A DNA stretch of 64,000 nucleotides from positions 558,001-622,000 of the forward strand of contig NZ_FOIS01000002.1 of assembly GCF_900110455.1 (NCBI RefSeq), read 5' to 3'. Position 1 is the first letter of the stretch. Every line of letters begins with the position of its first letter. This stretch comes from Natrinema salifodinae. GTDB lineage: Archaea > Halobacteriota > Halobacteria > Halobacteriales > Natrialbaceae. The notes beneath the pieces are model-generated. The model worked only from the letters and a program-made list of their open reading frames with translations, searched no databases and was not told the DNA's origin. Of this stretch, positions 1-64,000 are shown piece by piece. Both the position numbers and the translations under genes were made by a program.

Positions 1-1360
1 GCAGGTTCGCGTACGCCAGGCCGAGGTCGGCGCGGTCGCGGAAGTAGTTGAGCTGGCGGTAGTCCTCCGAGATGATCGCGCCCGCCAGGCCGTAGGGAGT
101 GTCGTTGTGGATCTCGACGGCGTCCTCGATGTCCCCGGAGTACTCGATGAGGGCGACGTGGGGGCCGAAACACTCCTCGTTGAGACAGCGCAGATCGGAC
201 TCGTAGTCGATCTCGTAGACGAACGGGCCGACCCAGTGGCCGTTCGCGTGACCCTCGGGAATCTCCTCGTCTTCGAGTTCGAACCGGTCGACCAGAACGT
301 TCGCGCCCTCCTCGCGGGCGAGTTCGTTGTGCTGGCGGATCTTCTCGACGTGGTCGGCCTCGATGGCTGGACCCATGAAGGTGTCCTCGTCGAGCGGGTC
401 GCCGACCGCGACGTCTTCCGCGATGTCGACGAATCGTTCCGTGAACTCGTCGTAGACGTCCTCGTGGACGATCAGGCGCTCGCTCGAAACGCAGCGCTGG
501 CCGGTCGTCTTGAAGCTCGACATGACGGCCGAGTGGACGGCGACGTCCATGTCCGCCGCCTCGGTGACGACGATCCCGTTCTTGCCGCCCATCTCGCAGG
601 CCGCGAGCTTCCCGGTCTCGCCGCCGACCTTGCCGGCGATTTCGTGGCCGACCTCCGCCGAGCCGGTGAACAGCACGGTATCGACGCGCTCGTCGTCGGT
701 GATGGCCGCGCCGGCGTCGCCAAAGCCCTGAACCATATTGAACACGCCCTCCGGAATCCCGGCGTCCTCGAACATCTCGGCGATGACCTGGCCACACCAG
801 GGCGTCTGCTCGGCGGGCTTCCAGACGACCGTGTTGCCCTCGACTAAGGCGATAGCCATGTGCCAGAAGGGGATCGCGACCGGGAAGTTCCACGGCGTGA
901 TACAGCCGACGACGCCCCGCGGTTTGCGTCGCATGTACGAATCCTTACCTGCAACCTCCGAGGGAACGACGTCGCCGTGGGGGTGGCGTGCGTTGCCAGC
1001 GGCCCACTCGACCATGTGCCAGGCCTCGGTGACGTCGGCCTTGCCCTCCGAGATCTCCTTGCCGCACTCCTTGGTGACGATCTCCCCGAGTTCCTCGTGG
1101 CGGTCTCGGAGTTCGTGGTAGATGTCCCAGAGGTACTCCGCGCGGTCGATGTAGGACAAGGAGCGCCACTCCTCCTGAGCGTCTTCGGCGGCCGCGAGGG
1201 CCGCATCGACGTCCGCCTCGGTTCCGCGTTGGAACGTCGCCAGCGTCTCCCCGGTGGCGGGGTTCTCGCTCTCGAAGGTATCGCCGCCGTCGCCGCCTCC
1301 GTCGGTCCACTCGCCGCCGATGTAGTGGCCGTGTACTTGTTCGGTGACTTGCTGGCTCAT
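1..1360 (-). CDS. Aldehyde dehydrogenase family protein (3' end cut by window)
   Basis: Oxidises an aldehyde to a carboxylate with NAD(P)+; the substrate cannot be read from sequence. The frame opens at ATG 1360 (MSQQVTEQVHG) and runs without a stop to the left edge, giving about 453 residues; roughly the last 50 of a normal ALDH are outside the window. Landmarks seen are TPWNFP near residue 155, FTGSAEVG, the general-base Glu in CEMGGKN, the nucleophile Cys in GQRCVSS near residue 290, and ECFGP near the cut. The next gene on the same strand lies 76 bases upstream. Cytoplasmic. Family call is secure, substrate open. Confidence 0.93.
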   Translation of the reverse strand, partial: MSQQVTEQVHGHYIGGEWTDGGGDGGDTFESENPATGETLATFQRGTEADVDAALAAAEDAQEEWRSLSYIDRAEYLWDIYHELRDRHEELGEIVTKECGKEISEGKADVTEAWHMVEWAAGNARHPHGDVVPSEVAGKDSYMRRKPRGVVGCITPWNFPVAIPFWHMAIALVEGNTVVWKPAEQTPWCGQVIAEMFEDAGIPEGVFNMVQGFGDAGAAITDDERVDTVLFTGSAEVGHEIAGKVGGETGKLAACEMGGKNGIVVTEAADMDVAVHSAVMSSFKTTGQRCVSSERLIVHEDVYDEFTERFVDIAEDVAVGDPLDEDTFMGPAIEADHVEKIRQHNELAREEGANVLVDRFELEDEEIPEGHANGHWVGPFVYEIDYESDLRCLNEECFGPHVALIEYSGDIEDAVEIHNDTPYGLAGAIISEDYRQLNYFRDRADLGLAYANL

Positions 1361-1436
1361 ACTAGAACGGACGGCGAGCGCGGTGAAAGTCTTGGTGGTG
1401 GTTCACACGTACCGAATCTTCGCGCGTACGGAGTCG

Positions 1437-2567
1437 TCAGTCCGGCGGGTGCATTCCGGTCCCGCTTCGACCGGTGTTCCGACGCCGACGGAGCCGTGGC
1501 AGGTGAGAGCCGCCGATTTCGATGAGTCCCAGCCGATGCGCCGCGAGATAGACGAGGAGGGCCCCGAAGAACGTCGCGGGGGTCAACCCGAGGTGCCAGA
1601 GAATCGCGGACCAGGTGCCGTTTCCGAGCAGCGCTTCGCCCGTCCGCTCGAGGACGTACAAGACCGGTGGGTGTGCGACGTAAATTCCGACGGCGTATTT
1701 CCCCCACGACGGTAACGGGGTGGCTTTGCCAAGGTTCGGTCGCGAGAGGAGAAAGAGGAACAGCGAGACGGTAACCAGCGCGGTCGCGATCGTGTAACTC
1801 GCCGTGTAGACGCCCTGTACAATCGTCTCTCCCGAGAAGACGTATCCCAGCACGTATCGCTCGACGAGATGGAGCGCTCCAAAGCCGACGGTCGCACCGA
1901 GATAAAGCGTGCTTCGCTCGCTACTCGGCTGCCAGTCGGACGAGTAGATGACGTAGCCGAGGCTGGTGTAGAAGAACCCGAAGAACAGCGCGTCTCTGAT
2001 CTCGAACGGAACGTCCACGAACATCGTATAACTCGCTCCCAGAAGCCCGATGAGGTGGAATCCGATCGAAACCGGCAGCAGATACGCCGTCATATTCGTG
2101 ACGGTAAAGAGGTAAATAAGTGCGAGCGAGAAGCCGAGCGCCGGGAGAAACCACAGGATCTCGGAGATGGAGTTCCCGTAGTAGAGCAGTTCGAGCGGCG
2201 AACCGAATTCGGCCAGTTTGAGGACGAGTTCGCTCGCGAGAGCACGATTTTCCGACTCCGCGCGAACGACGGCCCCCGCGAGAAAAACGGGCGCAGAGAG
2301 CGCCAGTCCGAACACGTAGATCGACGCGATGGTGGTCGCTCGTTTGATGAAATACTTGGTCGGATCACGGCGGGTCGTTTTGAGGGCGAAGAAGTACCCC
2401 GCCGTCACGAAAAAGAACGGAACCGCGAACCGTGCGGACGATTCTATCAGAAAATTTACTATGTTGCCGTACGCGTTAAGATCCCGAAACGGCGTCGTAT
2501 GAATCGAGACGACGAACGCCATTGCGATTATTCGCATCGCATCGATACTGTGGATTCGGTTGGTCAT
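1437..2567 (-). CDS. Acyltransferase 3 family membrane protein
   Basis: Integral membrane O-acyltransferase of the Acyl_transf_3 type, which acetylates or acylates sugars or surface polymers. The protein has 376 residues, is mostly hydrophobic (about ten membrane segments), and begins with the family hallmark DAMR...H (H22 in SIHTTPF) in the first helix. The C-terminus is basic (RLRRRR). Base composition is visibly more AT-rich than the neighbours (runs such as gaaaatttactatg near 2450), and no glycan-biosynthesis partner is adjacent, so recent acquisition is plausible. It sits upstream of the aldehyde dehydrogenase on the same strand, but a joint function is not evident. Acceptor unknown. 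Confidence 0.85.
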   Translation of the reverse strand: MTNRIHSIDAMRIIAMAFVVSIHTTPFRDLNAYGNIVNFLIESSARFAVPFFFVTAGYFFALKTTRRDPTKYFIKRATTIASIYVFGLALSAPVFLAGAVVRAESENRALASELVLKLAEFGSPLELLYYGNSISEILWFLPALGFSLALIYLFTVTNMTAYLLPVSIGFHLIGLLGASYTMFVDVPFEIRDALFFGFFYTSLGYVIYSSDWQPSSERSTLYLGATVGFGALHLVERYVLGYVFSGETIVQGVYTASYTIATALVTVSLFLFLLSRPNLGKATPLPSWGKYAVGIYVAHPPVLYVLERTGEALLGNGTWSAILWHLGLTPATFFGALLVYLAAHRLGLIEIGGSHLPRLRRRRNTGRSGTGMHPPD

Positions 2568-2974
2568 GATTCGTGAAAATACGTTCTGAATGCGTTATTT
2601 CGGCTCGATTGACTGTTCGTCAGCCCGCAGCGTGTCTGACGAGAACACCAACAATCTGTTTCAAGAAAGTTCCGGTTAGCACCCATAACTGTACTGTCTA
2701 TAATGAGCTCCTGACAAGGAGAAATCACAACCGACGATCACGTCTCTTCGGGAGCGAGTCTGCCGAGAGACCGGTCGCCGGACTGCATTCCGACCGAGAC
2801 ACCGAAGATCGAACCGGTGCGCCGGCGGTGCGTGTCTCTCACCGATCACGATCGTGGCGGCGTCGCGTACCTGGGTCACGATTCCGGCGCGGTTCCGGAC
2901 TCGAAGACGTCCGAACTCAGTTCCCGAATCGAGTGTACTGATCCGGTCCCACGACGGGACCAGGCTGCCCGTAG
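2568..2974. other. Intergenic region without a credible gene
   Basis: This 407-base gap separates the acyltransferase start from the end of the PRC-barrel-like gene. Short open frames here have no domain, no acidic haloarchaeal composition and no promoter at a sensible distance. The part next to the acyltransferase is AT-rich and should hold its promoter. I see no RNA gene, repeat or strong hairpin. Confidence 0.5.
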
Positions 2975-3514
2975 CTATCGATCCTCCTCCTCACCGCGAT
3001 CCTTCGTGACGGTCCGATCTCCCTCCGGTGGCGCCTCCTCGGTGTCGGGGTGGCGCTCGTCGCCCGACTCCGTCATTCCCTCCGTCGACGGTTCGAGACC
3101 CTCGCCCGTCCGGCCCTCCTCGTCCGCGGCCGGGTCGTCGGGCGTTCCCGACGGCGGCCCCATGGTCCGTTGCTCGGCGCTGTCGTCGCGGTGGTCGGTG
3201 CGCTCGTCGCGTTCGATGACGGGATCAGCGCCTTCTTCGTCCGACTCCGCCAGCGAGGCCTGGTCGTCGGCGAGTCGAATCGCGTCCGCGGTGACCTCGC
3301 CGACGGTGGCTTCGTCTAGCGGAACGATCTCCTCGTCGGCCTCCCAGTCGAGGACGGCCCGAATCGCGCTCGTCGCACCCTCGTCGACGTCGACGTACGC
3401 GGTGTCGTCCTCGGTCATCCGGACGGTCCCGAGCGACTCGCCGTCCGCCGTCTCGACCCGCTTGCCGACGTCGTCGTCGGTAAACGTCGCACACATGTCT
3501 CGGTTTAGCGCCAT
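2975..3514 (-). CDS. PRC-barrel-like protein with acidic tail
   Basis: The N-terminal ~75 residues (VGKRVETADGESLGTV, then a YVDVDEG strand and IVPLDEATV) look like a small beta-barrel of the PRC type, often a protein- or RNA-interaction module. The rest is a disordered Asp/Glu/Pro-rich tail typical of haloarchaeal proteins. Length is 179 residues from ATG 3514; a second ATG (MCATFTDDD) lies six codons in, immediately before the conserved part, and could be the true start. It lies 101 bases downstream of the RIO-like kinase on the same strand, so the two may be co-transcribed. No enzyme motif is seen. Confidence 0.7.
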   Translation of the reverse strand: MALNRDMCATFTDDDVGKRVETADGESLGTVRMTEDDTAYVDVDEGATSAIRAVLDWEADEEIVPLDEATVGEVTADAIRLADDQASLAESDEEGADPVIERDERTDHRDDSAEQRTMGPPSGTPDDPAADEEGRTGEGLEPSTEGMTESGDERHPDTEEAPPEGDRTVTKDRGEEEDR

Positions 3515-3615
3515 CCGCCGAAAACCAGTGGTGCCTGCACTGGCCTGTCAGGTAGCGTCGCGCGACCGGCGCGCGGTGACCGTTGCCGATCTCGTCGCCT
3601 GGTCGCCGCTCGTCG

Positions 3616-4422
3616 CTAACCGCCGAGGTCGGCTGCCTTCTCGAGTTCGCTTCGCAGCGTCGTCGAGTCGAACTCGTGGTCAGGCCGCAGCCGAACGAAA
3701 TCGAGGAACTCCCGGGCCGACAGGAGCGTTTCGGGTCCGTATGCCGTCGCGGCCGCTTTGACGGCGTCGCGCGGCCCGATTCGCGGTTCGAGGACCGCGA
3801 GAGCACAGGCCAGGTCGTACGCCGTCGTCTCGGCGACGCGGTCGTCGTGGACGCTGGTCGCGTCGATGAAGTAGAACTCGTCGTCGCACAGCAGGATGTT
3901 CTCGGCCCGCAGGTCGCCGTGGGCCAGGCCGTGGTCGTGCAGCGCCGCGAGCATGTCGAACAACTCCGGCGCGCGCTCGGTGACCAGATCGTCGGAGACA
4001 TCGTCGAGCGATTCGAACTCCGGGAGGAACTCGAGGACGAGCACGCCCAGGCCGTTGACTTCGAAGGCGTCGATCGGTCTGGGCGCGTTGACGCCGATTT
4101 CGCGCATGCGTTCGGTCGCCGCGTGCTCGTGTTCGACCATCTCGCGGGGCGTATCGAACCGATCAAAGAAGCCCTCGGTGCCCGAGGAGAAGGCGCCGAC
4201 GTTCCGGCCGGTCGTCAGGACCGCGTGGACCAGGGCGTTCTGCCGGGAGACGATCTTGACGAACCACTCGTCGTCGATGACGCAGGGCGTCGAGAGCCAG
4301 TTGTCGGCCTCGAGGAACTCGACGCGGACGCACTCGCGGTCGTAGCGATCCGCCAGCGTACGGACGACGCGCTCGATGCGGCTCCACTCGACGGACCCTC
4401 GTGCGAGCCGGCGGATGTCCAT
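3616..4422 (-). CDS. RIO-like serine/threonine protein kinase
   Basis: Probable atypical protein kinase or phosphotransferase of 268 residues. Kinase-core motifs are visible: a Lys in WFVKIVS (about residue 50), the catalytic loop HGDLRAENILL (about 175-185) and the metal-binding Asp in YFIDATS (about 192), followed by a C-terminal helical part. No glycine-rich P-loop like the STGKEA of canonical Rio1/Rio2 is present, so this is a divergent haloarchaeal relative; an aminoglycoside-phosphotransferase-type fold is the alternative. ATG 4422 gives MDIRRLARGS. Substrate unknown; the PRC-barrel-like gene lies just downstream. Confidence 0.8.
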   Translation of the reverse strand: MDIRRLARGSVEWSRIERVVRTLADRYDRECVRVEFLEADNWLSTPCVIDDEWFVKIVSRQNALVHAVLTTGRNVGAFSSGTEGFFDRFDTPREMVEHEHAATERMREIGVNAPRPIDAFEVNGLGVLVLEFLPEFESLDDVSDDLVTERAPELFDMLAALHDHGLAHGDLRAENILLCDDEFYFIDATSVHDDRVAETTAYDLACALAVLEPRIGPRDAVKAAATAYGPETLLSAREFLDFVRLRPDHEFDSTTLRSELEKAADLGG

Positions 4423-4611
4423 ATGTTTCAGTCATTCCCGAGGGCGTTAAATGCGTCTCGAAGTGTTACCGGCGAAACGTATCGCCGACGGGACGCGCGA
4501 TTTCGATCGATGGGACCCATCGGTGCGGGTCTGTAGAACGGTCTGTCCGGAGTCTCGACCGCGATCGAGCGAACGCTACACCTATCACCCGATACATACT
4601 ACTCGTATCAC

Positions 4612-5757
4612 ATGTTCGCGATCGACGACTTGAGCGACGCCATCGACGTGACGCGGGCGTTCCTGACGCCGGTCCGCCTCGGGACCTGGCTCAAACTCGC
4701 GGTCATCGTCTTCTTTCTCGGGGGCATCGGCTTCGGGAACCCGGCCTTCTCCGGCGGATTCGGCGGCGACCCAGCGCCGGGACCGGGGACAGGACCGGAG
4801 CCCGGTCCAGGGGCGATCGACGTCGGCGAATGGCTGCCGGTGCTCGTCGTCGCCGGACTCATCCTGCTGGTCGTCTGGCTGGCCTTCGCGCTCGTGGGCT
4901 CGCTCCTCGAGTTCACGTTCCTCGAGTCCCTGCGCTCGGACGACGTGCGGCTCCGACGATACACCAGGCGAAACGTCGGTCGCGGACTGTCCCTCTTCGG
5001 GTTCCGACTCGCGCTCAGCCTGGTCCTGCTGCTCGTCCTCGGGGCGCCCCTGACGGCGATCGTGTTCGCGACGGCGGGCGATGTTTCGATGGTGCTTCTG
5101 GGGCTGTACGCCCTCGTCGCGATCCCGGTGTATCTCGTCTACGCCGTCATCAACCGATTCACGACCGTATTCGTCGCGCCGACGATGCTACAGGAGGAGG
5201 TCGGCGCGCTCGACGCCTGGCGGCGGTTCTGGGAGACGCTAACCGCCAACTGGACGGAGTATCTCGCCTATCTCCTGCTCGTCTGGCTCCTCCAACTGGT
5301 CGTCAGCTTCGCGATCGGGATCCTCATGTTCGTCCTCGCGATTCCGTTCCTCCTCGTGTTCGTTCTGTTCCTGTTTATCCCATTTCTCAATCTAATCGTC
5401 CTCCTGCTTGGGATCCCGCTGTTTGTGGTGCTCGCCTTACTGGTCCAGGTGCCGGTCGTCGCGTACCTGCGCTACTACGCGCTGTTGCTTCTGGGCGACA
5501 CGGACGCGGCCCTCGATCTGATTCCCGAGCAGCGTGGGGCGGTCCGCGGCGGGGGCGGTGACAGTGGCGGTAGCGGCGGCAGCGCCGGCGGTCCCGCGCA
5601 ACCCGATGGGAGGGACGACGGCCGGGACACGCACGCCGACCGCGACCGGACCGAAGACGACGAGTACGATCTCTGGGGGAATTCGAACGACACCGACCCC
5701 GGCGACTCCGACGACCCCGGCGATCGCGACGATGAAAACGACCGCGGCGGCTGGTAA
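4612..5757 (+). CDS. Haloarchaeal multi-pass membrane protein (DUF7544-like)
   Basis: A 381-residue membrane protein with about six hydrophobic segments (for example WLKLAVIVFFLGG near 28-40, VLVVAGLILLVVWLAFALV near 80, and long stretches at 130-180 and 225-285). A Pro/Gly-rich loop (PGPGTGPEPGPG) separates the first two segments, and the C-terminal ~75 residues are Gly, Asp and Arg rich and disordered. It resembles a haloarchaeal family of unknown function that I associate with DUF7544. ATG at 4612 opens the conserved MFAIDDLSDA start. No catalytic motif; transport or envelope role would be a guess. Confidence 0.75.
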   Translation: MFAIDDLSDAIDVTRAFLTPVRLGTWLKLAVIVFFLGGIGFGNPAFSGGFGGDPAPGPGTGPEPGPGAIDVGEWLPVLVVAGLILLVVWLAFALVGSLLEFTFLESLRSDDVRLRRYTRRNVGRGLSLFGFRLALSLVLLLVLGAPLTAIVFATAGDVSMVLLGLYALVAIPVYLVYAVINRFTTVFVAPTMLQEEVGALDAWRRFWETLTANWTEYLAYLLLVWLLQLVVSFAIGILMFVLAIPFLLVFVLFLFIPFLNLIVLLLGIPLFVVLALLVQVPVVAYLRYYALLLLGDTDAALDLIPEQRGAVRGGGGDSGGSGGSAGGPAQPDGRDDGRDTHADRDRTEDDEYDLWGNSNDTDPGDSDDPGDRDDENDRGGW

Positions 5758-5847
5758 CGGCCGCGGCGGCCGATACCGACCGCACCGACGGCCGCGACGC
5801 TGATACTCGGCGGTGCGTTTATTCCGCGCGCCGGCGAGGAGTAGCGT

Positions 5848-6990
5848 ATGGCCGTCGACCTGCCCGACGAACACCGGATGATCCGGGAGACCGTCAGGGA
5901 CTTCTGCGAGACCGAGATCGAGCCGATCGCTCAGGAGATCGAGGACGAACACCGGTTCCCGGCGGAGATCTTCGAGCAGCTCGCCGAGCTCGATATGCTG
6001 GGCGTCCCGATCGCCGAGGAGTACGGCGGCCTGGGCGGTGACACGCTCATGTACAGCCTGGTCGCCGAGGAACTCGGCCGGATCTCCGGCTCGATCGGGC
6101 TCTCCTACGTTGCACACACGTCTCTGGCTTCGAAGCCGATCGAGCGGTTCGGCACGGACGCGCAGAAAGATCGCTGGCTCCGCCCCCTCGCCGAGGGCGA
6201 GTACCTCGGCGGCTGGGCGCTGACCGAACCCGAGAGCGGCTCCGACGCATCGGACATGACCACGACCGCCCGCAAGGACGGCGACGAGTGGGTCCTCAAC
6301 GGCACCAAGCAGTTCATCACGAACGCGTCCGAGGCCGGCTCGATCCTCGTTAAAGCGGTCACCGACTCCGAGGCGGGCACCGACGGCATCTCCACGTTCA
6401 TCGTCGATCCCGACTCCGACGATGGGTTCGAGGTCACGACCGTCTGGGAGAAGATGGGCCTTAACGCCTCCCCGACCTGCGAGATCGCGCTCGACGACGT
6501 GCGCCTGCCCGCGGACCGCCTGCTCGGCGCCGAGGGCGACGGCTGGGAGCAGACCAAGGAGACCGTAGACGGCGGCCGTATCTCGATCGCCGCGCTCTCG
6601 ACCGGCCTCGCCCAGGGCGCCTACGAACACGCGAAATCCTACAGCAAAGAGCGCGAGCAGTTCGGGCAGCCGATCTGCGAGTTCGACGCCGTCCGGGACA
6701 CGATCGTCGACATGCACCGCAAGACCGAGCGCGCCAGGCTCCTGACTCGCCAGGCGGCCCGAAAAGACGATCGGGGGGAGCCGGTGACCAAGGACGCCGC
6801 GCTCGCGAAACTCGACGCCAGCGAGGCGGCCCGCGAGGTCGCCGAGGACGCGGTGCAGGTGCTCGGCGGCTACGGGTACACGACCGATTTCGCGCCACAG
6901 CGGTTCTATCGGGACGCGAAACTCATGGAGATCGGCGAGGGAACGAGCGAGATTCAACACGTCGTCATCGGCCGCGAACTCGGCCTGTAG
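5848..6990 (+). CDS. Acyl-CoA dehydrogenase
   Basis: FAD enzyme that introduces a 2,3-double bond into acyl-CoA, the first step of beta-oxidation or branched-chain acyl-CoA breakdown, passing electrons to ETF. The 380 residues match the standard family length. Visible features are WALTEPESGSDAS (FAD/substrate loop, about residue 125), KQFITNA, the C-terminal FAD motif VLGGYGYT and the terminal IGEGTSEIQ, where the Glu of GEGT is the expected catalytic base. Chain-length preference cannot be told. It shares family with the gene at 31513 but the two differ clearly in sequence. Cytoplasmic. Confidence 0.95.
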   Translation: MAVDLPDEHRMIRETVRDFCETEIEPIAQEIEDEHRFPAEIFEQLAELDMLGVPIAEEYGGLGGDTLMYSLVAEELGRISGSIGLSYVAHTSLASKPIERFGTDAQKDRWLRPLAEGEYLGGWALTEPESGSDASDMTTTARKDGDEWVLNGTKQFITNASEAGSILVKAVTDSEAGTDGISTFIVDPDSDDGFEVTTVWEKMGLNASPTCEIALDDVRLPADRLLGAEGDGWEQTKETVDGGRISIAALSTGLAQGAYEHAKSYSKEREQFGQPICEFDAVRDTIVDMHRKTERARLLTRQAARKDDRGEPVTKDAALAKLDASEAAREVAEDAVQVLGGYGYTTDFAPQRFYRDAKLMEIGEGTSEIQHVVIGRELGL

Positions 6991-7082
6991 GCGATCGAGA
7001 TCTCGGCCACGGGCGGTCCCCTCCGGCCCGCGGTGGCAACTCCTCGGCCGGAGAACGGACACGACCGCGTTTCCCGGCGGTA

Positions 7083-7895
7083 TCAGCCGAGGACGCCGTC
7101 GTCGCTCTCGTTGCCATCGGTTTCGTTCCCGCTTCCGTCGCCGCTCTTGTCGTCGTCGCTTCCGTCCGTGTTCTCGTCGTCCTCAGTACTCTCGTCCCCG
7201 CCGTCGGATTCGGAACCGCCATCGTTGTCGGACCCGCTGCTCGAGGCGTCCTCGTCGACCTCGGTCGTCACCGCTTCCGCGAGCGTCTGGACGTTCGACT
7301 CCTCCTGCATCTGGAGTCGTTCGGGATAGACGCCGATCGTCACGAGCAGGTCCTCGCCCGCTTCGACGGCCTCGGTGACGTGGACGTCGACCTCGACGCT
7401 CTGTCCGTCGAACTCCGCGTCGGCGGTGAACCGCGACTTCGTCGTCGACTGCTCGAGGATCGTGACGTCGGTATCCTCGTCGTGGGAGACGTTATCGATG
7501 CCGTCGTAGTTGCTCCGGACGAGCTCGATGAGCTCCTCGGGAGACATCTCCTCGAGGGGATTGAGTTCCCGCCCGAAGATCTCGACCTGTGGCGACGTCA
7601 CGACGTTGAAGACGGCCGCGCGACGGCTCCCGAGCGGCCCCATGTCCACCTCTTTCTCGTGTTTGGTCATGTGGTTGGTGACCGTCACGGTCTCGGTCAG
7701 CGGGCCGATATCGACGTCCCGTTCGACCGGGAGCGGCTCGATTTCGGTCTGTTCGTAGCCCGTGTCCTCGCGCGCGGCCGCCTCGACGCCCGCGGGTGCG
7801 GACTCGTGTTCGTCCATCCCGATCACGCCTAGACAGCCCGAGAGGCTCGCCAGGCCAGCGGCCCCGAGCCCTGCAATCACGTGTCGCCGTTTCAT
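7083..7895 (-). CDS. Tat-type lipoprotein, DUF6517-like
   Basis: Exported lipoprotein of 270 residues. I start it at ATG 7895 because that gives a compact Tat-lipoprotein signal: MKRRHVIAGLGAAGL, then lipobox LSGC with the lipidated Cys near residue 21. An upstream in-frame ATG (7907, MCRE) adds four residues that precede the twin Arg. The mature domain (about residues 30-215) matches the haloarchaeal DUF6517 pattern; the last ~50 residues are a Ser/Asp/Gly-rich acidic tail. An AT-rich TATA-like sequence lies near 7918-7926, the right distance for a leaderless start. Function unknown. Confidence 0.82.
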   Translation of the reverse strand: MKRRHVIAGLGAAGLASLSGCLGVIGMDEHESAPAGVEAAAREDTGYEQTEIEPLPVERDVDIGPLTETVTVTNHMTKHEKEVDMGPLGSRRAAVFNVVTSPQVEIFGRELNPLEEMSPEELIELVRSNYDGIDNVSHDEDTDVTILEQSTTKSRFTADAEFDGQSVEVDVHVTEAVEAGEDLLVTIGVYPERLQMQEESNVQTLAEAVTTEVDEDASSSGSDNDGGSESDGGDESTEDDENTDGSDDDKSGDGSGNETDGNESDDGVLG

Positions 7896-8062
7896 TTCCC
7901 TGCACATGGCTGTTCAGTTGGTAAGTGTTTATTGGAACGGCGACCGTCTGTCAATTCGATAGGGCGATCGAGTGTCGAACGGGTGAGACCGAACGAGTTC
8001 GTCGCTAATACGTCAATTGTCGCTGGCCGCAGTCGTCGCGGGCGACGCCTGGTGCCGTCGGC

Positions 8063-9319
8063 TTAGGGCCAGCTGCCGCCTTCCGCGAAGGCGTCGGCGA
8101 CCCGCTGGATCGCGACGACGTAGGCCGCGGTCCGGGGGTTGTCGAGGTCGTGTTCTTCGTAGGTCTCGACGAGCGAGTCGAAGGCGTCGACGATGATGCC
8201 CTCGAGTTCCTCGTTGACGCGCTCCTCGGACCAGTAGAACCGCTGGCGGTTCTGGACCCATTCGAAGTACGAGACCGTGACGCCGCCGGCGTTCGCGAGG
8301 ATGTCCGGGATGACGAAGACGTCCTTCTCCTCGAGGACCTCGTCGGCCGCGGGGGTCAGTGGGCCGTTCGCGGCCTCGGAGATGACGTCGGCTTTCACGT
8401 CCTCCGCGAGGTCGGCGTCGACGGCGTTCTCGAGGGCCGCGGGGATCAGCAGATCGACGTCGAGCGTGAGCACGTCTTCGTTCGTGATCTCCTCCTCACT
8501 CTCCTCGTAGCCGACGACGCTGCCCGTCTCGTTCTTGTGTTCCTTTGCTGCAACCGGGTCGAACCCGTCGGGGTCGTAGATGCCGCCCGACGAGTCGCTG
8601 GCGGCGACGACGTGTGCACCCATTCGGTCGATCAGCTTGGCGGCAATCCAGCCGGCGTTGCCGTAGCCCTGGACGGCGACGGTCGCGCCCTCGAGGTCCT
8701 TGTCGAGGTACTCGAAAGCCTCGCGGGCGGCGATAACCGTCGAGCGGCCGGTCGCCTCGACGCGACCCTCGCTCCCGCCGGAGTCGAGCGCCTTGCCCGT
8801 GATGACGCTCGGTTCGGTGGTGTTTTCGAGGGTCTCGTAGGTGTCCTTGATCCAGTTCATCTCCCGCTGCCCAGTGTTCACGTCGGGCGCGGGGACGTCC
8901 CGGTCCTCGCCGATCATCGGCCGGAGTTCTTTGGCGAACGCGCGGGTGAGTCGCTCGAGTTCCGCCACGGAGTAGTCGGCGGGGTCGACGACGATGCCGC
9001 CCTTGCCGCCGCCGAGCGGAATGTCGACGATCGCGGTCTTGTAGGTCATCCAGCCGGACAGCGCCTTGACCTCGTCGCGGGAAACCTGCGGGTGGTAGCG
9101 GATTCCGCCCTTGTAGGGCCCGCGGTCGCCGTTGAACTGCGATCGGAAGGCCGTGAATCGCTCGAGGGAGCCGTCGTCGAGTTCGACCGTGAGGTTGGTC
9201 TCGAGAACTCGCTCCGGGTGTTTGAGCCGCTCGATAACGTCGTCGCCGACGTCGAGGTACGTCGCGGCCTCATCGATCTGTGACTGGAGGCTCTCGAACG
9301 GATTGGTATCCTCGTTCAT
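8063..9319 (-). CDS. gdh: Glutamate dehydrogenase (Glu/Leu/Phe/Val family)
   Basis: Interconverts glutamate with 2-oxoglutarate plus ammonia using NAD(P)(H). Length from ATG 9319 is 418 residues, normal for hexameric GDH. Seen: substrate-domain YKGGIRYHP, the catalytic-lysine motif [11 protein letters not shown] (about residue 100), and the Rossmann motif GYGNAGW (about 220). I prefer ATG 9319 ([10 protein letters not shown]) over the ATG at 9343, because a TATA-like cttatcc on the minus strand at 9343-9350 places a leaderless transcript there. A paralogue sits at 12883-14160 across the origin. Coenzyme preference is not readable by eye. Confidence 0.96.
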
Positions 9320-9419
9320 ACCAGGGTGATTCTGCCGACCCATGGATAAGCGTAGCGAATACCCGCCGCGGAATGGGACGTCCGTTCACCTAAATTAGAT
9401 TAAAGACATTATATATTGG

Positions 9420-10289
9420 TCAATCGTTGAATTCAGTTCCGTCGGCGGCAGCTGCCCGATCGCGGATCCGTCGGGCCTGCGCGATCAACGGCGCGTCGAT
9501 CATTTCGCCGTCGATCTCGAAAACGCCCCGTCCCTCGGCGTCGGCCTCTCGTTTAGCTGCCAGGACGCGCTCGGCCCACTCGCGGTCCTCCTGCGAGGGC
9601 GTGAACGCCCGGTTTATCACGTCGACCTGCGCGGGATGGATCGCCAGTTTCCCGTCGTATCCCAGCTGAATCGAGAACTCGGTGTCCTCCCGCAGAGCCG
9701 TCTCGTCCTCGAAGTCGGTGACGAGGGTGTCGATCGCCGCGCAGTCGGTCGCCGCCGCCGCGAGCACGACCCGCTCTCGCGCGTAGAGCACTTCGGTGCC
9801 CTCGTCGGTCCTGGTCGCGCCGACGTCCGCCGCGAGGTCCTCCGCACCGAAGACCAGAGCGTCGGTCGCGGGCACGGCCGCGATCTCGTCGGCCGCGAGG
9901 ATCCCGCTCGCGCTCTCGAGCAGCGCGAAAACGGGGAACTCCGCGCCGTACTTCCCGAGTTCGTCGACGAGCGCGCGGACGTCGTCCGGCGAGCCGATTT
10001 TCGGGAGCATGACGGCGTCGAGGGCGACGTCCGTCCCGCCTCCGAGCAGGGCGTCGAGGTCGTCCGCGATCGAGTCGTCGGTCGCGGTGACCCGAACGCA
10101 GACCTCGCAGTCGGGATCGAACTCGGGGTCAGACAGGACACTTCGGACCGCCTCGCGGGCCTCTCCCTTGCGCGTGGGTGCGACGGCGTCCTCGAGGTCG
10201 AAGACGATCACGTCCGCCCCAGCGCCGGGTGCCTTCCGGCACAGTTCGGGGCGGTCGCCTGGCGAGAACAGGACGCTTCTGCGAGCCAT
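9420..10289 (-). CDS. CitE-like HpcH/HpaI lyase (citrate lyase beta / malyl-CoA lyase family)
   Basis: TIM-barrel enzyme of the CitE/malyl-CoA lyase family, which cleaves or hydrolyses 3-hydroxyacyl-CoA such as malyl-CoA or beta-methylmalyl-CoA. From ATG 10289 it has 289 residues. Motifs: RRSVLFSPGDRPEL, FDLEDAVAP (metal/CoA site, about 40), ALLESASGI (acidic metal ligand), VFGAEDLAADVG and GKLAIHPAQV. No alpha or gamma citrate-lyase subunits are nearby, so a citrate lyase complex is unlikely. In some haloarchaea relatives act in the methylaspartate cycle, whose first substrate is glutamate; the adjacent glutamate dehydrogenase makes that attractive but unproven. Confidence 0.88.
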   Translation of the reverse strand: MARRSVLFSPGDRPELCRKAPGAGADVIVFDLEDAVAPTRKGEAREAVRSVLSDPEFDPDCEVCVRVTATDDSIADDLDALLGGGTDVALDAVMLPKIGSPDDVRALVDELGKYGAEFPVFALLESASGILAADEIAAVPATDALVFGAEDLAADVGATRTDEGTEVLYARERVVLAAAATDCAAIDTLVTDFEDETALREDTEFSIQLGYDGKLAIHPAQVDVINRAFTPSQEDREWAERVLAAKREADAEGRGVFEIDGEMIDAPLIAQARRIRDRAAAADGTEFND

Positions 10290-10401
10290 GGTCTCGTCTG
10301 TGACGGCCAGGCCCAAAGCCGTAGGTGTGGCGGCGATCCGTCGGTCGGGGTCGCCGGCCGGGGCCCGGTTTCATCCCCTCCGTCCCCGTCTTCGTCGGTC
10401 G

Positions 10402-10424
10402 CACCCCTTGTTCAGAGTGAAAGC
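10402..10424 (-). repeat. Origin recognition box 1 (ORB-like)
   Basis: Reverse-strand copy of the shared element: CACCCCTTG then TTCAGAGTGAAAGCG. It differs from the consensus by one base in the Gs/Cs junction (TTG instead of TCG). Leftmost copy; its G-run points left, away from the AT-rich element. Confidence 0.8.
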
Positions 10425-10510
10425 GCATACGCGACGCGGGGTCGTGTCGTCCGCGGCTCGACCAGGGTGATGCGCGGCTGGACTAGGGTGATCGAAACGG
10501 CGTGTCGAGA

Positions 10511-10541
10511 CCCCACACACCCCTCGTTCAGAGTGAAAACG
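10511..10541 (-). repeat. Origin recognition box 2 (ORB-like)
   Basis: Full-length reverse-strand copy with the extended CCCCACACACCCCTCG G-string complement followed by TTCAGAGTGAAAACG. With box 3 it forms an inverted pair whose cores are about 22 bases apart. Confidence 0.82.
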
Positions 10542-10562
10542 TCTCGCCGTCGACCGGGGCTA

Positions 10563-10589
10563 TTTTTCACTCTGAACGGGGAGTGTGGT
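10563..10589 (+). repeat. Origin recognition box 3 (ORB-like, opposite orientation)
   Basis: Forward copy TTTTTCACTCTGAAC followed by GGGGAGTGTGGT; one base differs in the junction (ACGGGGAG rather than ACGAGGGG). It is the only left-side copy whose G-run points toward the AT-rich element. Confidence 0.8.
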
Positions 10590-10623
10590 TTCGATTCGAC
10601 GGGAACGGATCGGCGGACAGGGG

Positions 10624-10652
10624 GCCCACACCCCTCGTTCAGAGTGAAAGCG
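10624..10652 (-). repeat. Origin recognition box 4 (ORB-like)
   Basis: Reverse-strand copy CCCACACCCCTCG followed by TTCAGAGTGAAAGCG, nearest on the left to the AT-rich element (about 210 bases away). Confidence 0.82.
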
Positions 10653-10863
10653 CGATCGACCGGGGTCGGAGCGACGACCGGACACGGATGAGACGGACCG
10701 ACGTCACGAGCGATGCGGTCGGCCGCTTACTCGATTTTCCGCCGTTCAACGAGATTTACCGGGAATATCCCGCGTCTTGCTTTCGGTTTCTCACTACCGG
10801 TTCGCTTCTCGTTTCCGGTTAGTTGGTTCGGTCTCTCTACGAACGGTTCCTAGCACGGTCCTC

Positions 10864-10952
10864 GTTATCTAGGAACTCATTCTCTAGCTAGTTAGTACTA
10901 CTACATACAAATACTACCTATACCATAACATTTAATCTATATCTAGTAGGGG
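10864..10952. other. AT-rich duplex-unwinding element candidate
   Basis: About 90 bases rich in A and T in an otherwise GC-rich chromosome, containing ctagctagttagtac, catacaaatactacc and aacatttaatctatatc. It lies between ORB-like boxes 4 and 5. Low melting energy and position fit the site where the helix opens at an archaeal origin. No start codon follows at promoter distance in either direction that would make it an ordinary promoter. Confidence 0.75.
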
Positions 10953-11128
10953 AGACTCGTGACTCGAAAAAGGTTGATTCGAGAACCAATGAACTGAGAG
11001 CGGACCAGGCGGCGACCAGAGACACCGAGCACGGATCGAGCGGCGAACGGTGGTCCGGAACTCGCGTAACGAGGTGTCGGGTCGGTTTCGTTACTATCGC
11101 TTCTAGGTTCCCTGGCATCTCATTAGCC

Positions 11129-11220
11129 ATCTCTATCCTACCTCGCCTACCTCACTCCGTCCTGCCCCGCCCCACCACACCTCGCTCCATCCCGCCCCAC
11201 CCCACCTCTCGTTCTCCCGC
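11129..11220 (+). repeat. Pyrimidine-rich tract beside the origin
   Basis: The plus strand is almost free of G and poor in A for about 90 bases, with reiterated cctacctc, gccccacc and ccatcccgcc units. It sits between the AT-rich element and ORB-like box 5. It may be structural (triplex or single-strand prone) or simply a diverged low-complexity spacer. Confidence 0.6.
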
Positions 11221-11247
11221 TTTCAGTCTGAACGAGGGGTGGGGGCC
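11219..11247 (+). repeat. Origin recognition box 5 (ORB-like)
   Basis: Forward copy GCTTTCAGTCTGAACG followed by AGGGGTGGGGGCCA. CAGTC replaces CACTC. It lies on the orc1 side of the AT-rich element and its G-run points right, so boxes 4 and 5 form the inner inverted pair around the unwinding element. Confidence 0.82.
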
Positions 11248-11348
11248 ACGGTGAGGAACTAAACGGGCGATTCAGTCTGCATCCGGCCGCAGTCGTCTGT
11301 TCACCTTCGCGACCGATTCGGTGCCGTTTACCCACTTCGTACGGCTGT

Positions 11349-11380
11349 TTATCAGTCTGAACTACCTTCCATAGTTTTAT
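11349..11380 (+). promoter_or_regulatory. orc1 promoter with half ORB-like site
   Basis: ATCAGTCTGAACT at 11351-11363 matches the core half of box 5 but lacks the G-string. A TATA-like tagttttatt at 11372-11381 follows, about 27-32 bases before ATG 11406. The half site just upstream of TATA suggests that Orc1 may bind its own promoter. Confidence 0.55.
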
Positions 11381-11405
11381 TATGTCCGTCTCCCACGACG
11401 GAGAC

Positions 11406-12692
11406 ATGGCTGAACAGACTGGTGGGGATCCGCTCTTTCAATCTCACGATCCGATCTTTAATCGGAAAGAGCTCCTCCACGTCGGTCACGTCCCGGACGA
11501 GGACCGGATCGTCGGTCGGGACGACGAGATCCAGTCGGTCGCCGCCGAAGTCGGCGCGATCACGCGCGGTGATCCGCCGAACAACGTGATGATCTACGGC
11601 AAGACCGGCACCGGAAAGAGTCTCATCTCTCGACACGTCGCGACCCGCGCCCAGGACGCCGCCCGAAGCAACGATATCGATTGCGCCGTCCTTTACGTCG
11701 ACTGTTCCGAAGCGAACACCGAGACCCGCGCGACGCGCCAGCTGGCGCTCAGTTTGAAAGACCAGACCGGGTACCAGCAGAACATCCCGCTGCGGGGCGT
11801 CGGGACGATGGAGTACTACCAGCACATTTGGGGGATCCTCGAGGACTTCTTCGACGCCGTCATCGTCATCTTGGACGAGATCGACAAACTGGATAACAGC
11901 AACATTCTGATGCAACTCTCTCGCGCCCGCGAGGCCCGGAAGACGGACGCGTACATCGGCGTCATCGGCATCAGTAACAAGGTCCAGTACCGGGAGACCT
12001 TAGACGAGCGCATCGACAGCAGCTTCGGCCACCGGGAGCTGTTCTTCCACCCCTATGACGCCTCCCAACTCCGCGAGATCATGCGCAACCGCGAGGACGC
12101 CTTCCAGCCGGAGGTCTTAGAGGACGGGACGATCGAACTCTGCGCCGCCCTGGCCGCGAAGAAACACGGCGACGCGCGCAAGGCGATCGAGATTCTGAAG
12201 GAAGCTGGCGAACTCGCCCGCCGCACGGGCAGCGAGACCGTCTCGGAGGAACACATCCAGCAGGCTCAGGAGGTCGCCGAGATCAACCGTATCGAGGAAC
12301 TCACCAGCGGGGCGACCGTTCACGCGAAACTCGCCCTCTACGCGCTCGCGAGTCGCATCATCACGGGCGATCGGGAAACGTACAAGACCCGCGAGATCTA
12401 CAAGCGCTACGTCGGCATCTGCGATCTGGTCGCCAACGATCCGATCACCGAGAACGGGCTCTACCGTCAACTCAAGGAACAGGCCTTCCTCGGCGTCATC
12501 GAGTCCGAGAAGACCGGCGGCGGCCGCTCCCAGGGGAGCTATCTGTTGCATCGCCTGGTCACCGATCCGAAGCACATCGTCAAGGCGGTGCGCCGCGACG
12601 CCTCGCTCGAGGAGCTACCGACGTACGACCAACTTCGAGAGAACGGACAGTCGGCGGCGGATCGCGACGTCGATCTCAGTTCGTTTTCGTGA
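11406..12692 (+). CDS. orc1: Orc1/Cdc6 family replication initiator
   Basis: AAA+ origin-binding ATPase that recognises ORB elements and helps load the MCM helicase. The 428 residues contain Walker A GKTGTGKS (about 65-72), Walker B VILDEIDKL (about 153-161), sensor-1 IGISNK, sensor-2 region with GDARKAIEIL, and a C-terminal winged helix (about 300-400). I start at ATG 11406 because the TATA-like element at 11372-11381 gives a leaderless transcript there; ATG 11382 lies inside or beside that promoter. It is preceded by ORB-like repeats and followed by another, so it is probably the cognate initiator of this origin. Confidence 0.96.
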   Translation: MAEQTGGDPLFQSHDPIFNRKELLHVGHVPDEDRIVGRDDEIQSVAAEVGAITRGDPPNNVMIYGKTGTGKSLISRHVATRAQDAARSNDIDCAVLYVDCSEANTETRATRQLALSLKDQTGYQQNIPLRGVGTMEYYQHIWGILEDFFDAVIVILDEIDKLDNSNILMQLSRAREARKTDAYIGVIGISNKVQYRETLDERIDSSFGHRELFFHPYDASQLREIMRNREDAFQPEVLEDGTIELCAALAAKKHGDARKAIEILKEAGELARRTGSETVSEEHIQQAQEVAEINRIEELTSGATVHAKLALYALASRIITGDRETYKTREIYKRYVGICDLVANDPITENGLYRQLKEQAFLGVIESEKTGGGRSQGSYLLHRLVTDPKHIVKAVRRDASLEELPTYDQLRENGQSAADRDVDLSSFS

Positions 12693-12786
12693 GGCCGGTC
12701 ATCGACGATGGCGGAGAGTCACAAATCGGTCCGGCGGCTGCGCTTCGTCGCCGCTCCTGCGACCGGGACCCGCCCTCGCGAGCCGA

Positions 12787-12814
12787 TTTCACTCTGAACG
12801 AGGGGTGTGGGGGA
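12787..12814 (+). repeat. Origin recognition box 6 (ORB-like), downstream of orc1
   Basis: Perfect-looking forward copy TTTCACTCTGAACG followed by AGGGGTGTGGGGGA, located 95 bases after the orc1 stop codon and about 1.5 kb from box 5. Its G-run points right, like box 5, so the initiator gene lies between two boxes of the same orientation. Confidence 0.82.
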
Positions 12815-12882
12815 GCGGCGGTCAAGCGGATCCGGACTTCCGGGGAGCGCGAACTCCGCCGATTTCGCGGTCGGTCGGCCGC

Positions 12883-14160
12883 CTACGGCCAGAGTCCCCG
12901 CGCTTCGTGGGCCGCGGCGATTCGTTCGAGCGCGACGATGTAGGTGGCGTCGCGCCAGGTGACGTCACGCGACTCGTACTCCCGTCGGACGTCGGTCCAC
13001 GCCCGGCGCATCTCCGTCTCGAGTTCCTCGTTGACCCGCTCGAGGCGCCAGCTTCGCCGATTGATGTCCTGGAGCCACTCGAAGTAGCTGACCGTGACGC
13101 CGCCGGCGTTGGCGATGATGTCCGGGATCACCGGGACGTCGCGCTCCTCGAAGATCTGGTCGGCCGTCGAGGTCGTCGGGCCGTTCGCCCCTTCGACGAT
13201 CATATCGGCGTCGACCCCGCGGGCGTTCTCCCCGGTTAGAACGTTGCCGATCGCGGCGGGGATGAGCACGTCGACGTCGAGTTCGAGCAGTTCCTCGTTC
13301 GTGAGCGTCTCCGGAGCGTCGTACCCCGAGACCATCCCCGGGCTCTCGTCGTGTCCTTCGACGTCGCCCGTGTCGAGCCCGTCGGGGTCGTAGATCGCGC
13401 CGTCGACGTCCGAAACGGCGACGATCGAGGCGCCCAGCTCGTCGAGATAGCGGGCGGCGTTGGCGCCGACGCTGCCGAATCCCTGGACGGCGACGGCCGT
13501 TTCCGCGGGGTCCCGGTCGTAGTACGCGAGCGCCTCGCGGGTGACGATCCCGACGCTCCGTCCCGGCGCCTCCTCGCGACCGTAGGAACCGCCGACGACC
13601 GGCGGCTTTCCGGTGACGACGCCCGGTTCGGTCTGGCCCTCCTGCATCGAGTACGCGTCCATGAACCAGGCCATCGACTGCGGACCGGTCCCCATGTCGG
13701 GTGCGGGAATGTCTCTCATCGGCCCGATCATCGGGCGAAGCTCCTCGGCGAACCGACGGGTGAGCCGCTCCTTTTCGTTGGAACTGAGGTCCTTGGGGTC
13801 GACGATGACCCCGCCCTTGGCCCCACCGAACGGGATGTCCATCACCGCGCACTTCCAGGTCATCCACATCGAGAGGCCGATACACTCGTCTTCGGTGACG
13901 CCGGGGTGGTAGCGCAGTCCGCCCTTGTAGGGCCCGCGCACGCTGTCGTGGTGCGCGCGATACCCCGTGTACATCTCTTGGGATCCGTCGTCGCGCTCGA
14001 GCGGGATCGAGACCCGGTAGACGCTCGTGGGGTGGCGCAGCCGTTCGATCACCCCCTCGTCGATGTCGAGGTGGGCGGCCGCGCGCTCGAGTTGGCGACG
14101 GGCTGTTTCGACGGCGCTCTCCGTCTCGTCCGGTTCGGTTGTGGAATCGGTCGTTGTCAT
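12883..14160 (-). CDS. gdh: Glutamate dehydrogenase, second paralogue
   Basis: Same reaction family as the gene at 8063-9319: glutamate to or from 2-oxoglutarate and ammonia. The 425 residues show [10 protein letters not shown], the catalytic-lysine motif [12 protein letters not shown] (about 115) and Rossmann GFGSVGAN (about 237). It is clearly diverged from the first copy (for example [13 protein letters not shown] and MDAYSMQEG), so this is an old duplication, perhaps with different coenzyme or direction. The start is ATG 14160 ([15 protein letters not shown]), followed by a short acidic lead. It is divergent from the semialdehyde dehydrogenase at 14450. Confidence 0.96.
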
Positions 14161-14449
14161 CGTAGATTGAGTGAGTCAAGCGGAACGGGTGGCCGATCGG
14201 GCCGCCACGCGGCCGCGGAAACGGGCCGGCCGGTTCGCAAGCGCCCGCTGGTCGCACTGGTGCCGGCGGTACCCGATCCGCGGGCAAAACGCTTGGCGCT
14301 GCATATCGATTCCACGGCCCACCGGACCCACGATCCGTGAATCCGCGGGCTCGACACGACCGGACCGCCCGCGCTCGTAGTGCGGGCTCGAAGCGGTCCT
14401 TTCGAAGGCCACCCAATGTTCTAAGCCGCTCCCCGTGGTCCGTCACCGC

Positions 14450-15850
14450 GTGTCTATCGAGAGTACCAACCCGGCGACCGGCGACGTCGTCGACCGCTTC
14501 GAGGAGACCTCGGACGACGAGCGAGAGGAGCACCTCGAGCGGGCGGCGGAGACCTTCGAGGAGTGGCGCGAGACGCCGATCCAGACCCGCCAGCGGCTCC
14601 TGGCGACGGCGGCCGACGTGCTCCGTGACAACGCCGAGGAGTACGCCGAACTGATGACCGAGGAGATGGGGAAACCCATCGGCCAGGCGCGCGACGAAGT
14701 GCAGAAGTGCGCGTGGGTCTGTGACTACTACGCCGAACACGCCGCCGAACATCTCCAGGACGAGGTGATCGCGAGCGAAGAGAGCGCGCGCACGGTGGTT
14801 GCCTACCAGCCGCTGGGGCCGGTATTGGCGATCATGCCCTGGAACTTCCCGTTCTGGCAGGTGTTTCGCTTTGCCGCGCCGAACCTGGCGGCGGGCAACG
14901 TCGGGCTGTTGAAACACGCGTCGAACGTCCCCGGCTGCGCGCGAGCTATCGAGGACGTCTTCGAGCAGGCGGGGTTCCCCGAGGGCGCGTTCACGACGCT
15001 GTTGATCAGTTCGAGCGAGATCGACGCGGTGATCGAGGACGACCGCGTCTCGGCCGTCACCATCACCGGCAGCGACGGCGCGGGCCGCTCGGTCGCCGAG
15101 ACCGCCGGCAGCCAGCTCAAGAAGAACGTCCTCGAGTTGGGCGGCAGCGATCCCTTCGTCGTCCTCGACGACGCGCCAATGGAGCAGACGGTCGAGACGG
15201 CGGTCCAGGCGCGACTCATCAACAACGGCCAGTCCTGTATCGCGGCCAAGCGGTTCGTCGTGGTCGACGACGTCTACGACGAGTTCGTCGACCGGTTCGT
15301 CGACGCGATGGACGACCAGGTCGTCGGCGATCCGATGGACGAGGACACCGACATCGGCCCGCAGGCCCGCGAGGACCTCATGGAGGACCTCCACGAACAG
15401 GTCGAGGAGACGGTCGATCAGGGCGGCGAGATCGAGTTAGGCGGCGAGCCGATGGACCGCGATGGCGCGTTCTACCCGCCAACGGTGCTCACGGACGTCC
15501 CCGAGAACGCACCCGCGGATCAGGAGGAACTGTTCGGTCCCGTCGCGACGGTCTTTCGGGTCCCCGACGAGGAGACCGCCATCGAGAAGGCCAACGACAC
15601 CCGCTTCGGGCTCGGCGCGAGCGTCTGGACCGAGGATCTCGAGCGGGGCGAGCGGGTCGCCCGCCAGTTCGAGTCCGGCCTGGCCTTCGTGAACGAACTC
15701 GTCAAGTCCGATCCGCGATTGCCCTTCGGCGGCGTGAAGGACTCTGGATACGGGCGGGAACTCTCACGACACGGCATCCGGGAGTTCGTGAACACAAAGA
15801 CGATCTGGGTCCAGCAGGACGCCGGCGAGGAGACGGAGATGGTCGAGTGA
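14450..15850 (+). CDS. Succinate-semialdehyde-type aldehyde dehydrogenase
   Basis: NAD(P)-dependent aldehyde dehydrogenase of 466 residues, closest in pattern to succinate-semialdehyde dehydrogenases (gabD-like). Seen: MPWNFPFWQVFRF (about 128), TITGSDGAGR, Glu in LELGGSDPF (about 233), nucleophile Cys in NGQSCIAAKR (about 265) and DSGYGREL near the end. Two in-frame GTG starts exist; I choose 14450, which gives the conserved SIESTNPATG beginning and leaves a weak TATA-like ttcta about 28 bases upstream. It would convert succinic semialdehyde to succinate, a product that links glutamate-derived carbon to the TCA cycle. Confidence 0.9.
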   Translation: MSIESTNPATGDVVDRFEETSDDEREEHLERAAETFEEWRETPIQTRQRLLATAADVLRDNAEEYAELMTEEMGKPIGQARDEVQKCAWVCDYYAEHAAEHLQDEVIASEESARTVVAYQPLGPVLAIMPWNFPFWQVFRFAAPNLAAGNVGLLKHASNVPGCARAIEDVFEQAGFPEGAFTTLLISSSEIDAVIEDDRVSAVTITGSDGAGRSVAETAGSQLKKNVLELGGSDPFVVLDDAPMEQTVETAVQARLINNGQSCIAAKRFVVVDDVYDEFVDRFVDAMDDQVVGDPMDEDTDIGPQAREDLMEDLHEQVEETVDQGGEIELGGEPMDRDGAFYPPTVLTDVPENAPADQEELFGPVATVFRVPDEETAIEKANDTRFGLGASVWTEDLERGERVARQFESGLAFVNELVKSDPRLPFGGVKDSGYGRELSRHGIREFVNTKTIWVQQDAGEETEMVE

Positions 15851-15867
15851 GGTAACGGAAACGCGAT

Positions 15868-17235
15868 TCAGACGCCCCAGGGATAGGTCTCGGGCGGCGT
15901 CTCGCCGCCCTCGATGTCGAAGGGGTGTAGCGCCTCGGTCTCGTCGACGTAGACGAACGCGTCGTACCGGTCCGGGAGCACCGTCCGGACGTAGTTGCCG
16001 CCCTCATAGGACGGATCGTAGACGACGCCGATCGCGCGGTGACCGCGGGGCTCGACGAGCGGATCACCGTCGTCGGTCGCGTCGCCCGCGACGCCGTACC
16101 CCCGATCGAACTCGAGGATTCCGTCGTCGAGGTCGGCTCGGTGGAAGACGTCCTCGTAGCTGCCCGCCTTCGCTTCGGGGACGGTCATGCGTTCCATTTG
16201 CGTGCCCCATTCGTCGCCGGCGATGACGGTGCCGCGGTGGGAGCCGAAGCCGACCGCGGCGACGTCGGTATCGGTCTCGCAGACCTCCTCGCGGGCCAGT
16301 TGGCCGAGGTTGAGCTTCCCGCGGTCTTCCATGCTCGTCGCGCGGGCGTCGCCGATGTGAGTGTTGTGCGCCCAGACGATCCCGGGGCCGTCGTGGAACT
16401 CGAGCAAGCGGTCCAGGGTCTCGCTCATATGTCGGTCCCGGACGTTCCAGGACTCGCTGCCGCCGCGGGCCATCGCCCGGTAGTAGGACTCGGCGTTCTT
16501 CGCCACGAGGGCGTTCTGCTCGGCGGCGAAATCGGCGAGCAGGTCGTCGCCGTCGCGGTCGCGGTCCGCGTGGTGCTCGACCGTTTCCTCGCGGAGGCCC
16601 TGCAACACGTCGAGCACTTCCGCTTCGCAGTCCTCGGGGATGAGCCGAAGCGAGCGGGCGTACTCCCGTGCATCCTCGCCGTACGGCTCGAAGCAGTGGT
16701 AGGCGTCCTTGGCCCGGTCCGCCAACTCGGGATCGCGGTCTCGGAGGTAGTCGATCACGGCGGCCATCGACTCGTAGAGGCTGTAAACGTCGAGGCCGTA
16801 GAATCCCACCCGTTCGCCGCGGGGCCGGTCCGCGTTGTACTCGGCCAGCCAGTCGAGGAACGCCGCGACCTCCCAGTTGGCCCACATCCAGGTCGGCCAC
16901 CGCTCGAACGACGCGAGCACCTCGCCGGCGTCGTCGGCCTCGGTCCGCCCCGTGACGTACTCGGTCACCTCGTAGCAGTCGGTCCAGTCGCCCTCGACCG
17001 CGACGAACTCGAAGCCGCGCTCTTCGAGCAGCCTGGCCGTCAGCCGCGCCCGCAGGCGGTAGTACTCCGAGGTGCCGTGGGTGGCCTCACCCAGCAGGAC
17101 GACGTCCGCGTCCGCGATGTCGTCTACCAGGCGGTCGAACCCCTCGTCGATCGACGTCGCGCGCTCGGCGACCGCGTCCGCCGCGCGGTCGAGAGCCGCG
17201 TCGGTCTCGTCCCGCTCGAATCGCTGTGCAGTCAC
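15868..17235 (-). CDS. Erythromycin esterase family protein
   Basis: Member of the EreA/EreB-like family, metal-independent hydrolases known for macrolide ring opening; the natural haloarchaeal substrate is unknown. Motifs are LLGEATHGTSEYY (His and Glu of the active site), FVAVEGDWTDCYEV and VWAHNTHIGDAR. The full open frame reaches 17340 (490 residues), but the first ~35 residues are basic and family-foreign. GTG 17235 (VTAQRFERDET) gives 455 residues, a usual length, and frees the divergent promoter of the PH-domain gene at 17358. It converges with the semialdehyde dehydrogenase, 17 bases apart. Confidence 0.87.
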   Translation of the reverse strand: MTAQRFERDETDAALDRAADAVAERATSIDEGFDRLVDDIADADVVLLGEATHGTSEYYRLRARLTARLLEERGFEFVAVEGDWTDCYEVTEYVTGRTEADDAGEVLASFERWPTWMWANWEVAAFLDWLAEYNADRPRGERVGFYGLDVYSLYESMAAVIDYLRDRDPELADRAKDAYHCFEPYGEDAREYARSLRLIPEDCEAEVLDVLQGLREETVEHHADRDRDGDDLLADFAAEQNALVAKNAESYYRAMARGGSESWNVRDRHMSETLDRLLEFHDGPGIVWAHNTHIGDARATSMEDRGKLNLGQLAREEVCETDTDVAAVGFGSHRGTVIAGDEWGTQMERMTVPEAKAGSYEDVFHRADLDDGILEFDRGYGVAGDATDDGDPLVEPRGHRAIGVVYDPSYEGGNYVRTVLPDRYDAFVYVDETEALHPFDIEGGETPPETYPWGV

Positions 17236-17357
17236 GTGACTCACCCGCGCGGAGGTTGCGTTCGGATCCGTTTCGGGCTGACCCTTGCGTTCGTCGGCGG
17301 CTCGAGACGGTTCGAACAGACGACGCGTTTTTGTACGCACTGTTCGACTGCGGACCT

Positions 17358-18077
17358 ATGACCGGACGAGACGCCGATGCTAACGCCGACGCCGGTGGCG
17401 ACCTCGACTGGCTGTCCCTGGACGACGACGAGGAAGTCGTCTGGGCGGGCGGTCCGGACCGACGCACGCTCGTTCCGACGTTCGCGATCGGGATCCCGCT
17501 CTCGATCGTCCTGATCGGACTCGTCGTCATCGCCAGCGAGTACCTCCGGGTGACGAACACCCACTACGTCGTGACGACCCGCGCGCTGTACCGGAAGACG
17601 GGCGTCCTCTCGCGGGACGTCAAGCGGATCGAACACGAGAAAGTCCAGGACATTTCCTACGGCCAGAGCGCCCTGGGCACTCGCTTCGGCTACGGCACCG
17701 TCGAGATCAGCACCGCCGGCGGCGCCGGCGTCGAGATGGCCTTCAAATCGGTCCCCGACCCGAAAGGCGTCCAGCAACGGATCAGTGAGCAGGTCGATCG
17801 CAACCGCAACCCCGACCGCGGTGAGCGCGCTGCCGGTCGGCCGAGCGAGGACGTGCTCGACGAGATCCTCGCCGAACTGCGGGCGATCCGCCAGGCGGTC
17901 GAAAAGAGGCCGGCCGACCGGTCCGCCCGCGAGACCTCCGAGACCTCCGAGAGCGGCCGGACCGACGGCCAGCGCACCAACGGCCAGCGAACCGACGGCC
18001 GAACCGACGGCCGAACCGACGACGCTCGACCCGCCGATCGCCGCACGTACGAGTATGACGAGGACGAATCCGTCTGA
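17358..18077 (+). CDS. PH-domain (YdbS-like) membrane protein, first of a pair
   Basis: 239-residue membrane protein with two adjacent hydrophobic stretches near residues 38-58 (VPTFAIGIPLSIVLIGLVVI) and then a bacterial-type PH domain (bPH2): NTHYVVTTRALYRKTGVLSRD, IEHEKVQDIS, and GYGTVEISTAGG. The C-terminal ~90 residues are disordered and hold tandem TDGR/TNGQ repeats. The gene ends 23 bases inside the next gene, which has the same domain, pointing to translational coupling and a shared complex. Function of the family is not established; membrane-lipid or envelope stress roles are guesses. Confidence 0.85.
   Translation: MTGRDADANADAGGDLDWLSLDDDEEVVWAGGPDRRTLVPTFAIGIPLSIVLIGLVVIASEYLRVTNTHYVVTTRALYRKTGVLSRDVKRIEHEKVQDISYGQSALGTRFGYGTVEISTAGGAGVEMAFKSVPDPKGVQQRISEQVDRNRNPDRGERAAGRPSEDVLDEILAELRAIRQAVEKRPADRSARETSETSESGRTDGQRTNGQRTDGRTDGRTDDARPADRRTYEYDEDESV
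17955..18020 (+). repeat. In-frame minisatellite (12/15-base units)
   Basis: Five tandem units beginning with ggcc (lengths 12, 15, 15, 12, 12) encode repeats of T-D-G-R / T-N-G-Q-R in the tail of the first PH-domain protein. Unit lengths are multiples of three, so copy-number change would alter tail length without breaking the frame. Confidence 0.75.
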
Positions 18078-18705
18078 GGATGCGGCCGAGTCGGGACCGG
18101 AGCCGACGGGCGGCCCCGTCGATCTCCGGAGCGGGGACGATTTGGCGCCATCGAAGCCGGCCTGGCTCCCGCGCGGGGACGACCGGGTCCGCTGGCTGGA
18201 CGGGCCGCGGATCCAGACCGTCCTCCCGTGGGTCGCGCTCGCGGTCGTCGGAACGGCGGTCTTGCTGGTCGCGATCGCCGTCGACGTCCTCCCGCCGCTC
18301 GCCGGCGTCGGCGTTCCGGTCGTCGTCGCGCCGGCGCTGTGGCAGTACGCTCGCGTCTCACGGACGGCGTTCGTCGTCACGGACGCGGTCGCTGCGACCC
18401 GTCGCGGCGTCCTCGGCGTGACCGTCCGGACCGTCTCCCTCGATCGGGTCCAGAACACGACCGTCGAACAGGATCCCGTCGGCCGGATCGTCGGCTACGG
18501 CACCGTCACGATCGAGACCGCGGGCGGCGCTGACCTCGAATTCTGGCACGTCGACGAACCGGCACGGGTCCGCCGGCGGCTCGAGGCCGAACGCGAGCGC
18601 CTGGCCGCCGACGGCGAGAACGGGGTTCCGGGTCGGCGCGAGCAGTGGGAGGCGGTGCTCGCCGAGGTGCGAGACGTGCGGCGCGCGCTCGACGACGGGC
18701 GTTGA
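18055..18705 (+). CDS. PH-domain (YdbS-like) membrane protein, second of a pair
   Basis: 216-residue partner of the preceding gene. ATG 18055 lies inside the end of that gene (23-base overlap, different frame), so translation is probably coupled. It has two hydrophobic segments (LPWVALAVVGTAVLLVAIAV and PPLAGVGVPVVVAPALW, about 60-100) followed by a bPH2 domain: RTAFVVTDAVAATRRGVLGVTV, SLDRVQNTTVEQDPVG, GYGTVTIETAGGADL. The C-terminal region is Arg/Glu-rich helix. The shared GYGTV(E/T)I.TAGG motif shows that the two genes are ancient duplicates. It converges with the DUF5658-like gene 6 bases away. Confidence 0.85.
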   Translation: MTRTNPSEDAAESGPEPTGGPVDLRSGDDLAPSKPAWLPRGDDRVRWLDGPRIQTVLPWVALAVVGTAVLLVAIAVDVLPPLAGVGVPVVVAPALWQYARVSRTAFVVTDAVAATRRGVLGVTVRTVSLDRVQNTTVEQDPVGRIVGYGTVTIETAGGADLEFWHVDEPARVRRRLEAERERLAADGENGVPGRREQWEAVLAEVRDVRRALDDGR

Positions 18706-18711
18706 GCCGGC

Positions 18712-19098
18712 TCAGAGCACCATCGAAATCGCGTACACGTTGAGCGCCGCCGCGGTCAGCCACGGCACCGCCAGGCCGGCCGGCACGATGGGCCGGTAGA
18801 CCGGCTCGAGGAGGCGGCGACAGACCAGGCCGACGCCGACCGCGAACGCCTTGAGAGCGAGCATGCCGGCCAGGCCGTAGCCGTCGATCGCGCTGCGAGC
18901 GGCCGGATTGGACTCGGCCAGGCCAAGGTGGAGGCCGAGGAACGTCGTGACGACGTCGGCGAGCAGGGAGACGCCCACGACGACCCAGAGCAGTCGCTCG
19001 AGGTCGACGGGCGTGACGTCGCCGGGCAGCCGGCGGCGCAGGATCGCACCCTCGGCACCGGTTCCGGCACCGGCCCCGGTCTCGGCCTCGGAACTCAT
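18712..19098 (-). CDS. DUF5658-like small membrane protein
   Basis: 128-residue protein from ATG 19098 (MSSEAETGAG) with four hydrophobic segments: LLWVVVGVSLLADVVTTFLGL, MLALKAFAVGVGLVC, IVPAGLAVPWLTAAALN and a short terminal VYAISMVL. The D-(V/T)-T-T at the end of helix 1 and E-x-N-P-x-A in the first loop match the DUF5658 pattern that I know from archaea. An upstream in-frame ATG (19158) would add 20 basic residues encoded by a tRNA-T-arm-like sequence; I do not use it. Function unknown. Confidence 0.78.
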   Translation of the reverse strand: MSSEAETGAGAGTGAEGAILRRRLPGDVTPVDLERLLWVVVGVSLLADVVTTFLGLHLGLAESNPAARSAIDGYGLAGMLALKAFAVGVGLVCRRLLEPVYRPIVPAGLAVPWLTAAALNVYAISMVL

Positions 19099-19496
19099 AG
19101 GCTCCCCGCCGGAATCGAACCGGCTCGTCGATCGTCCGCGCCGCGCCAGCGGAAGCACGCGCCGATTCCATCGCGGGGGGTATTGTTATGGCAGGCGTAG
19201 CGGTGTCACCGATTTCGGTAAGCGGTCGTAACCGCTCGCAACGGCCGGCGTACCCGGCGGAGACGATCGAGAACGGCGGCGGAACGAGACGGGCGGATCG
19301 ACGACGACGGCCGTCGACGCCGGCGGACTGGAGCGTCGTGCGGACGTAATCGGATCGTAACCCGTCAGGCTACCTGACTCGCAGTCGTCTATCGTTACAG
19401 TCCGTCGCCGAGAGCGGAGGAAGGCGAACCGTCAGCGGCTCGCGGGCGGGACGGCACGGGGAGGGTGCAGAGGGAAAGAGGAGAGACCGGATCGCA

Positions 19497-19524
19497 CCGC
19501 AACGATCGGTGGTGATCGTTGCGG
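19497..19524. repeat. Perfect 11-bp inverted repeat
   Basis: Arms ccgcaacgatc and gatcgttgcgg flank a six-base loop ggtggt. It is not followed by a T-run on either strand, so it is not an obvious intrinsic terminator; it may be an operator or part of an RNA. Confidence 0.65.
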
Positions 19525-19590
19525 AGCTCGCTGCGAGGGGATGAGGAGGGTGCGTTGTCGCGGCGCGACCCGATTGAGAGTGCGTTCTGC

Positions 19591-19612
19591 CTCCGTGGTC
19601 ACCAACACGGAG
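19591..19612. repeat. 7-bp hairpin
   Basis: Arms ctccgtg and cacggag with the eight-base loop gtcaccaa, in the long gap before the protease gene. Short enough to be chance. Confidence 0.4.
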
Positions 19613-19923
19613 ACATCGTACACTGACCGGCCAGGTGACACGAACGCTCGCGTTCAGTCGTGCAGGCATTATATCCGGGCGGGATCGGCAATGGTATCCG
19701 CCGCTCTCCGTCGCCCTCGCGTCGGGTTTCGAGAGTGTAACTATCTCGTTTCATTTAAGATACCGGTACGGAACTCGTCATATGGTGGCTGTGACATCTT
19801 CGGCGGCAACTGCAGGCAGAACCGCTTTCGTCGTTTTTGTCGTTCGTTTCCACGGTTACGGATCCCGCTCCCCGATGGGACGTGACGACGGAGCGGGACG
19901 GCAGCGACCACCAGAACTGCGAT

Positions 19924-21114
19924 ATGTCGGAGGCACACACCGAGCGTCTGGTCCATCGACTGGCAACGCTTCGCGAGCGGGTCGACCGCGGCATGGACCG
20001 ACGGGAGTTCCTGCGAACTCTCGTCAGCGGCGGCTACGCCGTCGGGATGGCCCAGTGGCTCGGCGTCGACGACTTCCTCGCGGCCGGCAACGACGAAGTC
20101 CCCGTCGTCACCGCCCTCGTCAGGGACGACCCCGACGACCCCTGGTCGGTCCAGGAACGGACGCGGTACGTCCCCGCGGCGTGGTACGCGGCCGTCGAGA
20201 AGGCCTTCGACGTGAACGATCGCCTGGCCCGCCTAGCCTTCACCGGCTACCTCGGTAGTGCGGTCGTCCCCGGCACCTACGACAGCGAGACGGCCACCGT
20301 CTCCATCGGCGTCTCGAGCGACGGCCACTCGGTCAGCGAGATGGTCGGGGAACTCGCCGAGGGGATCGAGATCGACGTCGAGACGTTCGTCGATGTCGAG
20401 ACGTTCATCGACGTCGAAGACATCCAGGACGACCCCGGAAACCGAGAGCCCCGGCTCGCGGACGTGACGCCGGACGGCCGCGTTCCCAGCGGCGTCGCCG
20501 TCGAGACGCCGTCGAGCCTGGCGACGCTGGGGCCGGCGCTGTACCATCCCGATAGCCAACAGCGGTTCTTCGTGACGGCGGGACACGCCTTCGCGGGGGA
20601 GCAGGAGATGTCCGACGGGACGCTCCTGTTACCGCGCGAGGGCGCCGAACACGCCGAACTCGGGACCGTCGCGAGCTACCACCCCGCCGAGGATATCGCC
20701 GCCATCGAACCGAACGGGCCGATCGAACCGGCCAGCCGAATCGACGCGCCGGAACGGGCCCGCGTCAGCGGACAGCTCACCAGGTTCGGGCTCGCAGACC
20801 TCGTCGCCCGCGGCGAGGAACTCGAGAAAGTGGGGGCGCTGACCGGCCACACGACCGGAAAGATTCAGGGCGTCGACGCCGTTACCTGCTTCACCGACGA
20901 CTTCTGTCGCCGCGGACAGATCCGCTGGGGCGGCGAGATGGACTTGACCGACGGCGACAGCGGCTCCGTGAGCTACCACCGCGACCCCGAGAGCGACGAC
21001 GGCGACGTCCTCATCGCGGGGTTCAACAACGCCCGGACCTGGTGGCCCGGCCAGAGCTACGTCTGGGGCGTCGGTGCCTATCGACTGACCGAGACCCACG
21101 GCTATCACTTCTGA
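19924..21114 (+). CDS. Putative Tat-exported trypsin-like serine protease
   Basis: 396 residues with a readable catalytic triad in chymotrypsin order: His about 221 in FVTAGHAF, Asp about 257 in EDIAAIEP, Ser about 346 in GDSGSVSY. This order and spacing fit the S1 family rather than subtilases. Near residue 24 is MDRREFLRTL, a twin-Arg motif with a short hydrophobic stretch, so Tat export is likely; the true start may be that internal ATG (19993). Two Cys (CFTDDFC) could form a disulfide. A repeated VETF(V/I)DVE lies in the pro-region. A small membrane gene follows 3 bases later. Autolysis or surface-protein processing are possible roles. Confidence 0.78.
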   Translation: MSEAHTERLVHRLATLRERVDRGMDRREFLRTLVSGGYAVGMAQWLGVDDFLAAGNDEVPVVTALVRDDPDDPWSVQERTRYVPAAWYAAVEKAFDVNDRLARLAFTGYLGSAVVPGTYDSETATVSIGVSSDGHSVSEMVGELAEGIEIDVETFVDVETFIDVEDIQDDPGNREPRLADVTPDGRVPSGVAVETPSSLATLGPALYHPDSQQRFFVTAGHAFAGEQEMSDGTLLLPREGAEHAELGTVASYHPAEDIAAIEPNGPIEPASRIDAPERARVSGQLTRFGLADLVARGEELEKVGALTGHTTGKIQGVDAVTCFTDDFCRRGQIRWGGEMDLTDGDSGSVSYHRDPESDDGDVLIAGFNNARTWWPGQSYVWGVGAYRLTETHGYHF

Positions 21115-21117
21115 CAC

Positions 21118-21417
21118 ATGAGTAACGATACCGCTCGCTCGTCACGTTCGTACCGCACGCGCAACACTATCGGCAGTACGGTCCGGACCGTCTTGCGACT
21201 CGTCGGCGACCTGCTCGTCGTCTCGCTGTGGGTCCTGTTCCTGACGCTGCTGTTCCTCGAGAACACCTGGCCCCGCTGGGCGTTCTACACCCTCCTGTTG
21301 GGCGGGGTCGCCGTCTACGTCGCCGTAACGGCGGCCTGGACGGGCGGACGGAGCGGGAGTGAGAGCGAGCGGGAACGCGGCACTGCGGACGGAGATGGAG
21401 CCGAAAACGAAAACTGA
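21118..21417 (+). CDS. Small membrane protein following the protease
   Basis: 99 residues from ATG 21118, three bases after the protease stop, so almost surely co-transcribed. Two membrane helices are clear: VGDLLVVSLWVLFLTLLFLE and WAFYTLLLGGVAVYVAVTAAW. The N-terminus is basic and Ser/Arg-rich, the C-terminus Glu/Asn-rich. No motif gives a function; position suggests a partner or anchor for the protease, which is inference. Confidence 0.75.
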   Translation: MSNDTARSSRSYRTRNTIGSTVRTVLRLVGDLLVVSLWVLFLTLLFLENTWPRWAFYTLLLGGVAVYVAVTAAWTGGRSGSESERERGTADGDGAENEN

Positions 21418-21451
21418 TTCTGCATCGCCGCACCTTCGCCGCGGCCGTCCG

Positions 21452-22321
21452 CTACGCCAGCGCCGCCTCGAGCCGGTCGATCAGTTCGTCGTTGCCGACG
21501 TGCAGCGGCGACCGGTCGTGGAGCTCGTCGGGCTCGACGGCGAGCAGCGAGCGCTCGCCGTCTGAGGAGCGACCGCCGGCCTGTTCGACGACGTAGCCGA
21601 TCGGGTTGCCCTCGAACTGCAGGCGGAGCTTCCCCGCCGGCCGCGACTCCAGGGCCGGGTAGCCGAAGGTGCCGCCGTAGGTGAGAACCTGGTTGACGTC
21701 GCCGATCAGCGCGCCGCCGTACCGGAGTTTGAGCTCCCGCTCGATCTCGCGGGCGTACGCCCGGAAGTCGTCGGGCCAGTCGGGGACGCGCCCGCCGAAG
21801 CCGTAGACGACCGGCTCCTCGGGGACGGTGACGTCGCGCTCGACGAGCCGCCGCTCGCCGCCGGAGAGTTCGTACTCGGCGACGGTCTCGTCGGTGGCGA
21901 TCACCAGCGTCGTGATCGGCCCGTAGAGGACGTAGCCCGCGGCCACCAGGGTCTCGCCGCGGGCCGGGAGCGCGGCGTCGTAGACGCCGAAGATCGTTCC
22001 CATCGCATTGTTGGACTTGAGGTTCGACGAGCCGTCGAGCGGGTCGACCGCGACCGCGTACGCGTCCGACGTCGCCGGATCGTCGCCGCAGTCGACGACG
22101 TCGGGCCGCTCCTCGCTGGCGTACTGGCCGACGCCGTCGATCGACGCCAGGCGGTCGCCGAGCAGTTCGTCGGCCCAGACGTCGGCCTCGGCCTGGGTCT
22201 CACCGCTCGGGTTCTCCCCGTCGACCGTGCCGCGGCGGCCGATCAGCCCCTGCCGAATCTCGGTCGCCGAGCGGCTGATCGTCGCGACGACTTCTTCGAC
22301 GACTGGATCGGACACCGTCAT
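21452..22321 (-). CDS. fbp: Fructose-1,6-bisphosphatase (class I)
   Basis: Dephosphorylates fructose 1,6-bisphosphate, the committed step of gluconeogenesis. The 289 residues contain the metal/phosphate motif VDPLDGSSN (about residue 90), the upstream acidic QYASEERPD (metal ligands), and [21 protein letters not shown], typical of class I FBPases. ATG 22321 lies two bases after the stop of the aldolase gene, so both are one transcript and catalyse consecutive gluconeogenic steps. The call over inositol monophosphatase rests on the SSN after DPLDG and on the neighbour. Confidence 0.93.
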
Positions 22322-22323
22322 CC

Positions 22324-23118
22324 CTATTCGGTCGCCTCGAGGGCTGCGTCTGCAGTTTCCTCCTCGTAGATGACCTTCTCGAGCGCGTCGAGGATGCGGG
22401 TGGGATCCTCGCGCTGCCAGACGTTGCGGCCGACGGCCAGGCCCGAACAGCCGGCGTTGACGGCGGCCTCGACGGTCGAGAGGAACTCGTAGTCGTCGGT
22501 CTTCGAGCCGCCGCTCATGACGACCTTCATGTCACCAGCGGCCTTGCAGGCGTGTTCCATCGCCTCAGCGTTACCGGGATACTTGACCTTCGCGATGTCG
22601 GCGCCCAACTCGAGCCCGATGCGGGTCGCGTAGGAGATGGTGCCGGGCTTGGTGTCGTTTTTCAGCCCCTGGCCGCGCGGATAGGACCACATGACGACCG
22701 GCAGGTCGTGCTCGCGGGCCTTCTCCTGGGCGTCACGGAACTCCTCGAACATCTCGACCTCGTGGTTGGAGCCGCTGTAGACGGTAAAGCCGATCGCGTC
22801 GGCGCCGACCTCCGCGGCGTAGTCGACCGACCAGTTGACCGCCGAGTCGGGTTCGCCCATCCAGAGATTCGACGTGCCGTTGAGTTTCGCCAGCAGGTTT
22901 ACGTCGTCCTCGTAGCTCGGGTAGTACCCCTCCGCGATCCCCTTCTGGACGGCCATTGCGGTGACGGCGTCGTGGGTCGCCGTCTCGAAGACCGTCGCCG
23001 GATCGAGTTTCTCCGGAACCTCCTCGAAGTCGACCGGGCCGTGCTCGAGCCCGTGGTCCATCGCGAGAATTAATGATTTACCGTCGCGGACGATCGGAGA
23101 GTCGTCGATCGAAAGCAT
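22324..23118 (-). CDS. fba: Class I fructose-bisphosphate aldolase, archaeal DhnA type
   Basis: Condenses glyceraldehyde 3-phosphate and dihydroxyacetone phosphate to fructose 1,6-bisphosphate, or the reverse, through a lysine Schiff base. The 264 residues match archaeal aldolases: [13 protein letters not shown] at the N-terminus, [13 protein letters not shown] holding the expected Schiff-base Lys (about 180), and phosphate-binding [14 protein letters not shown] and [14 protein letters not shown] 2-amino-3,7-dideoxyheptulosonate synthase of the same fold is the alternative, but the FBPase partner favours FBP aldolase. The promoter shows a TATA box and a palindrome (see 23119). Confidence 0.93.
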
Positions 23119-23149
23119 CTGTTAGTCGGTCCAACAGGCCGCTATATAT
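23119..23149 (-). promoter_or_regulatory. Aldolase/FBPase operon promoter with overlapping palindrome
   Basis: atatata at 23143-23149 is at the right distance (25-31 bases) for a leaderless start at 23118. Between it and the ATG lies ctgttagtcggtccaacag (23119-23137), an imperfect palindrome with arms ctgtt(a/g)g. A repressor bound there would block the start site. Confidence 0.6.
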
Positions 23150-23245
23150 CTCTGGTGGTCCTAATTATCGAAATTACGTACAACAGTAGTAATTACGTCG
23201 CGAATACGCCGATCCTCGTCAGCTCACGTACGGGTCCATCGCCGG

Positions 23246-24034
23246 TCACTCCAGCAGTTCCCGAGCGTTATGGCGCCAGGATCGGACGTGCAACACGTTC
23301 AGGTCGAGCAGTCTGGCGACCGTCATCGCGTCGATCGTCGCCAGGCGCTCGGCCGAGCGAATGCCGGCCTCGGCGAGGACGTCGGCGTCGTCGGGGCCGA
23401 CGCCGGTCACGGCGGTCACGGGCGTCGGTTTCGGATACGGCCGCTCGGAGGGTCGCTCCCGGCCCACCGAGACGGGCACCGAGTGCTCGTACTCGAAGGT
23501 CTGCCAGTCCTCGTCGCCGCTGACAGCGATCCACTCGCGTTCGGCGTCGCCGAGGCCCCGAACCTCGTTCGATCGCCGCTCGAGGTCGCCGTCGCCGTCG
23601 AACGACCACGGGAGGGAGAATCGGCGGCGCAGTTCGTCGGCGGTCTCCTCGTCGACGTCCGCGTCGAGCAACAGCCGGTAGGAGTGCTCTTTCCTCCGAA
23701 CCGCGTCGGGATCGATGCCGGCGCCCGCGAGCGCCTCCCGTTCCTCGGGGCCGATTTTGGCCCGCTCAGGTCGTGGTCCGTCGCCGTCGTTTCGCGTCGA
23801 TTCGTCGGCCGACTCGAGGACGTCGTTCTCGTCGAATTCGAGTTCGACGTGCTCGGCGTCCTCGTCGACGTCGTCGATGTCGATATCGACCGAGATGCCG
23901 ATTCCGAGATCGACGGGTTCCGTCGTCTCGCCGGCGCTCTCTCCTGTCGGTTCGGCGTCAGCTTCGCTCTCGGCCTCGCTGCCGTCTTGCGTTCTCGGCT
24001 CGCCGAGGGCGTCGTTCTTGCTCACACGATTCAC
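23246..24034 (-). CDS. Helix-hairpin-helix-containing acidic protein
   Basis: 262 residues. The N-terminal ~90 are disordered and very acidic (DIDIDDVDEDAEHVELEFDE). The middle (about 95-200) is a globular domain of unknown family with EHSYRLLLDADVDEETADELRRRF. The C-terminal ~55 residues (VTAVTGVGPDDADVLAEAGIRSAERLATID) are a helix-hairpin-helix of the kind that binds DNA backbone or mediates contacts, as in haloarchaeal DUF7409-type proteins. It has its own upstream region and no evident operon partner. Role in DNA metabolism is possible only by analogy. Confidence 0.75.
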   Translation of the reverse strand: MNRVSKNDALGEPRTQDGSEAESEADAEPTGESAGETTEPVDLGIGISVDIDIDDVDEDAEHVELEFDENDVLESADESTRNDGDGPRPERAKIGPEEREALAGAGIDPDAVRRKEHSYRLLLDADVDEETADELRRRFSLPWSFDGDGDLERRSNEVRGLGDAEREWIAVSGDEDWQTFEYEHSVPVSVGRERPSERPYPKPTPVTAVTGVGPDDADVLAEAGIRSAERLATIDAMTVARLLDLNVLHVRSWRHNARELLE

Positions 24035-24135
24035 CAGTTGTCGGTAGCTCTCACTGTCGATCCTTGAAGATTACCCTCGGTCGATCGGCCTTCGGACCCG
24101 CCCGGGGTGGTCCGGACCGCCGCGACGAATTGTGC

Positions 24136-25164
24136 TCAGTCCTCGAGCAGCGCCTCGAGTTCGGCGGCGAGCGCCTCGCCCATCGTGATCATCGCGTTGT
24201 CACCGGGGTGGACCAGATCGGGCGTGAGCCCCTCGATCGTGGGGAGCAGTTCGGGCCCCTCGAGCAGGTGGACGTTGTCGTGGGGCGTTTCGGCGACGAC
24301 CGCGCGCAGTTCCTCGCGAAACCGCTCGCACTCGTCCCCCTCCTCGGCGCTCCGGCAGACGTCGCGAGCGTTCGTGAAGATGGTGATCGGGACGACCGGC
24401 TTTTCGGGGTGGACGCTCGCCACCCGGTCGATCATTCGCGCGGCCCGCCCGCGGAACTCCGCGGGGTCGAAGGTGCCGACCATGTTCACCGAGATCGAGA
24501 GCGTCGCTACGTCCCAGTCGCCGCGGTTGGCGATGTAGTCGGCCATCGCGACGTCGCAGTAGGCCGTGCCACAGGAGCCGAGGTTGATGAGGTCGGCGTC
24601 GAGTCGGCGCGCCGCCTGGTCGGCGTAGGTCAGGTGCTCGGCCAGCGGCGCCTCGCCCTCGGTGATCGAGGTTCCGTACGCGAGGTAGCGCCGGTCGGGA
24701 AGTTCGTCCTCGCGCGGCGGTCGGACGTCGCCGTCGACGCCGTGGTAGACCATCGGTCCGCCGCGGTGTTCGCCGGGTAACCGGATTCGACAGACGCGAG
24801 GGTCGAAGGCGAGGTCCTCGCGGGCCGTCGGCTCGAGGTCGGTGAGCTTCTCCGGGATCGAAACTTCGATCGGCGTCGGCTCGGTCCCGACGACGACTTC
24901 CGTCGAGCCCTGAACCGGGCCCCAGAAGACGCGGACAGTGCCGGCCTCGGCGCTGCCGCCTGGCATCGTCGAGAGCGTGACCGTCGCGGCGCCGTCGGGG
25001 ACGAACCGGAGTTCGACGCCGGCGGGGTGGCGCATCCGCGACTGCGCGCCGTCGTTGAGTTTGCGGCGGACCGGTTCCGGAACGCGCTGCAGCAGCCGTC
25101 CGTCGCGGCCCTCGACCGGTCGGCTGTCGCCGACGTTGTGAAACCGGATGAGATCCCGTTGCAT
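24136..25164 (-). CDS. SGNH/GDSL-type hydrolase
   Basis: Probable esterase or acetyl hydrolase of 342 residues. The N-terminal half (about 1-140) is beta-rich, with ELRFVPDGAATVTLS. The catalytic half begins with YLAYGTSITEG (nucleophile Ser in GTS, replacing GDS), then NLGSCGTAYCDVAM (block with oxyanion Gly), SISVNMVG (Asn block) and the terminal D-x-V-H in TPDLVHPGD. This domain order fits the family with an N-terminal carbohydrate-binding-like sandwich. No signal peptide, so cytoplasmic. TATA-like cttatcag near 25188 suits ATG 25164. Confidence 0.87.
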   Translation of the reverse strand: MQRDLIRFHNVGDSRPVEGRDGRLLQRVPEPVRRKLNDGAQSRMRHPAGVELRFVPDGAATVTLSTMPGGSAEAGTVRVFWGPVQGSTEVVVGTEPTPIEVSIPEKLTDLEPTAREDLAFDPRVCRIRLPGEHRGGPMVYHGVDGDVRPPREDELPDRRYLAYGTSITEGEAPLAEHLTYADQAARRLDADLINLGSCGTAYCDVAMADYIANRGDWDVATLSISVNMVGTFDPAEFRGRAARMIDRVASVHPEKPVVPITIFTNARDVCRSAEEGDECERFREELRAVVAETPHDNVHLLEGPELLPTIEGLTPDLVHPGDNAMITMGEALAAELEALLED

Positions 25165-25391
25165 GGTTCCACCGGCTGTCCCACCTACTTATCAGTTGTT
25201 GGTGGTCCAATTTTTACCCGTTCTACACGCGAACGCTTGTCGGGAGGGACGTTGCTGTTTTTGTGTTCACTCACGAGCGTAACTACCCCTTCCCATCTGG
25301 TTTCTGACACCGTTTCGCGAGCGAGGTCCCGAGTGAGTGTGCGACCGGTTCAGAACCCGAATCGAGAACGCCTGCTGCTCGTGGTCGGCTA

Positions 25392-25820
25392 CTATTCGGC
25401 CAAGGGGTCCCGTCCGAGTTGCTTGAGCATGCCGAAGATGTCGACGTTCGCCCATCGCTCGGCTACCTTCCCGTCTTCGACGCGGACGACGTTGATCCCC
25501 ATGATGTCGATTCGGTTTCCCGTCGGCTCGATGCCCATGAATCGACCCTCGTGGGTGCCGGTCGCACGCCCCCAGAACGAGACCAGATCGCCCTCAGCGA
25601 TGTAGTCGTCCACTGCGAACTGAAGGTCCGGAAACGCCCGGTGATACCCCCTGATGAACGCCTTGAACTCCGATAGCGGTTCCTTTCCGTCACCCGTCGG
25701 GTCGTGGTACACCTGGTGCTCGGTGAGGACCTCGTCCATCTCTTCGACGTTCCCCTCGTTCCACACCGTCTCGACGTAGCGGCGAGCGACGTCCTTCGGA
25801 TCCGGTTTGCCGGTTACCAT
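25392..25820 (-). CDS. SnoaL-like ester cyclase family protein
   Basis: 142-residue NTF2-fold protein. The pattern VARRYVETVWNEGNVEEMDEVL, YHDPTG, FKAFIRGYHRAFPDLQFAVDDYIAEGDLVSFWGRATGTHEG is typical of the SnoaL-like polyketide-cyclase family, whose members outside antibiotic clusters have unknown substrates. No polyketide genes are nearby, so the name describes the fold only. ATG 25820. The gene stands alone between divergent and codirectional neighbours. Confidence 0.88.
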   Translation of the reverse strand: MVTGKPDPKDVARRYVETVWNEGNVEEMDEVLTEHQVYHDPTGDGKEPLSEFKAFIRGYHRAFPDLQFAVDDYIAEGDLVSFWGRATGTHEGRFMGIEPTGNRIDIMGINVVRVEDGKVAERWANVDIFGMLKQLGRDPLAE

Positions 25821-25996
25821 ACCGCGTATACGCTCCCGCTACGCATAAACGGGGCTCTCGATGCCAGATCACGTACGTACTCGGCGAGTCGTTTCGATCC
25901 TCTCCCTCGCTTCACCCCGTCGTCCGACCGGCTCACGGTTCGCAGCCGCGCGAATCGAGCCCCCACGTTTACCACCCCGTCCGTCGAACTCGGAGC

Positions 25997-26851
25997 ATGG
26001 TACGCGACCGAATCGACCGGATCGGCGTGGTCGGCGCGGGGACGATGGGCAACGGCATCGCACAGGTCGCCGCCACCAACGGCTACGACGTCGTGATGCG
26101 CGATATCGAACAAGAATTCGTCGAGAGCGGCTTCGAGAACATCGACGACAGCCTCGAACGGCTCGCGAACCGGGACGCGCTCGCGGACGAACCCGCGACG
26201 ATCCGTGACCGAATCGAGGGGACGACGGCCGTCGAGGACCTGGCCGACTGCGATCTCGTCGTCGAGGCCGCGCTCGAGGAGATGGACGTCAAACGGGAGG
26301 TGTTCGCCGACCTCGAGCGGGTCTGCGACGAGGACGTCCTGCTGGCGACGAACACGAGCACGCTCTCGATCACGTCGATCGCGTCGGACCTCGAGCACCC
26401 CGAACGCGTGATCGGGCTCCACTTCATGAACCCGGTTCCGATCATGGAGGGCGTCGAGGTTGTCGTCGGCGAGAAGACGACCGACGCGGCGACCAGCCTG
26501 GCCCACGACCTCGCCGAGGACCTCGGGAAGACGACCTGGGAGGCTGACGACAAGCCAGGCTTCGTCACCAACCGCATCCTGATGCCCTGGATCAACGAGG
26601 GGATCCGCACCTACGACGAGGGCGTCGCCACGAAGGAGGACATCGACGCGGGGATGGAACTCGGGACGAACGTCCCGATGGGACCGCTCACCCTCGCCGA
26701 CCACATCGGCCTGGACGTCTGCCTGCACGCCTCCGAGACGCTCCACGAGGAGTTGGGCGACCGGTACACACCCGCCTACCTCCTCAAGCGGAAGGTCGAG
26801 GCCGGCGACCTGGGGAAGAAGTCGGGCAAGGGGTTCTACGAGTACGAATAG
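25997..26851 (+). CDS. hbd: 3-hydroxyacyl-CoA dehydrogenase (hbd-like)
   Basis: NAD(P)-dependent oxidation of 3-hydroxyacyl-CoA to 3-ketoacyl-CoA, the third beta-oxidation step, or the reverse. The 284 residues are a single-domain length without a fused hydratase. Seen are the Rossmann start VGAGTMGNGIAQVAA, catalytic His in LHFMNPVPIMEGVE (about residue 142), KPGFVTNRILMPWINE and the C-terminal dimerisation part ending KSGKGFYEYE. The first ATG (25997) gives MVRDRIDRIGVVGAG. It probably works with acyl-CoA dehydrogenases encoded elsewhere in the window, though not in an operon with them. Confidence 0.95.
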   Translation: MVRDRIDRIGVVGAGTMGNGIAQVAATNGYDVVMRDIEQEFVESGFENIDDSLERLANRDALADEPATIRDRIEGTTAVEDLADCDLVVEAALEEMDVKREVFADLERVCDEDVLLATNTSTLSITSIASDLEHPERVIGLHFMNPVPIMEGVEVVVGEKTTDAATSLAHDLAEDLGKTTWEADDKPGFVTNRILMPWINEGIRTYDEGVATKEDIDAGMELGTNVPMGPLTLADHIGLDVCLHASETLHEELGDRYTPAYLLKRKVEAGDLGKKSGKGFYEYE

Positions 26852-26929
26852 CTCTTTTCAGCGGGTTACCCTCGGTTCACCACTCGAGACTCCGAATCTT
26901 CTTGCCGCTCACGGTGTACGTCTCGAGCA

Positions 26930-28156
26930 ATGGACCGCCCTTCCGCCGCCTCCGATCCGGGCGAGTCGAGTCAGACCGGGATCTCGGATCGCGTCCGCGA
27001 TATCGAGGCCCAGCAGATCCGCGTGATGTTCGAACGCGCCGCCGAATACGAGAGCGAGGACGAGGTCGATCTGGTCCACCTCGAGTTCGGCGAGCCCGAC
27101 TTCGACACGCCACAGCACATCGTCGATGCGGCGTACGACGCCGCCAGCGCCGGCGCGACGCGCTACACCTCGAACGCGGGAACGCCCGAACTCAGAGCGG
27201 CCCTCGCCGAGACGCTGTCGGCCGAAACGGATCGGACGGTCGACCCGGCGTCCGAGGTCGTCGTCACGAACGGCGGCGTCGAGGCGCTGCACCTCGCGAT
27301 TCAGACGGCCGCCGACCCGGGCGAGGCGGTCGTCGTCCCGACGCCCGCCTGGCCGAACCCGATCTCACAGGCGAAACTCGCCGACGCCGTCCCCGTCGAG
27401 GTGCCGTTGCCGGCCGAGACAGGCTTCGAGCCCGACCCCAACCGGATCGTCGACGCGATCGGGCCGAATACGGCGGCCGTCGTGCTGACTTCCCCCTCGA
27501 ACCCGACCGGCCGCGTGGTCACCGAAGACGCCGTCGAGCGCGTCGTCCGCGCCGCCGCCGAACACGGGGCCTACGTACTCGCCGACGAAGTGTACAGGGA
27601 GCTCACCTACGACGAGACGCCGCCTCGGGTCGCGAGCGTCACCGACCGCGACGAGCGGGTCCTCTCGATCGGCTCTTTCTCGAAGGCCTACGCGATGACG
27701 GGCTGGCGCGTCGGCTGGCTCTCGGGGCCGGCCGAGCTCGTCACGCAGATCGCGAAGATCCACGAGAGCACGACCTCCTGCGTCAACACGCCCGCGCAGT
27801 ACGCCGCGCTCGAGGCGCTGACCGGACCGCAGGACCCGTTCCAGAAGATGGCGGACGCATTCCGCGCTCGCCGCGACTACGTCGTCGACCGCCTCGAGTC
27901 GATCCCCCACGTCTCCGCCGCCCGGCCGGAGGGGGCCTTCTACGCGTTCGTGGACGTGAGCGCGCTCGAGGGCACGAGCACGGACATCGCCGAGCGACTG
28001 CTCTACGACTACGAGGTCGTGGCGGCCCCGGGCCAGGCCTTCGGCGACGGCGGCGAGGGACACCTCCGGCTGAGCTTCGCGAACGACCGCGACCGGCTCG
28101 AACTGGGGTTGGATCGACTCGAAGCGATGGTCCGAACCGAACTGGGTCCCGAGTGA
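26930..28156 (+). CDS. PLP-dependent aminotransferase class I/II (AspC-like)
   Basis: Transfers an amino group between an amino acid and a 2-oxo acid with pyridoxal phosphate. The 408 residues show the fold type I marks: NAGTPELR, VVTNGGVEALHLA, SPSNPTGRV (Asn/Pro/Gly of the cofactor site), VLADEVYREL and the PLP Lys in GSFSKAYAMTGWRVGW (about 250), then an Arg for the carboxylate in HLRLSFAND. The amino-acid specificity cannot be decided; aspartate or aromatic aminotransferases look similar. ATG 26930 yields an acidic lead of about 25 residues. Confidence 0.93.
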   Translation: MDRPSAASDPGESSQTGISDRVRDIEAQQIRVMFERAAEYESEDEVDLVHLEFGEPDFDTPQHIVDAAYDAASAGATRYTSNAGTPELRAALAETLSAETDRTVDPASEVVVTNGGVEALHLAIQTAADPGEAVVVPTPAWPNPISQAKLADAVPVEVPLPAETGFEPDPNRIVDAIGPNTAAVVLTSPSNPTGRVVTEDAVERVVRAAAEHGAYVLADEVYRELTYDETPPRVASVTDRDERVLSIGSFSKAYAMTGWRVGWLSGPAELVTQIAKIHESTTSCVNTPAQYAALEALTGPQDPFQKMADAFRARRDYVVDRLESIPHVSAARPEGAFYAFVDVSALEGTSTDIAERLLYDYEVVAAPGQAFGDGGEGHLRLSFANDRDRLELGLDRLEAMVRTELGPE

Positions 28157-28222
28157 CTCGAGTCGTCCCGGGGTGGCCGAGTCGCGCTCGGACCTCGGAC
28201 GCCAACTCGATTCGCCCTACTG

Positions 28223-28230
28223 TTTTTATA
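28223..28230 (+). promoter_or_regulatory. TATA box of the 28254 membrane protein gene
   Basis: tttttata at 28223-28230, within tgtttttatatcttat, lies 24-31 bases before ATG 28254, the standard haloarchaeal leaderless distance. Confidence 0.65.
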
Positions 28231-28253
28231 TCTTATATTCGAATTACGAATGA

Positions 28254-29543
28254 ATGCGCGCTTCCCGCCCCGCTATCGTTGCCCTCCTCTGTCTCGTCAG
28301 TCTCGTCAGTCTCGTCGGCCTCGCCGGAATCGCCGTCGTCGCGGGCGCACCGCCGCCGATACAGCTCTGTGGCAGTTGCGCCTCCGACGTCCCCGGGGCG
28401 ACGGGGCCGGGAACGCTCGACGTTTACGTCGACGCCGACGGCGACTCGATGTGGGTCGAACGGGTCCCCGTGACCGAGTCCGCCGCCGACCGGTATCGCG
28501 AGAACGCCATCAGCCTCGAGCGAACTGTCCGCGAGCAGCGGAGCCCTCGACGCGTTGTCGGTGACGACGCCGACCGCACGGTCGTCCTGGAAGACGGGAC
28601 CGTCACGGTGACCTACACCGTCGACGACGTCGCCAGGCCAGGCGTTCGCGACGCCTGGCTCTTCGACTACTTCGCGAACGCCAGATACCGGCTGGCCGGC
28701 GAGCGAGTAACGGTCCACGCGCCCGAGGACACCGTCGTGACGAACGCGCCGCGGGACGCGAGCGTCGACGGGAACGCGGTGACGTGGACCACCGACGGCG
28801 GGTTCGGCAGCCGAACGTACGTCACGTACGGACCGAGCGACTCGCCCCTCGTCGGCACCGCGAGCGGCTACGCGACGATCGGTCTCGAGGTGGGGCCGGC
28901 GGCGCTCGACCGGGGCGTCACCGGCGGCATCGTCCCTGCGGCGCTGCTCGCGGTCGCCGGCCTGGCGGTCGGCCGCGTCGATAGGGGTCGGGACGCGTTC
29001 GATCTGCCCGATCTCGAGCGGTTACTCGCCGCCGTCGGCGCGATCGGCGCGGTCGGGCTGGTCGTCGCGAGTACGGCCGCAACTGGCCGTCCCCTAGACC
29101 CCGGGTTCGGCGCGCTGAGCGCCCTCGGTATCGGATACGCTGGGCTCAGTATCGCGGCTCGTCGCAGCGCGTCTCGACGCGGCGTCCGCGGCGCGATCGG
29201 GCTCGCGGTGCTCGCGACGCTGGGTACCGGCGTGCTACTGTGGCTCCTCGGCGGCCTCTCGTCCCTGGTCGTCCTCCCGTTCGGACTGGCCGCAGCCCTC
29301 TTCCTGCCGCTCGGATGCGCGGCCGAGCGCGGCTCGAATCCGCTCGTTGCGCCGCTTCTCACGGCGCTCGCGTCGACCGCGCTGCTCGTCGGGGCTGTGG
29401 CGCTGGCGGCGCTCCTCTCGCCGAGCGGACTCGGAATTCCGGTCTACTGGGTCCTGATAGCGTGGTGGGCCGTCACCGTCGCCGCGTTCGGGTATCCGCT
29501 CGCGCTCTTGGGACGGCGCCTGGCCGCCGAACGGAAGAACTAG
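28254..29543 (+). CDS. Secreted-domain multi-pass membrane protein of unknown function
   Basis: 429 residues. Residues 1-32 form a signal peptide or first helix (ALLCLVSLVSLVGLAGIAVVAG), followed by CGSCASD and a beta-rich extracytoplasmic domain (about 35-215; LDVYVDADGDSMWVERVP, VTYTVDDV, YVTYGPSD). After that come about seven hydrophobic helices (220-425). ATG 28254 is chosen over the overlapping ATG 28250 because only this frame is long and hydrophobic in the expected way. It may sense or anchor something at the surface. I do not recognise the family. Confidence 0.75.
   Translation: MRASRPAIVALLCLVSLVSLVGLAGIAVVAGAPPPIQLCGSCASDVPGATGPGTLDVYVDADGDSMWVERVPVTESAADRYRENAISLERTVREQRSPRRVVGDDADRTVVLEDGTVTVTYTVDDVARPGVRDAWLFDYFANARYRLAGERVTVHAPEDTVVTNAPRDASVDGNAVTWTTDGGFGSRTYVTYGPSDSPLVGTASGYATIGLEVGPAALDRGVTGGIVPAALLAVAGLAVGRVDRGRDAFDLPDLERLLAAVGAIGAVGLVVASTAATGRPLDPGFGALSALGIGYAGLSIAARRSASRRGVRGAIGLAVLATLGTGVLLWLLGGLSSLVVLPFGLAAALFLPLGCAAERGSNPLVAPLLTALASTALLVGAVALAALLSPSGLGIPVYWVLIAWWAVTVAAFGYPLALLGRRLAAERKN
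28293..28319 (+). repeat. Nine-base tandem repeat in signal-peptide codons
   Basis: ctcgtcagt twice, then ctcgtcggc, encode Leu-Val-Ser/Gly units of the first hydrophobic helix. Units of nine keep the frame. Confidence 0.7.
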
Positions 29544-29575
29544 CGACGCGAGCGCAACCCGAGACGACCGCAACG

Positions 29576-30622
29576 TTACTGGTGAAGCGGCTGTTCGGCC
29601 ATCGTGGCACGAAGCTCGTCGAGCCGCGAGCGGGAGACGCCGTCTTCGAACTGCTGGAGGAGCGCGTACACCTCCGCGCGGGAGACCTTGACGTCGCCCT
29701 CGCGGACGACGTCTTCGGGGCGTTCGCGCAGTTCCCGCAGGGTGCCGACCGCCAGTAGGTAGGGAATTGCCCACGCCGAGAGCCGGTTGCCGTGGTGTTC
29801 CGGCACGACTTCGAGGTAGCGCTGGGCGTCGTCGAGGTAGCGTTCCGCGCGGCCGGTCACGCGCTTGATGACGTTCGTGACGCCGCCGTGGTTCGCCTCG
29901 TGGGTAACCTCCTCGACGCCGACGTCCTCCGCCGCGAGCCACTCGGCGGGGAGGTAGACGTTGTTCTCCTCGTGGTAGTCCGATTCGACGTCCTTCGCGA
30001 TGTTGACCAACTGTAACAGGAGGGCGAACGAGCGGGCGTTCTCCCGCATCTCCTCGGCCCGGTCCTGGGACGTGCCACGGGCGACCAGGCCGGTGATCAG
30101 GGTGCCGACGGTGCCGGCAGCGTACCAGCAGTACTCCTCGAGTTCTTCGACGGTCTGGAGACGTAGTCCGCCCTCGTCGGCGTACCGGTCGGTGAACATC
30201 GCCATCCCGTCGACGAGTTCGCGGACGGGTTCGCGCATGATTTCGCGGGGCACCTCGTCGAGCGACTCGAACGTGTGCAACACGCGGGGCGTCTGGGCGA
30301 CGACCTCCCAGTCCTCGCTCCGCTCGTCGGGGATCCAGGGCTCGACGTCGTTCATGAACGTCTCGATGGAGCCGTCCCCGTTCGGGTCGAGCAATCGGTC
30401 GTACTCCGCGAGCAGTTCTGTCTGGGTCTCCGGCGGAATGTGTCCGGCGTCCTCAATCGTGTCGGCGATTCGACAGAGAAGGTATCCGAGACAGATATGT
30501 CTCGCCATCGGCTCCTCGAGCCGGTCGATCGTGATCGAAAAGGTCCGCGAAACACCGTGTACGGCGTCGTAGCACCACTCGAGATCGGCGTCGGTGGAGG
30601 GTTCGGGCTGGCCCGTGGTCAT
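29576..30622 (-). CDS. Squalene/phytoene synthase family enzyme (squalene synthase-like)
   Basis: Head-to-head prenyl transferase. The 348 residues carry both Asp-rich motifs: DTIED (about 58, allylic diphosphate/Mg binding) and DVESD (about 216). Between them lie EEYCWYAAGTVGTLITGL and LLLQLVNIAKDV, patterns nearer to squalene synthases (YCHYVAG, LQ.TNI.RD) than to phytoene synthase CrtB. Squalene feeds haloarchaeal isoprenoid lipids such as dehydrosqualene and menaquinone-associated terpenes; phytoene would feed bacterioruberin. No other carotenoid gene is adjacent, so the product remains inferred. Confidence 0.88.
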   Translation of the reverse strand: MTTGQPEPSTDADLEWCYDAVHGVSRTFSITIDRLEEPMARHICLGYLLCRIADTIEDAGHIPPETQTELLAEYDRLLDPNGDGSIETFMNDVEPWIPDERSEDWEVVAQTPRVLHTFESLDEVPREIMREPVRELVDGMAMFTDRYADEGGLRLQTVEELEEYCWYAAGTVGTLITGLVARGTSQDRAEEMRENARSFALLLQLVNIAKDVESDYHEENNVYLPAEWLAAEDVGVEEVTHEANHGGVTNVIKRVTGRAERYLDDAQRYLEVVPEHHGNRLSAWAIPYLLAVGTLRELRERPEDVVREGDVKVSRAEVYALLQQFEDGVSRSRLDELRATMAEQPLHQ

Positions 30623-30784
30623 CTACTCGAGTTAGTTTCGTGACCATCCCGGAAAAACGCCGCGGTCGCGGCGCGATCTTCCGATCATCGGGAGCGACAC
30701 GTCACGAGCCGGGAACGACCCGCCGTTGCCCGCCCGGCGAGGGCCGACGAAACCCGTAACACAGTCCCGACCGTAGCCGCGATC

Positions 30785-31435
30785 GTGAGCCAGACCGTAC
30801 TCATCGCCGGATCGCACGGGCAGGTCGGACAGCACGTCACGGAACTGCTCGGGGAGAGCGATCACACCGCCCGCGCGATGGTCCGCGAGGAATCCCAGGT
30901 CGACGAGATGGACGCCCTCGGGGGCGAACCGGTCGTCGCCGACCTGACCGAAGACGTCGACCACGCCGTCGAGGGCTGCGATTCGATCGTCTTCGCGGCC
31001 GGCTCCGGCGGCGAGGACGTCTACGGCGTCGACCGCGACGGCGCGATCAACCTGATCGACGCCGCGACCGAGGCGGGCGTCGACCGGTTCGTGATGCTCA
31101 GTTCGATGGGCGCCGACGACCCCGAGGCGGGTCCCGACCCGCTTCGGGACTACCTGATCGCCAAGGCCGAGGCCGACGAGTACCTCCGCAGCAGCGGTCT
31201 CACGTACACGATCGTCCGGCCAGGCGAACTGACGAACGAGCCCGGGACCGGCGAGATCCAGGTCGCCGATAGCCTCGACATGGACGCGGGCGATATCCCC
31301 CGCGAGGACGTCGCGCAGACGCTCGCGGCCGCGATCGACTTCGAGCCGGTCTACGGCGAGACGTTCGAGATCCTCTCGGGCGACGAGCCGATCGCGAACG
31401 CGCTGTCGGCGGTCGGGTCCGACGGATCGAGTTGA
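30785..31435 (+). CDS. NAD(P)-binding SDR/NmrA-like protein
   Basis: 216-residue atypical short-chain dehydrogenase. GTG 30785 gives VSQTVLIAGSHGQVGQHV with a Rossmann GxxGxxG, followed by MVREESQVDEM, LIDAATEAGVDRFVMLSS, a Lys in IAKAEADEYLRSSGLTYTIVRPGEL and a C-terminal DIPREDVAQTLAAAI. The Tyr-x-x-x-Lys of classical SDRs is modified (YLIAKAEAD), as in NmrA/YwnB-type proteins, some of which sense rather than convert. Alone on its strand, with the acyl-CoA dehydrogenase 77 bases downstream. Confidence 0.87.
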   Translation: MSQTVLIAGSHGQVGQHVTELLGESDHTARAMVREESQVDEMDALGGEPVVADLTEDVDHAVEGCDSIVFAAGSGGEDVYGVDRDGAINLIDAATEAGVDRFVMLSSMGADDPEAGPDPLRDYLIAKAEADEYLRSSGLTYTIVRPGELTNEPGTGEIQVADSLDMDAGDIPREDVAQTLAAAIDFEPVYGETFEILSGDEPIANALSAVGSDGSS

Positions 31436-31478
31436 CGAGCGATCATCGGGGACCGACCAATGGCGGAGAAAGATAATG

Positions 31479-31511
31479 AACTATAAAGACCCGAGGGCAC
31501 GAACCCTCGGG
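31479..31511 (+). promoter_or_regulatory. Acyl-CoA dehydrogenase promoter with perfect palindrome
   Basis: actataaag at 31480-31488 is a TATA box 25-33 bases before ATG 31513. Between it and the ATG stands cccgaggg, loop cacgaa, ccctcggg (31490-31511), an 8-bp perfect inverted repeat ending one base before the start codon. A protein bound here would cover the transcription start. Confidence 0.65.
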
Positions 31512-31512
31512 C

Positions 31513-32658
31513 ATGGATTTCGCACTCTCTCCGGAACAGCAGCAGATCCGCGACATGGTCTCGGAGTTCGTCGACGAAGAAGTCGTTCCCCTGGCGGAGG
31601 AGATCGACCACAGCGACGAGTTTCCCCAGGATCTGGTGAGCGAGATGGCCGACCTGGGCCTGCTGGGAATGCCCTTCCCCGAGGAGTACGGCGGGGCCGG
31701 TCTGGACTACCACTCCTACGCGATCGGGCTCGAGGAGATCTCTCGCGGGTCGGGCGGCCTGGGGACGATCGTCGCCGCCCACACCTCGCTGGCGGGGAAC
31801 ATGCTCTACGAGTTTGGTGACGAGTCCCAGAAGGAGGAGTACCTGACGCCGCTGGCGGAGGGCCGGGACATCGGCGCGTTCGCGCTCTCGGAGGCCGGCG
31901 CGGGCAGCGACGTGCCGGCCATGGAGACGACCGCCGAGAAGGAGGGCGACGAGTACGTCATCGACGGCGGAAAGCTCTGGATTTCGAACGGCTCCGTCGC
32001 CGACACGGTCACGCTGTTCGCGAAGACCGATCCCGAGGCGGGCAACAAGGGCATCTCGTCCTTTATCGTCCGCCCCGAGGAGGACGACGGGTTCATCGTC
32101 GAAGGGACGGAGGAGAAACTCGGCGACAAGGGGTGTCCGACGGCCGAACTGCGGTTCGACGACCTCCGGATCCCCGAAGACCGGCTGCTCGGCGAGGAGG
32201 GCGAAGGCTTCGTCCACGCGCTGAAGACCTTAAACGGCGGTCGCATCACGATCGCGGCCCGCGGCGTCGGCATCGCCCGCGCGGCCTTCGAGGAGGCCCG
32301 CGACTACGCCAACGAGCGCGAGCAGTTCGGCCACCCCATCGGCGAGTTCCAGTCGATCAAGCACAAGCTGGCGGACATGGACACGAAGATCCAAGCCGCC
32401 CGGATGCTCATGCACAAGGCCGCAGATAAGAAGATCCGCGGCGAGGACTACATCAAGGACGCCGCCCAGGCCAAGCTCTACGCTTCGGAAGTGAGCCGCG
32501 AGGTCGCCAACGAGGGCATCCAGATCCACGGCGGCTACGGCTACACGAAGGACTTCGCCGCCGAGCGGTTCTACCGCGACGCCAAGCTCAACGAGATCTA
32601 CGAGGGCACCAGCGAGGTGCTGCGGAACACGATCGGCGATCAGTTGCTCGACGAGTGA
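31513..32658 (+). CDS. Acyl-CoA dehydrogenase (second in window)
   Basis: Flavoenzyme of the acyl-CoA dehydrogenase family, 381 residues. FALSEAGAGSDV (FAD/substrate loop, about 130), GGKLWISNGSVAD, DKGCPTAELRFDDLRIPEDRL and GYGYTKDFAAERFYRDAKLNEIYEGTSEVLRNTIG are the standard motifs, with the catalytic-base Glu in YEGT near residue 365. It is more like short/branched-chain acyl-CoA dehydrogenases (butyryl or isobutyryl) than the copy at 5848, but the substrate is inference. Its start is fixed by the TATA box and palindrome just upstream. Monocistronic. Confidence 0.95.
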   Translation: MDFALSPEQQQIRDMVSEFVDEEVVPLAEEIDHSDEFPQDLVSEMADLGLLGMPFPEEYGGAGLDYHSYAIGLEEISRGSGGLGTIVAAHTSLAGNMLYEFGDESQKEEYLTPLAEGRDIGAFALSEAGAGSDVPAMETTAEKEGDEYVIDGGKLWISNGSVADTVTLFAKTDPEAGNKGISSFIVRPEEDDGFIVEGTEEKLGDKGCPTAELRFDDLRIPEDRLLGEEGEGFVHALKTLNGGRITIAARGVGIARAAFEEARDYANEREQFGHPIGEFQSIKHKLADMDTKIQAARMLMHKAADKKIRGEDYIKDAAQAKLYASEVSREVANEGIQIHGGYGYTKDFAAERFYRDAKLNEIYEGTSEVLRNTIGDQLLDE

Positions 32659-32716
32659 GACGAGGAGGGACGCCGTTCGGCGAGCGTCGATTTTTCCGAC
32701 CTGAGGCCGAACCGTC

Positions 32717-33001
32717 TCACTCCTCGAGACAGTCCCGAACCCACTCGTAGTGCTCGCGGACGCGCCGCTCGCCGGCGTCGGTCAGCGCGTAGACATCGTA
32801 GATCCCCTCGGTCCGTTTCTCGACGAACCCGGCCTCGACCAGCGCCGACAGCGAGCCGTAGAACGATTTCGGCTCGAGCCGGTCGTCGTAGTGCGATTCG
32901 AGCCGGGACTTCAGCCGCTGGCCGCGCAGTTCCCCGTCCTCCGCGGCCGCGAGCAGGAAACAGATGTCCCGGCGGCGACCGCTCCGGAGCCACTTAGTCA
33001 T
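32717..33001 (-). CDS. PadR-family transcriptional regulator
   Basis: 94-residue winged-helix regulator. MTKWLRSGRRRDICFLLAAAEDGELRGQRLKSRLESHY, then YGSLSALVEAGFVEKR, TEGIYDVYALTDAGERRV form the PadR N-terminal DNA-binding domain; the C-terminal dimer helix is short. ATG 33001 is chosen because further upstream residues are Arg-rich and non-homologous. It is 32 bases downstream of the zincin-like gene on the same strand. The target is unknown; a divergent gene such as the acyl-CoA dehydrogenase (converging at 32658) is not obviously controlled by it. Confidence 0.85.
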   Translation of the reverse strand: MTKWLRSGRRRDICFLLAAAEDGELRGQRLKSRLESHYDDRLEPKSFYGSLSALVEAGFVEKRTEGIYDVYALTDAGERRVREHYEWVRDCLEE

Positions 33002-33033
33002 GGCTCGGCGTTCGGTGCCGCGGGCGTCGAGCG

Positions 33034-34002
33034 TTACGGTTCGCGCTCTTCGCCCGATGCGAGTCGGCGATGGACGGTCGCGACGGCCGACCAGGCGAGC
33101 CCGCCGAGCGCGCTCAGCCCGAGCAGGGCGTGGTCGCCGATCTCGAGCGCGGCGGTGCCGCCCGGGCGTCGGACGTGGCGGACGAGCAGCCACCCTCGGT
33201 CCGGATCGCCGAGCACGACATCGCCGGAGGCGAAGGCCAGCGAGACCAGTATCGCGAGGAGCGCGTAGGTCACGATCGCGGCGAACGTGGCGACGCCGCC
33301 GGCCAGGAACCGCGCCAGGATCGGGGTGCCGGGCAGTCGGCGGACGGCGCGGTCGGTCGCGCCGTAGATGCCGAACCCCTGGCCGCCGTCGGGCAGTTCA
33401 CCAACGCGGACGTCGGCGGGGTACTGCAGGAGGACGGCGGCCATCCAGAGGTCGCCGATCGAGCCGGCCGCGTTCGCCGCTAGCGGGACGATCAGCACCG
33501 GCGACGGGACGACGGCCATCGCGGCGAGGCCGACGGCTGTGATCCCGACGAACGGCGCCAGCAGCGCGGCGAGCAGCTGGTTTCGCGTGAAGGCCGTTCC
33601 GCTGGTTTCGGCGTAGGCGTACGGCAGCACGAAGTGCGAGACGTCGACGCCGTACCGCGGTGCGCCGCCGTAACGAGTCAGGAAGAGCCCGTGGAGCAGT
33701 TCGTGGGGGACGACCACGCAGGCCAGCAGTCCCAGCGAGACGACCGACCAGGCGAGGATCGTCGGCGGGGACGACGCCGAGACGACGATCGGTTCCAGCG
33801 GGACGCCGCGGAGCCTGGCGAGGACGCGCCCGAAGCAGTAGGCGAATCCGAAAAAGCCCGCGGCGGAGACGACGAGCCACTGGAGGGCGACCGATCGCGT
33901 GAGGCGAAAGGTCGCGAGCGGGCGGCGGACCGCGGCGGCGTCCTGGGAGGGTGCGGAGGAGCGGGCGGAAGTGGGATCGGAGGCGGGGTCCGAACGGCTC
34001 AC
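33034..34002 (-). CDS. DUF3267-like putative zincin membrane protein
   Basis: 322-residue membrane protein with a HExxH-type site, VVPHELLHGLFLTRYG (about residue 100), embedded between hydrophobic helices, as in DUF3267 putative zincin peptidases and site-2-protease-like folds. Further residues include DVSHFVLPYAYAETSGTAFTRNQL and a segment AANAAGSIGDLWMAAVLLQYP. N-terminal ~25 residues are Ser/Asp-rich and disordered. Proteolytic activity is inferred from the motif only. The gene is followed by the PadR regulator and divergent from the small gene at 34173. Confidence 0.82.
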   Translation of the reverse strand: MSRSDPASDPTSARSSAPSQDAAAVRRPLATFRLTRSVALQWLVVSAAGFFGFAYCFGRVLARLRGVPLEPIVVSASSPPTILAWSVVSLGLLACVVVPHELLHGLFLTRYGGAPRYGVDVSHFVLPYAYAETSGTAFTRNQLLAALLAPFVGITAVGLAAMAVVPSPVLIVPLAANAAGSIGDLWMAAVLLQYPADVRVGELPDGGQGFGIYGATDRAVRRLPGTPILARFLAGGVATFAAIVTYALLAILVSLAFASGDVVLGDPDRGWLLVRHVRRPGGTAALEIGDHALLGLSALGGLAWSAVATVHRRLASGEEREP

Positions 34003-34172
34003 GACCCGAACCTCACAGCCGACCGAAAAATCGGTGTCGGTGTCAGTGTCCGTATCGATGTCCGCCCCGCGGTCGCGATCGAGCCATCGGTCCCGACGGC
34101 GCGGCGGTGGCGGCGCGCGACCGCTCGGCCGGAACCGATAGCTTCCCGGTGGTCGATCCGCGAGTACCGTCC

Positions 34173-34463
34173 ATGACCGACGATCGGACGGCCGAGGCGA
34201 ACGGTATCAGGGCGACCTACGACGAAACCGAATCGGAGCGACGCCTGGCGTTCGAAGCCGAGACCGGCAGCGGACGCGGGACGGCCGCGATCGCACAGAA
34301 TATCGAGGGATACGCGATGCTGAAGGTGCGGCCGACCGCCGACGGCGACGAACTCGAGCGCTACTACGGGTTCGACATGGCGCTCGATCACGTCGGCGAA
34401 CTGCTGGGCGTCTCGCCCCACGACCTGCCGGTGCCGGCGGCGGCCGAAGACATGGGGATGTAG
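34173..34463 (+). CDS. Small haloarchaeal protein (DUF7111-like)
   Basis: 96 residues from ATG 34173: MTDDRTAEANGIRATYDETESERRLAFEAETGSGRG, then IAQNIEGYAMLKVRPTADGDELERYYGFDMALDHVGELLGV. Acidic, soluble, with a compact alpha/beta look; I recall it as a haloarchaeal family of unknown function. No signal, membrane helix or metal motif. It is divergent from the zincin-like gene. Confidence 0.7.
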   Translation: MTDDRTAEANGIRATYDETESERRLAFEAETGSGRGTAAIAQNIEGYAMLKVRPTADGDELERYYGFDMALDHVGELLGVSPHDLPVPAAAEDMGM

Positions 34464-34541
34464 CTCTCATCGCCGAAACCGAACCGCGACCGAACCCGGA
34501 GCGGATCGGAACGGTCCGCGACGAACGCGTGTCGACGGCGC

Positions 34542-34898
34542 TCACGTGACGAACGCGTACACGAACAGCATCCCGAAGTACACCAGGATGACCAGGCCGA
34601 GCGCGTACAGCCGGAACCGACGGACGTCCCCGTACTCCTCGTGGGCGAGCCGCTCGAACGCCGCGCGCTCGCGGTCGGCGAGCCGAGCCGGGTGGTCGAG
34701 CCCGCGGTGGAGCGTCTCGTACCGCTGCCGGCGGAACGGCCGGCCGCAGTATGGACAGCGAGCGGGCGGCTCGCCGCCGTCGACGTCGATCTCGATCTCG
34801 GGATCGGTGCCTTCCGGGTCGTCGGCGGCTCTCGCCGCTGGCGGCGCGGCCGCCTCGTCGACCGCCGGCGGCGATCGGCCGTGCGATTCTCCCGACAC
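34542..34898 (-). CDS. C2H2-type zinc-finger membrane-tethered protein
   Basis: 118 residues. The middle has CPYCGRPFRRQRYETLHRGLDH, a C-x2-C-x12-H-type finger with a basic spacer and a further His after it. The C-terminal 25 residues (LYALGLVILVYFGMLFVYAFV) form one membrane helix, so the finger is probably tethered to the membrane face. The first ~40 residues are acidic and disordered. It is divergent from the heme synthase gene at 35061, a neighbour pattern I associate with DUF7410-type proteins. Possible role in heme or copper delivery is inference. Confidence 0.75.
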   Translation of the reverse strand: MSGESHGRSPPAVDEAAAPPAARAADDPEGTDPEIEIDVDGGEPPARCPYCGRPFRRQRYETLHRGLDHPARLADRERAAFERLAHEEYGDVRRFRLYALGLVILVYFGMLFVYAFVT

Positions 34899-35060
34899 GG
34901 TCGCGGCTACGACGACCAGCCGGATCCCTCTTTGGTCGGCTCTTGCGTCGCGGGTAGCCGCCCGTTACATCCCGTCGGAACGAACCGTCGCGGGAAGTCG
35001 GAGCCGCCAAAAACGGGAGCCCTAAATACGCGGAGTCGAAGGGTTTAGACGAGAATAGCC

Positions 35061-36491
35061 GTGGCAACCGCAACCGAGTCGTTCCCGCGCCCGATCGGGA
35101 CGCGACGCCGCTTTTCAGCACTGCTCGCAGCGACCGCGCTGGGCGTCTACCTGCTGTTGATCGTCGGCGCCACGACCTCGCTGACGAACGCGGCCGCGTC
35201 GTGTTCGACCTGGCCGACCTGTCACGCCCCGGTCGATCCGCTGAGCCAGACAGAACTCGCGATCGCCTGGGCCCACCGGATCGCCGCCGTCCTCGTCGGT
35301 GTCCTCGTCGCCGCGACCGCCGTCGCCGCGATCCTCGGTGACGTCACTCGCCGCGTCCGCGCGACCCTCGCCGTCGCCGCCGTCCTCTACGTCGTTCAGG
35401 TCGGCGTCGGCGCCGTCACCGCGACGATCGGCCCCGCCGCGATCCTTCCGGGACTGCACCTCGCACTCGGCCTGGTGATCTTCTCTGCCGTCGTGCTGGC
35501 GCTGGCCTGGGACCTCGAACTCGCAACCGGCAGCGAGGACGACACCATCGACTCGCCGGAACCGCTCGAGGCGGTCGAGGAGGTGTCCGCCGCGTCCGAC
35601 CGAACGCTCCCCTCGAGTCGCCTGGCCCGCGCCCGGCTGACCGCCTTCGCCTACTTCCAGATGATGAAACCGCGGCTGATGTGGCTGCTCTGTCTCGTCG
35701 CCGCCGCGGGGATGGCCCTGGCCGCCGGCCCCGGGCTCGAGATTCCCACGATCGTCGCGACGCTGGGCGGCGGCGTCCTCGCGATCGGCGCCTCGGGAAC
35801 GTTCAATCACGTCCTCGAGCGCGACGTCGACCAGAAGATGTCCCGCACCGCCGACCGCCCGCTGGCGGTCGACCTGATCCCGGTCCGCAACGCCCTGCTG
35901 TTCGGGGCCGCGCTGACTGCCGCCTCGCTGGCGACGTTCCTGACGATCAATCGCTTAGCCGCGGCGCTCGGCCTGGCCGCAATCCTGTTCTACAGCGTCG
36001 TCTACACGCTGTTGCTCAAGCCGAACACGGTCCAGAACACGGTCATCGGCGGCGCCGCGGGCGCGCTGCCGGCGCTAATCGGCTGGGCGGCCGTCACGAA
36101 CGAGATCGGCTGGCCGGCGCTGGCGCTTTCGGGCGTCATCTTCCTGTGGACGCCGGCGCACTTCTACAACCTGGCGCTGGCCTACCGCGATGACTACGCC
36201 CGCGGCGGGTTCCCGATGATGCCGGTCGTCCGCGGCGAGACCGTCACCCGGAAGCACATCCTCTACTACATCGCCGCGACGCTGGTGAGTACGATCGCGC
36301 TGGCCTGGATCACCCAACTCGGCCCCTTGTATGCCGCGACGGTCCTGATCTTCGGCGGTATCTTCCTCTGGGCCGCCGTGCGCCTGCACTTCGAACAGAC
36401 CGAGGCCGCGGCGTTCCGGTCGTTCCACGCCTCGAACGCCTTCCTCGGAGCGGTGCTAGTCGCGATTCTGGTGGACGCGCTGGCCATCTAA
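35061..36491 (+). CDS. ctaB: Heme O synthase (CtaB) with N-terminal half-CtaA domain
   Basis: Membrane enzyme for heme O/A synthesis used by terminal oxidases. Residues 1-150 are a four-helix half-CtaA: CSTWPTCHAP (paired Cys as in the CtaA outer loop), AHR and LHLALG (candidate heme-ligand His). Residues ~190-476 are a UbiA-type farnesyltransferase with NHVLERDVDQKMSRTADRP (Asp-rich prenyl site) and YRDDYARGGFPMMP. CtaB would add farnesyl to heme B; the half-CtaA would oxidise heme O, so one chain might do both. The linker (about 150-190) is acidic. GTG 35061 is the start. 476 residues total versus about 290-310 for lone CtaB. Confidence 0.9.
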   Translation: MATATESFPRPIGTRRRFSALLAATALGVYLLLIVGATTSLTNAAASCSTWPTCHAPVDPLSQTELAIAWAHRIAAVLVGVLVAATAVAAILGDVTRRVRATLAVAAVLYVVQVGVGAVTATIGPAAILPGLHLALGLVIFSAVVLALAWDLELATGSEDDTIDSPEPLEAVEEVSAASDRTLPSSRLARARLTAFAYFQMMKPRLMWLLCLVAAAGMALAAGPGLEIPTIVATLGGGVLAIGASGTFNHVLERDVDQKMSRTADRPLAVDLIPVRNALLFGAALTAASLATFLTINRLAAALGLAAILFYSVVYTLLLKPNTVQNTVIGGAAGALPALIGWAAVTNEIGWPALALSGVIFLWTPAHFYNLALAYRDDYARGGFPMMPVVRGETVTRKHILYYIAATLVSTIALAWITQLGPLYAATVLIFGGIFLWAAVRLHFEQTEAAAFRSFHASNAFLGAVLVAILVDALAI

Positions 36492-36548
36492 CGGTCGGCC
36501 CGATTCGTCTGCTCGCTCGTTCTCGTCGAAAAGAGTCGTCGACAGTCC

Positions 36549-37565
36549 TCAGCGGTAGCCGTCGTCGTCGGCGCCGCGGGCCGACTCGATCCGCTCGAAC
36601 TGCTCGTCGCTGAGTTCGACGTCGACCGCGCCGACGTTCTCCTCGAGTTGCTCGGGCGTTCGCGCGCCGATGATCGGCACGCAGGTGAACCGATCCTGCT
36701 CCATCAGCCAGCGCAGGGAGACCTGCGCGGGCGTGGCGTCGACCTGCTCGGCGACGGACCTGACTGCTTCGAGGACCTCCCAGGCGGTCTCGCTGGTGTA
36801 GCGGTCCTCGAAGAGGTCGGTGAGGCTGCCCCGGGAGCCGTCGGGCGCGACGACGGTGCCGTCCTCGTCGCGCTCGTACTTGCCGGTGAGGAAGCCGCCC
36901 GCGAGCGGTGAGTACGGACAGACGGCGACGTCCTGATCGGCACAGACGTCGAGATAGTCGCCGACGTCGTCCGTGTCGGCCGCGTTGAACATCGGCTGGG
37001 TGACGTCGAACCGTTCGAGGCCCTCGACGTCGCTCGTCCACAGCGCCTTGGTGAGCTTCCAGGCGGCCATGCTCGAGGCGCCGAGGTAGTGGACCTTCCC
37101 CTCGCGGACGAGTTCGGTGAGCGTCCGCAGGGTCTCCTCGATCGGCGTATCCTCGTCCCAGCGGTGGATATAGTAGAGGTCGAGGTAGTCGGTGCCGAGC
37201 CGCTCTAAGGTGCCCTCGATCTGGGCGCGGATATGCTTGCGGCCGAGCCCGGAGTCGTTCGGACCGGGCTCGCCCCAGCCGTCGAAGGGGAAGTAGACCT
37301 TCGAGGCGATGACGACGTCCTCGCGGTCGATATCGCGCTCGTCGAGCCACTCGCCGATCCAGCGCTCGCTCGTGCCGTTGGGATCGCCGTAGACGTTCGC
37401 GGTGTCGATGAAGTTGACGCCGCGATCCCAGGCGGCGTCGAGCAACTCGTGGGCCTCCTCGCGGTCCGTCTCGACGGTGCCGTCGCTCTCCTTGCCGAAG
37501 CGCCAGGTACCGAAGCAGAGCTGCGATACCGTCGTGCCCGTGTTTCCGAGCGTCGTGTACTCCAT
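36549..37565 (-). CDS. Aldo/keto reductase
   Basis: NADP-dependent oxidoreductase with TIM-barrel fold, 338 residues from ATG 37565 (MEYTTLGNTG). Catalytic tetrad parts are visible: Asp in FIDTANVYG, Tyr in the same motif, Lys in VIASKVYFP and His in YYIHRWDEDTP. Downstream, VPIIGARTPEQLEENVGA binds the phosphate of NADP. The sequence follows the AKR11/YajO-like branch. Substrate unknown. An upstream ATG (37592) adds nine residues before the conserved start. Confidence 0.93.
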   Translation of the reverse strand: MEYTTLGNTGTTVSQLCFGTWRFGKESDGTVETDREEAHELLDAAWDRGVNFIDTANVYGDPNGTSERWIGEWLDERDIDREDVVIASKVYFPFDGWGEPGPNDSGLGRKHIRAQIEGTLERLGTDYLDLYYIHRWDEDTPIEETLRTLTELVREGKVHYLGASSMAAWKLTKALWTSDVEGLERFDVTQPMFNAADTDDVGDYLDVCADQDVAVCPYSPLAGGFLTGKYERDEDGTVVAPDGSRGSLTDLFEDRYTSETAWEVLEAVRSVAEQVDATPAQVSLRWLMEQDRFTCVPIIGARTPEQLEENVGAVDVELSDEQFERIESARGADDDGYR

Positions 37566-37705
37566 GGCTGCGGGTTCACCGGCGAGGGTCAAAACGAATC
37601 GGGAAGCGGCGAGATGCCGATCGCTCGGAGCACCGCTGTACCGGCACGACGGCCCGTTGGACGCTTTCCGAAGCTACATAGCGCTCGATCGGTCACGTCC
37701 CACTG

Positions 37706-39331
37706 ATGAACCACTGGTGGCGCCGGATCGTCGGCTCGTTGGTCGGCGTCCTCGTTCTCATCTGCGTCTATGCGGGGCTCTATCAGCTGGGAATGGCCGC
37801 CTTCGAGGGCGAGACCAAATCCTACGCCCAATCGATTCAGGTCGTACTCGAGACGCTGACGACGGCCGGCTTCGGCGGCGACGCGCCCTGGCAGAGCACC
37901 GCGATGAACCTGTTCGTGGTCGCGATGAACCTCACGGGCGTCCTGCTGGTCTTTCTCGCCTTGCCGCTGATCGTCGTCCCGCTGTTTCAGGAGGCGCTCC
38001 AAGACCGCCCGCCGGAGGCGACCGACCTCACCGATCACGTCGTCATCTGTTCGTACACGCCCCGGTCGGACGTGCTCGCGGGAGAACTCGAGGCCGCGAA
38101 CGTCCCGTACGTCTTCATCGACGACGATCCCGAACTGGTCGTCGACCTCAACGACGAGGGCACCAACGCCATCTACGGCGAACTCGACCAGGAGGAGACG
38201 CTGCACGCGGCCAACGCCGAGCGCGCCCGCGCGCTCGTCACCGACGTCGACGACGAGACCAATGCGATGGTGATCCTCACCGCGCGCGAGCTCTCGCGCG
38301 ACCTCACGATCGTCAGCGTAGTCGAGGACGAGGACGTCGCGAGCTACCACCGCTACGCCGGGGCCGATGAGATCGTCCGCCCGCGGCGCGTGCTCGGCCA
38401 GAGCCTGGCGACGAAAGCGATGACGACGGTCTCGGCCGAACTCCGAGACACGATCGAACTCAGCGAGGAGCTCGCGGTGACCGAACTACTCGTTCAAGAC
38501 CGCAGCGATCTGGTCGGCCAGACGATCCCGGAATCGGGCATCCGCGACCGGATAGGGATTACCGTCATCGGCGCCTGGTTCAACGGCGAGTTCGTCGCCG
38601 TGCCGGGCGACGAGCACCGGATCGACGGCAACACGATCCTGTTGGTCGCGGGGCGGCGCGACGACCTCTCGGAGGTGAAAGCGCGGACCGTTTCGTCCCT
38701 GCAACGTCGTCCGGATCGCGTGGTCGTGGGCGGCTACGGCGTCGTCGGCCGCGCCGCGGTCGAGACCCTGATGTCCGAGGGCGTCGCGACCTGCGTCGTC
38801 GACGACGCGGACGAGCCGGGCGTCGACGTCGTCGGGAGCGTGACCGACGAGGACGTCCTCGAGGCCGCCGAGGTGAGCGACTCGCGGTCGGTCATCCTCA
38901 CGCACGACGACGACGCGACGATGATCTACGCAACCCTGGTCATCACCCAGCTTGCGCCGGAGGTCGAGATCATCGTCCGCGCGAACGAGACCGAGAACAT
39001 CCCGAAGTTCTACCGCGCCGGCGCCGAGTACGTCCTCTCGCTGTCGATGGTGACCGGGCGGATGCTCGCGTCCGTTCTGATCGAGGACGAGGAGATCCTC
39101 ACGCCGGAAATGCAGTTCGAACTCGTCCGGACGACCGCACCTCGGATCGTCGGCCGGAGCCTCGGCGACGTGGATCTGCGGGCTCGGACTGACTGCACCG
39201 TCGTCGCGGTCGAACGCGACGGAGAGCTGCTGACCGATCTCGGGCCGGAGTTCGTCGTCCGTGGAGACGACATGTTGATCGTCGCGGGGAGCGACGAGGC
39301 GATCAATCGGTTCGTCTCGTTCGCGTTCTGA
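37706..39331 (+). CDS. Two-RCK potassium-channel-type protein
   Basis: 541 residues. Membrane part: helix about 9-30, a pore loop VLETLTTAGFGGDAPW (filter-like TTAGFG, about 50-60) and helix 66-95. Then two RCK (TrkA-N/TrkA-C) modules in tandem: first from VVICSYTPRSDVLAGEL (about 112) to GNTILLVAGRRDD, second from VVVGGYGVVGRAAVETL (about 335) to DDMLIVAGSDEA. The second Rossmann has a proper GxGxxG; the first is modified. This is the layout of ligand-gated K+ channels such as MthK with a double gating ring half. Selectivity needs testing, because the filter is not TVGYG. Confidence 0.87.
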   Translation: MNHWWRRIVGSLVGVLVLICVYAGLYQLGMAAFEGETKSYAQSIQVVLETLTTAGFGGDAPWQSTAMNLFVVAMNLTGVLLVFLALPLIVVPLFQEALQDRPPEATDLTDHVVICSYTPRSDVLAGELEAANVPYVFIDDDPELVVDLNDEGTNAIYGELDQEETLHAANAERARALVTDVDDETNAMVILTARELSRDLTIVSVVEDEDVASYHRYAGADEIVRPRRVLGQSLATKAMTTVSAELRDTIELSEELAVTELLVQDRSDLVGQTIPESGIRDRIGITVIGAWFNGEFVAVPGDEHRIDGNTILLVAGRRDDLSEVKARTVSSLQRRPDRVVVGGYGVVGRAAVETLMSEGVATCVVDDADEPGVDVVGSVTDEDVLEAAEVSDSRSVILTHDDDATMIYATLVITQLAPEVEIIVRANETENIPKFYRAGAEYVLSLSMVTGRMLASVLIEDEEILTPEMQFELVRTTAPRIVGRSLGDVDLRARTDCTVVAVERDGELLTDLGPEFVVRGDDMLIVAGSDEAINRFVSFAF

Positions 39332-39367
39332 GCCGGGTCTCCGAGCCGCGAGCCGCCTTGTCACCCG

Positions 39368-40324
39368 TCAGTCGAACGACGGCAGGACTTCCTCCTCGTA
39401 CATATCGATCGCCTTCTCCTGTTCCTCCCCGATCTGGTGGAAGTAGACGTGGTCGTAGCCTGCGTCGAGGGCCTGCTGGATGCTGTCGATGTGGGCCTGC
39501 GGGTCGGGTTCGGTCGTCGTGCCGGCCTCGGCGATGTCCTCCTTCTCGACCATCTGGGCGGCCTGCTCGAAGTGAGCCGGCGTCGGCAGTTCCTGGCCGA
39601 GTTCGCCGGGGATCGAGCCGTTAGGCCACTTCTCGTAGATCATCTCGATCGCTTCCTCCTCGCTGTCGGCGTAGCAGCCGTGCAGCTGGGTGTACTTCGG
39701 TCCGTCGCCGCCGGCGCCCTCGTAGGCCTCGACCGGCCCCTCCTTCGGGCCGGAACACCAGAGCCCGTCGAGGGTCTCGGCGACCCACTCGGCGGTCTGC
39801 GGGCCGAACGCGCTCCCGATCGTCGTCGGCTGCTCGTCCGGACAGGTGTAGAGGCGGGCGTTCTCGACCGTGTAGTGCTTGCCGTGGTGGCTCGTCGTCT
39901 CGCCGGTCCAGAGCGACCGCATGACGTCCATCGCCTCGTCCAGCATCTCGAGGCGGACGTCGTGTTCGGGCCAGCGCTCGCCCGTGACGTGCTCGTTTAG
40001 GTTCTCGCCGGTGCCGACGCCGAAGGTGAACCGGTCGCCGAACATCTCGTCGACGGTCGCGACCGCGTGGGCGACGTTGACCGGGTGGATCCGGATCGTC
40101 GGACAGGTGACGCCGACGCCGACCTCAATTTCGTCAGTCGCCGTCGCGATCCCGCCTAGCGTCGACCAGACGAACGGCGATTCGCCCTGCTCCGAGACCC
40201 AGGGGTGGAAGTGATCCGAGATCGAGAGGAAATCGAAGCCGGCCTCCTCGGCCCGCTGGGCGATCTCGACGAGTCTCTCGGGACCGAACTCCTCGCTCGA
40301 GAGGGTGTAACCGAGCTGTGGCAT
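39368..40324 (-). CDS. F420-dependent LLM-class oxidoreductase (G6PDH-like)
   Basis: 318 residues of the luciferase-like monooxygenase fold in the F420-dependent glucose-6-phosphate dehydrogenase subgroup (TIGR03557-like). Motifs: EEAGFDFLSISDHFHPW, VGVGVTCPTIRIHPV, GVGTGENLNEHVTGE, and SAFGPQTAEWVAETLDG. Coenzyme F420 is used in haloarchaea, which suits the call. The substrate is not established for haloarchaeal members. It converges with the potassium-channel gene 36 bases away. ATG 40324 gives MPQLGYTLSSEEFGPE. Confidence 0.88.
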   Translation of the reverse strand: MPQLGYTLSSEEFGPERLVEIAQRAEEAGFDFLSISDHFHPWVSEQGESPFVWSTLGGIATATDEIEVGVGVTCPTIRIHPVNVAHAVATVDEMFGDRFTFGVGTGENLNEHVTGERWPEHDVRLEMLDEAMDVMRSLWTGETTSHHGKHYTVENARLYTCPDEQPTTIGSAFGPQTAEWVAETLDGLWCSGPKEGPVEAYEGAGGDGPKYTQLHGCYADSEEEAIEMIYEKWPNGSIPGELGQELPTPAHFEQAAQMVEKEDIAEAGTTTEPDPQAHIDSIQQALDAGYDHVYFHQIGEEQEKAIDMYEEEVLPSFD

Positions 40325-40431
40325 TCCGGGACAGATACCACGAATCGGTGGGTAACGGTTGAGCCTGCGAGGGCAAGAGCGCGAGTCCGAGAATCGAACC
40401 CCTTACCCACGCCGCGCCGGAACCGATTCGT

Positions 40432-41421
40432 ATGGAAGCCGTAGTCGAAGCGACGGACCTCGAGAAGACCTACGGCGAGACCGTCGCCCTGGCGGGGGCC
40501 TCGCTGGCGGTCGACCGCGGCGAGGTCTTCGCCCTGATCGGCCCGAACGGGGCCGGCAAGACGACGCTCGTCCGCGCGCTGACGGGGACGACCGAACCTG
40601 ACGGGGGTCGAGCGCGACTGCTCGGCGAGCCGCCGACGGCCGTCGACCGCGGCCGGCTCGGCGTCCTGCCACAAGAGTTCTCGCCGCCAGGCCGGCTCAG
40701 CGCTCGCGAGCTACTGTCCTACTACGCCGGTCTCTACGACGACCCGCGCGATCCGGACGACGTGCTCGCGGACGTCGGCCTGGCCGACGCGGGCGACACC
40801 TGGTACGAGGACCTCTCGGGCGGCCAGCAGCGCCGGGTCTGCGTCGGCTCCGCGCTGGTCAACGACCCCGACGTCTGCTTCCTCGACGAGCCGACGACGG
40901 GCATCGACCCCGCCGGCCGCCGGACTGTCTGGCGGCTGATCGAGGACCTGGCCGATCGCGGGACGACGGTCGTGCTGACCACCCACGACATGGCCGAGGC
41001 CGAGCGCCTGGCCGACCGCGTCGGGCTGCTCGCCGACGGCTCGCTCGTTGCGCAGGGCTCCCCCGAAGCGCTCGTCCGCGAACACGGCGGCGCGAGCCGG
41101 CTCACGGTCGAGACCGCGGCCGATCCGGAGGCCTTCGACGACCTCGAGTACCCGGTCGAACGGCCGGAGCGCGGCCGCGACCGCTCGTCGACGGGCGCGG
41201 TCGTCGTCCGCGACATCGAACCCGCCGAAATCGGTGCCGTCGTCGACTTCCTCGAAGCGGAGGGAATCGAGTACACCGAACTCTCGTGGGCCGAGCCGGA
41301 CCTCGAGGACGTCTACCTCGCGCTGGCCGACCGGACCGAGCGCGAGCGGACGGCCCGACTCGGCGACGCCGGCGGCGACGGAGACGGCGACGAACTCGCA
41401 CGCGCGGGTGAGACCGCATGA
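40432..41421 (+). CDS. ABC-2-type exporter ATP-binding protein
   Basis: Energising subunit of an ABC exporter, 329 residues. Walker A GPNGAGKTTL (about 37-46), Q-loop LPQEFSP, signature LSGGQQRR (about 133), Walker B VCFLDEPTTG and switch His in VVLTTHDMAEAERL are all present. The C-terminal ~100 residues (from about 225) form an extra domain of the type found in CcmA/DrrA-like ATPases, ending in an acidic tail. It overlaps the permease gene by four bases (ATGA). Cargo (drug, lipid or polysaccharide) cannot be inferred from sequence. Confidence 0.95.
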   Translation: MEAVVEATDLEKTYGETVALAGASLAVDRGEVFALIGPNGAGKTTLVRALTGTTEPDGGRARLLGEPPTAVDRGRLGVLPQEFSPPGRLSARELLSYYAGLYDDPRDPDDVLADVGLADAGDTWYEDLSGGQQRRVCVGSALVNDPDVCFLDEPTTGIDPAGRRTVWRLIEDLADRGTTVVLTTHDMAEAERLADRVGLLADGSLVAQGSPEALVREHGGASRLTVETAADPEAFDDLEYPVERPERGRDRSSTGAVVVRDIEPAEIGAVVDFLEAEGIEYTELSWAEPDLEDVYLALADRTERERTARLGDAGGDGDGDELARAGETA

Positions 41422-42191
41422 GCCGGATGGGGCGCGTCCGGGCGGAGACCAGCGCCGGCTGGCGGTCGTTCGTCCGCCGGCGGACGGCGGTCTTCTTCAC
41501 GTTCTTCTTCCCGGTGATCCTGATCGTCATCTTCGGGGCCCTGATCCGGACCGATCCGACCGGCGAGGGCCTGTTCACGGAGCCGGCGGCCTACTACGTG
41601 CCCGGTTACCTCGCCGTGGTCGTCCTCTTTACCCCCTTATCGCGGATGGGCAGCGAGGTCGCGCGCCACCGCGAGGGTAGCCGCTTCGAGAAGCTTGCGA
41701 CGACGCCGCTGTCCCGCGCTGAGTGGCTGCTCGCCCAGACCGTCGTCAACGCGATCATCATCGGCCTGGCCAGCCTGCTCATCCTCGGCCTGGTCGTCGT
41801 CCTGACGGGCGCCGACATCGCGTTCTCGCCGCTGCTGGTGCCGTACATACTGGTCGGCGTCGTCTGTTTCTGCGGCGTCGGCGCGATGCTCGGCAGCTAC
41901 ACCGAGTCCCAGGACGGCGCGGTCGCGGCCAGCAACGCCATCGGGCTCCCGCTGCTGTTCCTCTCGGAGACGTTCATCTCGCTCTCGCAGTTGCCCGGCT
42001 GGTTCGAGCCGCTGGTGAACCTCTCGCCGCTGACCTACTTCGCGCGCGGCGTGCGGGCCGCGACGTATCCCGACGCGGGAACCGCGGCGGTCGCCGGCGT
42101 CGACCCCGCGCTCGCGAACCTCGCGATCCTCGCTGCGCTCGCACTCGTCGCGTTCGCGCTCGGCGCACGGTCGATCCCGCGGACGGATTGA
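41418..42191 (+). CDS. ABC-2-type exporter permease
   Basis: 257 residues with six hydrophobic segments in ABC2_membrane order: [53 protein letters not shown]-type, [35 protein letters not shown] and a terminal [15 protein letters not shown]. The conserved amphipathic motif [26 protein letters not shown] lies after helix 2. It starts in the ATGA overlap with the ATPase gene, so the two form one exporter. Plasma membrane. Confidence 0.93.
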
Positions 42192-42253
42192 TCGCCGGCC
42201 GCCCGCGAGAACGAACCGATTTAGGGCCAGCACCCGAACCGCCGGCATCCAGT

Positions 42254-43648
42254 ATGCGCCCAGCCCACCCCACCGAGCAGGCCGTCGGCATGGAGTACTA
42301 CGTCAGCGACGCCGACGGCGCCGGCGGCCGCCTGCGCGAGGACGACGAGCACTTCCGGGTGCGCGAACTCGAGCGGTTCGACACCGACCCCCTCGACGCG
42401 AGCACGGACGCCTACCCGCACCTGGTCTTCCGGGCGACCCTGCGCGGGTGGGACACCAACGACTTCGCCGCGCGGCTCTCGGATGCGCTCGGCGTCTCCC
42501 GCGAGCGGGTCGCCTGGGCCGGCACGAAGGACAAGTATGCCGTCACCACCCAGCTGTTCTCGGTCTACGGCGCGGATCCCGACGACCTGCCCGAGATCGA
42601 CGGCGTCGACCTCGAGGTGCTCGGCCGCGCGGGTCGATCGCTCGAGTTCGGCGACCTGGCGGGCAACGAGTTCGAACTCGTAGTCAGCGACCCCGCCGCA
42701 CCCGACAACGCGGCGACGATCACCGACGAGTTACACGCGTTCGGGGGGCTCGGCGAGCAGGGCGCCAGGCGGAATCGGAGCGACGACAACGAGGGCGGCG
42801 ACGACGACGGCACGTCGACCTCGATCGGCGTCCCCAACTTCTTCGGCCAGCAGCGCTTTGGCAGCCGCCGCCCGGTCACCCACAAGGTCGGCCTGGCCGT
42901 CGCTCGCGACGACTGGGAGGGCGCGGTGATGGCCTACCTCGGCAATCCGACGGACGCGGAACCGGCGGGGACCCAGGAGGCCAGAACCTTCGTGGACGAA
43001 ACTCGGGACTGGCAGGAAGCCCTCGACCGGTTCCCGAACCGGCTCCGGTACGAGCGCGCGATGCTGCACGAACTCGCCGAGACCGACGGCGAGCCCGATT
43101 CCGAGACCTTCCGCGCGGCCCTCGAACGCGTTCCCTCGAACCTCCAGCGGCTGTTCGTCCACGCCGCCCAATCCTACGCGTTCAACCGGATGCTGAGCGA
43201 GCGCCTCGACCGCGGGCTGCCGTTCGACCGCCCCGTCGAGGGCGACGTGGTCTGTTTCGCCGACACCGACGCCCCCGCGGGGCTCGAACTCCCGGACACC
43301 GACCGCCTCCAGCGCGTCGACGAGCGCCGCGTCGATTCGGTGACCCGCCACTGCGAGCGCGGCCGCGCGTTCGTCACCGCGCCCCTGGTCGGCACCGAGA
43401 CCGCCCTCGCCGACGGCGAACAGGGCGAGATCGAACGCGCCGTGCTCGACGACCTCGAGCTGGCGCCCGACGACTTCGACCTCCCCGGCGAGTTCCACTC
43501 GACCGGGACCAGGCGAGCGATCCTCGTCCGGACCGATCTCGACCTCGAGACCGACCCGCTCACCCTCGAGTTTGCCCTTCCAAAGGGCTCGTACGCGACG
43601 GTCGTCCTCCGGGAGTACCTGAAGGTTGATCCCGTGGATCTCGGCTGA
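42254..43648 (+). CDS. truD: tRNA pseudouridine synthase TruD
   Basis: Isomerises uridine to pseudouridine at tRNA position 13. ATG 42254 gives 464 residues, long for TruD because archaeal members carry extra sequence. The catalytic motif [16 protein letters not shown] (Asp in GTKDK, about residue 96) is clear, as is NEFELVV and [19 protein letters not shown], the TRUD-domain motif, and a C-terminal [18 protein letters not shown]. An acidic low-complexity stretch ([15 protein letters not shown]) sits between conserved blocks, probably a surface loop. The open frame continues upstream but only in a shadow of the permease gene. Confidence 0.94.
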
Positions 43649-43747
43649 GTCCGGCCTCCCGTCTCCAGTCGGTATCCGTTCGCGACAGCGGGCGGACGGG
43701 CGACGGAATTTTTAGGGACGTGTCACGAGTAGCCGACTGGACGAACC

Positions 43748-44089
43748 GTGGATCGCAACACATCGCGCGACGGAGCGAGCGCCGCCCCCGGGACGATCGG
43801 CACGGAGCGCGGTCGTGAGATCGTCGCCTGGCGAAAAACGACCGACGACGGGACACCGGTGTACGAGATCGAGTACGACGGACCAGCGCCGGAGCCGACG
43901 AGCCGATCGCCGACGCTGTTCGGCGCGAGCAGCGGCGGGACGGTGCCAGCCGAAGAGCAATCGGTTCGACTGCCGGACGGAGAGCAGATGTCGGCACGGG
44001 ACGCGGCGTTCGAGACCGAAGGGACGACGCTGCGGATCCGCCACAATCCGTCGCTGGTGGACCGCGTTCGGCGGTACCTCCCGTGGTGA
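43748..44089 (+). CDS. Small haloarchaeal protein of unknown function
   Basis: 113 residues from GTG 43748. The composition is acidic and the part after about residue 25 looks folded (GREIVAWRKTTDDGTPVYEIEYDG, TVPAEEQSVRLPDGEQM, LRIRHNPSLVDRVRRYLPW). A TATA-like gaattttta lies near 43708-43716. No motif for a function. I accept it as a gene because of composition, promoter and lack of competing frames. Confidence 0.6.
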   Translation: MDRNTSRDGASAAPGTIGTERGREIVAWRKTTDDGTPVYEIEYDGPAPEPTSRSPTLFGASSGGTVPAEEQSVRLPDGEQMSARDAAFETEGTTLRIRHNPSLVDRVRRYLPW

Positions 44090-44150
44090 TCGCGGTATTT
44101 TCTGTTCGAGTATGGAGGGTGTTAAATGAAATCTGACTGAATTGGTATCT

Positions 44151-44477
44151 ATGATCGAAGTCGTATCGACGGTCATCGCGGGACTATACGTCGTTCAGGG
44201 GTCGCTGGGGATCGCAGAGCAGCGCGTCTACACCGATGCGCAGCGCGCTCGCGCCCCACTGTTGACGACGGTCAATCCCGCCGTCGCGGTACTGGCCGTC
44301 GGTATCGGCGTCGTCGGCGCGGTGTGGATTCGATTGCGCGGACTACCGTCGCCGTGGTACTTCACGGCCCTCAACTGCGGACTCGCTCTCACGCTCTTCG
44401 TCCAGATCTGGCTGTATCGCGAGATTGGCGTCTCGCACAGTCCGTTGTTCGATCGCGTGTCGGCGCACCTGAACTGA
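44151..44477 (+). CDS. Small membrane protein
   Basis: 108 residues from ATG 44151; an ATG three codons earlier is also in frame. Three hydrophobic segments: VVSTVIAGLYVVQGSLGIA, AVAVLAVGIGVVGAVWI and FTALNCGLALTLFVQIWLY. gttaaatg at 44121-44128 is a TATA-like element 23-30 bases upstream. Function unknown; it is codirectional with the unknown gene before it and convergent with the next. Confidence 0.65.
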   Translation: MIEVVSTVIAGLYVVQGSLGIAEQRVYTDAQRARAPLLTTVNPAVAVLAVGIGVVGAVWIRLRGLPSPWYFTALNCGLALTLFVQIWLYREIGVSHSPLFDRVSAHLN

Positions 44478-44497
44478 CCCGCTCGGCGACGCGGCCC

Positions 44498-45013
44498 TCA
44501 TCCGAACGTATTTCGGAGGACCGCACCGAACCCGGCGGCACCGATACAGAGCCCGAGGAGCCCGCCGATCCCGGTCAGTGCGAGCAGCCCGCTGATGCCC
44601 GCACCCACCAGCAACGGTTTCAGCCAGCCGTCGTCGCGGCCGATGAGGCGCTTGGCGATGGCGAGGTAGCCGATCGCCGAGCCGACCGCCCACACCAGGT
44701 ACGCAACCAGCAGCAGAGGCGCGGCCAAGAGCAGGCCGATGACGGTGATCGCGAGGAGGAAGGAGACCAGGCCGAGCGCGAGCAGACAGGCGATTCCGTA
44801 TAGGAACGTCCCGAACGGTTCCGCGAGCACGTCGGCCATCATCCGTTCAGTGAACGCGGGCGCGACGGCGACCATGATCGCGCCGACGAGCAGCGTGGTC
44901 AGGAACGCGTCGATCGCGCTCCCGACGAGGCTGCCGCCGACGTTGATTTCGGGGTCGGTCTGTGCGAGCAGCGCGACCGCCGGAGCGACGTGAGTAATTC
45001 CGATCAAATTCAC
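44498..45013 (-). CDS. Multi-pass membrane protein of unknown function
   Basis: 171 residues from GTG 45013 with an N-terminal hydrophobic stretch (VAPAVALLAQ) and about four further helices: IDAFLTTLLVGAIMVAVAPAF, FLYGIACLLALGLVSFLLAITVIGLLLAAPLLLVAYLVW and LKPLLVGAGISGLLALTGIGGLLGLCIGAAGFG. The Gly-rich final helix resembles the C-terminal membrane part found beside bactofilin-like proteins, but no bactofilin is here. A TATA-like ttatattc lies near 45030-45037. Function unknown. Confidence 0.7.
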   Translation of the reverse strand: MNLIGITHVAPAVALLAQTDPEINVGGSLVGSAIDAFLTTLLVGAIMVAVAPAFTERMMADVLAEPFGTFLYGIACLLALGLVSFLLAITVIGLLLAAPLLLVAYLVWAVGSAIGYLAIAKRLIGRDDGWLKPLLVGAGISGLLALTGIGGLLGLCIGAAGFGAVLRNTFG

Positions 45014-45093
45014 TGAACGAACGCCGAGAATATAACGGGTGCAGCGCTCGCCGCCGCTGACAGGCTTTTGCTCGCGGACCGCCTACGAAACCT

Positions 45094-45531
45094 ATGCGAA
45101 GCAAACGTTTACAGCGGGAGATCGACGACCTCGTCGCCCAGGGGTGGCGGATCGAGGAAGAGACGCCCGACCGCATCGTGCTCGTCGACCGGGAGTTCGG
45201 TTCGCTCGCCTCGCACGTTCTGGTCGCGCTCCTGACGTTCTGGTTCACGATGGGGCTCGGCAACGTCGTCTGGGCCGCGTACAACTACGTCTCGAAGTCT
45301 CGCCGGCGCGTCCTCTGGGAAGAGCGGGACGCGACGACCTGTCCGTCGTGCGGTGCGGACGTTCCGACGTCTGCAGACTACTGTCCGTCCTGCGGCGAGG
45401 ACGTCGCGACCGTCACCGAACCGAACGGCGGGATCGCCTGTCCCGAGTGCGACGCGATCGTGACCGACGGCTCGCGGTACTGTCCCTCCTGCGGGACGAA
45501 ACTCGCGGACGCGGTCGACGCCTCGTCGTAG
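45094..45531 (+). CDS. Double zinc-ribbon membrane protein
   Basis: 145 residues. N-terminal helix RLQREIDDLVAQGWRIEEETPDRIVLVDR, one or two membrane segments (LASHVLVALLTFWFTMGLGNVVWAAYNYV), then two zinc ribbons: CPSCGADVPTSADYCPSCG and CPECDAIVTDGSRYCPSCG, each with two CxxC pairs. Such tethered zinc ribbons occur in many archaeal membrane proteins of unknown role, often in protein contact rather than DNA binding. ATG 45094. Confidence 0.83.
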   Translation: MRSKRLQREIDDLVAQGWRIEEETPDRIVLVDREFGSLASHVLVALLTFWFTMGLGNVVWAAYNYVSKSRRRVLWEERDATTCPSCGADVPTSADYCPSCGEDVATVTEPNGGIACPECDAIVTDGSRYCPSCGTKLADAVDASS

Positions 45532-45612
45532 CACCGCGTCGTCGCGCGGTCCACCGTCTTGGAGCCGACCCGTAGGTACTCGTAACTCGCCGCCCATCGA
45601 TCGGACACGGCA

Positions 45613-46485
45613 ATGGATCTGGATTCGGACTCCGACCCCCACATTCTCCTGACGAACGACGACGGGATCGACGCGCCTGGCATCCGAGCGCTGGCCGACG
45701 CGCTCTCGACGGTCGGCACCGTCACCGTCGTCGCGCCCGACCGCAACCGGAGCGCGGTCGGCCGGTCGCTGTCCTACGGCCGGACGAGTTCGTCGAGCGA
45801 CGGCGCGGACGGCGACGGGAGCGACGACGAGCTCGCGGTGAGCCTGGCCGATAGCGCGTTTACGGTGCCGGTCCCCCACGCCGAGCACGACCTCGGCTAC
45901 GCGGTCGACGGGACGCCCTGTGACTGCGCCATCGTCGGCGTCAACGCCCTCGAACCGGCGCCCGACATCGTCGTTTCGGGTTGTAACGCCGGCGCGAATT
46001 TAGGGGCCTACGTCTTCTCTCGATCGGGAACCGTCAGCGCCGCGATGGAGGCCGCGTTCCTCGGCACGCCGTCGATCGCGGTCTCGATGGACACGCTCGG
46101 ATACGACACGGAACTCGAGCCGGCGGCCTTCGAGCGCGCGGGCGAGATCGTCGCTGCCCTCGTGGAGCGCGCGCCCGGTACCGGGCTGTTCGACCGCGTG
46201 GACTACCTGAACGTCAACGTGCCCCGGCCGGACCGCGAACCCGACGGGGTCGCGATCACGCGCCCGACTCGGGTCTACGAGATGGACGCCACGTTCGAGA
46301 ACGGGCGGTTCCGGTTGACCAACCGGCTCTGGCAGCAGATGGCCAACCGGGACATTCCCGATCCCGACGACACCGACCGCCACGCGCTGCTCGAGGAGCA
46401 GGTGTCGATCTCCCCGCTGCGAGTTCCCTACGAGGTCGTCGACACGGAGCCGGTACGCGCCGTCGTCGAGGGCGCGCTGCAGTAG
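45613..46485 (+). CDS. surE: 5'/3'-nucleotidase SurE
   Basis: Metal-dependent nucleoside monophosphatase (acid phosphatase) of the SurE family. The 290 residues begin with MDLDSDSDPHILLTNDDGIDAPGI, where the Asp pair in NDDG is the metal site; VVAPDRNRSAVGRS follows, then SGCNAGANLG (Asn ligand) and RSGTVSAAMEAAFLG. An acidic Ser/Gly/Asp loop (about residues 60-75) is inserted between strands 2 and 3. Start ATG 45613. SurE is often near stress or tRNA-modification genes; here its neighbours are zinc-ribbon and DUF2103-like proteins. Confidence 0.95.
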   Translation: MDLDSDSDPHILLTNDDGIDAPGIRALADALSTVGTVTVVAPDRNRSAVGRSLSYGRTSSSSDGADGDGSDDELAVSLADSAFTVPVPHAEHDLGYAVDGTPCDCAIVGVNALEPAPDIVVSGCNAGANLGAYVFSRSGTVSAAMEAAFLGTPSIAVSMDTLGYDTELEPAAFERAGEIVAALVERAPGTGLFDRVDYLNVNVPRPDREPDGVAITRPTRVYEMDATFENGRFRLTNRLWQQMANRDIPDPDDTDRHALLEEQVSISPLRVPYEVVDTEPVRAVVEGALQ

Positions 46486-46554
46486 CAGCCGCCCGTCGCC
46501 GACCGGCGACCGAAAAACACGTCCGTTTTAGCCGCCCGAGCGTAAGCACCGTCC

Positions 46555-47307
46555 ATGGAGTGTCGCCACTGCGCCTCCCCGCTCGACAAACCCGGCGACT
46601 TCTGCCTCGTCTGTCGGGAAGCCAATACCGAGGCCATCGTACTGGAGGCAGGACGTGACAGGGCGACCCTCACGATGCTCGCGGCCGAGCGAGACGACGA
46701 CGCGCACGGGAGCGGTGACGACGACCCGGTCCTCGGGAAGACCGTCGTCACCACGACGCCGGAGGACGGCGAGAACGAGGTCGTCGAACTGCGGAACTTC
46801 GCCGGCCTGATCGGCGACGAGATCCGCCGCAAGCGCCCCGAGGAGGTCTACGCCGGCGGCAAGCGAGCGGTGATCCGCGCCGTCCGCGAGGACATCCACC
46901 ATCCGTTCTACCGCGTCGACGACGACGAGCCCGTCCAGGCGGTCCTCGATCGACGGGGTAACCGCGCGCTCGACGTGGTCGAGACCCCGCCGGCCGAGAA
47001 GATCGGCGGCAGTCACTCGACGCTCATCGGCGGCCGAACGGGCATGCGGGCCATCCAGACCGTCGCGGGCCACCCCCACGTCAAGAAGGTCATTCCGGGA
47101 CCGATCGACGCCGGGGGCAAGGGCTCCCAGTCCGGCATGCGCGCGAAGGTCACGCGCGCCGACGACGGCGGCAACGTGCGAATGCTGTTGCGGGACGGCT
47201 CGAGCGTTCAGGAAAACCGGGTGGTGACGACCGCGCCCGACCGCGAGATGGGCGAACGGATCCGCGAGGACCTAAACGACGTGCTCGCGGACGCGGAGTT
47301 CCAGTAA
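46555..47307 (+). CDS. DUF2103-like metal-binding protein
   Basis: 250 residues. Zinc ribbon at the N-terminus (MECRHCASPLDKPGDFCLVCREAN), then a globular part with GKRAVIRAVREDIHHPFYRVDDDEPVQAVLDRRG, EKIGGSHSTLIGGRTGMRAIQTVAGHPHVKKVIPGPI and GGKGSQSGMRAKVTRADDGGNVRMLLRDGSS, the pattern I associate with DUF2103 (predicted metal-binding). The conserved IGGSHSTLIGG suggests phosphate or nucleic-acid contact, but no activity is known. ATG 46555. It ends 10 bases before the strong hairpin at 47317. Confidence 0.82.
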   Translation: MECRHCASPLDKPGDFCLVCREANTEAIVLEAGRDRATLTMLAAERDDDAHGSGDDDPVLGKTVVTTTPEDGENEVVELRNFAGLIGDEIRRKRPEEVYAGGKRAVIRAVREDIHHPFYRVDDDEPVQAVLDRRGNRALDVVETPPAEKIGGSHSTLIGGRTGMRAIQTVAGHPHVKKVIPGPIDAGGKGSQSGMRAKVTRADDGGNVRMLLRDGSSVQENRVVTTAPDREMGERIREDLNDVLADAEFQ

Positions 47308-47316
47308 CTGGTAGGC

Positions 47317-47361
47317 ACTCGCGTCTTTCACTCAACTGGTCGGCGAGTGAAAGACGCGAGT
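47317..47361 (+). terminator. 17-bp perfect hairpin, possible terminator or operator
   Basis: actcgcgtctttcactc (47317-47333), an 11-base loop, then its exact complement gagtgaaagacgcgagt (47345-47361). It starts nine bases after the DUF2103-like stop codon. No T-run follows, so termination would rest on stem strength alone; a protein site is the alternative. Confidence 0.6.
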
Positions 47362-47499
47362 CCGTCTCGTCATCGTCGATAGCCGCGTCCCCCGTCGATA
47401 CAGTCGTCTTATTCCACCGTTCTGAGGAATCTGGCCTCGCCCGAAAGCGGTGCTGGCTCCGATCACCGATGTGGGAGCGCGACCGCCTCACCGACGAGG

Positions 47500-47529
47500 A
47501 TATATATTATAAAATACACTAACGAGTGT
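47500..47529 (+). promoter_or_regulatory. Orphan TATA-like box with inverted repeat
   Basis: tatatattataaaa (47501-47514) is the most TATA-like string of this region and is followed by acact-aacg-agtgt (47516-47529). No start codon lies at leaderless distance; the MFS gene is 134 bases farther. It may drive a leadered MFS transcript or a small RNA. Confidence 0.5.
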
Positions 47530-47598
47530 CAAGTCAACCAGTTGGTGTGGGGCTATGTAACGTCATATTCGCCGGAATACGGGCCGATATGTCGCAGT

Positions 47599-47639
47599 TA
47601 ACAACGGCCGTTGTTATGGATGTTGACAATTCTTATTAG
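47599..47639 (+). promoter_or_regulatory. MFS promoter: 18-bp palindrome plus TATA box
   Basis: taacaacggccgttgtta (47599-47616) is a perfect palindrome. ttcttatta at 47631-47639 is a TATA box 24-32 bases before ATG 47663. An activator or repressor such as the adjacent TrmB-family protein could bind the palindrome just upstream of TATA. Confidence 0.65.
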
Positions 47640-47662
47640 CACCCGTGGCCGACTAGCGGTCG

Positions 47663-48949
47663 ATGGATTTTCGACGCTATCTTCCTGACTCGGTGATCGA
47701 CCTGTGCGATCGTCGCGGAGATACCGATCCGTCCACAACGGAGCGGGGTTCGGACTCCCGCGAATCTGACCGCACGCGGTCGATGGACGGAACTCCCCGG
47801 CAAGCCCGCATCGCAAATTCGATTATATTCAGCATTCTCGGCGCGGTTTTTGCGACGTGGGCGGTTCGCATTCCCGCTATCAGCGCCACCCTCTCCCTTT
47901 CGGAGGGCGACATCGGGCTCGCGTTGCTCGGGCTCGCGGTCGGGAGCATAATCGGACTCGTAACGAGCGGCGTGGTCGTCTCGCACTACGGTGGTCGGAA
48001 AGTGATTAGGGCCGGTCTCATCGTCTACACCCTCGCACTACTGCTTATCACCGCTGCTGGTGGATTCTTTCTGCTCGGCGGCATGCTCCTCGTGTTCGGT
48101 TTCGGAAAGGGGTTAATCGACGTTGCGGCGAACGCGCAAGGCGTTCGAATCGAGCGCTCCTATCCGGGGCAGATCATGGGTAGCTTTCACGCCCTCTTCA
48201 GCGGCGGCGGACTACTCGGTGCGGGCCTCGGCGCGATCGCTACCAGTCTCGGCCTCTCCGTTCGAACTCACTTCGCCCTTATGGGAATCGCGTTCCTTCT
48301 CATCGGGTTCACCGCGAGCGTGTGGCTACTCCCGAAGGACACAAGCGTTGACACCGGCCCGGCCGTTTCGCTTCCGTCCCGAGAGCTCGCGGGGTTTTGC
48401 GTGCTCGGGTTCTGTGCCCTGTTCATCGAGGGCGTCGGAAACGATTGGAGCGCCGTCTTCCTCGAGACGAGTGCGAGCGCATCCGCGACGGTCGCGGCGC
48501 TCGGATTCGGGGCGTTCTCCCTCATGATGATGGTCGGACGGTTCCTCGCCGACAGCGCCGTCGAGTGGATCGGCCCCAAGCGCTTCATCCGCCTGGCCGC
48601 GGTCGTCGCCGCACTCGGCATTACGCTAACGCTCCTCGCCCGACCGATCGTCTCGCTGGTCGGGTTCGGAGTCCTCGGCCTCGGGCTCGCCGGGATCATG
48701 CCGGTTTCGTTGAGCATTGCAGGGAATCACGATCCCGATTCCCCCGCGGAACCGGCGATCGCCGCCGTTTCGACGGCGGGGTACGCGGGGTTCGCCGTCG
48801 GGCCGGTAGCGATCGGTCTCATCGCGGAGGCGTCCTCGTTGCGCGCCGCGTTCGTCCCGGCGTTCGGTCTAACCGCCCTCATCATCGTCCTCACGGGACT
48901 CCTTCCGACCGTCGCCCGAACGGCCGGCGACGGTGAAACTCCTGCGTAG
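47663..48949 (+). CDS. MFS transporter (YbjJ-like)
   Basis: Major facilitator superfamily permease, 428 residues. After ~45 disordered residues, twelve hydrophobic helices follow; ANSIIFSILGAVFATWAVRIPAISATL and GDIGLALLGLAVGSIIGLVTSG resemble YbjJ-type transporters (Arg in AVRIP), with the MFS signature-like HYGGRKVIRAG between helices 2 and 3. A second candidate start is ATG 47783 (MDGTPRQARIANS), just before the first helix, but the TATA box at 47631 favours 47663. Substrate unknown. It converges with the TrmB-family gene; a sugar is a fair guess. Confidence 0.87.
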   Translation: MDFRRYLPDSVIDLCDRRGDTDPSTTERGSDSRESDRTRSMDGTPRQARIANSIIFSILGAVFATWAVRIPAISATLSLSEGDIGLALLGLAVGSIIGLVTSGVVVSHYGGRKVIRAGLIVYTLALLLITAAGGFFLLGGMLLVFGFGKGLIDVAANAQGVRIERSYPGQIMGSFHALFSGGGLLGAGLGAIATSLGLSVRTHFALMGIAFLLIGFTASVWLLPKDTSVDTGPAVSLPSRELAGFCVLGFCALFIEGVGNDWSAVFLETSASASATVAALGFGAFSLMMMVGRFLADSAVEWIGPKRFIRLAAVVAALGITLTLLARPIVSLVGFGVLGLGLAGIMPVSLSIAGNHDPDSPAEPAIAAVSTAGYAGFAVGPVAIGLIAEASSLRAAFVPAFGLTALIIVLTGLLPTVARTAGDGETPA

Positions 48950-48966
48950 GTCCGAATCTGGGCAGA

Positions 48967-50070
48967 TCAGGGCGATTGAGAGTTGTCTCCCTCGGATCCG
49001 GCGTCGATTCGATCGATCGTGAATCGTTTGGCGGCGATGTCCTCGAGATGTGCACCGCGTCCGCCCACGGTATAGACCGTCCCGTCCGTCTCGAAGCAGA
49101 TCTGTGCCTTCGCGGTGAGTTCAAGCAGCGACGCACCGCCCTCGGCGGATCGAGAACCGGTGTAGTCGACGTCGACGAATCGGCCGCTGAGTTGACATTC
49201 TCGGCCGGTTTCGATCCTGGTTCCGTCGATCCGTCCCGTTACGTCCGCGCCCGACTCGAGGAACGGCTCGATGGCGCGGATACATTCGGTGATTTCGACG
49301 AACGAATACGGCGGGTCGTCGCTGCGATCACTGTAGATCGTCTCGTACACCTCCCAGAGGCGCGTCAGGTAATACCAGTGGAAGACGTACGCCGTCGTGT
49401 AGTCGTCGATGAGCACGCCGTACTCCTGCTGTAATCGATTGGGCGTCGCGTAGTACGCGCGCTCTCGGTCAACCAGCACGAGAAACGGCCCGGAGAGTTC
49501 GCGCCTGCGTACCTCGGTGCAGACACCGTCGAATTTGGTCGCGTCGAACGGCAGATCGGTGTCCGACGGCAGGTAAAGCGAGAGGTGGACGTGGACGTCG
49601 CGGTCGTAGGCATCCCGCAGCAGCGGTTGGAGGGTCGTAAACTGGCTGGGGGTGGCTGCCAGCTGAACGTGCTCGCCGGCCGCCTCGATGGCGTCGCGAG
49701 CGTGGTCGATGACGGTCCGAAACCGCTGGACGAGACTCACGTTGCCGTCGCGGACCTCCGGCTCCTGATATCGCCGTTCGATTTCGTCGATGGCCGTTTC
49801 GTACCGTCGGATGGCCGTTTTGATGCCGGTGAGACTTTCACTCGGGTTGTCTACTCGGGCGTACAACCGATCCTGGTCGTAGACCGTGACGTATCCCAGT
49901 TCGTCGAGCGAGCGAAGCACGTCGTAGATTCGAGGTTGGGGAACGTCGCTCATCGACGCGACCTCACTCGCGGATGCGGACCCGAGTTCGAGCAAGGTTG
50001 CGTAGGCAGCCGCCTGATATGGAGACAACCCGGCGTCTTCGAGGACGGTGATCAGTTCGTTGGTCTCCAT
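48967..50070 (-). CDS. TrmB-family transcriptional regulator
   Basis: Sugar-responsive type regulator, 367 residues from ATG 50070. N-terminal winged helix: METNELITVLEDAGLSPYQAAAYATLLELGSASASEVASMSDVPQPRIYDVLRSLDELGYV, followed by a coiled segment (about 85-110) and a C-terminal effector-binding domain of the TrmB type (PF11495-like; DVHVHLSLYLPSD, GPFLVLVDRERAYYATPN). The ATG at 50157 was rejected: tatttata at 50097-50104 on the minus strand would lie inside the gene, and is at leaderless distance from 50070. It sits between the MFS gene and the lipoprotein/beta-helix pair and may control both. Confidence 0.9.
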   Translation of the reverse strand: METNELITVLEDAGLSPYQAAAYATLLELGSASASEVASMSDVPQPRIYDVLRSLDELGYVTVYDQDRLYARVDNPSESLTGIKTAIRRYETAIDEIERRYQEPEVRDGNVSLVQRFRTVIDHARDAIEAAGEHVQLAATPSQFTTLQPLLRDAYDRDVHVHLSLYLPSDTDLPFDATKFDGVCTEVRRRELSGPFLVLVDRERAYYATPNRLQQEYGVLIDDYTTAYVFHWYYLTRLWEVYETIYSDRSDDPPYSFVEITECIRAIEPFLESGADVTGRIDGTRIETGRECQLSGRFVDVDYTGSRSAEGGASLLELTAKAQICFETDGTVYTVGGRGAHLEDIAAKRFTIDRIDAGSEGDNSQSP

Positions 50071-50096
50071 CGCTGTCAGTGGCTTTTCCGGGCGCA

Positions 50097-50104
50097 TATA
50101 AATA
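50097..50104 (-). promoter_or_regulatory. TATA box of the TrmB-family gene
   Basis: tatttata on the minus strand, 27-34 bases upstream of ATG 50070. It decides the start codon. Confidence 0.65.
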
Positions 50105-50166
50105 CTCGCGGCCACGCGGCCAGCGTCGGACGGTGCGGTCGCTTCACCGGACGCCATCGCCCAAAA

Positions 50167-50194
50167 ATGACTGTCATATGAGCATTCTTATATA
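50167..50194 (+). promoter_or_regulatory. Promoter of the lipoprotein/beta-helix genes
   Basis: ttcttatata (50185-50194) lies 22-31 bases before ATG 50216. Eight bases upstream stands atgac-t-gtcat (50167-50177), a short inverted repeat that may be an operator. It differs from the palindrome before the MFS gene. Confidence 0.6.
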
Positions 50195-50215
50195 CTGTCG
50201 AGAGAGTCAGGCGGT

Positions 50216-50404
50216 ATGAACGAATCGGGACTGCGACGACGGGATCTCCTCATCGCGGTGTCGGGCGGTTGTGTGACGCTTGCGGGCTGTGCGGACGGCA
50301 CTCGGCCGGACGATTCCACAGCGGCGGCGACGGCCGATCAACCCGGCTACGGAACGGCGTACGGTCAGGACTACGGAACCGAAACCGAAACCGAAACCAA
50401 GTGA
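50216..50404 (+). CDS. Tiny Tat lipoprotein with Tyr-Gly tail
   Basis: 62 residues: MNESGLRRRDLLIAVSGG, lipobox LAGC (lipidated Cys about 25), then GTRPDDST and a tail with repeated YG (PGYGTAYGQDYGTE) ending in TETETETK. The twin-Arg plus lipobox make it an exported, membrane-anchored peptide with a mature part of less than 40 residues. Its TATA box is at ideal distance. The stop codon is two bases before the ATG of the beta-helix gene, which lacks a signal. It may be an independent anchor or the detached signal region of the next protein. Confidence 0.75.
   Translation: MNESGLRRRDLLIAVSGGCVTLAGCADGTRPDDSTAAATADQPGYGTAYGQDYGTETETETK
50381..50398 (+). repeat. Hexanucleotide repeat gaaacc x3
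   Basis: Three perfect gaaacc units, preceded by the variant ggaacc (50375-50380), encode Thr-Glu repeats at the end of the lipoprotein, immediately before its stop codon. Confidence 0.75.
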
Positions 50405-50406
50405 CC

Positions 50407-51915
50407 ATGGGCGATCGAACGCCGCGACTCGGACTCAATACGTACGAACCAGGCGAAGAGTGGAGCCACACCGACACGGTCGAGGCGGTCGACGAGCACG
50501 CGATCGTGCACGGCCCGATCGCCGACCGGCCGGCGACGGGCGACTACGACGACGAACTCTACCACGCGACCGACCAGGGGATCACCTGGCGCTGGGACGC
50601 CGCGAGCGACGACTGGGTATATTTCAGCGGTCAGGGGAGCGCCGACCGGCCGGTGCCTGGAACGAGCCACTTCGAGGCGGCGACGGTCGGTCACGCGCGG
50701 ACGAAGGAGACTCCCGTGTGGAACGTCGAGGCCCACGGCATCGAGGGCGACGGCTCGACCGAGGTCGGTCAGGCCGTCCACGAACTCCTCGAGACGGTCG
50801 ACCAGGCGGGCGGCGGGATCGTGTACTTCCCGCCTGGCCGGTATCTCTTCGAGCGGACGCCGCTGGTGGGCGACGATACGATCCTGCTGGGAGCGGGTCG
50901 CTCGACCGTCTTCGAGGGACCGCGTCCCGACGGCGACGAAGGACGGGCGCTGCTCTCCAACAAGGGGTACGACGCGACCGGGTACGACGGCGCGTCGAAC
51001 TGGGGGGTTCGCAACGTCCGCATCGATTCGCCGTCGTCGACCGGAATCATGCCCGCGCACGCGGACAACGTTCGATTAGAGAACATCTACGGCGACCGCA
51101 TCTACTACCATCATCTCGACGTCGTCTCGTCGAAAAACGTCGTCGTCAACGGTTTCTGGGCGACTCGCGGCGGCGAAGGAGGGTCGGACGCGCCGGTGCA
51201 GTTCGACAATCAGAACGCGGGAACGGGCGCGAACACCGTGTGGGACGGGACCGACTACGCGCTCGTCGCGGCCGACGACACCCCGACCCGTAACTGCACC
51301 CTCACAGATTTCGAGATCGATCCGGAAAACGGTCCCGAGTACGGCGTTCATCTCCACCGCGACGGGAACGAGTCGATCACAATCCAAGACGGGTACATCA
51401 CCGGCTGTCAGTACGCGGCCATCAGGACTGATCCCGGCGAACCGATCGCTGATCTGACGATCGACGGCGTCTCGTGTATCGAAAACGCGAGGGGGATCTC
51501 GCTGGGGCACGTTGAGCGCGGCCGGCGGGCGTTGACGATCGACAACGTCACGATCAGGACCGACGACAAGGGAACGGCCGCCGGCTCGGGACTGTACGCG
51601 AGCGGCGTCGACGGCGCCGCGATCGCCAACGTTACCGTCGACGGGGCGTTCACGAACGCGATCATTTTCGACGACATGGACGACCTGAAACTGAGCAACG
51701 TGACGGCGACCGGGGCGAAACACCAGGCGTTCCGATTCCGGGAGAACGTCGACGCGACGCTCACGAACGCTCGCGCGGCGGACTGCGGGACCGTCGGCGT
51801 CTACGCGGGACCAGACAGCAGCGTCGCCTACGGCGGCGTCACGTTCGACGACGTCGGGAGCGAGGTCGTGGTCGACGGCGAGCTCCGGGAGTGGGTCACC
51901 TCCTCGTCCTCGTAA
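50407..51915 (+). CDS. Right-handed beta-helix (pectate-lyase-like) protein without signal peptide
   Basis: 502 residues. Residues ~1-95 hold a module with DDELYHATDQGITWRWDAASDDWVYFSGQ, reminiscent of phage-tail or surface display domains. From about 105 (NVEAHGIEGDGSTEVGQAVHELLE) a pectate-lyase superfamily beta-helix starts, with GGGIVYFPPGRYLF and repeated coils (IQDGYITGC, LTIDGVSCIENARGISLGHV, ATLTNARAADCGTVGVYAG). Such domains bind or cleave polysaccharides. There is no signal peptide from ATG 50407, although the fold is normally extracellular; the lipoprotein gene just upstream may explain that. Catalytic residues could not be assigned. Confidence 0.83.
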   Translation: MGDRTPRLGLNTYEPGEEWSHTDTVEAVDEHAIVHGPIADRPATGDYDDELYHATDQGITWRWDAASDDWVYFSGQGSADRPVPGTSHFEAATVGHARTKETPVWNVEAHGIEGDGSTEVGQAVHELLETVDQAGGGIVYFPPGRYLFERTPLVGDDTILLGAGRSTVFEGPRPDGDEGRALLSNKGYDATGYDGASNWGVRNVRIDSPSSTGIMPAHADNVRLENIYGDRIYYHHLDVVSSKNVVVNGFWATRGGEGGSDAPVQFDNQNAGTGANTVWDGTDYALVAADDTPTRNCTLTDFEIDPENGPEYGVHLHRDGNESITIQDGYITGCQYAAIRTDPGEPIADLTIDGVSCIENARGISLGHVERGRRALTIDNVTIRTDDKGTAAGSGLYASGVDGAAIANVTVDGAFTNAIIFDDMDDLKLSNVTATGAKHQAFRFRENVDATLTNARAADCGTVGVYAGPDSSVAYGGVTFDDVGSEVVVDGELREWVTSSSS

Positions 51916-52064
51916 CCCGTTCCGTTTTCGAACGGCCAGGCGTCGATGTCGGTTCCGCGGTCGAGACCGTCCCGAGGCAAATATTGTGTCGAGCCGATGG
52001 CAGTGACAGTTGCTGCTGGTTGTCCGAGCCTTAACGGGGTGGCTGTAATTAGATATAATTAGCC

Positions 52065-52298
52065 ATGTTCGAGCGACCGGACGCCGTCCTGACCCTGATC
52101 CCGCTGTTGGCGGTAAGCGGTCTCGTGGTCCGCACGCTGATCACGGCCACGGGCGTCGGCACGGGGTTGCTCGCGGCCCCGCTCGCGGTGGTCGGCTACC
52201 TCGCCGCGCTCGCGCTCGTCTTCCTGGAACTGCTCGCCTGGCCGGTCGCCGAGCGCCTCGGCGGGTCCGGCGAATCCGGTGAAACCGACGGGTCGTAG
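52065..52298 (+). CDS. Small two-helix membrane protein
   Basis: 77 residues from ATG 52065. Two hydrophobic segments, AVLTLIPLLAVSGLVVRTLI and GLLAAPLAVVGYLAALALVFLELLAWPVA, then an acidic Gly/Ser tail. AT-rich taatta repeats (52046-52061) lie directly before it. Function unknown; it precedes the ribosomal L37ae gene, 82 bases away. Confidence 0.65.
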   Translation: MFERPDAVLTLIPLLAVSGLVVRTLITATGVGTGLLAAPLAVVGYLAALALVFLELLAWPVAERLGGSGESGETDGS

Positions 52299-52380
52299 CG
52301 TCGGCGGCCGCGCGGCGGACCCACGCGAACCGTCGTGACTCAACAGGTTTAAGAACACGCTGGCGATAGACAGCACTACT

Positions 52381-52644
52381 ATGGCCAAGAAAGGACAGGT
52401 CGGTAGCGCTGGCCGCTTCGGCGCCCGCTACGGCCGCGTCGCACGGCGTCGCGTCAGCGAGATCGAGGACGACATGGAGAACGCGCAGGTCGACGGCGAC
52501 AACGTCACGCGCGTTGGGACCGGTATCTGGAAGAACGAGGAGACCGGCGAGGTCTTCACCGGCGGCGCCTACCGCCCGGAGACCCCCGCGGGCCGCACCG
52601 TCCAGCGCTCCATCCGCGCTGCGCTCGCAGAGGACGACGAATAA
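52381..52644 (+). CDS. rpl37ae: Ribosomal protein L37ae, cysteine-free form
   Basis: Large-subunit protein L37ae (eL43), 87 residues. [32 protein letters not shown] and [43 protein letters not shown] match the archaeal family. The two CxxC pairs that form the zinc ribbon in many archaeal and eukaryotic L37ae proteins are absent: [12 protein letters not shown] and WKNEETG stand where they should be, and the whole protein has no Cys. It opens a cluster with rpoP and pcc1, which fits a housekeeping gene. Confidence 0.92.
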
Positions 52645-52666
52645 CGCCCCCCGTTTCACGTTACGT

Positions 52667-52801
52667 ATGAGTTACAAGTGCTCCCGGTGTAAACGCGACG
52701 TCCAGCTCGACGAGTACGGCGGCGTCCGCTGTCCCTACTGCGGCCACCGCGTGCTCCTGAAAGAACGCAGCCGCGACGTCAAGGAAGTCGACGTCCAGTA
52801 A
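52667..52801 (+). CDS. rpoP: DNA-directed RNA polymerase subunit P
   Basis: 44-residue zinc-ribbon subunit of archaeal RNA polymerase (Rpb12/RpoP homologue): [30 protein letters not shown], with two CxxC pairs that hold one zinc. ATG 52667 is 22 bases after the L37ae stop. The length is normal for archaeal RpoP. Confidence 0.95.
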
Positions 52802-52824
52802 CAGCGTCACCGTCCACCGTTACC

Positions 52825-53088
52825 GTGTCTTCTCACGACGCGACCCTCGAATTCGACTACGAGAGCGCGTCGCGTGCTCGACTCGTCGCCGACAGCGTCG
52901 CCCGCGAGATCGGCGAGATCGACGACGACCGCTCGCAGACGACCATCAACCGCGACGGCGAACGCGTTCTGATCGAGATCGACGCCGCCGACGTAGTCGC
53001 CCTGCGAGCGGCGCTGAACACCTGGTTCTCGCTGATCGACGTCGCCGAACGGACGGCCGACGCGGGCGCGGCGATTCTCGAGGAATAG
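52825..53088 (+). CDS. pcc1: KEOPS complex subunit Pcc1
   Basis: Small dimerising subunit of KEOPS, which makes t6A37 on ANN-decoding tRNAs. 87 residues from GTG 52825 with LEFDYESASRARLVADSVAREI, NRDGERVLIEIDAADVVALRAALNTWFSLIDVAERT, the typical Pcc1 alpha/beta layout. The order rpl37ae-rpoP-pcc1 is a known archaeal arrangement. Confidence 0.9.
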   Translation: MSSHDATLEFDYESASRARLVADSVAREIGEIDDDRSQTTINRDGERVLIEIDAADVVALRAALNTWFSLIDVAERTADAGAAILEE

Positions 53089-53180
53089 GCGCGTCCGGAA
53101 CCGCAGTGGCGACTCGCAGAGCGGCGGCTCCCTGTACCGGCAGGCAACGCGGTCTTGTCCGGCGCTTGCGAATCACCCGT

Positions 53181-53741
53181 ATGGCCGACGCCGAAGCGGA
53201 GGCGACCTGGCTCGGACTCCGACGGGACGTCAAACCGCTGGTGATGGCCGGGCTCGCGCTCGGCGTGGGACTCGGCGGCTTCTTCGACGGGATCGTCTTC
53301 CACCAGATCCTGCAGCTCCACCACATGCTGTCGTCCTATCCCGACGCGAGCGTCGCGACCGATATCCGGCTCAACGTCCTCGCCGACGGGCTCTTCCACC
53401 TCGCGACGTACCTGTTTACCATCCTCGGGGTCGTGTTGCTCTCGCGCGCCTGGCGATTTCATCCCGTGCCGAAGTCCGGGCGGACGCTACTTGGCGCGAC
53501 GATCATGGGCTGGGGCGCGTTCAACCTCGTCGAGGGAATCGTCAACCACCACCTGCTCGGGATCCACCACGTCTGGCCCGCGGGCCCAGGGCCGTTACTC
53601 CTGTGGGACCTGGCCTTCCTGCTGTGGGGCGCACTCTTCCTGATCGGGGGCTACCTCGTGATCCGGACCGACGGCGCCGCCAGGCCGACGGCGAGCGACG
53701 ACGCGATCGCGACGGACGGGACCGGCACGGGCCCGGAGTAG
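53181..53741 (+). CDS. DUF2243 membrane protein
   Basis: 186 residues from ATG 53181 with four membrane helices: [70 protein letters not shown] and [23 protein letters not shown]. The [15 protein letters not shown] and [16 protein letters not shown] motifs with many His and the two-fold symmetry are typical of DUF2243; a metal or heme site is likely but unproven. It lies between pcc1 and pfdB, otherwise translation/chaperone genes. Confidence 0.87.
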
Positions 53742-53853
53742 CTCCACTACCGTCGCAACCGTCGACACCGCCGATTTCGGGCGGCGATCGGACGCGACGG
53801 TGAGCCGAACGACAAAGCTTGGCTTTATCAGTCCGGAGAGCGACGGTCGAGAT

Positions 53854-54249
53854 ATGCAAGGCAACCTGCCGCCCGAGGCGCAGGAAAAGATCGAACAGCT
53901 ACAGGACCTCCAGGAGACGGCTCAGGAAGTCGCCGTCCAGAAACAGGAGGCCGAATCGAACCTCACCGAGGCCCAGAACGCCCTCGACGAACTCGACAAC
54001 ATCGACGACGGCACGACCATGTACCGTCAGGTCGGCGAACTCCTCGTCGAGACCGAGTACGACGAGGCCGAGGACTCCCTCGAAGAGAAGGTCGACTCCC
54101 TCGAGATCCGTCTCGAAACGCTCGAGAAGCAGGAAGAGCGCGTCCAGCAGCAGTTCGAGTCCCTCCAGGAGGAACTCGAGGACCTGCTCGGCGGTGGCGG
54201 CATGGGCGGTCCGGCCGGCCCAGGCGGTCCGGGTGCCGGCGGCGCATAA
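53854..54249 (+). CDS. pfdB: Prefoldin subunit beta
   Basis: Subunit of the hexameric prefoldin chaperone that passes unfolded proteins to the thermosome. ATG 53854 gives 131 residues: [34 protein letters not shown], a beta-hairpin region with [28 protein letters not shown], and a long C-terminal coiled coil ending in a Gly/Pro-rich tail. Immediately followed by the DUF3194 gene. Confidence 0.94.
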
Positions 54250-54504
54250 ATGCCAGCTGACGAGCCGTCGGACGAGACCGTCGTTCAGACGGCCGCAGAA
54301 GCCGCGGAAGGCGTGATCTTCTCGCGGTACAAGCAGTCCGACGTGCGCGACTACGACGTCACCGTCACCTTCGAGGACGGCGTCCTCGAGGTCGACGTCT
54401 ACCTCAACGCGCCCGAGGGCGACGACGAGGCGGATCCCGAACGCGTCGCCGACGACGCCGCGCTTACGGCGCGCCAGGCGGTCGACGAACTGTTCGGGGA
54501 ATAA
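54250..54504 (+). CDS. DUF3194 protein
   Basis: 84 residues; ATG 54250 directly follows the prefoldin stop, so the two are cotranslated. Pattern PSDETVVQTAAEAAEGVIFSRYKQSDVRDYDVTVTFEDGVLEVDVYLN plus a helix AALTARQAVDELF. This small family accompanies prefoldin beta in many archaea; its role is unknown. A terminator follows at 54508. Confidence 0.88.
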   Translation: MPADEPSDETVVQTAAEAAEGVIFSRYKQSDVRDYDVTVTFEDGVLEVDVYLNAPEGDDEADPERVADDAALTARQAVDELFGE

Positions 54505-54507
54505 CGA

Positions 54508-54551
54508 GAGACCGGACGAAGTCTCGAATCCCACTCGTCCGTCTCCTTTTT
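54508..54551 (+). terminator. Intrinsic terminator after the DUF3194 gene
   Basis: gagac-c-ggacga pairs with tcgtcc-gtctc (one bulged base) across a 15-base loop and is followed by cttttt. It ends the rpl37ae to DUF3194 direction of transcription. Confidence 0.7.
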
Positions 54552-54822
54552 GTGCCGCTGACGAACGACACGATCAGCGACTGCTTCGGCTGCGATTATC
54601 GTCGGAAGACCTTGCAGTTACTGTCCGTGTTATCGGTTCGGAGCCTACGAGAGCTGCTCGTCCGCGAGGAGAACTGGCAGAACCATCCGCCGAGCGCGAC
54701 GAATCCGACCGCGAAGAGGAGCGTAGGGTCGAGCGAATGCGACCGGTTCCGACGCCGGCGGCGATAACCGACACGTCGTCGGTCTGAAACAGAATGTGCG
54801 TGCGCCGCTCGGAGACCTGCCG
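54552..54822. other. Intergenic remainder without a supported gene
   Basis: 271 bases between the terminator and the ferritin-like gene. Short frames exist on both strands (a basic one on plus; a hydrophobic snippet LLFAVGFVALGGWF on minus), but none has a start with promoter or haloarchaeal composition. No RNA or repeat seen. Confidence 0.45.
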
Positions 54823-55320
54823 TTACTCCGAGATCGTGAGTTCGCCGTAATCGAACTCTTCGCCGAGTTCCGAGAGGCTGTCGAGTTCGTCCTGCTCCTC
54901 GCGGAGGTTCTGCTCGAGGGTATCCGCGGCGTCGTCCATGCCGAGTTGGTCCGCCATCGGGATGAGGTTCCCGTAGGCGGCGATCTCGTAGTGTTCGGAC
55001 TTCTGGCCGGCGGCGATGTTGAATCGGTCGATGGCCTCGTCGCTCGGGTCTTTGTCCATGAACTCCTCGTGAGCCTGGATCATCCCCTCGATGACCGGGT
55101 CCTCCTCGCCTTCGGCGGACGCGTCGAGGTCGTCGAACACCTCCTCGATGCGGTCGAGGTGGTTTCGCGTCTCCTCGCGGTGCTCGGCGAACCCCGACTT
55201 GAGCTCCTCGCTCGACGAGGAACTCTCCAGTTCGTCGAGAGCGTCGACGAGGCGCTGTTCCATGTAGTACGCGTGCTTCAGCCCGTCTACGAAGAGGTCT
55301 TCGGTGCTGTCTACGGTCAT
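54823..55320 (-). CDS. Ferritin-like DUF892 (YciE/YciF family) protein
   Basis: 165-residue four-helix-bundle protein: LFVDGLKHAYYMEQRLVDALDELE, HREETRNHLDRIEEVFDDL, MIQAHEEFMDKDPSDEAIDRFNIAAGQKSEHYEIAAYGNLIPMA and DTLEQNLREEQDELDSL. The Glu/His pairs (E..H in helices 2-4: EE, HE, EHYE) fit a di-iron ferroxidase-like site as in YciF-type stress proteins. Cytoplasmic. Oxidative or salt-stress role is inferred from the family. Confidence 0.9.
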   Translation of the reverse strand: MTVDSTEDLFVDGLKHAYYMEQRLVDALDELESSSSSEELKSGFAEHREETRNHLDRIEEVFDDLDASAEGEEDPVIEGMIQAHEEFMDKDPSDEAIDRFNIAAGQKSEHYEIAAYGNLIPMADQLGMDDAADTLEQNLREEQDELDSLSELGEEFDYGELTISE

Positions 55321-55430
55321 AAGCGCTCGTGGGAGTGGACAACGTTGAGTTCAATAAGCGGGTGGCTTGCATCTGAGACAGCCGATTTCGCCGCTGGCCG
55401 CCGGTCGGAAGCGGAGAGACCGGTCGGCGA

Positions 55431-55985
55431 TTACGCCGACTCGCAGATCGCCAAGAAGTTCTCGAAAATTTCCTCGCCCTCTTCGGTGTGGGCGACTTCG
55501 GGGTGCCACTGGACGCCGTAGAGGTCGCGGTCGGCGTCGCTCATCGCCTCGACGCCGCAGACGTCGCTTTTCGCGGTCAGATCGAACCCCTCGGGGAGTT
55601 CCTTGACCTCGTCGGCGTGGCTCGCCCAGACGCGGGTTTCGGGGTGGAGCGTGCCGGTCAGCGGATCGTCGTCGTCGACGATTTCGACGGAGACGTCGGC
55701 GTAGCCGCCGTAGTCGCCGCTGTCCACGCGGCCGCCGAGTTCCTCGGCGATCAGTTGCATCCCCAGGCAGATGCCCAGAACCGGCATATCCGCGTCCAGA
55801 TACTCGGCGGATTTCCCGGTGCGGTCCATGTCCGGGCCGCCCGAGAGGACGACGCCGTCCGCGTCGATCTCCGCAGGTGGCGTCTCGTTGTCGATCAACT
55901 CGGTGTCGACACCGAGGTCGCGAAGCGCTCGACGTTCCAGGTGGGTGAACTGTCCGTGGTTGTCCACCACGACGATCTTCGTCAT
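55431..55985 (-). CDS. guaAA: GMP synthase, glutamine amidotransferase subunit
   Basis: Class I amidotransferase that supplies ammonia to the separate GMP synthase ATPase subunit of archaea. From ATG 55985 it has 184 residues. The catalytic triad is visible: Cys in LGICLGMQLI (about 77), His and Glu in GVQWHPEVAHTEEG (about 165). VVLSGGPDMDRTG is the oxyanion-loop pattern. The ATPase subunit (guaAB) is not in the window. An upstream ATG (56045) adds a basic, non-homologous lead. Confidence 0.93.
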   Translation of the reverse strand: MTKIVVVDNHGQFTHLERRALRDLGVDTELIDNETPPAEIDADGVVLSGGPDMDRTGKSAEYLDADMPVLGICLGMQLIAEELGGRVDSGDYGGYADVSVEIVDDDDPLTGTLHPETRVWASHADEVKELPEGFDLTAKSDVCGVEAMSDADRDLYGVQWHPEVAHTEEGEEIFENFLAICESA

Positions 55986-56122
55986 TGCGTGCCCGTAGCG
56001 GCCCACCCGGTAAAAGCAGTCCGGAACGCGCGCTCGGGCGGACACGGAGCCACTGATAAAGGTCGAACCGGTCCAGACGCGGGTTTTTCAGGGCACGCTC
56101 TAACACCGGTGTAGACCCAACT

Positions 56123-56344
56123 ATGAACCGTCCGAGTGTGGACGCAGGCGATCTGCGATGGGGCTGGGCCTGCCCGCGGTGCGAGACGGACGCATCGGTC
56201 GCGAGAGATCCCGGTACCGGCACGTTCCGGTGGGAGTGCGATGCCGACGACTGCGACACCGTCGGCTTCGGCTTCACCTCGCGGCGCCAGGCGCGCCTGG
56301 CGCTCAAGGAGTACCGCGAACAGTATCAGAACATCTACCGGTAG
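56123..56344 (+). CDS. Small zinc-ribbon protein
   Basis: 73 residues from ATG 56123 with CPRC and C-x4-C (WECDADDCDTVGFGF), a compact zinc-ribbon pattern, then a basic helix TSRRQARLALKEYREQYQ. Haloarchaea have many such short zinc-finger proteins of unknown role, often nucleic-acid or protein binding. Confidence 0.7.
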   Translation: MNRPSVDAGDLRWGWACPRCETDASVARDPGTGTFRWECDADDCDTVGFGFTSRRQARLALKEYREQYQNIYR

Positions 56345-56439
56345 CCGATCGACTCGGGGGTCGACCAGGGGATTCGGATGTCGGCCGCGTAACTGGGGGT
56401 TCCGGTACGTTTATGCGCCAGCCCTCGGTTGGGAGACAC

Positions 56440-56577
56440 ATGGCAGTCGATCTCAGTGAGTTCGAGCATCCGTCGTGGCGTACCGCGGCCGGCACCGGTA
56501 TCGGCTATCTCCTCATCCTCGCGGTGTTGACGGTGGCGCTGTTCGTCGTGCCCTGGCTCGTCTTCTCAGCAGTATAA
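56440..56577 (+). CDS. 45-residue single-helix membrane protein
   Basis: ATG 56440 (MAVDLSEFEHPSWRTAAGTG) to a stop at 56577. One membrane helix, IGYLLILAVLTVALFVVPWLVF. The frame also extends upstream without homology, but the sharp M-A-V-D start and tight size suggest a true small gene. tttatgcg near 56410 is a TATA-like element at about 27 bases. Function unknown. Confidence 0.6.
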   Translation: MAVDLSEFEHPSWRTAAGTGIGYLLILAVLTVALFVVPWLVFSAV

Positions 56578-56718
56578 GTGCAACTCCGGCAACGGCACGA
56601 TACCCGACTGTGAGTCGCGTCGCTCCCGAGTTCGTGTCGATTCGGCGGCTCGCCGATCGGGATGCGATCGCAGTCGAACGCGAAAAAGAACGACCGTCGA
56701 CCTCGAGTTCGATTCCCC

Positions 56719-57936
56719 TTAGGCGAAGGTCTTCGAGACGTCTTCGGTCTCGTCGGACTCGGCCTGCACCTTCTCCCAGGCGTTCTGGAAGTCCTCCATC
56801 CGGATCTCGGTCCGGTCGTCGCGGATGGCGAACATCCCGGCCTCGGTACAGACGGCCTTGATGTCGGCTCCGGAGGCCTCGTCGGCCTGAGCGGCCAGTT
56901 CGCCGAACTCGACGTCGTCCGAGACGTTCATGCCGCGGGTGTGGATCTCGAAGATGATCTCGCGGCCCTCCTGGTTCGGCTTGGGCACCTCGATGAGGCG
57001 GTCGAACCGGCCGGGACGGAGGATGGCGCGGTCGAGCATGTCGAAGCGGTTGGTCGCGGCGATGATGCGGATCTCGCCGCGGTCCTCGAAGCCGTCCATC
57101 TCGGAGAGCAACTGCATCATCGTCCGCTGGACCTCGGCGTCGCCGGAGGTCTTGGACTCGGTCCGCTTGGCGGCGATGGCGTCGATCTCGTCGATGAAGA
57201 TCACGGCGGGCTCGTGCTCGCGGGCGACGTCGAAGAGGTCGCGGACGAGCTTGGCGCCTTCGCCGATGAACTTGTGGACCAGCTCCGAGCCGGCCATCTT
57301 GATGAAGGTGGCGTCGGTCTGGTTGGCGACGGCCTTCGCCAGCATCGTCTTGCCGGTGCCCGGCGGGCCATACAGCAGGACGCCGCTCGGCGGGTCGATG
57401 CCGACGTCGTCGAACATGTCGGGCTTCTCGAGGGGCATCTCGACGGTCTCGCGGACCTCCTGCATCTGCTCCTCTAAGCCGCCGATGTCCTCGTAGCTGA
57501 CGTCGGGGCTCTCGGTGACTTCCATCACGCGAGCGCGGACGTCGGTCTCGTTCGAGAGCGGCTTGACGATAGACAACGAGTTGTTGACCGCCACCCGCGC
57601 GTCGGGTTCGAGCTCCTCGTGCATCTCGTCGGTGACCTCGGTCAGGGCCTCCTGGTTGTTCCCGTGCTGTTTGATGATGACGCCCTCGTCCGTGATCTCC
57701 TGGACGGTGGCGACGAACAGCGGGGACTGCTTTAGCTTCTTGTTCTCGTGCGTGAGTCGCTCGAGCTTCTGCTGGTACTTGTTGTTCTCGGCGTTGGCAT
57801 CGAGGAGCTTGTCACGCATCTCCTCGTTTTGCGCCTCGAGGATCTCCAGCCGTTCCTCGAGCGCCTGGATTTTCTCCTGTTGGGACGCCTCGTCCTCGTC
57901 GTAGGGGAGGTCGACGTCGTCCACAGTGTCGCTCAT
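56719..57936 (-). CDS. pan: Proteasome-activating nucleotidase PAN
   Basis: Hexameric AAA+ unfoldase that feeds proteins to the 20S proteasome. 405 residues from ATG 57936: N-terminal coiled coil (about 18-70), an OB domain (about 75-150), Walker A GPPGTGKTML (about 190), Walker B VIFIDEIDAIAAKR, and Arg fingers in LRPGRFDR. The chain ends DVSKTFA; the penultimate residue is Phe where the HbYX docking motif has Tyr. TATA-like ctcttatg near 57958-57967 on the minus strand supports the start. Divergent from the small wHTH gene. Confidence 0.96.
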   Translation of the reverse strand: MSDTVDDVDLPYDEDEASQQEKIQALEERLEILEAQNEEMRDKLLDANAENNKYQQKLERLTHENKKLKQSPLFVATVQEITDEGVIIKQHGNNQEALTEVTDEMHEELEPDARVAVNNSLSIVKPLSNETDVRARVMEVTESPDVSYEDIGGLEEQMQEVRETVEMPLEKPDMFDDVGIDPPSGVLLYGPPGTGKTMLAKAVANQTDATFIKMAGSELVHKFIGEGAKLVRDLFDVAREHEPAVIFIDEIDAIAAKRTESKTSGDAEVQRTMMQLLSEMDGFEDRGEIRIIAATNRFDMLDRAILRPGRFDRLIEVPKPNQEGREIIFEIHTRGMNVSDDVEFGELAAQADEASGADIKAVCTEAGMFAIRDDRTEIRMEDFQNAWEKVQAESDETEDVSKTFA

Positions 57937-58024
57937 CACCCGTCCTTTGGGTGTTGGTTCATAAGAGGCTTCGGGTAGGTGCACTCGGCCCAGTAATATA
58001 ACCACAAGGCATTAGATAGAATAG

Positions 58025-58034
58025 AAAATATTAT
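58025..58034 (+). promoter_or_regulatory. TATA box of the small wHTH gene
   Basis: aaaatattat lies 29-38 bases before ATG 58063, within the AT-rich PAN/wHTH divergent region. Confidence 0.55.
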
Positions 58035-58062
58035 CACCCCGTATTCGGAATGGGAAGATAGG

Positions 58063-58332
58063 ATGAGCGCCTCAGAGCCGCTTCGACAGGAGACCAGCCA
58101 GCGGGGAACGTGGGACGACGTTCGCGAGCTGCCGCCGAGCGCGAAACTCGTCGCGAAGGTCCTCGAGTACAACGATACGATGACCCAACAACAGATTGCC
58201 GACGAGACCCTTCTTCCCTCCCGAACGGTTCGCTACGCGTTAAACCGACTCGACGAGGAGAACGTCATCGACTCCCGTTTCTCGTTCTCCGACGCGCGAA
58301 AGCGCCTCTACAGCCTCGATATCGAGTCATAA
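58063..58332 (+). CDS. Winged-helix (MarR-like) small regulator
   Basis: 89 residues: acidic N-terminus, then SAKLVAKVLEYNDTMTQQQIADETLLPSRTVRYALNRLDEENVIDSRFSFSDARKRLYSL, a clear winged helix-turn-helix with recognition helix SRTVRYALNRL and wing FSFSDARKRLYSL. One-domain haloarchaeal MarR-type factor, probably dimeric. It stands between PAN (divergent) and mre11; the target is unknown. Confidence 0.85.
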   Translation: MSASEPLRQETSQRGTWDDVRELPPSAKLVAKVLEYNDTMTQQQIADETLLPSRTVRYALNRLDEENVIDSRFSFSDARKRLYSLDIES

Positions 58333-58446
58333 TCGACTCGCAGGAACGACCGTCGCCGTCGGCCGTCCCGGCTCGCCCGACGTATCTGTTTTACTTTCAG
58401 TTCGGTCACGGAATCCCTTTAGGGCGGGCTCGCCAACTGAGTGACA

Positions 58447-59844
58447 ATGACGCGGGTTATTCATACGGGCGATACCCACATCGGGTACCAGCAGTACAAC
58501 TCGCCCGAGCGACGACGGGACTTCCTCGAGGCGTTCCGCGACGTCGTCGAGGACGCCGTCGCCGACGACGTCGACGCCGTGATCCACGCCGGCGACCTCT
58601 TTCACGACCGCCGGCCGAGCCTGGTCGACCTCCAGGGAACGATCAGCGTGCTCCGGACGCTCGACGACGCCGACATCCCCTTTCTCGCCGTCGTCGGCAA
58701 CCACGAGTCGAAACGCGACGCCCAGTGGCTCGACCTCTTTGCCGATCTCGATCTGGCGACCCGACTCGGCGCCGACCCGGAACTCGTCGGCGACGTCGCC
58801 GTCTACGGCCTGGACTTCGTCCCCCGGTCGCGACGGGACGACCTCGAGTACGACTTCGCACCGGTTCCAGACGAGGCCGACCAGGCGGCCCTCGTGAGCC
58901 ACGGCCTCTTCGAGCCCTTCGCCCACGCCGACTGGGACACCGAGACCGTCCTCGACGAGTCGACGGTCGACTTCGACGCCGTCCTCCTGGGGGACAACCA
59001 CGCGGCCGACACCGCCGAGGTCCGGGACGCCTGGGTCACCTACTGCGGCTCGACGGAACGCGCAAGCGCCAGCGAACGCGAGGACCGCGGGTACAACATC
59101 GTGGAGTTTGACGACGACGGCGGCGCGGTCGCGATCAGCCGCCGCGGCCTCACCGCGACCCGCGAGTTCGTCTTCGTCGACGTCGAACTCGAGGAAGACG
59201 AGGGGATCGACCGCGTGCAGGAACGCGTCCGCCAGCACGAGCTCGAGGACGCGGTCGTCATCGTCACCGTCGAGGGCGAGGGCCGGCCGATCACGCCCGC
59301 CGCGGTCGAGGAACTCGCGATCGACCGCGGGGCGCTAGTCGCCCGCGTGAACGACCGCCGGGAGCTCCCCGACGAGGACGACGAGGTCTCGGTGAGCTTC
59401 GCCGATCCGGACGCCGCCGTCCGCGAACGGGTCCGAGACCTCGGACTGAGCGACGCCGCACTCGAAATCGACGACACCGTCCGCGACGGCGACCTCGCCG
59501 ACACGAACGTCCGCGAGACCGTCGAACGCCGCGTTCGCGACCTGCTCGAGGACGACCGGTCCGCATTCGAGCCCGCACCGGAGCGGGAGCCTGACGACGA
59601 GGACGTGACGACGGTCGCCGACCAACTCGCCGGCGAGGTCGCTTCCGAGCCCGCTTCGGAAACGGCCGAGTCGGACGGTGCGGACGAGCCCGAGCCGGCA
59701 ACCGCCGATACCGAGGGCGATGATCCGGCCGGAGTCGAGGCGACCGCCGATGCCAACTCGCCAGGCGACGCCGACGACGCCGACGGCACCGGTGACGAGG
59801 GGGCCGCAGACACCGACACCGCGTCCCTGGGTGATTTCGCGTGA
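58447..59844 (+). CDS. mre11: DNA double-strand break repair nuclease Mre11
   Basis: Mn-dependent exo/endonuclease of the Mre11-Rad50 complex. Metallophosphatase motifs are clear: HTGDTHIGY, HAGDLFHDRRP, VVGNHESKR, VSHGLF and LLGDNHAAD. The first ~330 residues are the nuclease and capping parts; the last ~130 are acidic, Ala/Glu/Asp-rich and disordered (haloarchaeal tail). I use ATG 58447 (MTRVIHTGD); GTG 58441 is two codons earlier. The stop overlaps the rad50 GTG by four bases. Confidence 0.95.
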   Translation: MTRVIHTGDTHIGYQQYNSPERRRDFLEAFRDVVEDAVADDVDAVIHAGDLFHDRRPSLVDLQGTISVLRTLDDADIPFLAVVGNHESKRDAQWLDLFADLDLATRLGADPELVGDVAVYGLDFVPRSRRDDLEYDFAPVPDEADQAALVSHGLFEPFAHADWDTETVLDESTVDFDAVLLGDNHAADTAEVRDAWVTYCGSTERASASEREDRGYNIVEFDDDGGAVAISRRGLTATREFVFVDVELEEDEGIDRVQERVRQHELEDAVVIVTVEGEGRPITPAAVEELAIDRGALVARVNDRRELPDEDDEVSVSFADPDAAVRERVRDLGLSDAALEIDDTVRDGDLADTNVRETVERRVRDLLEDDRSAFEPAPEREPDDEDVTTVADQLAGEVASEPASETAESDGADEPEPATADTEGDDPAGVEATADANSPGDADDADGTGDEGAADTDTASLGDFA

Positions 59845-62525
59845 GGGTCGACCGCGTCCGCCTACTGAACTTCAAGTGCTACGGCGAGGCCGATCTCTCG
59901 CTCGAGCGCGGGGTCACCGTCGTCCACGGCGTCAACGGCAGCGGCAAGTCGACGCTGCTCGAGGCCGTCTTCTTCGCGCTCTACGGCTCGAAGGCGCTGG
60001 ACGATCGGACCCTCGACGACGTCATCACCACCGGCGAGGAGGAGGCCGAGGTCGAACTGTGGTTCACCCACGACGGCCGCGAGTATCACGTCGAACGCCG
60101 GCTCAAGCTGCGCGGCGATCGGGCGACCACGACGAAGTGCGTCCTCGAGACGCCGACGGCGACGATCGAGGGCGCCCGCGACGTCCGCCGCGAGGTGACC
60201 GACCTCCTGCGGATGGACGCCGAGGCGTTCGTCAACTGTGCGTACGTCCGCCAGGGCGAGGTCAACAAGCTCATCCACGCCTCGCCGAGCGACCGCCAGG
60301 ACATGATCGACGACCTCCTCCAGTTGGGCGCGCTCGAGGACTACCGCGAGCGGGCCAGCGAGGCGCGACTGGGCGTCAAGACCGTCCTCGACGGCCAGCG
60401 AGAGGTCCTCGAGGACGTTCGCAACCAGGTCGAACAGAAGGAGGACAAGGAACTCCACGAGCGTCTGAACGGGCTCGAATCTCGCCAGGCCGAGGTCGCC
60501 GAGGAGATCGACCACTACGAAACGCAACGCGACCAGGCACAGGAGACCCTCGACGCGGCCGCGGACGTCCTCGACCGCCACGAGGAGACCCGCGAGGAGA
60601 TCGAGTCGCTCGAGGACGAGATCGAAGACCTGCGCTCGAAAATTAGCGAGACCGAGCGCGAGCGCGAGGACGCCGGCGACGAGATCCGCGACGTTCGCGA
60701 GCGACGCGAGGAACTCGCCGACGAACGCGCCGACCTGCTCGCCGAGACCGACCTCGAGACGACCGATCCCGACGCGGAGGCCGTCCGGAATCGCATCGAG
60801 GAACTCGAGGCCCGCGACGAGGCCCTCCGCGACGACCTCGAGGACGTCCGCGTGACGATCACCGAGGGGACCAACGAGATCGAGCGCCTCCGCGAGGAGG
60901 CCGCCGACCTCGAAGACCAGGCGGACCAGGCCCGCGAGGAAGCCGCCGACCTCGACGACCAGATCGCAGCCGACGAGGAGACGATCGAGGAACGCGAGTC
61001 GAAACTCGACGACCTCGACGAGCAGATCGAGGACGCACGAGCGACGTTCGACGACGCGCCGGTCGCGTTCGGCCAGGCCAAGTCACACCTCGCCGACCTC
61101 GAGACCGAGCGCGAGGCACTGACCGACGAGATCAGCGACGTCACCGCCGACATTCGCGCCGACGAGAACGCGATCGAGGAGGGCGAACGGCTCCTCGAGG
61201 AGGGCAAGTGCCCCGAGTGCGGCCAGCCGGTCGAGGACTCCCCGCACGTTGACGTCTTGGACGACAAACGCGAGGAACTCGCCGCCCTCGAGGAGCGCCG
61301 CGACGACCTCGAGGCCGAGCGCGACGCCCTCGACGAGCGGATCGAACGCGCGGAGGAGCTCCGCGAGACGGAGCGGCGGGTCGATCGACTCGAGGAGAAC
61401 CGCGACAACATCGAGCAGTTGCTCGCCGAGAAACGCGAGCGTCTGGCGGACCGACGCGAGCAGCGCGACCGGCTCCGCGAGGATGCCGACGAATACGAGG
61501 CCGAGGCCGCGGAGAAGCGGACCGCGGCGGACGACCGGGAAGGCGCGGTGACCGAGGCACGGGCCGAACTCGGCGAGATCAACACCGAACGCGGCGAGCT
61601 CAAGGAGACCCTCGAAGCGCTGCGCCGCGTCGCCGAGATCGCCGACGAGCGCGCGGACCTCGAGAGCGAGATCGAGACCCTCCGCGAGCGTCGTCGGGAC
61701 TGGGAGACGATGAACGACGAGCGCCGCGAGCAGCTCTCGGCGAAACGCGACCGCAAGCGCGAGCTCGAGTCCGAGTTCGACGAGGAGCGGATCGCAACCG
61801 CCCGCGAGGACAAGCGCAACGCCGAGCAGTACTTGGATCAGGTCGGCGAGAAACTCGCGGAACTCGAGGAGCGGCGCACGGAGATTCAAAACGCCATCGG
61901 CGCGGTCGAGAACGAACTCGAGGAACTCGAGCGGCTCCGGGAGCGCCTCGAGACCGTCGAAGCCCGCTGCGACCAGCTCGGATCGCTGTACGACGAGGCC
62001 GAAACGCTCCAGACGACCTACGGCGACCTGCGGACGGAACTGCGCCAGCGCAACGTCGAAACCCTCGAACGGTTGTTGAACGAGACGTTCGACCTGGTCT
62101 ACCAGAACGACTCCTACGCGGCGATCGACCTGGACGGCGACTACCGGCTGACGGTCTACCAGAAGGACGGCGAGGCGCTCGAGCCCGAGCAACTATCGGG
62201 TGGCGAGCGAGCACTGTTCAACCTCAGCCTGCGGTGTGCGATCTACCGGCTGCTGGCCGAGGGCGTCGAGGGGACGGCCCCGATGCCGCCGCTGATCTTA
62301 GACGAGCCGACGGTCTTCCTGGACTCGGGCCACGTGACGCAACTGGTCTCCCTGGTCGAGTCGATGCGCGAGTTGGGCGTCGAGCAGATCGTCGTCGTCA
62401 GCCACGACGAGGAACTCGTCGGCGCGGCCGACTCGCTGGTCCGCGTCGAGAAAGACGCGACCTCGAACCGCTCGCGACTCGAGCGCGGCGAGCCGCCCGA
62501 AATGGAACTGCTCGCGTCGGACTGA
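59841..62525 (+). CDS. rad50: DNA double-strand break repair ATPase Rad50
   Basis: SMC-like ATPase that joins with Mre11. 894 residues from GTG 59841 within the mre11 stop. Walker A HGVNGSGKSTLLEAV (about 30-45), long Glu/Arg-rich coiled coil (about 165-450), zinc hook CPECGQP with Cys 457 and 460, second coiled coil (about 470-730), signature LSGGERAL (about 785) and Walker B LILDEPTVFLD (about 818) with a D-loop and VSHDEELV. All blocks are intact, so the gene looks functional. Confidence 0.97.
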   Translation: MRVDRVRLLNFKCYGEADLSLERGVTVVHGVNGSGKSTLLEAVFFALYGSKALDDRTLDDVITTGEEEAEVELWFTHDGREYHVERRLKLRGDRATTTKCVLETPTATIEGARDVRREVTDLLRMDAEAFVNCAYVRQGEVNKLIHASPSDRQDMIDDLLQLGALEDYRERASEARLGVKTVLDGQREVLEDVRNQVEQKEDKELHERLNGLESRQAEVAEEIDHYETQRDQAQETLDAAADVLDRHEETREEIESLEDEIEDLRSKISETEREREDAGDEIRDVRERREELADERADLLAETDLETTDPDAEAVRNRIEELEARDEALRDDLEDVRVTITEGTNEIERLREEAADLEDQADQAREEAADLDDQIAADEETIEERESKLDDLDEQIEDARATFDDAPVAFGQAKSHLADLETEREALTDEISDVTADIRADENAIEEGERLLEEGKCPECGQPVEDSPHVDVLDDKREELAALEERRDDLEAERDALDERIERAEELRETERRVDRLEENRDNIEQLLAEKRERLADRREQRDRLREDADEYEAEAAEKRTAADDREGAVTEARAELGEINTERGELKETLEALRRVAEIADERADLESEIETLRERRRDWETMNDERREQLSAKRDRKRELESEFDEERIATAREDKRNAEQYLDQVGEKLAELEERRTEIQNAIGAVENELEELERLRERLETVEARCDQLGSLYDEAETLQTTYGDLRTELRQRNVETLERLLNETFDLVYQNDSYAAIDLDGDYRLTVYQKDGEALEPEQLSGGERALFNLSLRCAIYRLLAEGVEGTAPMPPLILDEPTVFLDSGHVTQLVSLVESMRELGVEQIVVVSHDEELVGAADSLVRVEKDATSNRSRLERGEPPEMELLASD

Positions 62526-62629
62526 GCCCCGTTCGAGTTCGCTCAGCCGACGCTCGATAGCGCTGTTTTCGACAGGTTCAACGCAGCTAAAACGGAACCG
62601 AGACGAATCGGCAGTCCGCAGCGAGCCGA

Positions 62630-63112
62630 TCAGACCCCGGTCTCGGACCCGTCTTCGACCCGTTTCGGTGTTTCCTCGGCCCTATCCTCGAGACTCGATC
62701 TGAGCACTGCGAGTGCGCGCTCGCAGTCCTCGGTGACGCGGTAGCCGCGCTCCCCGGCGACATCGGTCTCTTCGATGAGACCTGCAGCGGAGAGCACCGT
62801 GAGCCGGCCGTGCAGGTCGCTCTCGCAGATATCGTAGGCGTCGAGCAGGGTGCGGACGCCGAGCGGCCCCCGTTCCGCGAGTTCGACGACCAGGCCCAAC
62901 GTCTCCTCGTCGTGGACGTTGGTCAGCAGCGTCAGGACGGGATCGTCGACGCTGCGGGCGGCCGTCTCGAGGGGAGATTCGTCGACGTCCTCGAGCCGGT
63001 CGTTCTGGACGTAACACTCGTTGCCGTTGGTTGGATCACGGACGAGACTCGCGGTATCCGAGCGCTTGAGAAGCAGGTATCGTCTGCCGGTGTCGTCCTC
63101 GACTGTTTTCAT
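62630..63112 (-). CDS. Winged-helix-containing haloarchaeal protein (DUF7346-like)
   Basis: 160 residues from ATG 63112. After an N-terminal domain (RRYLLLKRSDTASLVRDPTNGNECYVQNDRLEDVDE), a winged-helix-like segment follows: VDDPVLTLLTNVHDEETLGLVVELAERGPLGVRTLLDAYDICESDLHGRLTVLSAAGLIEETDV. Probably DNA-binding, but its position as the second gene of an operon (four-base overlap with the gene at 63109) suggests a partner of that membrane protein. Confidence 0.75.
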   Translation of the reverse strand: MKTVEDDTGRRYLLLKRSDTASLVRDPTNGNECYVQNDRLEDVDESPLETAARSVDDPVLTLLTNVHDEETLGLVVELAERGPLGVRTLLDAYDICESDLHGRLTVLSAAGLIEETDVAGERGYRVTEDCERALAVLRSSLEDRAEETPKRVEDGSETGV

Positions 63113-63684
63113 GATCGGTCGTTCTGGTCCGGTAGATGCTGTTGGGAGACGTCCCCTGAAGTAGTTTCGCCTCCGTTCGCAGCCGGTGTGGTGGTCGGCG
63201 TGTCGGGTGCGTCGGACGCGCCAGGCGTATCGCTGCCGTCGCCGCCAGCGGCGTCGTCGGAGCCGTTGGGGGCGGAGCCGTCATCGGGCGCACGAAACTG
63301 TCGATATCGCCGGACCGCGAACCCGAGTAGGACGAGTCCGCCGCCGACGAGCAGTCCGCTGCGGCGAGTCTCGCCCTCGAAGACGAAAAACAGGATGCCC
63401 AGCGAGACGGCCAGGACGGCGGCGTTGATGACGAGCACCAGCGCCCAGAACGTCTGGAGGAGGTCGGCGGGCACGTCGGTTTCGGCGGTCGAGACGGAGG
63501 GGACGTCGATGGCGTTCGTGGGGTCGCCTGGATCGTCGTCATCCCCGCTTCCCTCACCGTCTACGGGGTCGTTTTCGTTCCCGATCGACACGCGCGGAAT
63601 CGTCAGCGAGTCGCTATCGGGGTCGTTGAGGTCGGCCTCGGGGTCCCACTCCTCGGGCTCGTTCTCGGTCCGGTCGAATACCAC
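63109..63684 (-). CDS. Two-helix membrane protein with acidic tails (DUF7322-like)
   Basis: 191 residues. The first ~75 and last ~55 residues are acidic and disordered (SGDDDDPGDPTNAI; TPTTTPAANGG). Between them are two membrane helices, FWALVLVINAAVLAVSLGILFFVFEG and SGLLVGGGLVLLGFAVRRY. It overlaps the downstream winged-helix gene by four bases (ATGA). I recall this pair beside rad50 in other haloarchaea. Function unknown. Confidence 0.75.
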   Translation of the reverse strand: MVFDRTENEPEEWDPEADLNDPDSDSLTIPRVSIGNENDPVDGEGSGDDDDPGDPTNAIDVPSVSTAETDVPADLLQTFWALVLVINAAVLAVSLGILFFVFEGETRRSGLLVGGGLVLLGFAVRRYRQFRAPDDGSAPNGSDDAAGGDGSDTPGASDAPDTPTTTPAANGGETTSGDVSQQHLPDQNDRS

Positions 63685-63750
63685 ATGCGAGGCGATGTGC
63701 AGCGGGAGGAAAAGGGTTCGCTTCGCAGTCGCCGACCGCCGATCGTCGAC

Positions 63751-63936
63751 TCAGGCCAGGTCTTCGAGCGTGAGGGTTCGAGACGTCTCCACCCACGCGA
63801 GCGGGTTCTCGGCGTCATAGAAGACGACGCCGTCGTCGGTCTCGTAGGACTCGATCGTCGCGGTCCCGGCGGGTTCACTACTCAGTTCGCGCCGATCCGT
63901 CGCGTCGTCGGTCACATCGGTGGACACATCGATCAC
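63751..63936 (-). CDS. Small acidic haloarchaeal protein (DUF7331-like)
   Basis: 61 residues from GTG 63936: MIDVSTDVTDDATDRRELSS, then GTATIESYETDDGVVFYDAENPLAWVETSRTLTLEDLA. A TATA-like ttaaatg (rc near 63961-63968) is 25-32 bases upstream, which fixes the start at GTG; no in-frame ATG suits. Small family of unknown function that I associate with haloarchaea. Confidence 0.7.
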   Translation of the reverse strand: MIDVSTDVTDDATDRRELSSEPAGTATIESYETDDGVVFYDAENPLAWVETSRTLTLEDLA

Positions 63937-64000
63937 CTGATCATGTGCTATGTGTTACCAAGTTAAATGTCTTCTTGCTCCCGCAAGCCGCCTATCCGAG
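63937..64000. promoter_or_regulatory. Promoter region of the last gene and window edge
   Basis: Contains the TATA-like ttaaatg at about 63963-63969 and a small hairpin cttg-ctcccg-caag (63976-63989). Nothing else is seen before the window ends. Confidence 0.45.

Follow-up and report, generated by a model that had tools for sequence, protein, structure and literature searches.

The 64,000-nt stretch of Natrinema salifodinae DNA analysed here (the window) harbours what is, with high probability, a chromosomal Orc1/Cdc6-dependent replication origin of this Natrialbaceae haloarchaeon, equipped with its own initiator-box pair and distinct from oriC1. An ORB-type origin served by a dedicated initiator, with putative activity in cells, is very probable here, and the locus is a well-conserved new addition to the known haloarchaeal orc-associated origins, with a box family of its own. 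The first-pass annotation had already read it as an origin, and this reading is well supported by the anatomy, the genome-wide confinement of the core, a layout and synteny kept in 30+ relatives and the match to tested haloarchaeal origins. The locus bears on how each origin stays independent in multi-origin archaea with about a dozen Orc proteins, and sister initiators whose boxes are one base apart (GAAC/GGAC) make recognition testable. A conserved box in the initiator promoter also suggests a feedback loop resembling that of bacterial dnaA.

Anatomy of the probable origin locus

A search of the window with up to three mismatches finds six copies of TTTCACTCTGAACGAGGGG within 10404-12805, three of them exact and the rest with 1, 1 and 2 mismatches (Table 1). 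Dinucleotide shuffles give a mean of 0.01, and none of 100 shuffles reaches six, which rules out a chance repeat as the source of the boxes. The six-copy repeat beside orc1/cdc6 reported by the first-pass annotation is therefore real, as are the shared core and G-run, all six boxes matching with at most two mismatches and the G-string being seen directly in the window boxes. Among 186 boxes from orthologous loci, positions 15-18 are G in 91-100%, a figure partly built in by the choice of boxes with G-rich tails.

The orientation, which the annotation had taken to be shared, is not: the strands run -, -, +, -, +, + from left to right, with three minus boxes (10404, 10520 and 10631) and three plus boxes (10565, 11221 and 12787). 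Most of the box starts that it gave were also a few bases off, and its count of six, although correct, missed two further degenerate copies (ATTCAGTCTGCATCCGG and TATCAGTCTGAAC). The G-strings point mostly outward from the AT-rich element; the exception is the box at 10565, and a plus box within the left cluster is recurrent in many orthologues. The copies had been described as surrounding the AT-rich element, which holds in that inverted boxes bracket it, but four of them lie to its left, one lies between the element and orc, and one is found past the orc stop.

Table 1. Features of the locus and its immediate neighbours (window coordinates)
Feature	Position	Strand	Remarks
citE-like CoA ester lyase	9420..10286	-	conserved neighbour flanking the boxes on the left; context
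ORB 1	10404..10422	-	1 mismatch, G-string leftward
ORB 2	10520..10538	-	exact
ORB 3	10565..10583	+	2 mismatches; opposite orientation inside left cluster
ORB 4	10631..10649	-	exact
AT-rich element	10865..10964		66% AT, window maximum per 100 nt; putative duplex-unwinding element
ORB 5	11221..11239	+	1 mismatch; right-hand inverted partner
Degenerate ORB ATTCAGTCTGCATCCGG	11270..11286	+	without G-string; conserved in most Natrialbaceae orthologues
Promoter-proximal ORB core TATCAGTCTGAAC	11350..11362	+	ATCAGTCTGAAC = 11351-11362; without G-string; proposed Orc autoregulatory operator
TATA-like element TTTTATTA of orc	11375..11382	+	24-31 nt ahead of ATG 11406
orc1/cdc6 initiator gene	11406..12692	+	428 aa from ATG 11406; frame open from 11382
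ORB 6	12787..12805	+	exact; 95 nt past orc stop
gdhB	12883..14160	-	conserved neighbour; context, outside origin

The box region is intergenic and directly adjoins orc1/cdc6, with inverted ORB repeats, three on each strand, and the AT-rich element located between them, as in a haloarchaeal orc/cdc6-associated origin. AT content reaches 64% over 10860-10959, where the contig averages 35%, and 0.3% of contig windows are equally AT-rich. Elsewhere in the window, the kilobase of lowest G+C (56%) is found at 2001-3000, and positions 60001-62000 display a strong AT skew (0.39-0.43) across 2 kb, unlike the remaining window.

The orc gene is intact and encodes an AAA+ ATPase, a Cdc6 lid and a C-terminal winged helix; the protein is related in sequence to S. 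solfataricus Cdc6-1 and the A. pernix initiator, both known from crystal structures. The start codon is likely ATG 11406 and not 11382, because the annotated Natronorubrum bangense orthologue starts there and the spacing from the TATA-like element fits. A start at this position would suit a leaderless orc transcript.

In the proposed working of the origin, Orc (11406-12692) would bind the inverted boxes, with its winged helix on the TTTCACTCTGAAC core and its AAA+ domain on the G-string, after which the AT-rich element at 10865-10964 would open and the MCM helicase be loaded. The conserved box just past orc may act as an extra binding site tuning or titrating Orc. The haloarchaeal orc/cdc6 origins (Wu et al. 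2012, PMC3528665; Har. hispanica, PMC3936714) are likewise intergenic beside orc1/cdc6, with inverted ORBs carrying the halophile G-string, an AT-rich element, a box type tied to the Orc family and, in several cases, ORBs downstream of the gene too. The window locus differs from them in its own core TTTCACTCTGAAC, its Orc clade, the conserved single downstream box and the promoter box without a G-string. Published experiments in Haloarcula hispanica (PMC3936714) showed that origins of this anatomy do not work without the cdc6 gene beside them and that oriC1 requires its G-strings.

Confinement, conservation and pairing of box with initiator

The genome search that the first-pass annotation had suggested was run over the whole genome (4.27 Mb, 8 contigs), and it confines the core to the locus: outside the six boxes there is a single TTTCACTCTGAACGAGGGG match, with 3 mismatches (C2:478854), and a reversed-pattern control gave no matches. 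Of the eight genomic copies of the 12-mer WTCASTCTGAAC, seven belong to the locus and one lies in a coding ORF 70 kb away. Scattering of the core away from orc genes is ruled out by both searches. No match to the box was detected in the viral contigs searched, and no published mention of it was found in the open-access literature.

About 13 orc-like genes are present in the genome (14 protein matches, two of which are pieces of one gene). One of them, at C4:565589-567166 (L097), carries the oriC1-like boxes CCACTTGAAACGAAGGGG and CCAGTCGAAACGAAGGGG, and we take it to be the oriC1 locus from its canonical ORB. The window origin shares its general architecture and initiator family with oriC1-Orc1, which is conserved across archaea, but identity with oriC1 is ruled out by the oriC1-like boxes and Orc at L097 and by the placement of the window Orc in a different clade. 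In the L097 protein, about 146 additional in-frame residues separate the two halves of the AAA+ domain; they are a possible intein, for which no intein family was matched in Pfam.

Close relatives of the window Orc are found at 38 named loci (37 orthologues plus the window), nearly all in Natrialbaceae. Nearly all 38 share one layout, comprising minus boxes, an AT-rich stretch, a plus box, orc and a plus box past its stop; the gene-proximal plus box usually lies about 150-230 nt before orc, and the downstream box, within 400 nt past the gene, is kept in 33 of the 38. The spacing between minus boxes is not constant among orthologues. The loci with this layout include those on the complete chromosomes of N. 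bangense and Natrinema zhouii. Most Natrialbaceae loci retain one or more of gdhA, citE, gdhB and the aldehyde dehydrogenase gene beside the origin, whose location is therefore old in this family; three Haloferacaceae relatives within the GAAC clade have none of this neighbourhood. No rRNA operon was detected at gathering threshold in C2:500-640 kb. Outside the window, at about 637.7 kb of C2 (L173:17653-17723), an S15-Halobacteria ribosomal leader with a tRNA gene nearby points to a chromosomal contig.

Most ORB-bearing paralogous orc genes in the genome carry their own, different repeats, such as TTTCACCGGAAAC, CATACAGCGGCAC, TTTCATTTCGCAC and CTTCACTTGCAAC. Mapped on a tree of 104 Orc proteins, ten box groups require 10 changes, where the minimum is 9 and shuffles average 44.5 (0 of 200 as low); near-copies inflate such counts, and the starred branches separating the groups are independent of near-copies. 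The single stray member of the window's box group is a second, unrelated orc at a locus with GGAC boxes. Specificity of the core for the window's initiator is strongly supported on these comparative grounds, the co-phylogeny and the unlike boxes of the paralogues.

Inverted sets of the GGAC variant TTTCACTCTGGACGAGGGG are found across haloarchaea, in most cases next to the sister clade of the window's Orc. GAAC-type and GGAC-type boxes adjoin two sister Orc clades, and box type is linked to the adjacent Orc family. The two families are alike in their inverted layout and in having a box immediately ahead of the TATA-like element; their boxes differ by one base, and the GGAC Orcs are roughly 50-56% identical to the window Orc. 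The two clades show 49 fixed differences, too many to name one specificity residue. Whereas the window family occupies a fixed chromosomal place in most Natrialbaceae, the GGAC family spans at least five families and many plasmids and is mobile, as its near-identical Orcs across these families indicate. At ten loci from five families (L103, L106, L108, L109, L116-L118, L129, L130, L138), the GGAC Orc and boxes are nearly identical, pointing to a recent horizontal spread of the origin-initiator module. Single copies of TTTCACTCCGAACGAGGGG were also observed on short contigs (L105, L132-L135), with no orc gene detected nearby.

The promoter box of the initiator gene

A core lacking the G-string, ATCAGTCTGAAC, precedes the TATA-like element of orc by 12 nt. 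In the alignment of upstream regions, the succession TATCAGTCTGAAC-TACCTTCCATAG-TTTTATTA is almost unchanged; the box core is present at 37 of the 38 loci, and its first nine bases are invariant in Natrialbaceae. The presence of a cognate box at the initiator's own promoter suggests that it is an Orc autoregulatory operator through which the initiator may control its own gene.

The promoter box was noticed post hoc and then tested on other orc loci. With boxes discovered from distal DNA only, a plus-strand match (p <= 0.01) is found within the 170 nt preceding the gene at 56 of 97 orc loci, compared with 4 for the minus strand; origin geometry by itself predicts the plus orientation, and the loci in these tests are related. 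When box families were defined solely by their distal G-string boxes, the last 150 nt before the gene matched the family's own core best at 57 of 64 loci (52 strictly; about 6 expected), some of the promoter-region matches being an ordinary gene-proximal ORB. Besides the window's, nine other Orc families have cognate boxes at the promoter position. Across these ten families, whose box sequences differ, the gene-proximal DNA has a plus-oriented copy of the respective family core, as a rule 9-14 nt ahead of a TATA-like element (median 11 nt, where such an element was found) and often with the G-string lost. The loss is not seen in every family, the AAATCGAT family keeping GGGG. The box of the CCGGAAAC family is located 30-40 nt ahead of the start codon, and no clear TATA follows it.

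It is quite conceivable, if somewhat short of probable, that haloarchaeal Orc initiators generally autoregulate, one protein reading boxes with a G-string as origin and G-less boxes as operator. At the window locus, the box at 11350-11362 would let Orc regulate its own gene, most likely by repression through covering the promoter. DnaA boxes in the dnaA promoter underlie the autoregulation of bacterial dnaA. The likeness lies in how the systems work, an initiator site in the initiator's own promoter, as the bacterial initiator and promoter system are unrelated to those of archaeal Orc, whose regulation is proposed here from sequence. Haloarchaeal origin surveys (PMC3528665, PMC3936714) kept only repeats with a G-string, and G-less promoter boxes would therefore have been omitted from them. 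This architecture was not found in the open-access papers searched, and its novelty is uncertain.

Activity and alternative readings

A candidate for published activity was the tested origin of Natrinema J7 (the pFJ3 region, with 5+1 ORBs), which looked similar. It was rejected: none of the primer pairs of PMC5350488 matches the locus, and a search of the window and its orthologues with up to 4 mismatches gave only scattered single-primer matches. No published activity is therefore transferable to the locus. The ARS-2 and ARS-4 forward primers of the same study match paralogous loci.

Along the 929-kb contig, GC skew has no inflection at the locus (the right side exceeds the left by 0.0036 at +/-100 kb, with a null sd of 0.0058), as would be the case for a dormant or conditional origin, a complete module that rarely fires in the wild type and serves as a reserve. 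The weight of this result is reduced by the low power of the test, because the candidate oriC1 locus itself gives only a small change. The same anatomy is displayed by the dormant oriC4-cdc6H of Haloferax mediterranei (PMC4595724) and by predicted but ARS-negative origins of Haloarcula hispanica (PMC3528665). That boxes, layout and location are strongly conserved throughout Natrialbaceae argues against dormancy, which is considered rather unlikely.

The boxes, some of which lie at the orc promoter and downstream of the gene, could also be mainly Orc operators or titration sites setting the Orc level, with replication starting elsewhere. In H. hispanica, an ORB-rich region downstream of oriC2-cdc6E controls the origin negatively, probably by titration (PMC3936714), and a Sulfolobus Orc paralogue, Orc1-2, is reported to be a transcription regulator (PMC9738581). 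Inverted boxes with G-strings flanking the stretch of highest AT content are unnecessary for an operator and match proven origins, and the promoter box is separate and without a G-string; a purely regulatory role is accordingly improbable.

Descent from an integrated plasmid origin as a mere remnant is very improbable: the near-identical Orcs of the sister GGAC clade in five families, the many plasmids carrying Orcs about 53% identical to the window Orc, the Haloferacaceae members of the GAAC clade without the gdh neighbourhood and the identical copy on an N. bangense plasmid would fit it, but the Natrialbaceae locus is usually in the same chromosomal neighbourhood with gene and boxes intact, so that any descent from a plasmid would date far back, with the module retained since, and such an ancestry is compatible with function. 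The two N. bangense copies of the origin (L023, L024), on the chromosome and on the 828-kb plasmid, are identical over 11.3 kb, reflecting either a recent duplication or an assembly artefact.
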